From Mesorhabditis belari (Eukaryota > Nematoda > Chromadorea > Rhabditida > Rhabditidae), in assembly GCA_958450365.1 (NCBI GenBank), contig CAUEEP010000732.1, positions 3,101,001 through 3,165,000 of the forward strand: DNA of 64,000 nt, given 5' to 3'. The stretch's first letter is position 1, and each line of letters starts with the position of its first letter. Both the position numbers and the translations under genes were made by a program. Shown piece after piece: positions 1-64,000 of this stretch. Under the pieces are notes generated by a model. It saw only the letters and a list, made by a program, of their open reading frames with translations. It was not told where the DNA came from and made no database searches.

Positions 1-75
1 CTGCGCAGCTGAAAATTTTATATTTCTAAATTTAAGCTAGCAATTCGAGTCTTATCTTTTAAACTCATCCTATAG

Positions 76-1316
76 ATGATTGTCATCATCGCCATCGTTT
101 TCGTCTCGATTTTTTCCCAAGAGGACACCTTTGTCTATGTGCTTAATTGTACGGAAGACACGCCGGTGGGTGTAAGATTTGCTTGCTTGCTTAAATATGC
201 TTGCTCATCTCAAGAGATTTTCCCAGTAAGAAACTCCGTAATCAGCTCATTTCAGTCGATGATCCCAATCGCGAACGCACTCTCATTTCTGGGGATCTCG
301 GTCGATGTGATCACCGTTTTCGGGGGATCTCTCTTTGCTTCATTTCTGCTCACGACAAATCAGAAGACGGTAGAAATTGTTATTTTTGTCTTTCATAAGG
401 CGTTTTCTAAAGTGTCAACTTTTAAAACTTTTCTACCGTAACCTTGATTTCTTTATTCTTGATTCAAATCGATCCACGTTTATCCAATCCAATCCAATCC
501 TCTGTGAACCCTCGAAGCATTCGAAATTTATAGGGTAAAAGTAGAGACAGGATTACGGTAGTTTTCAAAAGACGACATGTTTTTGGAAACTAGTTCAATA
601 TTTTCCTAAAAAATACACCCAAGAAAACCTAGCGTAAGCCCCGTGTATGAATGAGAAATACTATGGCTAAAACGCGAAATTCCATTTTACAGCTCAGCCA
701 CGAAAAAGAGCCTCGAGTTATCCTATCAGCTGCGATATTCACAGGTAAAATGACGTTTGATATGCAAGTTCGAATCTTCAGTTATCCCTGTGTGCCCTTT
801 CACCGGTGATCCTCTTTCACGCAACCACCGTCATTCTCTACAATCTTCTCTCGATTGCCATCCGCAGTTGGTTCCCCGATTTGGACTATGTGACACGAAA
901 AACAGCACAAGGATTGATAAATGTAAGATTTTTAGAAAATGTAAGTAAGATAAACAAGATCGCAATGCGGAAATGATAAATCTAGCTAAAAAAGCCAAAT
1001 ACAAACCTAAAAAAAATCTTATTTCAGTTCTATCCCTATTACACCCTCCTTTGCCCACTCTTCTACGTGGTCGCCATTGCGAAGATGAAGAGAAGGTTTG
1101 TAGCTAAACGCAGTTTTGCCCCGAACCATAGGATCTTACAATCATCAAGAATTGCAGCAAACGTCTAAATCATAGATAAGTCTATTAGCTAAACAACCAT
1201 TTTTCACTTTCAGTCGTGAAGCCGAGTTCTCCACTTCTGTTCATCCGGTGATTGGTGGACGGATTGTTCCGCCCACCGAACACTATTTCCTTGTGCTCAA
1301 CCAAATGTGGGCGTAA
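76..1316 (+). CDS. Serpentine chemoreceptor (Sra/Srab-like GPCR), C-terminal part
   Basis: This is a seven-transmembrane chemosensory receptor of the nematode serpentine type; the N-terminal part lies left of the window. Seven exons join in frame: 76-169, 227-369, 572-633, 693-744, 782-922, 1028-1095 and 1214-1316. Together they give about 220 residues with hydrophobic segments encoded near 76-120, 270-350, 800-870 and 1028-1085, and a short tail ending in LVLNQMWA. A segment reading LELSYQLRYSQ just before a membrane helix recalls the conserved RYQ region of Sra/Srab proteins; that family call is from memory and tentative. The first exon is preceded by a CTATAG acceptor, so ATG at 76 is probably internal. 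AATAAA signals lie near 1396. The gene is convergent with the minus-strand protease gene that ends at 1485. Confidence 0.7.
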
Positions 1317-1484
1317 TTGCCAGCTCCCCTCCGCCAATTGCTCAAATTACTGCTCACTTTTCATTGCTTGTGTCATAACTAATCATTTATCTGCAAAATA
1401 AATATTTACAATAAAAATTAGGTAAAAAACCAAAAAGGAAAACCAACAAAAATACCTATTGACTATACGATTACGATACTACGA

Positions 1485-6052
<4,568 letters not shown>

Positions 6053-6324
6053 CTAAAACGTTTGCAATACGTGACTTAATTGAATTAATTTAAAACATTT
6101 TAAGCAAAGTAACGCTTCATCTTACATTTCATAAGTACGCTTGCGACGAATTGAGCTAAATTTGAGAAATTCTAAGCAAAGTAACGCTTTATTTGAGATT
6201 GCAAATGAATTCAAAACTTTTATTCGACTAACCTGCAACAACTAAAATATATACAAACAAAAAAATGATAGCAATAACATATAAAATATTTATATACCAA
6301 TGAACATGATTAGAGCAAAGATTT

Positions 6325-8034
6325 CTAAATGACTCCTTTTGGATTGACAATCACTTTGCCAAAAATTTTGTTTGTTTCGATGTCGTTCACAAGTTGATTC
6401 ACCTATAAAGGAAACTTTGCTGCCATAATTTAATACGAACCTGATCGAGACCATATTTAGCTTCTATTCGAGCACTCAAGTAGCCTTCATCAAAAAGTCC
6501 AATAATCGTCGACATTATCGCATCAATTTCAGAAGCCGTTCGTCCACCCAACCACACACCTGCAAACGAAGCATTCCAGCATCAGTAATAATCTTTATTT
6601 ACCTGTTACAGTTGCTTGTAACCGATGTAGATCTAACAATGAGACTGAAGGAATTTCGCCAGATGCAAACGAGAGCGAGACCAAATGACCACCTTTCTTC
6701 AGCCTAGATTTTTAAATATAACAACAGATTAGTCAAACACTTACGATTCCAAAGCTGTGTGAAAGACTTTTCCACCAACAGTATCGACAACCACGTCTAC
6801 ACCTTCATTGAAAGTATCTTTGCGAATCACCTGAACAACGGTATTCTATAACAGCTCACAATAAACACTTTTTAAAACCATAAGCTTCCAAAATATTAAA
6901 AGCTATTTGAATCAGAACAATGTTTACCTTAACCAAATCTTCTTTCTCCCAGTTGATCGTTCGCTGCACTCCAGTGGTCCGAAGTTTTTCTAATTTCTCT
7001 TCGTCATCCGAAGCGGCAAAGACCTGAACTATCTTTTTATATCTTAAAGAAAAAATATTACTTGAGCAGCAAAAACGTTTTGAGCTAGATCAATTGCAGC
7101 AAATCCCATAGTACCACGAGCGGAGAGGACCAGAACAGAACTCCTGAAGTACACATTTTAAGTCCATCAATACTCCCTCATTAAAGAGTAGAATGTCTTG
7201 CTTTAGAAAGCGTTAGAGGCGTAACAGACAAAACAACTTCTTAATCTACAACACGTCTTACCTGCTTTTGGAATCTTTTGAGGGAAGCGATCTACCGAAT
7301 CAAATATAAACTTTACTTCTATAACGCATAAAAAATTCACCCCTGTCTTTCACGAGCCATATTTGCCAAAGAAACATAGGCTGTTCCATAGGTGACTGCA
7401 ACAGCTGCCGCTGTCTCGTAATTGATAGAAAACGGTAAGCTAAAATAAAATTTGATTTGATAACTTGATAATTCCTGCAAATTTACTTGTAAATCAAATC
7501 GTGTTCCTTAACAATGCATTCTTCGGCAAAACCGCCCGTCCCATGTCTCCTAAATACAAAAAGTCAATTATGCCCTGATGGCATTTTAGATCTTTCACAT
7601 TTACTATTTACGTGTGAAAAATTACCGTAACACCAAAACCCGGTCACCGGCTTTCCATTTTTGCACCTTTTCACCGACTTTTTTAACATTGCCAGCCAGC
7701 TCAAAGCCTACACAAAAAAATTAAAAAATTTGTTGAGATGCAAACCTGGTACAAATGGTCTCTTTGGCTTCAAATGATACATTCCTTTAATCATTTTCCA
7801 ATCTCCATAGTTGAAACCACAGCTTTCTACTTCAACGACAAGCTCATTGGGGCCTGGCTCCTTTGAAGGAAGATCTCTAAAATGGCATGGATGAAAAAAG
7901 CACCAATATATCTCGTCTCACCTAACTTCTAGAGGCTTGCCAATTTCTGTAACAACGGCCGCTTTGTATCCGCGAAGCGATAGATTGTTGCAAAAAGGAC
8001 GAAACGCCTGGAGAAACGATCTTGACGAACTCAT
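6325..8034 (-). CDS. Quinone-oxidoreductase-like medium-chain dehydrogenase/reductase
   Basis: This is a probable NADPH-dependent reductase of the MDR superfamily (zeta-crystallin/QOR-like 2 group), which reduces quinones or enones. About 12 small exons join in frame from ATG 8034 to TAG 6325-6327, roughly 350 residues, the usual family length. Diagnostic segments are GFNYGDWKMIKG and PFVPGFELAGNV (N-terminal catalytic fold), AAAVAVTYGTAYVSL, a Rossmann segment LVLSARGTMGFAAIDLAQ, and VDVVVDTVGG. The nucleotide-binding glycine motif is less regular than the usual AAGGVG. No zinc-binding cysteine set is visible, as expected for the QOR group. The start is set by an acceptor GCGATTTTAG five bases upstream. 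It sits between rpn-11 and spg-7 in the same direction, which suggests one transcript. The substrate is unknown. Confidence 0.88.
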
Positions 8035-8327
8035 CAACACTAAAATCGCATTTTCTTTCTAACCTTGATCAAGTTACAATTTTTATCTGAAATTATAAAA
8101 TTGCCACTTCAAGGTTTTGCTGCCGCAAAACTCAAAAATATTTTTGCATGATGTAATCACATAGGCTTTAGATGTCGTAACTATTAATCAAAAATTTTTA
8201 TTCTCATCTTTAAAATTTATCACAGAATCAAACATCAAAGCAACCGTAACAAAAAGGATAAGCAAGATTTATTTAAGGTATAAATACGAAAACAAGAACA
8301 AGAAGAAATGAATATGACAATCGGATT

Positions 8328-9729
<1,402 letters not shown>

Positions 9730-9884
9730 CTTTGTTCTTCCTAAACCAAAAAATTAAGTGAGAGGTCTATGAAATTTGAGAAAGAGAAAGAAAACCATGT
9801 GCATGATGCAACGAAATGTGTAAGACTGCAGGAAAAACGGGATGTCGTGCGCTAAAAGGCTCAAAAATAGCCTTCAGCCTGCTA

Positions 9885-9960
9885 AAACCCCGCCCCCTCT
9901 GGCGAGACTTTGCCATTGGCAAGCTAAATCCCGCCCCCTCGCACCAGACCCTATATAAGG
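9885..9960 (+). promoter_or_regulatory. Histone H2A promoter: GC boxes, reversed CCAAT box, TATA box
   Basis: CCCCGCCCCCT occurs near 9887 and CCCGCCCCCTC near 9930, with ATTGG (CCAAT on the other strand) near 9915 and TATATAAG at 9953-9960. The TATA box is about 70 nt before the H2A ATG, the normal spacing for histone genes. The order is that of a strong cell-cycle histone promoter. It faces away from rpn-11, whose start is about 155 nt to the left. Confidence 0.75.
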
Positions 9961-10025
9961 CGCTCTTTTCCTTTATCCTTGTTTCCCTCGTTACCAAAGA
10001 CCAGCTGAATCCTCAACCAACAAAA

Positions 10026-10412
10026 ATGACTGGGCGCGGATCGGGAAAGAAGCAGGCGCGATCAAGGACGAACCGGGCCGGGATCGTCTTCCCCGTCGGA
10101 CGAATTCATCGAATGCTCAAGAAAGGCAAATATGGAGCACGCATCGGTGGTGGAGCTCCAGTCTACCTCGCCGCTGTGCTGGAGTATCTCGTCGCGGAAA
10201 TCCTCGAATTGGCGGGCAATGCAGCTCGTGACAACAAGAAAGTGACCATTAGTCCACGACATCTGATGCTGGTTGTGAAGAACGACGAGGAGCTCGATAG
10301 ACTGCTGCAGGGTGTCACGTTCGCACAAGGAGGCGTGGTCCCCCATATCCAACCAGTTCTTCTTGCAAAGTACAAAGCTGGCGACAAGACCGGGAATGAT
10401 GAGACAGATTAG
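10026..10412 (+). CDS. Divergent histone H2A, intronless
   Basis: This is a core histone of the nucleosome, 128 residues, with no intron. The start at 10026 ([14 protein letters not shown]) is chosen because TATA and H2A similarity both point to it; the frame is open further upstream. The fold core is clear: [61 protein letters not shown] and [17 protein letters not shown]. Acidic-patch residues (LEY, AEILE, NDEEL) are kept. Many usually invariant positions differ: AGIVFPV for [17 protein letters not shown] for [22 protein letters not shown] for [20 protein letters not shown] for GVLPNIQA. It lacks H2A.Z features such as its L1 loop. The C-terminal tail is short and acidic. A variant H2A with restricted expression is likely. 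Confidence 0.93.
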
Positions 10413-10451
10413 AGGCAAATAACCTCAGCAAACGATAACCCCCAACCCAAC

Positions 10452-10467
10452 GGCCCTCTTTAGGGCC
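10452..10467 (+). terminator. Histone 3' stem-loop
   Basis: GGCCCTCTTTAGGGCC forms a 6-bp stem with a 4-nt loop 40 nt after the H2A stop, with the flanking CA-rich sequence of the SLBP binding site. This is the 3'-end signal of replication-dependent, non-polyadenylated histone mRNAs. An AATAAA also occurs near 10620, so a polyadenylated form is possible. Confidence 0.88.
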
Positions 10468-11126
10468 ACAAATATCTTTTTCTTGTGTTTAGATTTTTTT
10501 GTGTCTGTTTCCTGTCTGTAGTTTTAGTGTGCTATTTTGAGTTCTTTCTTTTCTGTGCAAAATTATGGCGATATGTTATGTGCTTCTATGATTATCTGAT
10601 TCGCTTTTATTTGCCCTTGAATAAAGCATATATTACTTAAAATTTAATCAAGGAAAAGTTGGCACATTTGTCGGGTAGGCGCTCCATCTTTACTGTTTAG
10701 AAATTCTAAAATACCTTCGCCTTTCGTTATTTTTCAAGTCATCAAAATACCCAATTGAAAGCAATGCTCAAGAGTTGTGTGTTCAGTGGATCCCCGTGGA
10801 CTTTTTCCTGGACATTTGACTTTCATTGCCATTATCAGAGAGTGGTTGGGAAAAGACAATCTAAAGAAAAGCCTTTTGCAATGGGAATTTCAAAACAAAA
10901 TAAACACTTTTTAGCATGGGGCATGCTCTTGAAAAATATTAGGTACCGTTTTTGAGCGGTAAACGATTTTAATCCCACTTGAAACCCCGGAAAGTCATAT
11001 GAACTCCAAAATTTCAATCTTAAAACACGTAATTTGCATTGATCCAGGATTTAAAAGAAAGTTCAACTGTTTAGATGGCACCTTTTCTTCTCATCTACTC
11101 AAACCTTCATCGGAGCTCTTCTCAAG

Positions 11127-12527
11127 ATGGGACAAGTCAACATCGATGACATGATAGGCCGCCTTCTCAACGTTGGAATGGCCGGAGGACGTTTGACGAC
11201 ATGCGTGAGTGCTTTTTGCTTTTTTTAAAACTATTTTTGTTTTGGCGTTTTATCGCGGCTGGATTTCTGGCTTCTTTTATTTGTTCTAGTCGTAGGACGA
11301 GCTGCTCAACAACAATGCGAAATTAAAGAAATTCTTAATTTTATTTGTTTTGTTTAGGTTTCAGAAGACGAACTGAAGTCTCTGTGTTGCTTCGCAAAGA
11401 ATGTCTTCATGTCTCAACCATCACTCATCGAAGTCGGGCCACCAATTGTTGTTTGCGGGGATATTCATGGACAGGTATGCTTATTTGAAAGTACTGGGTT
11501 TATTGTTGTTGCTTTTTAGTATTCCGATCTCTTGCGTATCTTCGAAAAGACCACTTTTCCACCTGATGCCAATTTCATCTTTTTGGGCGACTATGTTGAT
11601 CGTGGCCAACAGAATATCGAAACCATCTCGCTCATGTTTTGCTACAAAATCAAGTGAGGATTTAATCTTTATGGTTATTATAATCTAGCATGGACGATTT
11701 TAGGTACCCTGAAAGCTTCTTCATGCTTCGCGGCAATCACGAGTGTCCCGCTATCAATCGTGTCTACGGCTTCTACGAGGAGTGCAACCGTCGCTACAAG
11801 AGCCAGCGTCTGTGGCAATGTTTCCAAGACACATTCAACTGGATGCCTCTTTGCGGTCTCATCGCTACTCGCATTCTCTGCATGCACGGTGGACTCTCAC
11901 CACAGATACAGCAAATCGAGCAGCTACGGTAAGTTTTTTCTGTTACGCAAGTATAAAAATTTTAAGTGTAATTTTTAGTAACTTGACTCGTCCTCAAGAC
12001 CCACCCAATCCATCGATAGGCATCGATCTTCTCTGGGCTGATCCCGACCGCTGGGTTAAGGTATTCCGTCTTGTGGCGTTCTTGATTACAAATTCTTTGT
12101 TTAGGGCTGGGAGGTAAATAACCGTGGTGTGTCGTACGTTTTTGGACAAGATGTGGTGATCGACTTCTGCGAGCGGATGAACATCGATCTCGTGGCTCGC
12201 GCTCATCAAGTCGTTCAAGACGGATACGAGTTCTTCGCCAGCCGCAAAATGGTAAGTTGTCTTTCTCGCACAAAATGCTGGAAATCTTTGGCTTGCTTAA
12301 CCTTTTTCCTTTAGGTCACCATCTTCTCTGCACCCCACTATTGCGGACAATTTGACAACTCGGCAGCCACCATGAAGGTATCATATTTCTTCTCAAATTA
12401 TTGCACAAGGACTGTTAAGTTTAATGGGTTTTTAATTTGTTTTCTTTAGGTGAACGAAGATCTCCAATGCACCTTCGACGTGTACCGCCCAACTGCCAAG
12501 GTCGTGCGAATGCAGCAGCAAGAGTAA
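11127..12527 (+). CDS. PP1-like serine/threonine phosphatase catalytic subunit
   Basis: This is a metal-dependent phosphoprotein phosphatase of the PPP family, closest to PP1. Eight exons (11127-11204, 11358-11474, 11520-11653, 11704-11928, 11979-12060, 12105-12251, 12315-12377, 12450-12527) give 307 residues. All metal and catalytic motifs are present: [26 protein letters not shown] and [14 protein letters not shown]. The C-terminal [12 protein letters not shown] differs from the PP1 form (usually APNYCGEFDN), and many surface positions diverge from GLC-7. The long PP1 tail is replaced by a stop after RMQQQE. Nematodes carry several fast-evolving PP1 paralogues, some sperm-specific; this fits that group but expression is not shown here. 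A poly(A) signal AATAAA lies at about 12663. A partial copy follows at 13154. Confidence 0.94.
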
Positions 12528-13153
12528 CAACTCGTCTTCTCATCGACGGCTCTTCTCGCCTTTTCAATGGTTTCTTTATCGTTTCATCTGCCATTCGATC
12601 AAGTGCTGCTTTAACTTACGTCCTTGTTCTCATGTGAACGTTTTTGTTGACTTCCCGGTGACAATAAATTTTTCTCTGGCTTTTTTATTGGAATATAATT
12701 GTGAATAACATTGCTATGAAAGTTCATTCTATTAGAGCATGCGCTTCTATTAGAGGTCCCATAAGCCCTCCCTTCACTTACGCCAGGAGAAAAAGTTGCA
12801 CCAAACATTTAATTTTTGACCTATGACCAGGAGTTTGGTGTCAAAAGAAAGAATTTTGAAAAAAAGAAAGTATTATTTCTAATATACCTAAATTCACTCG
12901 ATTGTACCTGAATTCGCTCCCTAAAATTAAAGGCGTATTTATCAACTAATATTTATTTTCTAGGAATAAACGTTACACAAGTCAACGAATCGTTGCAAGG
13001 AAAGCTTTCCGGTGGGAATTCACGAATCGGCTCATCAAACTGGCCAGTTACACATTAATAGCTTGACCCATTTTGTTTTGACTAAATTTCAAAACATATT
13101 TTGTCGAACAACCCCAAAAATCTTGGCCTTTTTCATTTGTTAGTCTTTATTAT
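12528..13153. other. Intergenic, no gene seen
   Basis: This stretch holds the PP1 3' UTR with AATAAA near 12663 and then AT-rich sequence without exon-like structure. The short ORFs here have no recognisable motif. Confidence 0.5.
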
Positions 13154-13571
13154 TTCCAAGACACATTCAACTGGATGCCTCTTTGTGGTCTCGCATTCTC
13201 TGGATGCCCGTTGGACTCTCACCACAGATACAGCCGATTGAGCAGCTGCGGTAAGTTTTTTCTGTTACTTGTCGATTTAAAGTGTAATTTTAGCAACTTG
13301 CCTTATCCTCAAGGCCTGCCCAATCCATCAATGGGCATTGTTTTTCTCTTTCTGATCCCGGCAACTGGGTTAAGGTATTCCAGCTTGTGGTGCTCTTAAT
13401 TATAATTCTTTGTTCAGGGCTGACTGGCCGTGGACCCGTGGAGTTTGGTGCGTTTTTTTCGAGAGTTTTAGTGATCGACTTCTGCGAGCGGATGAACACC
13501 AACTTGTGGCTCGCAGTCATGAAGTTGGTCAAGACGGAACGGATACAGGTTCTTCGCCAACCGCAAAATGA
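13154..13571 (+). pseudogene. Partial duplicate of the PP1-like gene, broken
   Basis: Sequence matching exons 4 (end), 5 and 6 of the neighbouring PP1 gene is present together with the intervening introns, so it arose by DNA duplication and not by retrocopy. Segments corresponding to [12 protein letters not shown], the HGGLSP region, DFCERMN and the RAHQ region are recognisable. Small deletions remove part of the HGG block and frameshifts occur throughout, for example before the MHGG equivalent and around 13430-13460. It lacks the 5' half and the last exons. It is not expected to make an active phosphatase. Confidence 0.9.
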
Positions 13572-13701
13572 TAATTTTTAGTTTTTAACATTGAAAGTTG
13601 AAATGATTTGACTTAACTTTTTATTAGGTTGTTCGGATATAAACGAGCGTTTTAGTAGTCGACAAAATTTACCTTAAAAACAGAAACAACACAGTTTAAT
13701 T

Positions 13702-13870
13702 CAAAATATATTCACCATTATTATTGATTGCTTCTTGCCATCTTTTGCGCAAAGAATTGATGCCGCTCTTGAAAAACTCAGCCGGCTGTGACTCGAAAAA
13801 TTTGGCGACCCAATTTTGGATATCTTCACGGTTTTTGAATTTCTCATTGACCAAAAAGTTTTGAATCGAC
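13702..13870 (-). pseudogene. Mariner transposase C-terminal remnant
   Basis: Read on the minus strand the segment encodes NWVAKFFESQPAEFFKSGI and NSLRKRWQEAINNNGEYI, the typical C-terminal end of a mariner transposase (F-F-x-S-x-x-x-x-F-F-x-x-G-I, then the RW-x-x-x-I block). No catalytic domain or intact terminal repeat is visible. It is an old 5'-truncated relic between the PP1 fragment and the peptide-precursor gene. Confidence 0.8.
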
Positions 13871-14087
13871 CGGAATCATTGATTGTGAGACGTTTAAAGG
13901 ATTGTTGATTGAAGAAAAGATAATTTCCATACAAATCCTAGGTTTCACTTTGATTTCTGTATTTTTTGAGTGTGCTTTCAAAACCTTTTCTTCAAATCAA
14001 ACATCGACCACGTTTATTTCAATGCACCACATTTGAAAAATTCTATCAAAAAACGAGAAAAACAATTATAACTTTGTTTTTTTCTTT

Positions 14088-15433
14088 TTACCACGAACGC
14101 TCGGGTCGAAGCTTTTGTTGGTTCTGAAAAATGAGATATTTAGTTAAGAAAACTTAGTTAACAAGTTATTTTCTAACTTTTTTCATTTACCATTTCTTGT
14201 TGTTGAACGCCTTTTTGTTGATCGACATCAACGGATCGCCGAAAGCGCAAAAACGGGTGCAAATCGTCGAATTGACGTCTAGAGATTGAAATTTCTAAGC
14301 GAAAAAACAATTCTTTTACAGATATTATTTTAGAGATAATCTAAATTCAATCTAAATCTTTATTTACCTTACATCTTTATCTTTATTTTACCTATCATGC
14401 TTTACCTGAAACGAAGGAATGGCTGAAGATTCTCGTCACCTCCGCTCCTTCGGAAACGAATGAAATGGTCGATGAAATCGGGTGATGAAGCCGATTTTCT
14501 GCACAATTTTCGTATTGCTTTTAGAAAGGAACTTTTTTTGACTCTCGTACTTTATTTGGATTCATTTTTACAACCTAGGCGAATCATCAAAGTTCATCAT
14601 ACTCATGGAAAACTCTGGATGCTTATACTTTATGCTCAAAAACTTGTAAATACATCCTTTCTGATGCACTCAAATCGTTGATATGAATGATTAGTGCACC
14701 AGAAAGAATGCCTTTACGTAGCTCAAAGAATAAGAAAAAGTCTAGCATTGTCTAGTATCGTCTAGTATTAACTGCACAACTTTAGCTATAGTAACTTTGT
14801 TACAAAATGGCTATTAAAGGACCAGGGCAAATAAGGTAAGGCCCGCAAAGTTCGTCAGACCTGGATCTGGACCTCGAACTGGGTCGGAAATTGAACCTGG
14901 ATCTGGGCCTAGCTTTTGGATTTGCCTTGGCTTACATCAGTGGCAACCCTTTGTTTAAGGCTATTTAATCGTTCTACTGAGCTTTTCCTTTGTTTAAAGC
15001 TTTTGAACTTGTCTTGGCTTAGATCCCTATTTGTAGACCCTTTTTTTAAAGCTATTAAATCATTCTATCGTGTCCTTATTTTATAGTCTATCAATTTTTT
15101 AGATTTTTACCTAAATCGCAAGAAATGCTGTAGATTTCCCTCATCAAGTTCATCGCCGGCTCGTCGGAAACGGATGAACGGCTGAATGGCATCCGAGTAG
15201 TCAGCTGAATATTTAATTAAATACAGTTAGGCTAGGTTAGGTTAGCTTAGCTTAGCCTAGCTACAGTAACCCAAGCTATTGATATTCTACTTTAGATTTC
15301 GATATTTTAAAGCTTAATCAATGTTACCCAAAGGACTTTTGCGTATCCTTTGATGGTCTTGTTCAATCGAATCTGAGGTGACAATTTGAAGAAGGGAAAC
15401 TGCCAAAAATGACGAAAATCGAATGGAAAACAT
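14088..15433 (-). CDS. Secreted RF-peptide-like precursor with five FIRF/FLRF repeats and no amidation Gly
   Basis: Five exons join in perfect phase: 15328-15433, 15111-15204, 14406-14498, 14191-14278 and 14088-14123, 138 residues. The start at 15433 follows TTTCAG, a likely spliced-leader acceptor. Residues 1-20 form a signal peptide (hydrophobic FLAVSLLQIV). After a basic site the precursor has five acidic peptides, each ending in an RF dipeptide and followed by RR or RK: ADYSDAIQPFIRF, AGDELDEGNLQHFLRF, SASSPDFIDHFIRF, SGGDENLQPFLRF and QFDDLHPFLRF. The tail is SVDVDQQKGVQQQ and a basic end. The R-F-R-R context fits furin/PC-type cleavage (R-x-R/K-R). Unlike FMRFamide precursors there is no Gly before the basic pair, so an amide cannot form by the usual route. 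Exon borders split the same Arg codon (phase 2), which suggests growth by exon duplication. I know no named family that matches; a peptide hormone or neuropeptide is inferred. Confidence 0.75.
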
Positions 15434-15924
15434 CTGAAAGTTGAAGTTTTATCGAACGTTTTATCGAACGTTAGTTCAGAGAAATCTTGTATAAATGAAA
15501 TAACTAGTTTGCCTTTTTTTCCGGTTTTTTTTTTGACTTGGTTTCATATTTCATACACATGTTTTTGAACCAAAAATCGTAAAGAATCACGCTTTTTGGG
15601 GAAGCTGAATGAACACTTCTTTTCATCAAGCTTTCTTCTTCAGTTGCAGTTTTATTTCTTAAAATGTGTTTAAAAAAATCAAATAAAATGCCATTTTTGA
15701 GGAAAGTTTAAAGTATTTCAAGCATGTAGGAGCGATTTCTCTTGGTTATTTCGAATTTTTGATAGTGATAAGAAGAGTTTTAGCTTTAAAATGGGACTCT
15801 AGTGGAAACAGCTGCTCAAAAATGCTCAAAAAGGTTTAAAGTTTGAAGAATTTAAAGCAAAATTCGAATGAAATGTTCTAAGTTTGAATATCCACCAGTT
15901 TAGAATAAAAGTTGTCTGGATCGG
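15434..15924. other. Intergenic, nothing recognised
   Basis: AT-rich sequence upstream of the peptide-precursor gene. No TATA box or exon-like segment stands out. Confidence 0.4.
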
Positions 15925-16200
15925 TTCACTTGCCAAGCTTTCCAGACTCTTGACTCAATAAAATGAATAGCTCTAATCGATTGCCGACTCCGAAAATCCC
16001 CGGGTACAAATTCAAAGCTGAATATCTTTTTGTATCATCAATAAAGCAAATAACTGTCATAGTGTTCTTTATGTTCTTCTTCTTTTCTTTAAAGCCGTGT
16101 AATCGCTCGCCGTCTGGTACACCCTCCAGATAGATAGCTGTTTTTTTTCTGAGATATGACCAGAAAACTGGCATGGATAAGCTACAGGGTGTGCTCAATA
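15925..16200 (-). repeat. Dispersed repeat D, copy 1
   Basis: The minus strand shares blocks with 25600-25795, 28745-28960 and 58365-58410: a block around the word CAGACGGCGAGCGATTAC, a block with CAAAAAGATATTCAGC, and a block with GGCGAATCGATTAGAGC (allowing small differences). Copies vary in length and lack a common ORF or clear terminal repeats. Confidence 0.7.
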
Positions 16201-16237
16201 AGGAATCCACTTCGGATCAAATTTTAAAAATATTTTT

Positions 16238-17320
16238 GGTGGCTCAAGGTAGTAGGTATGGTGCGAATTTTTTGTGATTGAGAAATTCTGGTTTTTTCAT
16301 GATTTTTAGCAGATTATGACCCTCTATGCATGAAATTTCCTCGCCACCATGGTCATCATCACCATATGAGCCACCACAATGAGACTTTTACCATAAAATA
16401 AAACCTCTACTGGCATCGCGTTGTCATATTAGAGTTAATATATAAACTAAGATTTTAGCTTTTTAGCCAAACACTTTATTCATCTACACTATAGAGAGTG
16501 GGGCAAATGCTACCTTTTTTTTGCGCACCCAGACATTTGCGCACCTTTTTTTGCGCACCTTGCCCATTAGCGCACCTTTTTTCGCGTTTTAAAAAAGCTC
16601 TAAAAAGCTAATATTAACCAATTTCTATTTCAAATGTTGTTTTTCTAGGTAATTTGAGGGTGTCGAATTCAAATTTTGACATAACAGAGCGTGTGGAACC
16701 AATTTGAAAGACAAAACGGCTAGGTCAAATTACAGAGAATTGTTGATTTTTCTCTTTGTATAACTCCGCCGTTTGTTTCCACAAGCTCTGATATGCCAAA
16801 ATTTCGATTATACGCCCTCAAATTACCTAGAAAAACGACTTTTGGAATAGAAATTGGTTAATATTAGCTTTTAGAGCTTTTTTAAAAAGCGAAAAAAAGT
16901 GCGCTAATGGTGCGGAAAAAAAGGTGCGCAAATGTCCAGGTGCGCAAAAAAAAGGTAGCATTTGTCCCACTCCCACATTATATGATAATCTGTCATATAT
17001 AAGAGATTTTCAGATGGCCTTTTTTAAAAGAAAGTGCCCCGTTTTTCCAAACGAAACGCTGATCAATAAAGTGTTTGACTAAAATAAAATAGTGTTTGGC
17101 TCAATAAAATGGTTAAAATTTGTAGTTATCCTAATAGTGTTTATTATGCACCACAATGCCAGTTTAGTTTTAATTTTATGGGAAAAGTCTGATGGTGGTG
17201 ATCATGGTAACTCAGAAATTTCTTGCATAAAGGAGCATGATATCGTGAAAATGAAAAAACAGCAAGATTTCCCGACCTCAAAAAAATCATTTTCCCACTC
17301 CTACTACCTTGAGCCACCGG
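16238..17320. mobile_element. Long-arm foldback element, interrupted by a second element
   Basis: The left arm starts GGTGGCTCAAGGTAGTAGG near 16239 and its complement ends near 17319. Imperfect inverted similarity continues inward for about 150 nt on each side, including GATTATGACC/GGTCATAATC-like and ATGGTCATCATCACCA-like blocks. There is no transposase ORF. The centre contains a different palindromic element (16496-16973). Confidence 0.65.
16496..16973. mobile_element. Nested palindromic MITE with GCGCACC ends
   Basis: Ends read GAGTGGGGCAAATGCTACC and the complement of GAGTGGGACAAATGCTACC. The inverted arms extend about 180 nt on each side through GCGCACC-rich sequence and the AGCTAATATTAACCAATTTC block, leaving a short centre near 16680-16790. 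No coding capacity is seen. Confidence 0.8.
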
Positions 17321-17323
17321 AAA

Positions 17324-17558
17324 TACACTACTGGACAATGAAATATGATATTTGAAAAAAGATCGTCACTTTCGCGCGTCTATAACTCCCTTGTCTTTAC
17401 CGTATTTCTAAATATTAATATTACCATCGTGTAGCCCTTGAAAAGAGCTTCCAGAAAATGTATAACACTAATAGTTTAAACTCAAAGACAAGGGAGTTAC
17501 AGACGCGCGAAAGTGACGATCGTTTTTCAAATATCATATTTCATTGTCCAGTACTGTA
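17324..17558. mobile_element. Palindromic MITE family M1, copy 1
   Basis: Terminal inverted repeats of about 75 nt begin TACACTACTGGACAATG and end with the complement of TACAGTACTGGACAATG. The arms contain GATCGTCACTTTCGCGCGTC. A nearly identical copy is at 39123-39359. Size 235 bp, no ORF. Confidence 0.85.
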
Positions 17559-18758
17559 TTTCTAAAATTTGACCCGAAATGGAGTTTTTTTTGGGACATC
17601 CTATATTTCTAAGCATGAACGTTTCGCCCAAAAGAATCGCATTTTCGTCAAAACGTCAATCGGATATCCATTTTTATTTTGCCCTTTTCCTCCCTCTTTC
17701 ATCACCTACTTAAGATGGAAATGCGCGATTTTTTTTAGCACCGACTGATGGAAAATAATTAAGATTAGGAATTCGGCCGTGTTTTTCTCCACTCAAACCC
17801 TTCGTTCTTGGCTCATCTATCGAATTCAATCAAAGATGGGAAGGAATTAGTGAATGGAAAAGGAAAAAAAAGGGGAAAAACAAGGCCTAGTTAGAGGAAA
17901 TTTTCACAAATTTCAAATGGCTTAGTGAAAATAGAGCCAAACGAGTCGTTTACTTGCGCTCAGATTGTGAGCGGAGATTTGTTAGAAAACTCTTTGCTCA
18001 CTATCTGCCTTGTAAACACATCCTTGCTAGTGTACTCGATTGGCAAGGAAAACTTGACAAATTCGATGCACTAGATGACAATCACTATACTAGATGACAA
18101 TCACTATACAGGGCGGGTTTAGGTTAAGCTCAAAGCACTCGATGACAATCACTATACAGCTTTCAAAAAATAATTCTACTCAAGAACTTTTCAAGTAAAA
18201 TTTAAATATAAAGAAATCCCCTTGTGGCTAAACTTTTATTATGATTGCGTAGTTTTTGAGGTTTAAATTTCAAAGCTTTTATTTCAAAGCTTTTTGATGA
18301 ATGGAACTCAAAAAAATCTAAGAAAAAGAAGGTCAAAAATTGCGAGATATTTTGAGATCTCTAAAAAATAGCCGTTCCCACTTGGGACCAATTGAATGAA
18401 TGGGAAATTGAGGAAAAGAATCCACTTCCACAAATGGCAACTTGCGGGGGAAATGGTTGAATTCCCAAAACACAAAGATTCGATAAGATTACTGCAGGTC
18501 ATAACTTTTTACAATTCTTGCAATCTACAATCTAGAACTGGGCTAGATTGTAGATAAAAGGTAAGATAATCTAGAACCTTACTAAAGAGTTCATAAGTTT
18601 CATTTGACTTCTCGCGACTAAACTGTTTCCCATTTACCGTAATCTTTTCATAATCTTATCGTAATCTTATCGTAATCCTTGTCTCTCTAAATAACCTACA
18701 TTAAGTATTTTTCGGTAGTTTTTGTTTGTTTTTGTTAGTCGTCAATTTTAGTTAAGTA
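17559..18758. other. 1.2 kb without recognised gene
   Basis: AT-rich sequence with a short direct repeat ATGACAATCACTATAC present three times at 18070-18160. Short ORFs here show no motif or splice-site-bounded coding pattern. Confidence 0.4.
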
Positions 18759-19288
18759 TTGGGTTGGTGGAAAAGTTCTTTCCGATTTTTTGGGAGAGTA
18801 CCTTAAATTTGTCCAATTTTGACATTTTATAGCTCATCCTAAAGCTGAATTCAAGACGGATCGATTGGTAAAAACCGTTTTGAGATATCTCTTTTCTAAA
18901 AGTTTTTACAGCTATTTTAGTAAAGGGCGGCAGAGCCAAAAAATCGCTGTTTTCACGTTTCGTTAGTTTTCCGTACAGAAAAAAAATGCAGAAATGCGTG
19001 TCTAGGGGTTATTTTTGACGCTGATCACGAAACACATGTTTTTAGCCTAGATTTCTGCACGGAAAACTAACGAAACGTGAAAACAGCGATTTTTTGGCTC
19101 TGCCGCCCTTTACTAAAATAGCTGTAAAAACTTTTAGAAAAGAGATATCTCAAAACGGTTTTTATCAATCGATCCATCTTGAATTCAGCTTTAGGATGAG
19201 CGTCAAAATTGGACATTGGAAACGTCAAAATTCGACAAATTTAAGGTACTCTCCCAAAAAATCGGAAAGAACTTTTCCACCAACCCAA
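18759..19288. mobile_element. Mariner-type palindromic MITE M2 (530 bp)
   Basis: The element is bounded by TA duplications (18757-18758 and 19289-19290). Terminal repeats start TTGGGTTGGTGGAAAAGTTC, a mariner-like end. The arms are inverted over about 220 nt each, with a centre near 18980-19050. There is no transposase; it probably relied on a mariner relative. Confidence 0.85.
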
Positions 19289-20007
19289 TAGTTAAAGTCT
19301 AAGTTAGCATATCTAACTCTAATCCAGTCTCCTAAAAATATTGCTAAGTTTAAAGAAAAAATAAATCTACCGTACCTTTGCTTGAGTTGATGGGGATGAT
19401 GTTAGGGAAAAGGGGGGCCACTCGGAGAGGAGAACGAGCAGGAGAAAAGTGGTTTCAAGATTGGAGGGGAAATCGTGAGACATCTCAAGGATGGGGCGGT
19501 GCTTTCATTTCAAATGCGAGAAGGGAAAAGAAAAGAAGAAAAGAAGAAGAGAAGAAATTCTTAATTATTTCATAAAAAAGAGAACAAAAATAGCATTAAC
19601 AGAGAAAAATAGAGATGATGTGACGGGAAATGACAGGGTTGATAGGGTTGCTAAGAGAAGATGTGCATAAATCGACTGTATACTTCGAAATCTTGTACAT
19701 TCACAAGTTATTCTACATCTTTTACTGTTTATTGTTAAGTTTCCCATCTTTTTTAAGTCAATTTCGGTTTACTTACATTGTAAACTCGAGAGTTTTCGGG
19801 TTTTCGGGGTTCAGAAATTCTCTACAAAGAAATTGGCTGAATGGCTAAAAGTGGTTCTCTGAAAATTTAACTATATACGCAATTTTTTATGCTCTATCTT
19901 TTAGCTATTGATAGCTTTTAGCTTTTAGCTATAAGAATATCGATTTCCCTAACGCTAAACTGGCATCATCAGGAATTTTATGGCCAAATTTATATTCAAT
20001 TGTTTAC
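19289..20007. other. Gap, no gene assigned
   Basis: The purine-rich block at 19390-19550 looks odd but shows no convincing reading frame. No exon that would continue the kinesin fragment at 20008-20147 was found here. Confidence 0.35.
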
Positions 20008-20147
20008 CTGTAACAATCGAGTGAGCTTTGAGTCTCTGTATGGAATATGTTTACTCTTTCCATCAACAAGAGCTAAGATTACATTTCCAAGAACCAATAG
20101 AGAAAGATTCATTTTTGTGGCCTCTTTGAAACGATCTCCCACAGCAC
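20008..20147 (-). pseudogene. Orphan kinesin motor-domain exon
   Basis: A 140-nt exon bounded by CTTTAG and GTAAAC encodes 46 residues of a kinesin motor: [20 protein letters not shown] followed by [20 protein letters not shown] and RLLQ. The block [14 protein letters not shown] is a kinesin signature (switch II helix region), and the sequence resembles kinesin-2/OSM-3 type motors. The usual NLSLSALGN is NLSLLVLGN here. I found neither the preceding SSRSH exon nor the following DSLGGN exon within several kb. The reading frame and both splice sites are intact, so this is either a duplicated exon fragment or part of a gene whose other exons lie across large repeat-filled introns. Confidence 0.7.
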
Positions 20148-20354
20148 CTAAAGGTACCACCTAAACTGCATCATCAAGCTACCATTTTTGACTACTCGAC
20201 TTCACCCTCTCAAAAAAGTTCAAACATAAAACATTTGAAACTAGCGTGTTTTCCTCACGAGTAATGCGCTTTTTTTAGAACGCACACTTAGGAAAAATTA
20301 CCGTACTTTACCGTACTTTTAGCGAAAATTATTGCAAAAAATTGGCACAAAAAA

Positions 20355-20570
20355 TCTTATATACGACTCTTTTTAAAGATATTCAGCCGTTTAACTGATT
20401 TGGTGGCAAATTCCCCTTCACAAGTAAAGATATTCAATTTACTCGACGTGTAAAGAGGATTATTCGTAGTTACTCTCGATCAAAAATGTCGATTAATCGA
20501 GTAAAAGTTACTCAGGCAAATTTTACTCGAGTAAATACTTACTCCCGAGGAAAACACTCTATTCAAATCT
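20355..20570. repeat. Direct repeat flanking the 12-bp array, left copy
   Basis: About 210 nt starting ATATACGACTCTTTTTAAAG recur almost identically at 21030-21240, on the other side of the CTCGAGTAATGT array. Both copies contain TTACTCGA/TCGAGTAA words related to the array unit and end near AACACTCTAT. Confidence 0.85.
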
Positions 20571-20762
20571 ATCGCATTAAGATAATCTATAGCTCAAAAA
20601 ATAGAGGATCTCAAGAGCTTTCGAATGAAATAAAGTATATTGAGAAATATGGAAAGAAAGATGGATCAAGACAGGCTGATAAGCCAATATCTAGTCCAAA
20701 TTTGTTTTTGTTTTTCAGTTTTACTTTTCAACCTTTGAAAAATCTAATCATATAAGTCTAGA

Positions 20763-21005
20763 GTGTGTTCCACTCGAGTAATGTCTCGAGTAATGTCTCG
20801 AGTAATGTCTCGAGTAATGTCTCGAGTAATGTCTCGAGTAATGTCTCGAGTAATGTCTCGAGTAATGTCTCGAGTAATGTTTCGAGTAATGTTTCGAGTA
20901 ATGTTTCGAGTAATGTTTCGAGTAATGTTTCGAGTAATGTTTCGAGTAATGTTTCGAGTAATGTTTCGAGTAATGTTTCGAGTAATGTTTCGAGTAATGT
21001 CTCTC
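20763..21005. repeat. 12-bp minisatellite CTCGAGTAATGT
   Basis: About 20 copies. The first half has the unit with CTCGAG and the second half with TTCGAG, so two homogeneous blocks sit side by side. All six frames stay open, giving spurious ORFs. Confidence 0.95.
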
Positions 21006-21974
21006 GCGAAAAAAATCACGAGCGACGACTTATATACGACTCTTTTTAAAGATATTCAGTCGTTTAACTGATTTGGTGGCAAATTCCCTTCACAAGTAAA
21101 GATATTCAATTTACTCGACGTGTAAAGAGGATTACTCGTAGTTACTCTCGAACAAAAACGTCGATTAATCGAGTAGATGCAGATTTTACTCGAGTAATTA
21201 CTTACTCACTCAAGGAAAACACTCTATTTGAAACCCGTTTTAATGTGATTTTGCAGAACAATAATTGGCCTTTTTGGCCTTTTTAATGAAACAAACCAGA
21301 GTTTAATTGATGCATTTATTGGTTTTAAACGGATGTACGGAATGAAAAGCCTGGAGCCTAATACTTTAGAGTTCAAAGTCTGGCATGACATCTTGGGATT
21401 CTTCTGTATTCTGTATTCTGAATAGATCTATTACCAGATTTTTTTATCAATCAATTCTTCTACTCTACCTATTTCTCTACCATAAAACGAACGTATATCA
21501 GATCACAAACTTTAATCTTAACTTTCAGGATTTGAGCTCACTAGATTTGGACAGCTAAAAGTCTGATACAGAAAACTATTCTATATACTTTTATATATTT
21601 TTTTTTTCTGATTTGAAATCAAATAGAAGTCGATCTTAGGGTAGAAATAACAGCTGAACAGAATTGGGCAGAAGAACAGAACTGGACAGAAGAACAGAAG
21701 CCAAAACAACCTCTTAGCTTGGCTTGGTTAGCATTGACTTTTAAATTTCCCGTCATAGTCCCAGATCTGACGTCAGACTGTTTTCACCTTTTTGCTCTAC
21801 CATAAAATGGATTTCTATTGTCAAGCTATATGCTATATGACTGGTACTTAAAATTTCAAAAACTTTTCCAGTGGGTGTGGTGTAGAAATTCTGACGCTTC
21901 CCCCGATTTCGAGTTGCGCGGGCGGGGGAAAGCCTGGGAATTTCCTCTCGTTGACAACATCCACTCGAATTCTT

Positions 21975-22073
21975 TTCTTCTTCTTCTTCTTCTTCTTCTT
22001 CTTCTTCTTCTTCTTCTTCTTCTTCTTCTTCTTCTTCTTCTTCTTCTTCTTCTTCTTCTTCTTCTTCTTCTTC
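21975..22073. repeat. (TTC)n microsatellite
   Basis: About 33 uninterrupted TTC triplets. The long poly-Leu or poly-Lys reading frames are artefacts. Confidence 0.97.
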
Positions 22074-22749
22074 ACAATCACTTCTAGAATGTTACAGAAT
22101 CTTCCTTTTTCAGAAAAATTTACTTAAAGACTAGCATCAATTTGGAAAAGAGTTTATGGAAAAAAATTTAACGATCTGACGATTTTAACGATGTTTTTAT
22201 GACAGTTCTCGAAATCAGAATTCACTGGAAATCGAATTCTGAAGAAATTGGATAATGGAATGTTTCAATCTTTTTAAATTTAAAGAACTAAACACTTAAA
22301 GGCAGACAATGCTTCTTGAGTTGATATCTCATAGTGATTGTTAATCTCAAGAAATATTCAAGCTGTTATCGTTCACTGGTACGCTTTAGTATCATCAATT
22401 AATGCAATATTAGGCTTTACAGTATTATGTTACATATTAGGCTCTCACTTGTGTCTTTGTCTTCACCGGTATCCAAATCGCCCAAATCTAGGAGTTATAT
22501 AAAGATCAAACTTTACTAGAAATATTATACAGTAATTTCATTTGGATACGTACAGTACAGTACAGATACAGATAGTACGTACAGTTGATAAACAACATTA
22601 TACACTACTTTCCTATTCAATAATATTCAATTGAAAGTTAGCAACATAAAAGAAACGATTTGAAATATTTTTCAAGCTTTTTCAAGACATTCAAGATCTC
22701 CGAAAGCTTTAAGATCTTTTTTTTAAGATTTAAGATCATGAACTTGAAG

Positions 22750-23242
22750 TATCCAGTTGTTTCCAGAGCGTATCCAGTTGATCCAGAGCGTATCCAGTTG
22801 ATCCAGAGCGTATCCAGTTGATCCAGAGCGTATCCAGTTGATCCAGAGCGTATCCAGTTGATCCAGAGCGTATCCAGTTGATCCAGAGCGTATCCAGTTG
22901 ATCCAGAGCGTATCCAGTTGATCCAGAGCGTATCCAGTTGATCCAGAGCGTATCCAGTTGATCCAGAGCGTATCCAGTTGATCCAGAGCGTATCCAGTTG
23001 ATCCAGAGCGTATCCAGTTAATCCAGAGCGTATCCAGTTGATCCAGAGCGTATCCAGTTGATCCAGAGCGTATCCAGTTGATCCAGAGCGTATCCAGTTA
23101 ATCCAGAGCGTATCCAGTTGATCCAGAGCGTATCCAGTTGATCCAGAGCGTATCCAGTTGATCCAGAGCGTATCCAGTTGATCCAGAGCGTATCCAGTTA
23201 ATCCAGAGCGTATCCAGTTGATCCAGAGCGTATCCAGTTGAC
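22750..23242. repeat. 20-bp minisatellite
   Basis: About 24 copies of GCGTATCCAGTTGATCCAGA. The unit has an internal near-duplication (TATCCAG/GATCCAG). Copies are almost identical apart from a few G-to-A changes in TTGATCC, so the array is young or homogenised. Confidence 0.97.
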
Positions 23243-23627
23243 TTTAAGTATCCAGTTGATTCAATAGAATCGATTGTGGAGTTGATTTTGACTTTCGTTT
23301 GTGGAGTTGATTCTAATTCATCCAATCTACTATTCAGGCGTTGCTGGTAAAGCCTTACTCTAGTTTTTGTTGAAATCGGGTAGAGATTTCCTCCGTTTTG
23401 AAGAGTGTATGGGAAAGTGGTTTTGAGAAAATGAAGAGAGTTAAGGAAAGTTCTTCCCAAAAGTGTTCCTACACATTTTTTTGTCTTTCAAACTTTAGAC
23501 AATTTTAGAACATTCAAAGAAAGGATTTATGAGGAAGTTAAACATTTATTTTTAGATAGAAAAAGGGAAAGAATTTTCGAAAAGAAAGAAATTTTTGGTG
23601 AATTGTTTTTTCGATAGCAATTTCATT

Positions 23628-25986
<2,359 letters not shown>

Positions 25987-26308
25987 TTCCAGCGTTGAAC
26001 TGAATTCTTCTTCTGTTATCTTTCCCCTCGCTAACTATGCGATATTTATGTGCTTCTGAGTCGATTTATTGCTTCTAACTATGCATTGATAAGAGTCATA
26101 AAGGATAGAATATTCAGTTATTCACTTGCAGATTCATTTATTCAGTTATTCACTGGCAAACACTGCTCAAAGTCCGAAGTGATCACGTGATTTTTGCTTC
26201 AAATCTAGTGATGAATACCCCCGTTTCTTAGCTCATTGTACACTGAATATCAAACATATTTCATTTATTAAAGCATGATTTCATGAAAATTTGTATGCAA
26301 AAGGATAT

Positions 26309-27835
26309 TCAGGCATGAATTTGAGCGAGGAAAACGACGCACACTTCTTTCGTGTCACCGCCGGCTTTTTGAATCACCCAATTCACTTGGATCGTTTGAT
26401 CCTGAAAATTCTGATTCGTTTGAGCTTTTAACCAAACTTTCTCTATCAAAACTAAAGCTTTTTGTTTATTTTTATCTATTTTAAGGGGAAAATATTCTTT
26501 TGCAATGTCAAGACTGTCAAGACTGTCAAGACAACTGTCAAGACTGTCAAGACTGTCAAGACTGTCAAGACTGTCAAGACTGTCAAGACAACTGTCAAGA
26601 CTGTCAAGACTGTCAAGACAACTGTCAAGACTCTTCCCACCTTTGGATACTCAGCTTTGAGATGAAAACTCTGTTCATATGTCGTCGAAACGCCGTTCTT
26701 CAATGGGCATGTCATAAACTGAAATTTCTTTAAGAAACAATTGTTTTAAGAAACAAGTGTTGCTTGAATCCTTGAAAAGTTCAATGATCAACAAGTTACA
26801 GGAATGCTAAAAGGTTATGTAAGCATTGAAAGACTAAGCATGTTTCAAGTTCGCTAAAGGCCAAGAATATTCAAATATTCTTAAAGGCAAAGTGTCCGAA
26901 ATCCTTTTCCTTTTTATTTCCAATGCAAAAAACACATACACTACACGCGTTCGCATCGGGTAGACTCCATTTGAACAAACCGGTGTCCATTTTCGCGTTC
27001 ACCGCAGTGCCCATCTCCGACGAAACATCGGCATCTAGAATTGGATCTAGAATTGGATCTAGAATTGGATCTAGAATTACATCTAGAATTGGATCTAGAA
27101 TTGGATCTAGAATTGGATCTAGAATTACATCTAGAATTGGATCTAGAATTGCATAATTTAAGCCTAAAACATTCAAGTAATAAGTTATAAATTAAGCAAA
27201 GATCATTTTCCACTCACTTGGCGTGAATGTGATCTGCATTTTCGGGTTTGAGTCGGCCTTGAAAATGAGGATCTGTTTCCCGTCTTTCGAATCCTCAAAT
27301 GCTCTTGATCTTGTGGTTTTTGAAGGAAATTTGAAAACACCCGGCTAAGCTTATCTTGCTATCTTCTTGCTAATCAAAATCAAAATATATTGAAGTTTAA
27401 ATTAAAGCAAGATTTGTTTGATAACAGGGAAAGTGATCGATAGGAGTTGTTGATTTGTTCTCAACGAAAAACCAACCACCCGTGCTCCATCAACAGCCAC
27501 TCGATCGACTTTGAATGTGGATTCTGGAAAAGTTTTATTCTATTTTGGATTAAAATCAAAGTTTTGGATTAAAATCAGTTTTGGATTAAGAATTGTTTTC
27601 GATTGGGTTGATTATCAGCAGAAAAAGGATCAGCAGAAGATCGATAAAAACTCGAGCTAAGGTTACAGTAGTTTTCGAAAATGAAATGGTGTAAACTCTT
27701 TCTCCACCAGAACACTTTATCCTTTCCCTCTCTTCTTTTCTTCCAAAACTCACTGCAATCCCGAAATTTGATCGTTTCAAGTGCTCCCATCGATGAAACA
27801 ACGAAAACGGTGAAAACGATCAATCGAGCCACCAT
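26309..27835 (-). CDS. NPC2-like secreted ML-domain protein, paralogue B
   Basis: A second NPC2/ML family protein, 156 residues in six exons: 27754-27835, 27477-27523, 27218-27293, 26940-27034, 26641-26718 and 26309-26401. It opens with a signal peptide (MVARLIVFTVFVVSSMGA) and the segment TIKFRDC, then KSTFKVDRVAVDGARV, a beta-strand region ending ITFTP, VNAKMDTGLFKWSLPDANAC, MTCPLKNGVSTTYEQS, AEYPK and IQVNWVIQKAGGDT with a final Cys in EVCVVFLAQI. The cysteine order fits NPC2. Exon sizes 47, 76 and 78 are identical to paralogue A and the others differ by at most 3 nt, so the pair arose by tandem duplication. The exon 3 acceptor (TTTGAG) is weaker than the others. The acceptor of exon 4 is embedded in a 12-bp tandem array. 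Confidence 0.86.
26503..26632. repeat. 9-bp minisatellite TGTCAAGAC
   Basis: About 13 copies, some with an extra AAC, filling intron 5 of ML paralogue B right after its donor site. Confidence 0.95.
27035..27152. repeat. 12-bp array of acceptor-like AATTCTAG at an intron-exon border
   Basis: About 10 copies of GGATCTAGAATT (or ACATCTAGAATT). On the minus strand each copy offers AATTCTAG, the same acceptor sequence used before exon 4 of ML paralogue B. The unit length is 12, and the array is open in the frame of exon 4, so use of an upstream copy would add multiples of four residues (ILDP/ILDV) without breaking the frame. Confidence 0.85.
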
Positions 27836-28323
27836 TTGTCACTTTTTCAGAAAAATTATACCCGCTAAAACTCTTCATCTTTCAACTTTCAAAGTTTAAG
27901 TAAAGATATCAAAAAATTCTATAGACTAGATCAACGCCAAGTTCGGTCTGGGACAGGTTCGCTATTCAGAGTCAGGTCCAGACTGGTTTTAAAATACTTT
28001 TTCCTTCTAGTTTCTTAAAAAAAACGAATTTGATAAATATCTTCAATGTTGAAGATGTTTATCAAATTCGTTTTTATCAAAATGCCCAAATGATACTGTT
28101 GAAAGAAAATTTAAAAATGAACAATTGATATAAAATATGTGTGTGAAATTTATTGAGTGCTATCTCTCTTTTATAAACGAATTCCCCAAAACGATTCGCT
28201 CAAATAAACAAAACAAAACCATGTGGAGAAAAGAGTGAAAAAAGCAATCGGGAAAGGGCACTGATCTAAACGATTCGCTCTGAATTTAGAAATCGATTTG
28301 AAAATTGAAGAAAGTGAGATTTG

Positions 28324-28360
28324 GAAAGAATAGGAAAGAATAGGAAAGAATAGGAAAGAA
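28324..28360. repeat. Short 10-bp repeat GGAAAGAATA
   Basis: Four copies in tandem, nothing else around it. Confidence 0.85.
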
Positions 28361-28522
28361 TTGTTTGTAAAACTTCAATCCGACCGCTTTTAAAACCTCT
28401 AAAAAGTATCACAATCCTAAAGCGAGTTCTCCTTTAGAACAACATCAAATTGTCATCACATTTTTCAAACCGATACTTCTATGCGATGAACGCGTGGGTT
28501 GGTTTAACTCAACAAAGTTCTG

Positions 28523-28581
28523 CGCTTGGCTCGACAGTACGGCCAACCCTTAAGGTTGACAGTACTGTCGAGCCAAGCGCA
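28523..28581. repeat. Perfect hairpin, 19-bp arms
   Basis: GCGCTTGGCTCGACAGTAC and its exact complement are separated by about 19 nt. It is GC-rich compared with the surroundings. No T-run or gene context explains it. Confidence 0.85.
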
Positions 28582-28744
28582 TCAACTCACCAAGAGACTT
28601 CTTAAAAGCGGCAAGAAAACCGTCAAATTCTGTTGGTTTTATGGAATTCGATGAGGTGATTCCAACGATATCAAAAGCACCCCAATCGGCAGAGTCAGGT
28701 CGATTGGAATCTTTGCTAATCTGTTCGAGCCCGGGAACAGCTAT

Positions 28745-28960
28745 CTATCGGGAACTTGTGCCAGACGGCTATAACTTAGATTACGCGATCAAACAAAGAA
28801 CACCTCGCCAGTCATTTACAAGATTTCTCTTTTCCTTTGTTGATGTTACAAAAAGATATTCAGCTATGAAGCCCCGGGAGTTCTCAAGGTCGGCGAATCG
28901 ATTAGAGCTATTCATTTTATTGAGTCTACCAATTGGAACTCTCAATTGGTAAACTTTTAG
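28745..28960 (+). repeat. Dispersed repeat D, copy 3, part of a broken ML-gene duplicate
   Basis: Matches 25600-25795 (intron 1 of ML paralogue A) in the same order. Together with the exon-1 remnant at 30003-30063 it suggests that the 5' part of an ML gene was duplicated here. Confidence 0.75.
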
Positions 28961-29138
28961 ATAAATTCCGAAATCTATTAGGTGTGGCGAATAGCCACTA
29001 AAAAGTTACCTAACTCTGGCAGCCTAAAAATTGGAAAAATATTGAGGAAATCGGCTTCATTCTATTTCGCGCCCCAAATCATTTATTGTTTTGTAGCTTG
29101 TTAGCTGAGTATCTTGTGTTAAAGCCTATATAACGCAA

Positions 29139-29327
29139 TTGTTGTTCATTTTGTTTTTCATTATCTTTCATTTTTTACTGCTTTCCTCTCATCGTGTTGA
29201 AAGTTGTGTCCTAATTAGGACGAAATTGTTTCTGTTTTTATCGTCACTTTTAATTCAATTGTCGATCTTGTGTGAAAGTTGCTCAAGTGAGAGCCCAAAT
29301 ATTCCGAGTCAATCGGCTCTTGAATAA
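29139..29327 (+). CDS. Small ORF with a hydrophobic start, uncertain
   Basis: 62 codons begin with a strongly hydrophobic stretch (MLFILFFIIFHFLLL) that could be a signal peptide, then a short Ser/Cys-containing part. TATATAA lies near 29128 just before the ATG, and AATAAA overlaps the stop codon. No family resemblance is seen and the compact layout leaves almost no 5' UTR. It may be a chance ORF inside repeat-derived sequence. Confidence 0.2.
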   Translation: MLFILFFIIFHFLLLSSHRVESCVLIRTKLFLFLSSLLIQLSILCESCSSESPNIPSQSALE

Positions 29328-29475
29328 AGCGTTTTTTAGTTCAAGTGAGATCAGATATCTCGAAACAAGAAATAACGTGTCTTGAGTGAAGAGTATCAAG
29401 CACGCAAAGAATATTTCTTTACATTAGGTTCCATTGAGCCCAGATATCGAATCAGTCCAATATCAGTCCAATATA

Positions 29476-29990
29476 GAGTGTGTTCCTTGCAGAAAACGCG
29501 TTTTCTAAAAAGCGGGCGCCAAGGATAAGCTACCGTAACCCTATGCTTTGCATCAGCAAATTTTTCAGAATGCAAATGTACATTAAAATCTTGCGCTCTT
29601 TTTTTCTATTACTCTTTCGCTAAAATTTAAAAATTTTTAAATGCTATGTAAAATTAAAGAAAACATTTAAAACGGGAAAAGTTAAGAAACACTATTAAAA
29701 AATTATATTATTTACCAATTTACCAGGCCTATTGTCTACATTTGCACTAGAACCATTCTAAAAAAAAATTCGACGCCCTAAAAAACCTAAATCCTTAAAT
29801 AAAACTATCCATTACTATATTTTAAGAAAAGTTTGCAAATTTTTTTCGCGCGACCTTTATAGCTTTGCTTAAAAAGCGCACCTTTTAGAAAACGCGTTGT
29901 CGGAAGTTTTGTCGGATCAATTGTCTGACAAAAAAGTTGTCAATGAAAATTTGTCTGACAAATTGTCTGTCAACAAGGAGCACACTCTAG
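29476..29990. mobile_element. TIR element with TAGAGTGTG ends
   Basis: Ends read TAGAGTGTGTTCCTTG and the complement of TAGAGTGTGCTCCTTG; both arms also carry AGAAAACGCGTT. The flanks on both sides repeat TCCAATATCAGTCC, so it probably split an older sequence. Similar GAGTGTGTTCC and AACACTCTA words border the 20763 array. No ORF. Confidence 0.75.
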
Positions 29991-30002
29991 TCCAATATCA
30001 GT

Positions 30003-30063
30003 CCTTGAATCGCCGTCATTCCAATAGAAAACCAAGCTAAATAGAAAAGCTGAAACTTTCATT
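30003..30063 (-). pseudogene. Broken first exon of a third ML (NPC2-like) gene
   Basis: The minus strand resembles exon 1 of paralogue A: ATGAAAGTTTCAGC opens a signal-peptide-like stretch, but a one-base shift in the hydrophobic part throws the later codons (matching SIGITA) out of frame. No later ML exons follow on the correct side. Confidence 0.6.
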
Positions 30064-30075
30064 TCAATTAGTCTA

Positions 30076-30620
30076 AACTTTTAGATAGATTCGGTAAAAT
30101 CAGGTTGACTTTGAACAAATTCATTAGCTAAAACTCTTTACAAGACTTCAATGCTCAACTTTTACCTACTTTCAGCTTTTATCGCTTTCTTATTCTCTAA
30201 ATTTAGCATCAAGAATCAAATATTTCTTTTCAAATTCGTCGTCGATCTCGTTTTTTTTCCCCAAATGCCTTCCCTTTTCCTTTCAAAATCCTATCAAAGG
30301 GCGAAAATTTGTTCAAAGGAAGCCCATCTTGTCTTTGTGTTGGCTTTTTTGTGTGTGTTTTCTCTCAAAACATGGCCAAAATCAAAAAAAAAGACTCACT
30401 GGAAAAGGCCTAATTGAGGTTGAAAGAGTCGGGCTCTCTCAACTCAGCCGTTATCCACTTTCTTGTCCTTATCCTTCCTATCTTTACTAAACTTTTTTTG
30501 AGTTGCATAGGCTTCTTTGATCTTTCTATTTCATTCTTTACATTTTCAAATATTTCACGAAGGATTTTCTTATAGAAAATCAAAGATGGTTAAACTTAAA
30601 ACTTCAAACTAAATGTATTA
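30076..30620. other. No gene assigned; one signal-peptide-like ORF start
   Basis: At 30151 an ATG opens a hydrophobic stretch (MLNFYLLSAFIAFLF) that could be a first exon of the EGF-like membrane gene downstream, but I could not find connecting splice sites with confidence. The rest is AT-rich. Confidence 0.25.
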
Positions 30621-30806
30621 TTGGGCTGGTGAATTGAAAACTGCGGGCTATTGTCATATGTGACAGTTTGAGGACTTTCTTCAAAAGAAACCCATTTTGG
30701 TGTCAATGGAAAAGTTGTAGAGAATCAAAAATCAAGCTTATATCCAAATTTTCAGAACGATTCAAAAATTGGTTTTCAAGAAATGCGAAATTTACGAATT
30801 TTCACA
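30621..30806. mobile_element. Truncated mariner-derived MITE M3, copy 1
   Basis: Starts TTGGGCTGGTGAATTG after a TA and matches the first 186 nt of the copy at 31027, then breaks off into unrelated sequence that includes a CTGT/CTTT-rich block. Confidence 0.85.
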
Positions 30807-31026
30807 AATGAAATGGCGGAAAAGGAGGGGGCGGGGACGGGAGGGGATTACAGTATCTGTCTGTCTTTCTGTCTGTCTTTCTGTCTGCCTTACTGTACGG
30901 GCATTTTTTCAGCCATATTTTGACCAATATTTCATTTTACATGAATATTATATTTTAAGTTGTTTTTGGTGTCATTCGATGGGTAATTTCATTCTGCATC
31001 AAATGATCGTTAAAATAGTCAATATA

Positions 31027-31548
31027 TTGGGTTGGTGAATTGAAAACTGCGGGCTATTGTCATCTGTGACAGTTTGAGCACTTTCTTCAAAAGAAACCCA
31101 TTTTGGTGTCAATGGAAAAGTTGTAGAGAATCAAAAATCAAGCTTATATCCAAATTTTCAGAACGATTCAAAAATTGGTTTTCAAGAAATGCGAAATTTA
31201 CGAATTTTCGCAAAAGTTGCATTTTAAGCAAAGCTACTAAGTGTATCTTTTTGGAAATTTGGCTATAAGCCTAATTTTTGATTCTCTACAACTTTTCTAT
31301 TGAGACCAAAATGGGTTTCTTTTGAAGAAAGTGCTCCAATTGGGACATCTCCAGTCCTCCATTTTTGAGTCTCACACTTGTCTCACACACAAACCAAAAT
31401 CCTACGAAGAAAAAGGAATCCGCAAACTGCCTGTAAAATGGGCAGAAGTCGTCAATAATAAATTTGGAAATTATTTGGAATGAATTGATGGTTTTATGTT
31501 GAATAAATTTTAGTTCAAAGTCCCGCAGTTTTCAATTCACCAACCCAA
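31027..31548. mobile_element. Mariner-derived MITE M3, copy 2 (522 bp)
   Basis: Bounded by TA duplications; ends TTGGGTTGGTGAATTG in inverted orientation. The right part retains the end of a mariner transposase frame (GIRKLPVKWAEVVNN-like) near 31420-31470, so this is an internally deleted mariner. Other copies are at 30621 and 56136. Confidence 0.88.
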
Positions 31549-33205
31549 TAAAATGGAATTGAAAGTTTTTCATCTAAATATGTAGAGAGAAAGAGCTAAT
31601 TAAGATCTAATTATTACTTTGGAGAATATAGACACTGTTTAGATCTTGATTTCTAGAAAAAAATACTAGAATTTATAGATTAAGACATAACTATTCAGTA
31701 TTCATCGACATAGACATAACCAGAAACTCAGAAATATTCATTGAAAAAAAACTTGATAGTGATTAAGATAATTGAGCTTAAAAAAAGGAAAACTTTTGTC
31801 TTTTCACCATTTTTCCTCGTCAATGGAGATAAAAATCGTGTCTCTTTCTCTTTTGCTTTTGAACCGATCAAGTCTTTTTGCCTAGGGCCCCAGCCGCATA
31901 TCTCCACTCAAGCATCCCCTCATCTTCCCCTTCTCTTCCCCTTCTCTTCCCCTTCTCTTCCCCTTCTCTTCCCCCTCTCTTCCCCTTCCTCTTCCCCTTC
32001 TCTTCCTCATCCTTTCCATCTCTCCACTCTTTCCCTCCAGCAAAACTTGTTGCTTTTCAGCTTTTCATACCGCTTGACTAACCACTTTTTACCCTTATTG
32101 ACTTCTTCTTCTTTTTCTCTTGTTTTGATTCACTTACTTGATTGAGATCAAATATTTGATTTTCAATGACTTTAATCGTACTGATTATTAGACGAAAATA
32201 AGATAAATCCTCCCATCGATAAATGCTTTTCTTGAGAATTTCTTTTCTATCTACCCAAGAAATACTATAAATGGCTCTATTAGATTTATATTCATTCATT
32301 TTTTCAAACTTAGAATAAAATCTGCCAATATTTAATGCTGAAGTAAGTTAAAGATCAATGTATAAATCATTGTGTCATAAAAATCATTGTGTATTAACTT
32401 CTTCAAAGTCAAAGATTCAAAAGTACCCTCCTTTTCTTGAAAATTTCTAAATCACCATTCGAATTTTGATCATCAATCAATTTAGATATTCAGTTTTTAG
32501 AAATTTTTGATTTGTTATGACGTTTTTATAGATTCTTCTTGATTCTTCTTGAAAACAGGTGCTTTTTCTTCTCAATTCTTTTTTCTTTTCCCTTTTTCTT
32601 TCAATTAATCCTTTCACTAAATAGAAAAGCGACAAATCTTTCAAATAGCTGAAAATCTTGAAATTTGAAATTTTCAGAAAGATTGATGACAATTTTTGTC
32701 TAAATCTTTGTATTAATCTTTGTATAAATCTTTGTATTAATCTTTGTATAAATCTTTGTATTAATCTTTGTATAAATCTTTGTATTAATCTTCAAAAAGC
32801 GTATCTATTTACTCATCTTATCAATATTCCTTTAAATATGCATTTAGTTTTAATTTTATTATCTAATCACGATTGTTTTAATGGCAATTTAATGGCAATG
32901 GCAATGATCAATCAGGTCAGAAGTCAAGGCTGGCTTTGCAGGTCCTGGCTTTGGTTCAGGAAAATGTTGTAAACGTTTGGATCCATTCAATCAGAACACT
33001 TCCATTCTCAATCCCTTCAGATCTCTCGAATTCTTTTCTTTATTCCGAAAATTTATGACCCTTTTTTATTCATTCTCTTCCCCTTTCCAATATTTTTGTG
33101 ATCCCTTGAGAGTCTTCCATTTCCCCTTTTTTTCCTTTTTCTCCATGATTCCTCTATTTCTTTCAATTTCATTTTTAAAAATTCTAAAATAGAATATTTA
33201 TTCAG
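31549..33205. other. Intergenic, low-complexity arrays only
   Basis: Contains a CCTTCTCTTCC array (31918-32000) and a 12-bp array of TCTTTGTATTAA/TCTTTGTATAAA (32700-32795). I see no gene. The stretch GGTCCTGGCTTTGGTTCAGG with TGTTGT after it (32938-32970) looks Gly/Cys-coding but has no matching splice phases. Confidence 0.4.
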
Positions 33206-33352
33206 ATCATCAAATTTTCCAACAAATTTTCGTCTTTGTCCACACAAGCGATGCCAAGTGAGTTCAAAAACTGTACTTTATGCTTTAAAAAAAGTGTAAA
33301 CACACTTCCTAGCACAATAAAATCTTCATTTCTCACCAAATAATGCTGTAAA

Positions 33353-33545
33353 AGCAATGAAGCTATGCAATGAAGCTATGCAATGAAGCTATGCAATGAA
33401 GCTATGCAATGAAGCTATGCAATGAAGCTATGCAATGAAGCTAGGCAATGAAGCTATGCAATGAAGCTATGCAATGAAGCTAGGCAATGAAGCTAGGCAA
33501 TGAAGCTAGGCAATGAAGCTAGGCAATGAAGCTAGGCAATGAAAC
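33353..33545. repeat. 13-bp minisatellite CAATGAAGCTATG
   Basis: About 14 copies, with a later block in which TATG becomes TAGG. It runs straight into a copy of the TACTTTGTGC foldback family at 33545-33590. Confidence 0.93.
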
Positions 33546-34167
33546 AATGTGCCAGAAAGGATGAGATCTCGTTTTCGAGCACAAAGTACTCGAAGAACTT
33601 TGTTGTGTACTTTGTTCTCAGTGCAAAGGCACTATGCAAAGGCACCATGTGCAAAGGCACCATGATTCACACTGATTTTTCTTTCAAATTCAAGTTGTCT
33701 AGAGTAAAATGAGGATTTCAGTGCACTAGAAGGGATGTTTTTTGAGCACAAAGTACAAAGACATAGAGTGCAATACTTTTCTAACTTAGCAAACTTACGA
33801 TTTCAGTTTTGATCATGAATTTCTTTGACTTTAGCCGCGAAAAGGTGTTTGATCATAAATCCGAATACTACAGCCAATGAATTGCACGATTTTCTTCTCC
33901 TTTTCACTTTTTTTTCCTTTGGAAAAGAATGTTAAGATCAAATGGGTGAAGAAAAATGGGTTTTGGTTGAGGAGAGGAAAGCTATGGGAAAGCTATGGGA
34001 AAATAGGGCTGTAATTGGGCTGACTAGTGACAAATCGACACAATTTTCACTCAAATCTCCAACGATGACATCTTTTCTTTAACATTCAGAGAAAGGTGAT
34101 TGTGTAATAGTGATAACAAAGGACTTTACTAACAATTTAAGACAATTTCTTTGGCAGATAAGATAAA

Positions 34168-34839
34168 TACCGTATTGTCTCTAATAGTAGTGGACTCTTT
34201 AATAGTAGTGGACTCTTTAATAGTAGTGCGCTCTCTAAAGGAGTGGACTCTTTAATAGTAGTGCACTCTCTAAAGGAGTGGACTCTCTAATAGTAGTGGA
34301 CTCTCTGATAGTAGTGGACTCTCTAATAGTATTGCACTCTCTAATAGTAGTGGACTCTTTAATAGTAGTGCACTCTCTAAAGGAGTGGACTCTCTAATAG
34401 TAGTGGACTCTTTAATAGTAGTGGACTCTTTAATAGTAGTGGACTCTTTAATAGTAGTGGACTCTTTAATAGTAGTGGACTCTTTAATAGTAGTGCACTC
34501 TCTAAAGGAGTGGACTCTCTAATAGTAGTGGACTCTTTAATAGTAGTGGACTCTTTAATAGTAGTGGACTCTTTAATAGTAGTGGACTCTTTAATAGTAG
34601 TGGACTCTTTAATAGTAGTGCACTCTCTAAAGGAGTGGACTCTCTAATAGTAGTGGACTCTTTAATAGTAGTGGACTCTTTAATAGTAGTGGACTCTTTA
34701 ATAGTAGTGGACTCTTTAATAGTAGTGCACTCTCTAAAGGAGTGGACTCTCTAATAGTAGTGGACTCTCTAATAGTATTGCGGTTCAGGAGGGGGTTGGA
34801 AAAATAGTAGTGCGCATTACTATTAGAGAGAATACGGTA
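34168..34839. mobile_element. TIR element whose core is an 18-bp minisatellite
   Basis: Inverted ends TACCGTATT...CTCTAATAGTA (left) and TACTATTAGAG...AATACGGTA (right) bound about 640 nt of tandem TAATAGTAGTGGACTCTT with a variant TAAAGGAGTGGACTCTC. The end sequence and the unit share CTCTAATAGTA, so the array grew from the element end. Related elements are at 37843-38122 and 49374-49589. Confidence 0.85.
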
Positions 34840-35001
34840 TATTGTTATATTCGAATCTGATTCGAAGTTAAATGGTAATTATCGAAATCGTAGCTAATTT
34901 AGCTAATCGTAGCTAAAGCTAAGCTAATTAAATTCTAATCAAAGAACTCTTTAAATGATAATTTGTTTATAATCGAATTATTTCAAGTTTCATTTTTTCA
35001 G

Positions 35002-38000
35002 TTTTCCAGGACTTGTCCAGCTTACCAGACAAATCCCTGGGGTGCTGATTGGAAGATTTTCTTGAAATCAAACTTCAGCGATACTTATAAACTGTTAGAA
35101 ATCTAGTCAAGAAAACAATTACCAATCTTATCTTATTTGAATCTTTGCTTAAGATGGAATCTTAAGCAAAACTGAAACAAATGCAGCTCCAGGTTGTCCT
35201 CCGCATTACTCGGGTGACACGTGTGATTGGCCGATTTGCATCAATGGACGAATCGATTCGTCTACACGAAAATGCATTTGCAGGTTTGTTTGAAAGAAAT
35301 TCTAAGCTTTTATCAACTTGTTTTGAAAACTTGTTGTTTCAAATTCACTCTTAAGCTCTTAACTCATCTTCTATCTTATAACGCGAGTTTTTTCTATCAC
35401 CAAACATCAACTAGTTCGCAAGAAATACTTCTAGACTTCTCTTATTCTGAATTTCTTCGAAATATTCAAAGAAAATGCAAAAGGGAAGACCTAATAAAAA
35501 ATTTATTTGACACCGAAACGAACGGAGAAAAAAGAGAAAAGAAATGGGAAGAATTTTCAAGGGAATTTGAGGCTCAAGAGTTCAAAGAGGGATTTCGATG
35601 GGGAAATCGAAAGAAAATCGAAAGAAAATTCAAGTTTTCTTATCATATTCAAATACGGTTTATTCTATGGGTTTGTGCAAATGGAAACACACGCTTTCTG
35701 GAGTATCAAATTCACATTTCAACGATTAGGCAAGAGAATCTAGAATCAAGCAAGCCAGGAAGGGTGTGTTTCCATGGTGAGCAGAAAGTAAAGCTTGGAG
35801 AAAGAGAAAGACAAAGACAAAGGCAAAGACAAAGACAAGGCAAAGACAAAGACAAAGACAAAGACAAAGAGAAAGACAAAGACAAAGACAAAGACAAAGA
35901 CAAAGACAAAGACAAGACAAAGACAAAGACAAAGACAAAGACAAAGACAAAGACAAAGACAAGGCAAAGACAAAGACAAAGACAAAAAGACAAAGACAAA
36001 GACAAAGGCAAAGACAAAGACAAAGGCAAAGACAAAGACGAAGGCAAAGACAAAGACAAAGAGAAAGACAAAGACAAAGAAAGTAATTTCAGATAAAGTT
36101 CTTGTTTTCAAAAATCTCTTTAAATTCCGGTTTGACATAAAAAAGTGGACATAAAAATTGATCCCTTGAGAATTTTCGTTCTTTTGGACAACGAACAGCA
36201 TGAAAGTCGAATTTTGAGATAAATTTGGAAAAGAAAGGGGAAATGTGAACAAGGTTAAGAAATAACTTTTCATTTCCAACAAGTTATTGAATTTGAGAAA
36301 TAACGGACGAATTTTGGTTTAGTTTTAAAAGTTTAACGTTTAATTGAGGAGAATTGGCAACAGTTTTATTAGATAAAAGGGCTTGTGATTATGAAAATTC
36401 CGAAATGAAAATTCCGAAATGAAAATTCCGAAATGAAAATTTAGAAGCCATTTTGCGATGCCTTTTTGCGAGGAGTGCGAGCCACCGTATTGGGGAGCGA
36501 ATTGTGACAAATCACCGCTTGAATCAATTTCCGATGATGAATTCGCACGTGAGGACAAGAGGAAATTGATGCATTGATTAAGGAATTCCCTGGCAATGGG
36601 ACAAGGAATTCCCCATTGCCGACTAGACCGGTCTAGTCGGGTAGAGCGTTGGCCTGGTAAGCGGCTGGGGTCGCAAGAGGTGGCCGATTCGAGTCCTGGC
36701 ACCGGCCACGTTTTTTGTTTTTCCCACAGTTTCCCATGTCTACAAAAGGACCCGATTGATTGAATCAATCCAAGTTTATTTATTATAATAATAGTACTTT
36801 ATTCAAACGATAAAGTGAAAGAAATCATAGAGAAATGCACAGTGATACTTAATCATACAATACATACTGAAATCAATAAGCCAATTACTTACGGCAAAGA
36901 GCCACTAGATCTAAAGCATCGATACGTTTCTTGAATATGAAAAGCGACTGAATTTCACGTATGTCGTTTGGGAGCAAGTTCCATAATCTAGCGGCTCTAA
37001 CGGGAAATGAATTTGATAAAGAGGCATTGGAAGCAAAGGGAATTTGCAAAAGGAATGAGCCACTTCTGGGCCCTGACCGCGCTTTAAATTTGAAAAAGTC
37101 TATAAACAAAGGGCTAATCTGTTTACAACGGAGGATTTTGAAAGTTTCGACTAAATCAATGACAAAGCGACGATGCTGTAAAGTTTTTAGTTCAAAAAAA
37201 AGCAAGTCTCTCCTCATAAGTAAAGCTAGAATATTTAGAATAGTCAATTTTCCATAAAGCGACTTTTGTGAACCTCCTCTGAATTTTCTCCAAGCGTTCA
37301 ATAAAGACTTGTGCGCGGGGAGACCAAACAATATCCTGTAAAATTAACGAAAATTCAAGAATCTCCAATTCTTATTCATGCTTTCAGCTTGGTCGGAAAC
37401 GATTCCGTATCTACCGCAAGCTGTCCTTCTCATCTCAATCATCCTTCTCATGTCCGGGGTATTCTGTGGATTGCGATTGTTTTTTCAGTGAGTTTTCACT
37501 ATTTTATAATAATACAAGTATTTATTATCTATAGCCAGTAATCCAGACGAGCAACATTTACAAAAATTGGCTGATAGTCACTTTGAAATGGTCTAGATAT
37601 CTCCGCAAACAAAATAGTCCTTAAATTGTGTGTTTATGCAAGTTATTATCACAAGATGCCATTGGTTGCCATGCGACTAAGATACAGAGCTTTTAGCCAG
37701 TCGGCACTGGCTAAAAGCTCTGTATCTTAGTGGAGAGCCAAAAATCTAACCAACGGGTTCAATCCCGCTGGCTAGATTATTGGTTTTTTTTCTAGATATA
37801 TATGGATTTTTCTTTTCTATATTTAGGCTTAAGGGTTGTGCTTACCGTAAATACTGTAATAGTACCCCACCGCCCTCGTACAGTCGCGTAGTCGCAGTCG
37901 TAAGTGGTAAGTTTTTTAGTATTTCATTTTTTTCAAAGCACCCGTACTTTCAAAAAATGCGTCTTTGGTATCAAAAAATAGCCCTGAATTTCAGCTATTT

Positions 38001-38807
38001 TTTGATACCTAAACGCGCATTGTAGCATCAACCAGTGTCGAGAAAAACGCGTTCAAAGCTAGACTACACAACACTCCGCACCGTCATTATGGGGGTGGGG
38101 TACTCTTACAGTATTTACGGTATGTATTATTTGTACTATGTTATTCGTGTAAATAAATGTATTCTTTATAAGACTCAAGAATGTTTTAGAACCGGTGGCT
38201 GTCCGCGAAGAGATCGACGTAGAGGAAACTCGATCGAGAGTCAAGCTTTTGATTTCAAGGTGTGATGATGGAAATTCTTTAGTTCTAATTTTACTTTATT
38301 AATCATATATCTAATTCGATTTTGGCTTACTTTAGTTTGAGGAAATGTCGTTAACTTTTAACTCTTTAACTCTAGTTTAATAGATTTTGTGCTGGGCATA
38401 TTTTCGTACCTTTTTAGGCATATTTTCATTTTTAAGTAGAAAATCACTCATTTCTCCAAGAAAAATACGGAATTAAGTACACCAGAAGCGATGCGTTTAC
38501 TTTTAAGCACCAGAAGTGATGCGTTTACTTTTAAGCACAAGGTACGTCAAGAAGGAAAGCTGAAAGTCGAGCTGAAAGCTGAAAGCCTTTCTACAGCTCA
38601 CTTTTTACAGAAACAATCTAGCATTGTAAGAAAATAAACGCTTCAGTGCACTAGAAGGGATGTGTTTATCTGTTTGTCTAAGCGCAAAGTTACAACGCCT
38701 AGTTACAATCGATTTTCTTGCAGATTCACGTGCAACGAGCCCCTCCCCCATACACGGAAACAGTGCTCACAAGAACCGAAGACCCGCCACCACCGTACAC
38801 TTTATAA
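35002..38807 (+). CDS. Single-pass membrane protein: EGF-like ectodomain, TM helix, PPPY tail (5' end not resolved)
   Basis: Six exons join with agreeing phases: 35002-35041, 35187-35283, 36445-36548, 37388-37487, 38190-38259 and 38724-38807. The ectodomain is Cys-rich and EGF-like: RTCPAYQTNPW, GCPPHYSGDTCDWPICINGR, KCIC, then FCEECEPPYWGANCDKSP. A hydrophobic helix (AVLLISIILLMSGVFCGL) follows, then a basic stop-transfer and tail (CPRRDRRRGNS). The last exon encodes IHVQRAPPPYTETVLTRTED and PPPPYTL, so two PPxY motifs that could bind WW-domain ubiquitin ligases. A possible earlier exon in phase is 33206-33257 (SSNFPTNFRLCPHKRCQ). Introns hold a microsatellite, tRNA-like sequences, a LINE fragment and a TIR element. 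I do not recognise an orthologue; a signalling or adhesion receptor is inferred. Confidence 0.65.
35800..36082. repeat. (ACAAAG)n microsatellite
   Basis: About 45 imperfect 6-bp units within an intron of the EGF-like gene. It creates long KDKD/RQRQ and SLSL reading frames that are not real proteins. Confidence 0.95.
36617..36712 (+). tRNA. tRNA-like Pol III sequence, degenerate
   Basis: Contains GGGTAGAGCG (A-box-like) and GATTCGAGTCC (B box) 50 nt later, and ends in ACCGGCCACG followed by TTTTTT. GACCGGT at the start pairs with ACCGGCC at the end except for one mismatch. The D arm looks shortened and the anticodon stem does not pair well, so a working tRNA is unlikely. An exact 18-nt palindrome GACTAGACCGGTCTAGTC overlaps its 5' end. 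Confidence 0.45.
36885..37331 (-). mobile_element. Non-LTR retrotransposon (LINE) 3' fragment
   Basis: The minus strand encodes the C-terminal end of a LINE reverse transcriptase: VWSPRAQVFIERLEKIQRRF, then after a frameshift RRFVIDLVETFKIL, a middle part, and FPVRAARLWNLLPNDI followed by SLFIFKKRIDAL. This order (IQRRFT, YKIL, WNxLPxxI, FKxxL) is typical of CR1/jockey-like elements. It is 5'-truncated and frameshifted, and sits in an intron of the EGF-like gene. Confidence 0.85.
37675..37775 (+). tRNA. Hairpin joined to a tRNA-like T arm
   Basis: A perfect inverted repeat with 26-nt arms (starting ACTAAGATACAGAGC, 4-nt spacer CGGC) spans about 37676-37731. It is followed by GGGTTCAATCCCGCTGGCTA, a good T arm and acceptor 3' strand, then ATTGGTTTTTTTT. 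TAGCCAG in the hairpin can pair with CTGGCTA. This looks like a tRNA-derived relic, not a normal tRNA gene. Confidence 0.45.
37843..38122. mobile_element. TACCGTA-end TIR element in an intron
   Basis: Left end TACCGTAAATACTGTAATAG, right end its near complement, with TACCCCAC/GTGGGGTA just inside. The core is not a tandem array but includes a second palindrome, GGTATCAAAAAATAGC with its inverse. Same family as 49374-49589. Confidence 0.8.
38470..38700. repeat. TACTTTGTGC foldback family, several half copies
   Basis: Three half elements with the word order CACCAGAAG(C/T)GATG, GTTTAC, then AAGCACAAGGTAC or AAGCGCAAAGT occur at 38478, 38508 and 38643. The last lies just before the acceptor of the final exon of the EGF-like gene. 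Confidence 0.7.
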
Positions 38808-39122
38808 TTATAATTCTAATTCTAATTCTATGCTATCATATATAAAAAACATTACATTTATTTTAAATTAAATGCAAATTTCCTAGTCTTTCCCCCTTTT
38901 TTTTTTTTTTTGCTTTTCGGGTCTTAAAATACGTGTCTTCTTTTGCTAAAACTACCAAATATTTATATTTTTTGAAAGCTTTGCCTTATCTTAATTATAT
39001 AATTTGATAATATTTTTGCTATAGATTAATAAAATTAATGTTTTTAATTGATAAAATTGACACATTTCATTTTCATTTAATGGAAAGGACAAAAAATGAA
39101 AATCATTGAAAATCTCATCATT
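38808..39122. other. 3' flank of the EGF-like gene
   Basis: AT-rich 3' UTR or intergenic sequence with a poly-T run near 38896; about 90 nt from here (38993-39110) recur at 39757-39880. Confidence 0.5.
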
Positions 39123-39359
39123 TACACTACTGAACAATGAAATATCCATATTTGAAAAAAGATCGTCACTTTCGCGCGTCTGTAACTCCCTTGTCTTTAT
39201 CTTATTTCTAAATATTAATATTACCATTGTGTAGCCCTTGAAAAGAGCTTTCAGAAAATGTATAACACTAATAGTTTAAACTCAAAGACAAGGGAGTTAC
39301 AGACGCGCGAAAGTGACGATCGTTTTTCAAATATTCATATTTCATTGTCCAGTACTGTA
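39123..39359. mobile_element. Palindromic MITE family M1, copy 2
   Basis: Nearly identical to 17324-17558, with the same CAATGAAATAT and GATCGTCACTTTCGCGCGTC arms. Confidence 0.88.
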
Positions 39360-39919
39360 TGTATTAGTGTTTTCTTTATTGATGCTATATTAAATGATCG
39401 GCAGATGAATTGCCCATGCAGTAGTGTTGTTTCCCCCATTAATATGCTTGATATCAAGAAAAGCTTTTGCTAATGTTGCGTTTTGAACTGTTCACTTCAC
39501 TGTTCACTTCACCGTTCACTTCACTGTTAACTGTTTGACAGTTAAATGCAAATTTACGATGTTTACAGACAGACAAAATTATGTCGGCTAGAGTCACAAA
39601 TAGATGATAGATAAAAATCGAAATAAAAATTGAAATGCTAGGTAAGTACATGTAGATTTATGGTTATGATGTCATTTCTTGGATTCTTTTATTTTTCCAC
39701 ATTTCTTTTTCTTTTATTACAATCAAAACTCTGTTCTTGATGATGTTCTTCATGATTATATAATTTGATAATATTTTTGCTATAGATTAATAAAATTAAC
39801 GTGTTTAATTGATAAAATTTACACATTTCATATTCATTTAATGGAAAGGAGAAAAAATGAAAATCATTGAAAACCCCATCATTTATATGTTACGTTCGAT
39901 TAAGTTGATTTCAAAATTT

Positions 39920-40830
39920 TTAATTTGATTTGATTGATTTGATTGATTGAATTGATTTGATTGATTTGATTGATTTGATTGATTTGATTGATTTGATTGA
40001 TTGATTTGATTGATTGATTTGATTGATTGATTTGATTGATTGATTTGATTGATTGATTTGATTGATTGATTTGATTGATTGATTTGATTGATTGATTGAT
40101 TGATTTGATTGATTGATTTGATTGATTGATTTGATTGATTGATTTGATTGATTGATTTGATTGATTGATTTGATTGATTGATTTGATTGATTGATTTGAT
40201 TGATTGATTTGATTGATTGATTTGATTGATTGATTTGATTGATTGATTTGATTGATTGATTTGATTGATTGATTTGATTGATTGATTTGATTGATTGATT
40301 GATTTGATTGATTTGATTGATTTGATTGATTTGATTGATTTGATTGATTGATTTGATTGATTGATTTGATTGATTGATTTGATTGATTGATTTGATTGAT
40401 TGATTTGATTGATTGATTTGATTGATTGATTTGATTGATTGATTTGATTGATTGATTTAATTGATTGATTTGATTGATTAATTTGATTGATTGATTTGAT
40501 TGATTGATTTGATTGATTGATTTAATTGATTGATTTGATTAATTGATTTGATTGATTAATTTGATTGATTGATTTGATTGATTGATTTGATTGATTGATT
40601 TGATTGATTGAAATTGATTGAAATTGATTGAAATTGGGATTGAATTGATTGAATTGATTAAATTGATTGAATTGATTGATTGAATTGAATTGATTGAAAT
40701 TGATTGATTGAATTGATTGAATTGATTGAATTGATTGAATTGATTGATTGAATTGAATTGATTGAAATTGATTGATTGATTTGATTGATTTGATTGATTT
40801 GATTGATTTGATTGATTTGATTGATTTATC
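39920..40830. repeat. TTGATTGA-type satellite, about 900 bp
   Basis: Irregular mixture of TTTGATTGATTGA, TTTGATTGA and AATTGATTG units. All frames stay open (NQSNQS-like), which has no coding meaning. Confidence 0.96.
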
Positions 40831-41865
40831 AATCAAATTACTCCGACATTGCTGGTTTTTTTTGAAATTTTTTGTTTACTGCTTGAGATTCTCGTTATAT
40901 TCCTTTGTTCACTGATAAAATTTATCAAACAGCTGCAAAAAAATGGCATTGCACATTCCTTTGGTGAGAAAGGACGAGAAATTGAAATGAGAAGCAATAT
41001 TTACATAAAAATTCGTAATTTGTACACAAAAGGATTTAATATTTGCTTGAAGTGAGTTTTTTCAGCACGAGATTCCACGATTTGGAAAGATAGGGTAAAA
41101 GATGGAAAGAATGGTGATGGGTAATTGAACCAGTGATAGAGTTGGGACTGAGCTGATCCTCAAGACTAATTCATGGTCTTTAAACGAGTGTAAGTCAGGT
41201 CAAAACATGAAAATCTATTCGATAAGTATACCTTGACCTGGGAATTTAGCTTTTAACTCTGATTTGATGGATTTTGATCGACTTGATCGACTTGACTTGA
41301 TCGACTATTGATCGACTTGATCGACTTGATCGACTTGATCGACTTGATCAACTTGAAACAACACTGTAACCGGATTTTTACCTCCAGTTGGACTACTATA
41401 TCTATATCTGTATCTAGTTAAATTCTTCAGGGATAAGGTGCCAATTTTTCATGGTCTGGCCTTGACCCTGGTCTACTACTGGGATCCTCGGGCTGTAAGC
41501 TAGGCGAGGCTAAGGCCAGGGTCAGATTTTTTAGCGATTTCTGATAGTTTTTTATGGACTAAGCCAACTCTAGCTTTGCTTACTACAAACCTGACTCTAA
41601 ACTTGGCCTAAAAACTGTCCAAACATCGAAAGCTGAACCCGACTCTTCCCTCTGGTTCAATTTCCCCACAATCTAACCCCTAACCAATTGGCTAAACCTA
41701 AAAAGGAGACGGAAAGATTTTCACTGATATGTTTTCATCTGAATTGGGTGAAGAATTGGGTGAAGAATTGGACAAAAAGTACATGAAAATGGCGAAATTA
41801 CAACCGTAGTCAGGATTTGAGGTTTTTTTGGGAAGAATTTAGGGAATTGTTGTTAAAAGATTTGC
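40831..41865. other. Intergenic between the convergent EGF-like and FGD genes
   Basis: Contains a short array of TTGATCGACTTGATCGAC (41275-41356) and otherwise unrecognised AT-rich sequence. Confidence 0.5.
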
Positions 41866-44800
41866 TCATTCGGTGTCTGATTGGCTGAGTTGCGCATTCG
41901 CTGCCAAATCCAAAACGGCCATCCATCTGAAAAATGAATTTTGTAAGAGGAGTTGATGAAATTTTTGACTCCTACACCATGTTATTAATTAGTTTTCATT
42001 ATCACAAATATTGAACTAAAAACTTTAAAGCATCATCGCTTTGTCATTGACCAATTGGAAACTTGCAAAATCCTTTATAAATATCGAAAAATAGCTTTTC
42101 TTACTGAAAACCCCCACTTTGCTTGTGTTGTTTCATCATCGACAGAGATCGTATACAATCGTCTTGTTCCCACTCGAAGCTGAAAGGATATTTTGGCATT
42201 ATATTCGATCTATTGTATTATATTTTATCTATTTATCTATTTATCTATTTATCTATTTATCTATTTATCTATCAATTATCTTATATTTTCTTCAAAAATC
42301 TCTCAATTCTTCTGACCTGAAAGCTCAACTTCTCGCCGCACATCTTCACCTCAGCTCCAGGCAATGGAAGCATTGAGACGGCTCGATTGTGCTGAAAATT
42401 CGAATAGAATAGAATTAGAATTCAAATAGAATAGAATTCAAAGCCTTTCACAATCCACAATCACAATCACAATCAATTCCATCTTTTACATTTATCTATT
42501 TCCCTTCCTCAACACTAACCTTTTCTGATTCATACGAGTACAAACAGAAATCGTTTCTCACCGCGAAATATCGCTTGAACGGTTTCCCCAGAGAACCCTA
42601 GAAGATTTAAGGTGAAAATTTACATATAAAACCTTGAAACTACCTTGAATCGAACTTCCGATCCATGCAAAACTCCGTCACCCTTTGGCGGCTTATCAAG
42701 CACATCACCGCGCATCATCGCCGCCGCGTTTCGAAGCGTATCCGAATTCTGAATAAAAGAACTGAATATTATTCTAGAATTAGCCCATTTTCTACTATTT
42801 TCTCAACTCACCAAGGTATTCTTTACACAAGCTTCACAGATTTTCCCCTTTTTCCCGTCACTCTTGTATCGCCCGAGGCACTTGTCGCAGAGTTTCCGAT
42901 TGCATTTTGAGCATTTCGATTTGAAAAGCTAAAATTTGGATGGATAAGAAGAGAGATTTGAAGAGATAAATGGTTGGCGTGTTACCATAAACTCTGTTTT
43001 TTGCTTCTCTTGCTTTTAGCGAACAAGTAAGTTTGTTTTGAATCAACGATTAGTGAAGTTACTGTTATTTTGCCCTTATTCAGCTATTGTAAAATCTCGA
43101 ATCTCTTACCTTTTTCATGAATCCCAACTCGGCATCACACTCGGCACAGTACTTTGAGTTATTCGATTTTGTTTCCGAGATTGAACTTCGCTGAAATTTC
43201 AAACCAATAATATAGTATCGTCAACTCGGATTTTCCATTAGCTTATCCATTAGCTTATCCATTAACTTATCCCTCAGCTCATCCATCACCTTATCCATTA
43301 GCTTATCCATTAGCTTATCCATCACCTTATCCATCAGCTTATCCATCACCTTATCCATTAGCTTATCCATTAGCTTATCCATCAGCTTATCCATCACCTT
43401 ATCCATTAGCTTATCTATTAGCTAATCCATAACTTATAGAATGGGTTCAAGTCCTAGAAAGAAAAATTCCTTTTGTGGATCTGACCTTGCTTCCATGTTT
43501 GCTGAAAGACGCCGAATTGTCTCGAGATTTTGTGATCACTTCTTGCAGTTTACGCATCCATTTCTCTTTGACGTCTCGACTGTCAGCGAACAGTTCAACA
43601 CATCTGCAAACACTTTAGCATTAGAATTTGATTAGAATCATCCAATTCTAACTCCACTTCTAAACTTTTACCTCTGCGGTTCACTCCCGTAGCTACCTCG
43701 CAAATAAAACGAGTGCTCCCGTTCGAGATTGTCCCCTTCACAGATCTGAAAAGTTCATTGATAGAGTTTTCTTTGAAAATTTCTCTAAATCTTCTTTCTG
43801 CTCGAAACAAACCCTTTCTGGCGCACTGAATTCTTCGAAAGCCGAGATAAATGGCTGTTTTAATGCGCCAGAAAGGATGGGTTTCAATCCAGAAAGGATT
43901 GAGCGCAAAGTACACGATCTTCCAAACAAACCCTTGTATGAAGTGCCTCAAATCGTGCTCTCACTCGATATTTACTCACAATTCCCTTCACACCCAATAG
44001 AACCAAATCGTTGAACAAGAAAAGATATCTACAAGGTTTTTTTTGAAAAGTTTACCAAAAACTTTTTCTCACCTTTCCTCCGGTTTATGCGTACCCGAGT
44101 TGATCTTTTGTATTGGACCCATCTCAATGAATTCCCTTCCAACGGACACCAATGGAAGCGAATTTCCCAGCAGCTCTTGCATCTCGATCACTTTTCGATA
44201 ACGTTCCTGAAATAATTAAGAAATTTCTTCAAATAAAAAAATGGTACTTACAGTTTTTACACGAATTTTCTTCAAAAAAAAAAACTCAAAGCTGCCTTGA
44301 ATTCAAGATCGAAACTCTCTGATCTTTGTTCTAAAGCATACCCTACCGTAACCGTATTTATGAATCGTCTATTCTACGTGGCGAAGTGAATACTGTAGCT
44401 GCTATAGGGTAGGGTAGATAGTTGCCAAGCGTACCCACCAATTTCCTCATTGTCTCATTCGCATGCTCGGCCGCTTTCAACACCAATCCCAACGCTTCGT
44501 CGGTGTCCGCAAAATCGACATCACTTTTGTTCAAATGTTTCTTGTATTCCTTAAAATTTGCTATAACCAATTGCTATATTTTGCTAAATCTAAGCTTATT
44601 TTGTTTTTTCTATCTAAGCTATCTGAACTTATTTTGTTTTTTTCACAAAACGAACTTGTAACAATAGTTGATAGCGCATCACTCGTTGCACTGGACAAAT
44701 CAAATGCGATGAAAGGGGCAAATTGTCGCATTCGGGTAATCTAAAAGCTTTTTTAAAAGGGAAAAAAGGGAAAAAAAAGGGAAACATAAGGTTTCTAATG

Positions 44801-47800
44801 GAAACACAAGCGTTCTAACTTTTTCCAAGCATCTAATTTCCACAAACCTTTCCAATTTAGCGACCAAATCAGCGAATTTCTTGTTTTTTCCTCGCAATTC
44901 TTCGAAAACTTTCACAGAATCATTGTAATTATTTGTGTATTCCGAATACATCTTCAAAAAAAGGTGCCAACTTTTTCATCACATGCGAGATTCTGAAATA
45001 ATTCTTATAAATTAAAATTTCCAACATTAAAACATTGAAATTAACCATGCTTTCAAGCTATTCAGTTAAAAGAAATAAAGCCATACTACTCTGTATCTTT
45101 GAAATACTTTGAAATCATTCTCCCCACCTTCTCGTATTATTCCACGATCGATTTGCGTCCATCAACTGCGGCAGGAGATGAGTGTTGTGGAAAGTGTGCA
45201 GAGAGGAGATGTTTGAGAACAGTTTACTCACCTAAAAGTTTCGAATAAAGGGAAAAAGCTTGTTTTTAAGTTTACTAGACAACTTCCATTCTAGTTTCAC
45301 CAGTTCTTCCAGTTTCAAACGAATTGAATGATTCGTTTTCTTAGCTCGTTTTCTTCGCTCATTTTCTTAGCTCTTAACTTTCTTAGCTCTTTTCTTGTTG
45401 CAAAATTTTGTCGAAAGATCTCTATCCCCAAAGACACCACCAAACACCACCAATCCACCTATCCAAACACCAGCATCAAGACCATCCTATCTCTAAAGAT
45501 CTCTATCTCTATCTCTAAAGATCTCTATCTCTATCTCTAAAGATCTCTATCTCTAAAGATCTCTATCTCTATCTCTAAAGATCTCTATCTCTAAAGATCT
45601 CTATCTCTAAAGATCTCTATCTCTAACGATCTCTATCTCTAAAGATCTCTAAAGAATCAGCAAGTCTACAGCCAAAATTACAGGACAATCAGGCTAGAAA
45701 CAGCTGAGAAAAGGTGGAATTTCACATCTCTAGACTGAAGTGTTCATAGAGCAAACACAGCCTTTCTACCGCACTTCAAATTCTCCAATTTTCTCCAATC
45801 ATTCATGGGGATTAACGAGAAAAGGGAAAATTTTCAGAAAGGATGTTTTTATATTAGTACAAAGTACATTGAATGAAATGTCTCGAGCTCACTTTTCCTT
45901 TCTCGATGTCACCAGCTTTCTCCATCGCTTCCACCTCTAATCGAAACATCTAAAAAAGAATTTATTTATTAAATAATAAATATAAACCTATCAATTTCTC
46001 TAGTACTTGATTTTTAAGCTTTTTAAAGCTTTTTTCGAGCTTTTTTTCTAAGCTCACTTGATCCAAAAGTCTCAATTTGTCAACATATCGCTGCTCGGAA
46101 TCCACCAGCTCCTTGGCGGCCATTTGAGCCTAGAAATTTGCATTTTGATATCAATATATAAATTTAAATCATTAAATTCATATATATTATTAAAATTCTC
46201 ACCCGATCGGTTTTCTTTTTCCCGACAGACGCCGGTTTGATCGCTTTAATTCCTGGGATTTGCGAAGAAATCGGAAAAACCGATTCCGTGTCCTCAGAAC
46301 CGCTGTGACTGTAAAAATCGATATACTTTTGTATTTTTCATCTTTTATTTTATATTTCTAAAGCAAATCCTCACTGAAAAACCCAGAAATGAGCAGCAAA
46401 AGCTTGGCTCAACTTTGTGCTTGAATCTTTCAATTTATTCAATTTTTGACTTCTTTTATGCTAATTTACATATAAAATTGATTATTTAATGTAAACTAAA
46501 CAATATTGATCTATTTTTTTTATAATTCTAAACACCCACGTGCTGGTTGAGTGCTCATCTTCGTCGTTCTCCTCCTCACTCAAATCCTCCTCGCCCTCAT
46601 CCGAGAGTTTCACCTTGAAACCGCCGTCGGGTCCCTGAAATTAAACAATACATACATAAATACATAAAATATATATATTAGGTTGTCCAGTTATAAATGC
46701 ACGTTTTTAAGATAACAACTCTTTATTTTAAAACCAACAGTTTAACAGCTCAATCAACAATATATTCACCATTTGTTAACAATATTTGTTTCCATCTTCC
46801 ATGCAAAGAATGAATTCCCTCCGCGTAAAAAATTGGCTTGTTTTGAGGCAAAGAAGTCGGCTATCCATTTTTCGACCTCTTGAACACTTCTTTGAACTTG
46901 TTTCCAGCCAAATGGTTTCGCATTGAACGAAATAAATGGTAATCCGAAGGAGAAATATCCGGAGAATATGGCGGATGCGGGAGAGTTTCCCAGCCCAACT
47001 CTTCGAGTTTTTCCTGAACAATCTTTGCAACGTGTGGACGGGCGTTATCTTGAATCAACTTTATGTTTGAGGGATCAAGGCCTTTTGTAGCAATACATTG
47101 TTCACTCGTTCCAGTTGTTGTGCATACGTTTCACCCGTGATTGTTTGTCCAGGTTTAAGCAGCTCAAAATAAACAATGCCTTGGGAATTCCACCAGACAG
47201 TAAGCATTACTTTCTTGCTATGGAAGTCGGGTTTTGGTGTTGGTATTGGCTCCTCACCAGGTTTTAGCCATTGCCGTTTTCGTGTAGAATTATCATATGG
47301 AATCCATTTTTCATCGCAAGTAAGGATTTCATCGTAAAACTCAGTATTTTTGCCAAACGAAGAAGAATACCAGCCATAGTGACACGAGTAGCTTTATTGG
47401 CATTGCTGAGAAGATGAGGAACCCATTTCCCTTGTCGGCTTGTTTTCCTCAATTGATTTAAATGCTCGGAAATTGTTTGAGGGCTTACTCTAAATATTTC
47501 TGCAAATTCACGTGTAGTTTGTCGAGGATCCATTTCTATCGCCTGCTTCAGTACTGCATTATCGATCGCAGGAGGTCGTCGTTGGTGGTCTTCGTCTTCC
47601 AAAGATTCATTTCCTTCTCGAAATCGTTGAAACCATCGGCGACACTGGCTTTCCAAAATAGCATCTTCGCCAAATACTTTGCAGAGATCGCGATGAGATT
47701 CAACGGCATTTTTGCCCAATTTGAAGTCATACCAAAGACTGGCACAAAGACGAAACTTCGTCTCGGTCATCTAAACATGGAAATTAAATCAAAAATGAAT

Positions 47801-50800
47801 TAGTTTAACGTCGTCAAAAACACGAAAAGTTGTAATAAATAAGAAATCTTGAACAGCATATAGAGAATAAGGTTTGATAAAATTGTATAGCCCTAAGCTA
47901 CGCTGTTCAAGAGCAGGCGCGCATTCATAACTGGACAACCTAATATATGTCGTAGCCGTTTACGAAATTCAGCCGCTAACGAATGATTCGTTAAGGGCTA
48001 GCCATTAACGAATCACTCGAATCTAGCCATGTTCGCAGAAGCCGATTACAAAGATTTCGTACACATCTAGTGAAAAAAATTTCATTCATTGGAAATACAG
48101 AACCGATAGGCTTAATCTCAAATAATTCAAATCAGATAAATTTCCAAAACAAGATTTTGTTTGTGAGATTTAAAGACCACACTCACTTTGTACTCGACGA
48201 ATGCTCGGAAACGACTTTTCGACATTTGCTTCACTCCATTTATGTATGTTTCTTGACGGCTCCACTGCGAACTGAAAGTTAGGCTTGAATAATGTTTTCT
48301 TTTTATGATTTTATTGATGTTTTAGAAAACTATAAGACTTTTGTTTAATCGAGTACCAACGCATCACTATATCGCTATATCGCTTCAACAGTTCAACATT
48401 CTCCTTTATCACTATATCACTATATCACTATATCAGCGATATAGCAATATAATGATAAAGGAGAATGTTGAACTGTTGAAATCAAAAAAAAACTTTCTTG
48501 AGTAACTGATAACTATCAATGAATAGTAAAAAGAGAGAGCTTTCTGATTTAAAATAAATCAAGATTTGAGCTTAAAACTTCAAAATGACAATCTTCATAG
48601 CACAAATACCAAAACTGAACAGAACAAAAGCTAAAAATGAATAATCGAGTATGTTTCTATGAATAGAAAAGCCTTACATAACTTTTTAAAAGTTGAAAGT
48701 CATTGAATTTTTAACAAAACTTAGAAGAAGCCTTTGAAAAGTGCCTTATAAATCTATAAGCTTTGTTTTGTTTTGGTATTTTTGAAGTGCTATGAAGATC
48801 GAAATTGTCATTTTGAAGTTTTATGCTCAAATCTTGATTTATTTTAAATCAGAAAGCTCTCTCTTGTGACTATTCATAGATAGATTCAAGATCGATATCT
48901 ATAAATCTAGAAATCTCAAAAAACTCACGAAGAAATCGTTGAAATTTTAGTTGTAGATTAAGATTAAAGATTTGAACTTTCACAAATGAACTTTCAATTG
49001 GCTCTAGCAGGGAAATCGATCGAAATGAAATGGATTTGCATAGGGAATTTTCGAGAAAAAAAGAATGAGGTCCATTCTCCTTTTTTTCCCCAACAAAGAG
49101 AACTCTCTTACTCGATTTTTCGCACTTTTAACACCCCGTCTGTGGCTTACAATAGTTGGGAAAGGGAAAAGTGAGAAAAAAAAGGAAATGGAGGCTAATT
49201 TTAAACGCAAGGTTACTTAGGGTAAACTCAATTCACTATCATTGTTCTCTCAATTTACTCAGTTTACAACTATCACAATCAAAAATCGAAATCAGAACTT
49301 TGGGCGTATTGACATTGACATTGACACCGAAAACAGCAAAACCGGATTCTTTACGGGTTAAAAAGGAAACACCTACCGTAAATACTGTAATTGGACCCCA
49401 TGGGGTACTATTTTTTCCCTCCCCCTCTAGGGTGGGGTACTATTAGAGGGGGGTACTATTAGAGGGGGGTACTATTAGAGGGGGTACTATTAGAGGGGGG
49501 TACTATTAGAGGGGGGTACTATTAGAGGGGGGTACTATTAGAGGGGGGTACTATTAGAGGGGTGGGGTGCAATTACAGTATTTACGGTATTTATCTAGAA
49601 GATAGATATCCTTTTCATTATAAAGAATCCAATTTAATTTACATGAAATCCCCCCAGCAATTCTCTTTCACTCACCTCATACTGTGACTCGACTTCAACC
49701 TCGTCGTCACACTTCCATCCGGATTCACCACCTTCTCCGTAATCGTTGACGGAATCAATTGCGATTGAGTTCGCATCTTTGAAAATAACTCCGGAAACTT
49801 TTGAATCCAATCATTTTTCTCCTGAATTTTACAATTTTTCAGGAATTTTTTGATTTCAAACCTTTGATAACATATTGGAGAATGTTTCCTTTGTCTGATT
49901 GAAGACGTTCGCGATTTTCATATCCTGCAAAGTTAAATGTTTAACAATTTTGGAATTGAGGTGGACTAGCTCAAAAGATTGATTGATTTTGATTGACTGA
50001 TTGATTTTGATCGCTGTTTGTGGTGTACTAGCTGTTGTAAAATTGTTAACAAATCGCAATCTGGGGTATTTGAGATTCTTTAGTTTTCTTGCGACAATAC
50101 TAGAAATCTAGCACAAATCTAGCACAAATCTAGCACAAATCTAGCACAAAACTAAACACTTTACTCTGAAAAGTATGGGATCTTTCTTTGGGATCTTTCC
50201 TTTGTTGTTCTATAGCCAAAAACTTATTCAATGTGGTGAAATTGTCAAGAATTTCTTGTAAAAAATAAGATTTTAGAGAACATTTAACATTTAAGAAATC
50301 TAGCACAATCTAGCACAAATCTAGCACAAATCTAGCTTCAACTATTGCTCTATTGCTATTTTTACAAGCTATTTGCTAAATAAATCTGGGGTATTCGAGC
50401 TTCTTTAGTTTTCTTGCGACAATACTAGAAATCTAGCACAAATCTAGCACAAATCTAGCACAATCTAGCACAAATCACAAATCGTTTACAATCTAGCACA
50501 AATCTAAACACTTTACTCTGAAAAGTATGCTTTGAGATCTCTCCTTTTTTTTCTTATCAAGTTCTTATTAATTTTTGGCTACCCACCTGTGGATCGTTCA
50601 TATTCAATTGCAATTTTCCTTGATCAAAATCGAAATTACTCTGAATGGCGGGGAAAGATGGACCAAGCTGATTGATTGTGGAAAAAGCTGATTGATTTTG
50701 ATAGCCGTTTGTGATTTGTTGAACAGCGACTGAAAAAAAGTTTCATTTCAATTACCAAGCTCTAGTTTTTAACGATAAGCGGACTTATTCCAGAACTAGT

Positions 50801-53800
50801 TTTCTTCGTTTTAACCTTGCCTTCTCTAGACTTAAACTGGCTTGAATTTTGTGTTAAAAGAAAGAAGACTTTTCACTCTATATCAAGACATTAACAGTTA
50901 ACATTAACAGTTAACATTAACAGTTAACATTAACAGTTAACATTAACAGTTAACATTAACAGTTAACATTAACATTAACAGTAAGTTAATTCAAGACATT
51001 ATATCATATATCAGGACATTAACAGTAAGTCAACAGTAAGTTAACAAACTAAGTTTAGCTTTAGAAATTTAAAGATATGATTTAAAGAAATGATTTAAAG
51101 AAAATTTCAAACAAAAACTCGATTCTCTTGTTTTTTGATTAAACAAATGACAAAGAAACCTTCATTTTTTGTCTCTTTTCCATTTAAAGTCTCGATTCGA
51201 TGATGCATATGTGTGTAATCGACTTTCATCTAAACATTTTATAAATTTTTCGAAAAGAAAAAGTTAAAGACGTTTGTTTTTTTTTTTTTAAATACTTATG
51301 TTTGTCAATAATTTTTCAATATTAAATTAAGATATTCTTGAAAATTTTTAGTTTATAAGAGTTTATAAGAAAGATTTCCCCTTGACATACCGAATTTTTT
51401 CGTTCTTCGTTCATTTTTTTTTCTTCTCAATCAAAAATGACTAGAAAATATTAGAAAAATGAAAAATGAAACTAAAGAATGATTTGAGAAATTGAAGGAG
51501 ATTAAGAAATTGAAGGAAATTAAGAAATTGAAGGAAATTAAGAAATTGAAGAACGTTGAGAAATTGAAGAAAGTTAAAAATTGAAGAACGTTAAGAAATT
51601 GAAGAAAATTAAGAAAACAGATAAAGAAAATAAAGCTTATTTGAAATTGCTGTTTTTAAGCTATACTTTGTGCGCAAAAACTTGAAACACACAATGATCT
51701 AGCGCACTTAAATCTTTGTTTTTTTTTCTTGTAAACTTGAATAAAAAGATTGAAAACAGTGCGCTAGATAATGAGGTTTTTACTCTTGAATTACAAAGTA
51801 TAAAGAGCAGAAAAGTTTACGTCGAAAATGGAATGGAATAGAATGGAATGGAATCGATTGGAATGGAATGGAATCGAATGGAATGGAATGGAATCGAATG
51901 GAATGGAATCGAATGGAATGGAATGGAATGGAATGGAATCGAATGGAATGGAATCGAATGGAATGGAATGGAATGGAATCGAATGGAATGGAATGGAATG
52001 GAATGGAATAGAATAGAATCGATTGGAATCGAATCGAATGGAATCGAATGGAATCGAATGGAATCAAATGGAATCAAATGGAATCGAAGGGAGCCGAATC
52101 GAATGGAATCGAATCGAATGGAATCAAATAGAATGGAATCAAATGGAATCGAATCGAATCAAATCGAATCGAATCAAATAGAATAGAATCGAATCGAATC
52201 GAATCGAGTAAAGTCTTTCAATTAAAATTTTTTGTAAAGTTAAAAGTTGAAAGCTAAAAGATTTCTCGAATTTCTTTAAGCAGAAAGAGAAAAGAAAAAG
52301 CACAGATGTTGTTGAATGTTTAAAATTGAGATCGAAGGGGGAAAAGAGAAAAGAAATCCCGGAAAAGCCGCGAAATGTGGAAGTTTTCAACTGAATTCTC
52401 TTTTTGAGCAAAGAGTTTTTCAAGAGAATTTTGGAAAAATCAGTTTCCCTCTCAATGTTTGCATAGTGAGAAAAAAGAGAGGAGAAAAACGGTAAAAATT
52501 GATCGCTTTTTGTTGTTCTATAGCCAAAAACTTATTCAATGTGGTGAAATTGTGAAGGAATCTTGTAAAAAATAAGATTTTAGAGAGCAATGGAGCAATT
52601 AGAGCACCTTCAACTATTGCTCTATTGCTATTTTTGACAGATTTTAAAGAAAAATTTTCATTTCTTTTAAAGAATTTTAGATTCAAAAGAATGAAATAAG
52701 ATTTGAACTGGAAAATCTTTTTTTTTTCTTGAAATTTTTTGAAAAGACTGATCCCAGTCTTGGAAAGGGTCCTTTAAAGAAAAAAAAAATCAGGAAAACC
52801 ATTTCCTTTTGCTGGCCAATTCGACACCCAGCTGACCCCCATTTCTCTCAAAAAAAAACCTTGTGAAAAGAATGAATCTAATAGCTAAGAAGCTAAGAAT
52901 GAATCTAATAGCTATTGACTAAGAAAATATAGGAAAGCTAAGAAATTTCGAGTAATTTTTCATTTGTAAAGGTTGTATGCTTTTTTTTTTGATTTATTGA
53001 TTCATTTTGACTTTGATCTCGATGAAATCAATGAAAAAGAATTCATTAAATCGTATATTTATGCTAATTTTCTTATGTTAATGCCAAAAAAAATTCGATA
53101 GGCTAGCGCCAGTCTGAAGCCAGTTCAATCGATTTAATCCAATTGATTGCTTGAATTTTCTATTCTAGAAACAATAAAAACTCTGCTTTTGACTGAACAG
53201 AGTCAATTTTTATCGTAGATTGAAATGCTTTTTTTCTAAGTCTAACAATAAGTTAAAGTTTGTGAACAAGTTTGTGAACAAGTTTACGAACAAGTTTGTG
53301 AACTGAACAAGTTTGCGAACAAGTTTGTGAACAAGTTTACGAACAAGTTTGTGAACAAGTTTGCGAACAAGTTTACGAACAAGTTTGTGAACAAGTTCAC
53401 GAACAAGTTTACGAACAAGTTTGCGAACAAGTTTACGAACAAGTTTATGAACAAGTTTACGAACAAGTTTGTGAACTGAACAAGTTTGCGAACAAGTTTG
53501 TGAACAAGTTTACCAACAAGTTCGCGAACAAGTTTGTAAACAAGTTTGCGAACAAGTTTGCGACCAACTATAGAAGGAATCTTTTATCAGCCATCAGTAA
53601 ATGAACAATCTAAAGAAATCTAAAGAAATCTAAAAAAATCTTTAGAAATCTTTAGAAATCTTAATAAAAAATTTAGAAATCTTTCATTCAATATTGCAAA
53701 TGTTGAGGATAAGATAGCTGAACTCTATTTTTTAGCTTTAAAACCCGTCGATCTCTATGTTTTCCTTTCTAGCCGGCGCTTTTTAATGGATCTCTCGATG

Positions 53801-56800
53801 TTTATGTGAAAATATGCAATCTAGGCAAAGAAAGCAAAGAAATCAAAGGTACTCAAGCGTAAAGAAAACGAAAAAAAACCTAGCGAATGCTTTTATAATT
53901 CCATTTTCTTGAAAAAAAAATAGATGATGATGAAGCTATTGAAAGGAGGAATTCAATAAAAACAAAAAAAAACGCATGGAATAGAGCTTTTTGAGAGAAA
54001 TAGGTGAATCAGATTAGGGAAAAGTTGGGGAATTTATATGCAAATAGTGATTTATGGCCGCAATTTTTCAAAATTTTCACTTTTTCAATGTTTTCAAAGG
54101 TGAATTTGATAAAATTATGATTAATTATCAAATTATGAAAATAAAATTATGACTAATTATCAAATTATTAAAATAAAATTATCAAATTCATTCACGAAAA
54201 CCCGGCTTCGAATCACTAATATTATAAGTGACTGAAATGACTGAAAGTTTCGATTTTAATTTTTCTTGGGAGAGCCCTAGAGGCGAATCTAGATGGATCC
54301 AATCAAGAAACTTCTCTAAATTTCCCCAATTTTTGACTGTAAAATGATGATTTGGTAACTCTTTTTGCAGGTAAACATCTTTAGAACTAGCGTAACTCTC
54401 GAGGCAGATAGCTTGGTGAGTAACCAAGCGATCTTTCCAACTTTGCAATCTTTGATTACAATTAGAACCAGCCGTAACTCACCAAGCGATCTGCTTCGAG
54501 AGTTACGCTAGTTTTAAGCCTTTACTTTTTCTTTCACCAGCAACTTTCCAACTTTCCAACTTTGCAATCTTTCATTACAATTTTCATTCTAAAGTTTTAG
54601 CCTAATTTAGAGCTTACTGCTAGCGGTTATATTCTCTTTTTCGTTAAAGAGAATATAACCGCTAGCATCTAAAAGCTCTAAAGCTCTAAAGCTCTAAAGT
54701 AAGCTCTAAAGGCTTAGGCTAAAACTTTAGAATAAAAATTGTAATCAAAGATTGCAAAGTTGGTTATATTCTCTTTAACGAAAAGAGAATATAACCTCTA
54801 ATATATAATGATTTGGATTTGGATCTGTCTTCGCACTTAGCGCAGATCACAACCCGCTTCCACATTTACTGAGGCGAAGTGTAGTTGTCGTAGCCGATGA
54901 TACTCCGATGACCGGGCTGGGGCGCTCGGAGGGGAACTCCATGGGAGTCGAACCCACGACTAACCCGCGCCGACGTTGCTCAACTTGGCGGATCGGACGG
55001 GGTCGACCACAGACCCTTCCCCTTTCTGGGCCCCCAACCTCTAATATTGCATCTAAAAATCCAAAAAAGGAAGATTGGAAAGAAATTCTTGCTTTTTAAA
55101 AACCAAATGATATTTAAGATTCGGAAAATCGTGAGCTTTTTTTGAGGAGTTACGGTACCATACTTTAGCATTATGGTGTAGTACTAGTTGGAAAATAGAT
55201 TTAGTTACAATATAAAGACATTATTATCATTAAGACCATTAAAATTGAATCAAAATCTCAACCTCACTCCTCATTTGAGTGACACTGCGCGATTGATGAC
55301 CTTCATTCGTGAATTTTCTTGATGAGAAAGCCATTCAGAATTCAATCAAATCGAATTTTTCCGATTTTTTTCTTATCGCAAAGTTTTCTTGAAGGGGGAA
55401 ACGCTTATAATTTAGGGGTATTCAAAGGAAAAAATGATGATAAGAGATGAAAAGAAAAGAAAAGAAAAGAAAAGAAAAGAGAAAGAAGAGTTAGAGATGT
55501 TTAGGAAATCTTTTTTGAGGAAAAAAAAGGAAGAGGTCATCCGGAAAAATGAAAAGAAATCATTCAAGCATCAGCATTCATCAGACTTTTCCGATAGCTT
55601 GGTAGTAAAGTAGTAGCAGTAGCAAAGTATTGCACTTGAGTCCCATTTAGGTAGTGGAAATTTTGGGGAGAGTAAATTTTCGGTCATCAGCTTGAATCAC
55701 TTTCATTTTTCGACTTTTTTAAAGTTGCTGTGTTAGGTCAATTTATTCAAAAAAAAACATATGCCTTAATGCAAGTGGTTCTTGGATGTCTGCAGGGGTT
55801 TTTTTTGCAAAAAAACCCATAAGAGTCCCATCGAAAAGGGATTTGATTCGAGATGCATGCCGAAAAAAACTCTTTTTACTCTCTTGAACTCAAAGCTTCG
55901 ATCAGAGGCCTTTTTTTGGGGTAAATTTGCTTAAAAATTCGAGTTTTCCTTAAACAATCTTCAGTATTGAAGATTGATTGATGCGGGATATATAGTGCTG
56001 CGTTTAATGGATCTTTTTCGCTTTCTAAGACAATACATTAACCTAAGCTGAAAAATAACAATTAAACATAAAATCTACATAGATCAATCTACATAATTTT
56101 ACATAGAATAGAGGTACTGTAATATTTTTTTAATATTGGGTTGGTGAATTGAAAACTGCCGGCTATTGTCATATGTGACAGTTTGAGCACTTTCTTCAAA
56201 AGAAACCCATTTTGGTGTCAATGGAAAAGTTGTAGAAAATCAAAAATCAAGCTTATATCCAAATTTTCAGAACGATTCAAAAATTGGTTTTCAACAAATG
56301 CGAAATTTACAAATTTTCACAAAACTTGCATTTTTAAGCAAAACTACTAAGTGTATCTTTTTGGAAATTTGGCTATAAGCCTCATTTTTGATTCTCTACA
56401 ACTTTCTATTGACACCAAAATGGGTTTCTTTGAAGAAGGTGCTCAAACTGGGACATCCCCTCCATTTTTGAGTCTCACACTTGTCTCACACACAAACCAA
56501 AATCCTACTACGAAAGAGGAATCCGCAAATTGCCTGTAAAATGGGCAGAAGTCGTCAATAATAATGGAAATTATTTGGAATGAATTTATGGTTTTATGTT
56601 GAATAAATTTTAGTTCAAAGTCCCGCAGTTTTCAATTCACCAACCCAATAACTTTAGCAACCCTAACCGAGCAGTACAAAAATGCTATGCAAAAGATGCA
56701 AAAAGAACAGTTAAATTCTAGTTAAAATCTTCTTTTTTTTTTTCATCTTTTTCTGCATTAATAAGTTTTAAAATTTAATTAATTAGCATTCTTTTTATTA

Positions 56801-57848
56801 TTAATTAAATAATTTTTAGAGTTAATTAATATAAAAGTAGTGCATTTTGTACTTCATTATTGCAAATTCGTGCTTATCTTAGCTAACAAAAATTGGCACA
56901 TTTTTGCTAGCTAAGATTTTGTTTTCATTTTGTTTTCGAGAGCAGCAATGTCTAATGTCTAATGTAATGTCTAATGTAATGTCTAATGTTTAAAGCACGT
57001 TTAAAGTCTAATGAATCTAGTGAAGTCTAATGAATCTAGTGAAGTCTAATGAATCTAGTGAAGTCTAATGAATCTAGTGAAGTCTAATGAATCTAGTGAA
57101 GTCTAATGAATCTAGTGAAGTCTAATGAATCTAGTGAAGTCTAATGAATCTAGTGAAGTCTAATGAATCTAGTGAAGTCTAATGAATCTAGTGAAGTCTA
57201 ATGAATCTAGTGAAGTCTAATGAATCTAGTGAAGTCTAATGAATCTAGTGAAGTCTAATGAATCTAGTGAAGTCTAATGAATCTAGTGAAGTCTAATGAA
57301 TCTAGTGAAGTCTAATGAATCAAATCTCCATTGATTTGAAATAACTAAACGAAAAAAAACTATCAACTGGAGTTTCTTTTGAGAAAAATGATCCTTTTTA
57401 TAGAAAGAAACACTATAGAATGAGAAGATTTGATCACAAACCTTTCTCCTCACGGTTTTCGTCAATTCACTCCCATCCGGCGTCTCAATTCGATATGTCA
57501 TTATGCTCACACGCGCTCCGTCTGCTGAATCGACCTCTTCTTCCTGAAAATTCTCATTATATTATATACTTATTCAATATCTTCCTTTGATTTTGATAAA
57601 AATGAAAAGCTTAGCAATTTTTTAATTTTCTTTACTCACTTGTGTCATATCGATCAACCGTCCTCCCTCCAAATCCACCGGAATTTCGTCGTTAAAACCC
57701 CGTGGATGCATCGCGTTGTTGTGAAGCTAAAGAAGTTTTCGATTTCTTGAAATTTGAAAAGAAAAGCTACCTGTACGATGCTGGGCATTGTGCCCAGATT
57801 GCTCTCCAGAAACCACTCCCTCGATTGGGTTACTGAATGGGAAAACAT
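41866..57848 (-). CDS. exc-5: FGD/EXC-5-type RhoGEF (DH-PH-FYVE-like-PH), 27 exons, one apparent frameshift
   Basis: This is a guanine-nucleotide exchange factor for Cdc42/Rho GTPases that organises cortical actin and membranes. From ATG 57848 to TGA 41866-41868 I joined 27 exons, about 833 residues. The N-terminal third is unique (exons at 57771, 57640, 57442, 51160, 50587, 49862, 49676, 48187) with an acidic linker (46540-46634). The DH domain covers AAKELVDSEQRYVDKLRLLD, KLFSNISSLHTFHNTHLLPQ, CPVQRVMRYQLLLQEYKKHL and LKAAEHANETMRKL. PH1 contains RYLFLFNDLVLLG and CVELFADSRDVKEKWMRKLQ. The zinc finger has four Cys pairs (CAEC, CSKC, CDKC, CEAC) but lacks the R-K-HHCR motif of true FYVE domains. 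PH2 contains PFKRYFAVRNDFCLYSYES and ends KWMAVLDLAANA. Exon 44848-44992 is one base too long. The name exc-5 is by family resemblance. Confidence 0.87.
42228..42278. repeat. (TATCTATT)n microsatellite
   Basis: Short array in the intron before the penultimate exon of the FGD-type gene. Confidence 0.9.
43228..43420. repeat. 12-bp minisatellite CCATTAGCTTAT
   Basis: About 16 copies with CATCACC and CATCAGC variants, filling the intron between FGD exons 43486-43603 and 43110-43190. Confidence 0.93.
43812..43920. repeat. TACTTTGTGC foldback family, near-complete copy
   Basis: CCTTTCTGGCGCACTGAATTC and, inverted, TGCGCCAGAAAGGATGGGTT are separated by about 40 nt; the right end continues to GAGCGCAAAGTAC. 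It lies in the intron between PH1 exons of the FGD-type gene. Confidence 0.8.
44956..44962 (-). other. Homopolymer frameshift in the DH domain
   Basis: Seven A (seven T in the gene) occur where six would keep KKLAPFL and KMYSEYTNNY in one frame. The exon 44848-44992 is 145 nt, whereas the phases of its neighbours require a multiple of three. All three frames across the exon contain stops, and no alternative splice site inside the exon restores the conserved sequence. It could be a base-calling error, an allele, or a real loss-of-function change. Confidence 0.8.
45485..45655. repeat. 16-bp repeat CTCTATCTCTAAAGAT
   Basis: About 11 imperfect copies mixing CTCTATCT and CTAAAGAT halves, in an FGD intron. 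Confidence 0.93.
46678..47943 (-). mobile_element. Full-length mariner element, 1266 bp, in an FGD intron
   Basis: Ends TTAGGTTGTCCAGTTAT in inverted orientation, flanked by TA (46676-46677 and 47944-47945). The length is typical of mariner. It lies in the intron between FGD exons 48187-48271 and 46540-46634, in the same orientation as the gene. Confidence 0.93.
46785..47770 (-). pseudogene. Mariner transposase, frameshifted
   Basis: It starts at 47770 with the N-terminal helix-turn-helix region (CRRWFQRFREGNESLEDEDH, then DPRQTTREFAEIF and a WVPHLL block). A later frame (46861-47058) encodes DNARPHVAKIVQEKL and LPHPPYSPDISPSDYHLFRS, which carry the second and third catalytic Asp with mariner spacing. 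Between these parts the frame is broken at least twice (one break near 47400), and the C-terminal FFASKQ-like end is in a third frame. It is probably inactive but recent. Confidence 0.85.
48385..48480. repeat. Inverted repeat with ATATC core
   Basis: CAACAGTTCAACATTCTCCT and its complement, separated by ATATCACT repeats. It lies in an FGD intron or between its exons. Confidence 0.85.
48525..48866. mobile_element. Foldback MITE, about 340 bp
   Basis: The left arm begins AAAGAGAGAGCTTTCTGATT and the right arm is its complement. Arms of about 85-90 nt include ATTTAAAATAAATCAAGA. The middle is unrelated AT-rich sequence. Confidence 0.8.
49374..49589. mobile_element. TIR element with a 16-bp minisatellite core
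   Basis: Ends TACCGTAAATACTGTAATTG in inverted orientation. The core is about eight copies of ACTATTAGAGGGGGGT. The unit shares CTCTAATAGT (complement) with the array at 34168-34839. Confidence 0.87.
50095..50350. repeat. Duplicated segment with AAATCTAGCAC repeats
   Basis: TTGTTCTATAGCCAAAAACT and about 130 further nt (50205-50350) recur at 52508-52630, also in the FGD introns. The AAATCTAGCAC words are repeated on both sides (50100-50150, 50295-50335, 50430-50500). Confidence 0.75.
50883..50985. repeat. 12-bp repeat ATTAACAGTTAAC
   Basis: About 8 copies; the unit is itself near-palindromic (GTTAAC). FGD intron. Confidence 0.9.
51480..51615. repeat. 18-bp repeat GAAATTGAAGGAAATTAA
   Basis: About 7 imperfect copies in an FGD intron. 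Confidence 0.88.
51663..51788. repeat. TACTTTGTGC foldback family, complete copy
   Basis: TATACTTTGTGCGCAAAAAC at the left and GTTTTTACTC...ACAAAGTATA at the right, with AGCGCACTT/AGTGCGCTAGAT inside. About 126 bp. Confidence 0.8.
51825..52210. repeat. (GGAAT)n-type satellite
   Basis: About 75 units of GGAAT with regular CGAAT variants, then AATCG/AAATA-rich decay to the right. FGD intron. Confidence 0.95.
53255..53565. repeat. 12-bp minisatellite GAACAAGTTTGT
   Basis: About 25 copies alternating TTTGTG, TTTGCG and TTTACG variants. FGD intron. Confidence 0.94.
54384..54790. repeat. Nested inverted repeats
   Basis: First pair: CTAGCGTAACTCTCGAGGCA (54387) against its complement (54490-54515). 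Second pair: CTAGCGGTTATATTCTCTTT against its complement around 54621-54668. Third pair: blocks around GCAATCTTTCATTACAATTT with the inverse near 54735-54765. Together they can fold into a multi-stem structure of 400 nt. Confidence 0.8.
54895..55022 (-). pseudogene. 5S rRNA-related sequence
   Basis: The minus strand contains CCCCGTCCGATCCGCCAAGT followed by TGAGCAACGTCGG and GGGTTAGTCGTGGG, which match the loop A/helix III and TTAGT region (internal promoter) of nematode 5S rRNA, and ends with CATCGGCTACGACAAC. The 5' part is about 20 nt short and a block near GTTCGACTCCCATGG departs from 5S. It is GC-rich in an AT-rich intron. A divergent 5S pseudogene or a 5S-derived short element is likely. 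Confidence 0.5.
55023..56135. other. Part of the large third FGD intron without recognised content
   Basis: The third FGD intron (51230-57441) is more than 6 kb. This part is AT-rich with an AAAGAAAAG run (55448-55485). An ATG-led stretch on the minus strand near 55337 (MAFSSRKFTNEGHQSRSV) could be an alternative exon but its phase does not fit. Confidence 0.4.
56136..56648. mobile_element. Mariner-derived MITE M3, copy 3 (513 bp)
   Basis: TA-flanked, ends TTGGGTTGGTGAATTG. It retains the transposase tail GIRKLPVKWAEVVNNNGNYL and a stop near 56517-56580. Same structure as 31027-31548. Confidence 0.9.
56999..57320. repeat. 19-bp minisatellite TCTAGTGAAGTCTAATGAA
   Basis: About 16 nearly identical copies, in the FGD intron just downstream of exon 57442-57543. 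Confidence 0.95.
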
Positions 57849-58888
57849 TTTAAATCAATCTAATTACTGAAGAAAATCAATATCTAATCAATCAAAATCA
57901 TAACAATAATTCAAATTTCGTCAAAACTTTAGCTCATTCAGCTTATTATTAAAGAATAAAGGTGTTTTTTAGATTTCGGGGAAAAAAACGGAGATTTTTG
58001 TGTTTCGGTGAAGAAATTCAAGAGGGTTTTGCCAATCCTGAGTACACAGAGACTTTTTGATGAAATAAATGAAAGGGAAAGAGATTTCTCTGGATATTGA
58101 GAAGTGGGTAAAGAAAAGGAAATCATGAAGTAAAAGAATCGAAAATGATACCAGAACACTTGAATTTGTTAACTTTTTTTTGATGGGAGAATGCGAATCG
58201 GACTATCAATTTGTGGCTTGGGCTAGGACTAGTGTACTAGATCTCAGGATTTCGATGGGAGCACCTATCTATTGGGAGCACCTATCTATTGGGAGCACCT
58301 ATCTTTCTAGGACTGGTGTACTAGATCTCAGGATTTCAATGGGAGCACCTATCTATCTGGAGGATATGCCAGACGGCGAGCGATTACGCGGTCGAACAAA
58401 GAACCTCTCAGCAGTTAAAGTAAAATTTCCAAAGTTCTCCAGAATCTCCAAGCAGTCAAAAACATTGAGAAATTGAAAACCCAATAAATTTGGGTGGGAG
58501 ACATAGTTGAAAGCATTGATAAGTGGACACGTCAATGGGTAGAAAAGAAAGAAATCTGCGTGTGTTTGTCTCTCTAAAAGAATACAAAGATAAGCAGCAG
58601 TCACCTTTTCTAAAAAAAAAGACTTCTATCTTCTCTAAAAACCAGAATTTTCCCATATTAGCTCATTTCCGGATCCCAAAAATGCGATAGGAATTAGTCA
58701 TTGCACAAAATATTGGAAAAATTTTGTTTTGGCTTGATCATCGAATTTTTAGATATGAAAAGTGAATATTTGAGACGATTAGCTAAATTTAAAAGCAACT
58801 TTACGCCATTTAGATGTATTTTTTTGCTGAAAAAAGAGTAAACACGTCCTTTCTGGCGCACTTAAACTCCCATTTTTCTTGTACAGCT
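57849..58888. other. Upstream of the FGD gene; repeat fragments, no gene seen
   Basis: Holds a local duplication of GTGTACTAGATCTCAGGATT (58225-58345), two or three copies of GGGAGCACCTATCTATTG, and a short fragment of repeat D (58365-58400, GCCAGACGGCGAGCGATTAC). No promoter motif is obvious upstream of the FGD ATG. Confidence 0.5.
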
Positions 58889-59025
58889 AAGGCTTAGGCT
58901 TAGGCTTAGGCTTGGACTTAGGCTTGGACTTAGTGCGTAGGCTAGCGGCTAGCGCCTAGCACTAAGTCTATTTGGGTTTGGGCTGAACCCCCCATTTTCT
59001 GGTTAGGCTTAGGCTTAGGCTTAGG
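58889..59025 (+). repeat. Interstitial telomere-like TTAGGC tracts
   Basis: Two short runs of the nematode telomere unit: GGCTTAGGCTTAGGCTTAGG near 58890-58912 and TTAGGCTTAGGCTTAGGC near 59003-59022, in the same orientation, separated by about 90 nt with degenerate TTAGGCTTGGAC units. No subtelomeric gene family is evident. Confidence 0.85.
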
Positions 59026-59049
59026 TTTCTATCTCAATTGATCGAAAAA

Positions 59050-59210
59050 CATTGAGTGCGTTAGAAAGGTTGTGTTTACAATTGAAAGCACAAAGTACGC
59101 CATCAATCTTGAATTTCCTGTTGTACTGGGTTTTTAGTAAAGAACTGGGTTCTTAAAAATGGAGATTGAGTACGCGAGAAATGGTGTGTTTACGTTTGAA
59201 GCGTAAAGAA
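59050..59210. repeat. TACTTTGTGC foldback family, two half copies
   Basis: GAGTGCGTTAGAAAGGTTGTG...AAAGCACAAAGTACG (59055-59100) and a diverged second copy (59168-59215). Confidence 0.7.
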
Positions 59211-59894
59211 CCAAGAAGACAAAGCTGATTAACAATTGAAGGGTGTAAACTCAAACAAGCTGGCATAATCGAATCAAGAACAAATGTAGAGCTCAAGAAA
59301 AGAATATTGAATAAAGTGTTAATAAGAAAATGATGTTTAATTGGTTTATTTAGAGATTTTGGAGTTATCTTAACTCCGAAATAGACTAAAAAAGAAAGAC
59401 CCGGTCACCAATTGATACGCTTTCTGAATAAATAAGATTGAGTCATCAAAGAAAGCGGAAAAGAAAAAGAGAAAACCGATAAGCCAAATGATACGCCCTG
59501 ATCGTAAAAGTAAAAGTAAAACTCTATTTCTTTCATTTTTTTTTTGAACTTTTGAAAATTTCTCTTAGAGAACTCCGCCCACGGGGCTTCTGCAAAAAGA
59601 AGTTGAAGAAAACAAACAGAAATTTCTAGAAATGAAAGTTTTCGGCTTATCCGAGGGTTTTATGTAGAAAAAAACAGACTGACAAAGTTTTAAAGTCTTA
59701 GATTTAAAGCTGAACATCAAAGGGATTTTGACACGCCTTCGTCTAACGCTAGATCACTGATCAAATGTCTTTTTGATTTAATTCTAATCATTTATCTTTT
59801 CGGTATTTTAAATAATAGATGAAGAACTTTTTTTCTTTAGTTAATATCTTTTTTAATTTACAAAAGAAAGATACTCTTTTTCTTTTCCCTATTT

Positions 59895-60200
59895 AAGCAA
59901 GTCAGCAAGTCAGCAAAGCAAGCAAGCAAGCCAGCAAAGCAAGCAAGGTAGCTAAGCAAGCAAGTCAACAAAGCAAGCAAGCCAGCAAAGCAAGCAAGGT
60001 AGCAAAGCAAGCAAGGTAGCTAAGCAAGCAAGCCAGCAAAGCAAGCAAGATAGCTAAGCAAGCAAGCCAACAAAGCAAGCAAGATAGCTAAACAAGCAAG
60101 GTAGCTAAACAAGCAAGATAGCTAAACAAGCAAGGTAGCAAAGCAAGCAAGGTAGCTAAGCAAGCAAAGCAAGCGATCCAGCAAAGCAAGCAAGCATCTT
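59895..60200. repeat. AAGCAAGC-type minisatellite
   Basis: Units such as AAGCAAGCAAGGTAGCT alternate with AAGCAAGCAAGCCAGCA; about 20 units. Confidence 0.92.
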
Positions 60201-60254
60201 CAGAACAAAAATCTTCTAACTTACAATCTAACTTTCAAAGGATTCAAGATATTT

Positions 60255-60350
60255 AGAATCTTTCTGGCACACTTAATTCTTCAATTTCTCGAAAGTGGAA
60301 AATTAAGTGCACAAGAAAGAATGTGTTTCAAATTTTACAGCAATAAAGTA
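60255..60350. repeat. TACTTTGTGC foldback family, copy
   Basis: TCTTTCTGGCACACTTAATT and its inverse AATTAAGTGCACAAGAAAGA are separated by 25 nt; the right side continues to AATAAAGTAC. Confidence 0.75.
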
Positions 60351-61608
60351 CATCAAGTTTTGACACAGACAATCTGCTTCCAAAAAGAAATTTCAGTCAA
60401 AAATGTCTGCTTTCAAAAGAAATTTCAATCAAATTTCGAATTCTTAAACATTTTTAAAGCTTTCAGAATAGAATTTGAGAAGAAAAACGTGAATGTAAAA
60501 AGAATTCAGCTGTAGATTGTGTTCGCGAAGGGGAAAAGCAAAGAAAAAGATGGATAAAAAGAAGAATCGGAATGTGGTTCCCAAGGAAAAAAAAAAAAGA
60601 GAGCCACAGGTGGCTACCAATTAGACATTTTTTTTGAGGCGAAGAGGAAAGCTTCTCCATTTTTGGGCCTCTTTATCGAAGAAATCCCTAGAGACCCATC
60701 AGCATCCAGTGAATTCAAAAAAATAGCTGGATATCTGGAGATTAGACAATTTGCAAATGATCAAATGATCATGTGAGTCTAGAGGCAAATGAGCTTCAGT
60801 TTCAGGAAGTTTAATGAACTTTTTGGAGTTGCAAAGTGTTTTATTTCATTGCGAACGCAGCAGGATACTGGCTAATTGCAAAATTTTTATAGAATTTTAA
60901 TCTTTAATAGTTGTTGATACTGAAATTCATTGACTCTTGAAACAATAAGACAATAGTGACAGTTCAATGCACAATAGTGAATCTGGGTACTATTTTTGGA
61001 TTGATTTTCCCTTCTTTCTTGCTTCCTTTCTTTCTTTCCCTTGTCTTTCTTCCTTTCTTTCTTTCTCTTGTCTTTCTTTCTTTCTCTTGGCAAGTTAAGG
61101 TATCAAATAGCTCAATGATAGATGATCAATAGCTGCAATTGCCTGGAAAGCAGGGTTCAATGAGGGCTCAATCTTCGGGAATCTACTTTATCTTGCCAAT
61201 TCCTTCACTTCTTTAATCAAATCTAACGCTTTAAGTGGTTGTGTTGGTCATTTTCTTTTCATTTATGGTAAACAAATAAGCTAATTAATTGGCAATAGTT
61301 TCAATAAGTTTTTGATAAATCTAGTTCATGATTTGCTACTTTTTTTGCACGCACAGCATAATATCAAAAGTGAGTACACTTGAAAATCAAATAAAAGCTG
61401 CACTACAAACTTGCAACAAGTTGAAAAGACTCAAAAAAAATTGCATAAACTTACTTAGAAAGCTGGATTTTACAGAATCCGAAAAAATAAAGCACAATAA
61501 TTGAAAACATTGATTTGAAGAAAGGCAATAAACAATTTGAAAAAAAATGCTTGGATTTAATTTCTTTTATCATTTGTGAATCTATTTTATATTCTTATAT
61601 ATATATGT
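60351..61608. other. No gene recognised
   Basis: AT-rich; a CTTTCTTT-rich run at 61010-61090. No splice-bounded coding pattern was found. Confidence 0.4.
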
Positions 61609-62058
61609 TGTGTCCGATTTAGATTTCCGTCCGATTTAGATTCAATCTAAATCGGACGTCCGATTTAGATTACAGTCTATATCGGACGTCCGATACAGAT
61701 CGAACAATAATAAACGTGCTTAATATATGTTCTTAAGCGTTTTTTGCAATTTTCTGCGCTTTTCAAAGAACATATGTTAAGCACGTTTATTATTGTTCGA
61801 TCTGTATCGGACGTCCGATATAGACTGTAATCAATAAAAGACCTTTGAAAAATGCAGAAAACTACAGAAAACGCTTAAGAATATATATTAAGCATGTTTA
61901 TATTATTGTTCAATCTATATAAGATTTAGATTGAATCTAAATCGAACGTCCGATATAGACTGTAATCTAAATCGGACGTCCGCGATAAGTTCAATCTAAA
62001 TCGGACGTCCGATTTAGATTGAATCTAAATCGGACGGAAATCTAAATCGGACACAACA
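61609..62058. mobile_element. Palindrome-rich TIR element built on GGACGTCC
   Basis: Ends GTTGTGTCCGATTTAGATTT in inverted orientation. Within it ATCTAAATCGGACGTCCGAT, itself a near-perfect palindrome, occurs in several versions, and a second large inverted repeat (GAACAATAATAAACGTGCTT) sits in the centre. The element therefore has palindromes at three scales. No ORF. Confidence 0.82.
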
Positions 62059-62067
62059 TATATATGC

Positions 62068-62335
62068 TTTATTCAGGAAGTGAATAGAAGCGAACCAGAT
62101 AATCATAACCGCCTATAACATATTGCTGACCGAATAGGAGTCTTGTAGCCGTAGCCATGTAGCCGACCGGACAAGAGTCTTGTCTCTTAGTCGGGTTAAG
62201 GTTAACGGTTCGATCCCGGCGGCTAGAAAGATTGGTTCTTTTCCCATTATTATAATATTATATATATATGCTTTATTCATGGGCGAATAGAAGCGAACCA
62301 GATAATCATAACCGCCTATAACATATTGCTAAAAT
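62068..62335 (+). tRNA. tRNA-like sequence between 65-nt direct repeats
   Basis: TAGCCGACCGG...GGTTCGATCCCGGCGGCTA (about 62160-62226) has a B box and ends that pair (TAGCCG/CGGCTA), followed by GATTGGTTCTTTT. It is flanked by direct copies of a segment with GAATAGAAGCGAACCAGATA (62085 and 62285). The anticodon arm is irregular, so a pseudo-tRNA or tRNA-headed short element is likely. Confidence 0.45.
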
Positions 62336-63476
62336 ACTTTCACAAAAAAAAAAGAGAGAAAACTAAAAATAGTACAGTAACACTACAGTTAGGAAACACA
62401 GGTAAAAAAAGATTAACGAATAGGGCAGATTTGACATGGAAATAAGATCTAATTCTTATAAGATCTCTCTTATAGATCTTATCAGAAAGTTTTTTCTTTT
62501 TAGTAAAGAAAATCGCAAAAAAAATGTCAACAATGCTGAAATCATTCAAAAAAAAACCAGATTACACAAATCCCAGAGAATTTGGGTAATTCTAGTCAAA
62601 CAAAGCCATGCAGGATAGGTAATTTTTGGGGGTTTTTTTTTTTTAAAGAAAGCCCTTAGTTCCCACGTGAAAGGGTCGATTCGGCAAAAAAAAAAAATTG
62701 CAAGAGAAAAACGAGTGACCGAATCTTCGCGAAAAAAAAACGTCAGAATCGGTGATTTGACCCGTTTTCTTTTCGAGAAATCCCTTTTCAAATGAATTTT
62801 TTGTTTTGTTTCTTCTGACCTTTGAAATCAATGCAAAAATAATTGTTTTCTTTGAAGAAAAGCTTGAATTTTTTCAAATTTTCCAAAGCTCAAAGAATAT
62901 TTGTGAGCTGGGTAATTAGGATTTGAAAGATTTAAAGAAAAAAAATAAATCTTGTTAACAATTTTGCAAAAGGTTTTGTTTCCATTTGATGTTCCATTCA
63001 AAAGATGCTGTTTCCATGTTGCTTTCCACGGTGTTTCCATTTGATATTCCATTCAAAAGGTGTTGTTTCCATTCTATGTTGCTTTCCACGATGTTTCCAT
63101 TTATTTTTGAGAAAATAAATAAAATTCGTTATTTTGAAAATATTTGATAGAGTAAATTGGGGAAAAAAAGTTGTATTTTGCCTTAGTTAACGCAAAAAAA
63201 ATACCAAAACCCGTTTGAATTTTGAATTTCGTCAAAAAATGTCAATAGACACTAAAAAATAAAGCAAAATTTAATCAAATAAATCAATAAAATAGAATAT
63301 TTAGGAAAAAAAATCTTTGTAAATCAACAAATAAACCTTTAAAATTTGCAAAGAAAGGGGAAAGATTTGAGAAAAAAAACAATGGATTGGTTTGGATGAG
63401 TGGACAGGGGGAAATGGGTACACCCACTCCTCTTCAAAAAAAAAACAAGTATTGATTTTAAAACCTATCTCAAATG
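62336..63476. other. No gene recognised
   Basis: AT-rich, many A and T runs, a local duplication of TTGTTTCCATT...GCTTTCCACG near 63005-63100. No coding evidence. Confidence 0.4.
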
Positions 63477-63655
63477 TACTTTGTGCTCAAAAACGAACCC
63501 TTTCTGATGCACTGGATTCTTTAGTTTTCTTACCTCCTGTAAAAATGAGAAATTGAGTACACCAGAAAAGGGTGGGGGTCACAGATTTGAGCACAAAGTA
63601 TACAGGAAGCTGTTCTTCAACGGAAACCCATCCTTTCTGGCGCATTGAATTCCTC
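63477..63655. repeat. TACTTTGTGC foldback family, one full copy plus a half copy
   Basis: TGTACTTTGTGCTCAAAAAC...CCTTTCTGATGCACTGG at 63477-63520, inverse GAGTACACCAGAAAAGGGTG...GAGCACAAAGTATAC at 63550-63602, then a further half (CATCCTTTCTGGCGCATTGA) at 63630-63650. Confidence 0.82.
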
Positions 63656-64000
63656 ACTTTTCTTGCAGCTTTAGCTTTTTGGGCGTAGGAATGAGAATTT
63701 GCATTGAATTTTGCAAGAGACGAGTTTACAAAACCGTTTAACAAACTTGTAGTCAAACACAATCTACAAACCCGCAACAGTCCATCCCGCTCCCAATGTA
63801 ATCGTTCTTGTAAACAACTAGTGTATACAGAATCGTCCAGAACATATGTGATAAACAAAGAACAAGAGATTCCTCACCAAATACTTGATATTCTTTGCTT
63901 TTTAGATTGCTTAGCTGAGAAATACTTTAGCTGAGAAAGTTAAACTTAACAAAAAGAAAAAGAACCTCAACAAGAACTAAAATTAACTAAAACAAAAGAA

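Follow-up and report, generated by a model that had tools for sequence, protein, structure and literature searches.

FLP peptides are released mainly by the convertase EGL-3/PC2, with KPC-1 and BLI-4 as furin-like enzymes; carboxypeptidase E strips the basic residues and the C-terminus is amidated with Gly as the donor, a modification stated as required for activity (PMC4196577). Two nematode FLP papers with RF motifs of the kind described below, PMC4058706 and PMC4196577, are both on amidated FLPs. Judged by sequence, the closest known motif is that of flp-13, -P[FLI][ILMV]RFamide, to which peptides like APEASPFIRFamide belong (PMC4058706). Precursors of the FLP-13 and FLP-1 type share with the gene reported here the multiple copies, a PF[IL]RF or NFLRF core, basic sites and phase-2 introns in Arg codons; they differ from it in carrying Gly after RF and in being amidated, and their sites in C. 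elegans are mostly Lys-Arg or a single basic residue.

The nematode NLPs, a catch-all precursor group, have in common with this gene a signal peptide and dibasic-flanked repeats. C. elegans NLP-19 contains a non-amidated peptide ending NFLRF without Gly, an end comparable to those predicted for the present precursor. Arthropod myosuppressin (...DHVFLRFamide) is amidated and single-copy, and peptide 5 of the present precursor, QFDDLHPFLRF, bears a resemblance to it, a resemblance only. Several NLPs are described as having no known relatives outside some lineages, namely nlp-97/98 and nlp-100 to nlp-118 (PMC8764417, PMC9881375), the latter series having been named in Steinernema carpocapsae by mass spectrometry (PMC9881375). 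A non-amidated neuropeptide of Hydra (PMC12440616) offers a precedent for bioactivity without amidation, from another phylum and likened here by description, not by sequence.

Within the 64-kb stretch of Mesorhabditis belari DNA that was analysed (the window), reading of splice sites and frame joins five exons on the minus strand, from 15433 to 14088, into an open frame of 138 amino acids ending in TAA (Table 1). The coordinates given in the original prediction, 14088-15433, were exact. All four introns are GT..AG with GTAA at each donor, that of exon 1 reading GTAACA. The acceptors of exon 3 (GTGCAG) and exon 4 (CTCTAG) are in our judgement weaker than TTTCAG; among 11 AG sites, 14278 alone gives a frame without stops up to the end of peptide 5, and the ten alternative sites in intron 3, tried as exon 4 acceptor, do not keep it. 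In form, the TTTCAG directly before the ATG resembles the acceptors of nematode trans-splicing, from which we infer a putative spliced-leader site.

Table 1. Positions of the features of the window gene (window coordinates) and of two flp-like genes elsewhere in the genome (contig coordinates).
Feature	Position	Strand	Content or reading
TTTCAG acceptor, abuts ATG	15434..15439	-	candidate spliced-leader site or 5' UTR intron end
Exon 1, 106 nt	15328..15433	-	start codon, signal-like MFSIRFSSFLAVSLLQIVTS, pro-region, RIRK, start of peptide 1; ends phase 1
Exon 2, 94 nt	15111..15204	-	remainder of peptide 1 (PFIRF-RR), peptide 2 AGDELDEGNLQHFLRF, R split AG|A, K
Exon 3, 93 nt, symmetric phase 2-2	14406..14498	-	peptide 3 SASSPDFIDHFIRF-RR, peptide 4 SGGDENLQPFLRF, R split AG|A, R
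Exon 4, 88 nt	14191..14278	-	peptide 5 QFDDLHPFLRF-RR, start of C-terminal tail
Exon 5, 36 nt	14088..14123	-	tail NQQKLRPERSW and TAA; acceptor TTTTTCAG
AATAAA poly(A) signal	14013..14018	-	starts 70 nt past the last stop base
flp-13-like gene	C550:2722.7-2723.7 kb		protein search; read by eye without transcripts
flp-1-like gene	C540:714.1-715.0 kb		protein search; read by eye without transcripts

The precursor reads, in order, MFSIRFSSFLAVSLLQIVTSDSIEQDHQRIRK / SPLADYSDAIQPFIRF RR / AGDELDEGNLQHFLRF RK / SASSPDFIDHFIRF RR / SGGDENLQPFLRF RR / QFDDLHPFLRF RR / SVDVDQQKGVQQQEMNQQKLRPERSW. By Kyte-Doolittle hydropathy, the sole measure applied rather than a dedicated predictor, its start is signal-like (peak 2.17, residues 9-19), and the signal-like peptide, taken as the first 20 residues, ends in V-x-S, a sequence suited to signal peptidase. 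Together with the five peptides flanked by basic sites, this bears out the earlier description of a precursor that looks secreted and contains several peptides ending in F[IL]RF. Phase-2 borders had been proposed for exons 2-4 throughout; they are present at the 2/3 and 3/4 junctions, in the same Arg codon, and not elsewhere, the phase being 1 at the start of exon 2 and 0 at the end of exon 4, which leaves exon 3 as the only symmetric 2-2 unit. Growth of the repeats by duplication is nevertheless upheld, since exons 2 and 3 each hold an FIRF peptide followed by an FLRF peptide, which points to an old internal duplication.

Peptides 1-5 end in PFIRF, HFLRF, HFIRF, PFLRF and PFLRF, and when trimmed are acidic, with 2-4 D/E against one R each. 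The five RF-RR/RK motifs are all present as predicted, and Gly follows RF in 0/5. Of the features by which flp genes are recognised, a signal peptide is indicated by hydropathy, repeated xRF with mono- or dibasic flanks is found in 5/5 repeats, and the place of Gly after RF is taken by Arg in 5/5; the description of an nlp gene, a secreted precursor with dibasic-flanked peptides, agrees with the sequence features of the locus. On this basis we would class it as an NLP-type neuropeptide precursor that lacks the Gly of the flp family. Splicing can hide a Gly in M. belari, since an intron splits the Gly codon itself in one repeat of the flp-1-like gene, KPNYLRFG. At the window gene both exon borders that lie in Arg codons read AG|A, and the claim that no Gly is concealed there therefore stands.

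In the two flp-like genes of the same genome, Gly follows RF in 14/14 repeats read (8 in the flp-13-like and 6 in the flp-1-like gene), and a further repeat of the flp-1-like gene, KPNFMRYG, ends in RY, also with Gly. Because a separate flp-13-like gene with Gly exists, the window gene is not M. belari flp-13 itself; a distant common origin of the two is possible. Phase-2 introns split the RF Arg in 3/14 of the flp-1-like and flp-13-like repeats read, whereas the two intron-split codons of the window gene encode the Arg after RF.

These observations bear on the alternative that the locus is a flp gene (flp-13-like, with PFIRF) whose Gly codons have mutated to Arg through local decay or recent change. 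PFIRF and the acidic extensions do resemble FLP-13 peptides, for example APEASPFIRFamide (PMC4058706), and each of the codons CGA, AGA and CGG is one base from a Gly codon. At the amidation position, peptides 1-5 carry CGA, AGA, CGA, AGA and CGG, both AGA codons being intron-split as AG|A. Over the 10 repeat pairs, which are non-independent and drawn from five repeats of one gene rather than from several species, differences in the R-F-R core total 23 synonymous and 0 nonsynonymous (pS 0.93, pN 0), and those in the Arg codon at the Gly position total 10.0 and 0, respectively. The repeats thus look old, with synonymous sites near saturation and the Arg apparently maintained meanwhile. As the Arg codons vary only synonymously, the residue looks maintained rather than like a decaying Gly. 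The flp-13-like gene with Gly in 8/8 repeats read, the position of the introns in the Arg after RF, as against RF Arg and Gly splits in the flp-like genes, and basic pairs of RR and RK, not KR, likewise speak against decay. Decay of a Gly-bearing flp, named in the original prediction as the finding that would overturn it, is consequently quite unlikely, given the synonymous Arg codons and the separate Gly-bearing flp-13-like and flp-1-like genes.

A sixth basic pair, absent from the original prediction, precedes peptide 1 (RIRK) and places the N-terminus of that peptide at SPLADY. All pairs (6/6) stand in the context R-x-R-[R/K], comprising four RR and two RK, with no KR. The multibasic sites of C. 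elegans FLPs are listed as KR 108, RK 10, KK 9, RR 3 and KRR 1 (PMC4196577, Table 2), and Lys-Arg thus makes up 108/131 of them against 0/6 in the precursor (Fisher 6e-5, for six non-independent sites of one gene). The furin-fitting context proposed earlier holds for the R-x-R-R sites (4/6) and fails for the R-x-R-K sites, with Lys at P1 (2/6). RFRK and RIRK being unsuited to furin, PC2-type cutting may be needed at those two sites.

If the gene is expressed and its product secreted, the signal peptide would be removed, and proprotein convertases would then cleave on the C-terminal side of R-x-R-[R/K]. For the four R-x-R-R sites the best fit would be an enzyme of furin type (KPC-1/BLI-4 class), and one of PC2 type (EGL-3 class) could act at all six. 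The basic residues would then be trimmed by carboxypeptidase E. Free-acid F[IL]RF ends are what the FLP processing rules predict for a precursor devoid of Gly, and the products would be five acidic peptides of 11-16 residues, peptide 5 possibly bearing an N-terminal pyroglutamate. PAM-type enzymes could not amidate these peptides because no Gly is available, and their receptor would be one that tolerates a free C-terminus, rather than a classical FLP receptor.

Sites of furin type hint at constitutive secretion, a route on which carboxypeptidase E might be lacking. The arginines might in that case stay on, and the mature products would be F[IL]RF-R or F[IL]RF-RR, or else larger pieces, that is, a secreted basic-motif or antimicrobial peptide without carboxypeptidase trimming, and the constancy of the Arg in 5/5 repeats would fit such an outcome. 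Yet the trimmed peptides, with their surplus of D/E over R, differ from typical cationic antimicrobials, and multiple copies sharing a single C-terminus are the usual design among neuropeptides, so that we regard untrimmed products as unlikely.

We searched the assembly (207.6 Mb, 714 contigs) for copies of the gene and found three near-identical whole copies, one in the window and two at C550:191-192 kb and C550:1364-1366 kb. One of the latter (L016) is identical to the window gene in all five exons. The other (L017) is identical in four of the five; in its exon 3, a single nucleotide inserted in a C run breaks the frame. The five-exon frame is thereby intact in 2/3 whole copies, and in the aligned 1.75 kb of the three the 12 substitution columns all fall outside the exons. 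Gap openings relate to mismatches as 30 to 20 and 27 to 5 in the comparisons with L017, and as 14 to 18 in that without it; given this gap excess in both L017 comparisons, an assembly error is possible for the frame break.

About 91 kb from each whole copy lies a partial copy, B, limited to exons 3 and 4. The piece measures approximately 540 bp, corresponds to window 14212-14749 and is found at C545:3207.7-3208.2 kb, C550:284 kb and C550:1457 kb. The pair of a whole copy and B is thus present three times, which suggests a large duplication or haplotypes that were left uncollapsed. When the window gene is compared with B1, exon 3 differs at 0/93 positions and the flanking introns at 27/354 (7.6%; Fisher 0.0024), a contrast that weakens to ~0.03, by arithmetic with half the flank rate, if only the window copy was under constraint; gene conversion over exon 3 could also explain the identity. 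B2 has one substitution in exon 3 and B3 three inserted bases. Exon 4 of B is decayed, differing at 10/67 positions, some of them where the homology frays out, and has LLRFWR in place of the motif. Exons 1-2 gave no convincing tblastn match near B1 among the best 20 matches listed, over ~10 kb upstream and 9 kb downstream.

The broken frame in 1/3 whole copies (L017) and the decayed exon 4 of B are what a pseudogene, or open frames arising by chance, would lead one to expect. Both are very improbable here, as the five-exon frame is intact in 2/3 copies, the pattern across the repeats is purifying and the motifs cluster above random expectation. All 5/5 occurrences of F[ILMV]RFR in the six frames of the window are the precursor's own, whereas 100 first-order Markov sequences of 64 kb each contained a mean of 0.74 such motifs, at the highest 4, and no more than 1 per 1.3 kb. 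In all likelihood, then, this is a well-formed gene whose product is an F[IL]RF precursor of multi-copy type that retains Arg where the amidation Gly is expected.

Taken further, we think it rather probable that the locus is a functional nematode gene for an NLP-type precursor that yields F[IL]RF peptides as free acids. A bolder account, which we offer tentatively as a serious possibility short of a probable one, is that an FLP-like family gave up amidation by adopting Arg for Gly in every repeat, and now signals through free acids and a receptor of its own. The replacing Arg would complete the R-x-R-[R/K] convertase site, and the RF Arg would serve both as part of the peptide end and as P4 of the protease site; F[IL]RF peptides of this kind would then exist beside amidated FLPs of the flp-1 and flp-13 type in the same animal. 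Should the free acids be active, they would allow a direct test of the role of the amide in RF-peptide signalling and would point to an unrecognised receptor.

In the pan-phylum FLP survey, hits from BLAST were inspected for FLP motifs at the C-terminus (PMC11658156), and such a procedure could overlook an RF family with Arg for Gly. In the main text of the papers searched, no NLP was found in which an F[IL]RF-RR arrangement is repeated, and strings of F[IL]RF-RR/RK in the full text returned only matches unrelated by title. The motifs given for nlp-85 to nlp-98 in the relevant section of PMC8764417 do not match the precursor. One of the S. carpocapsae nlp-100 to nlp-118, whose sequences are given in supplements, could be the family of the window gene.

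Pfam returned a single, sub-threshold match to the precursor (NET2A_C, E 0.045, 14 bits against a cut-off of 27). FARP (PF01581) was not found in the precursor, and the genome-wide search with this family was silent in all 14 controls, missing the M. belari flp-like genes as well, so that its silence carries no information. The PDB gave no match to the precursor at E 1 or better, and the bacterial and archaeal collection no relative, as expected of a collection not meant to hold nematodes. Genome-wide, F[ILV]RFR[RK]-like DNA patterns (346 + 429) were not in excess of reversed-pattern controls (657 + 661), and neither were F[ILV]RFG[RK]-like patterns (126 + 125 against 158 + 238), which makes these counts uninformative. 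Rfam detected no family in the window. Across the assembly, 18S rRNA-like stretches occur on many contigs (36 places), and the one at C569:288000-291500 lies inside repeat-like DNA and is not a full rRNA gene. Elsewhere in the window we recognised by eye an open frame that is histone H2A-like (9807-10412, plus strand) and open frames resembling a mariner-type transposase (47061-47770, minus strand).
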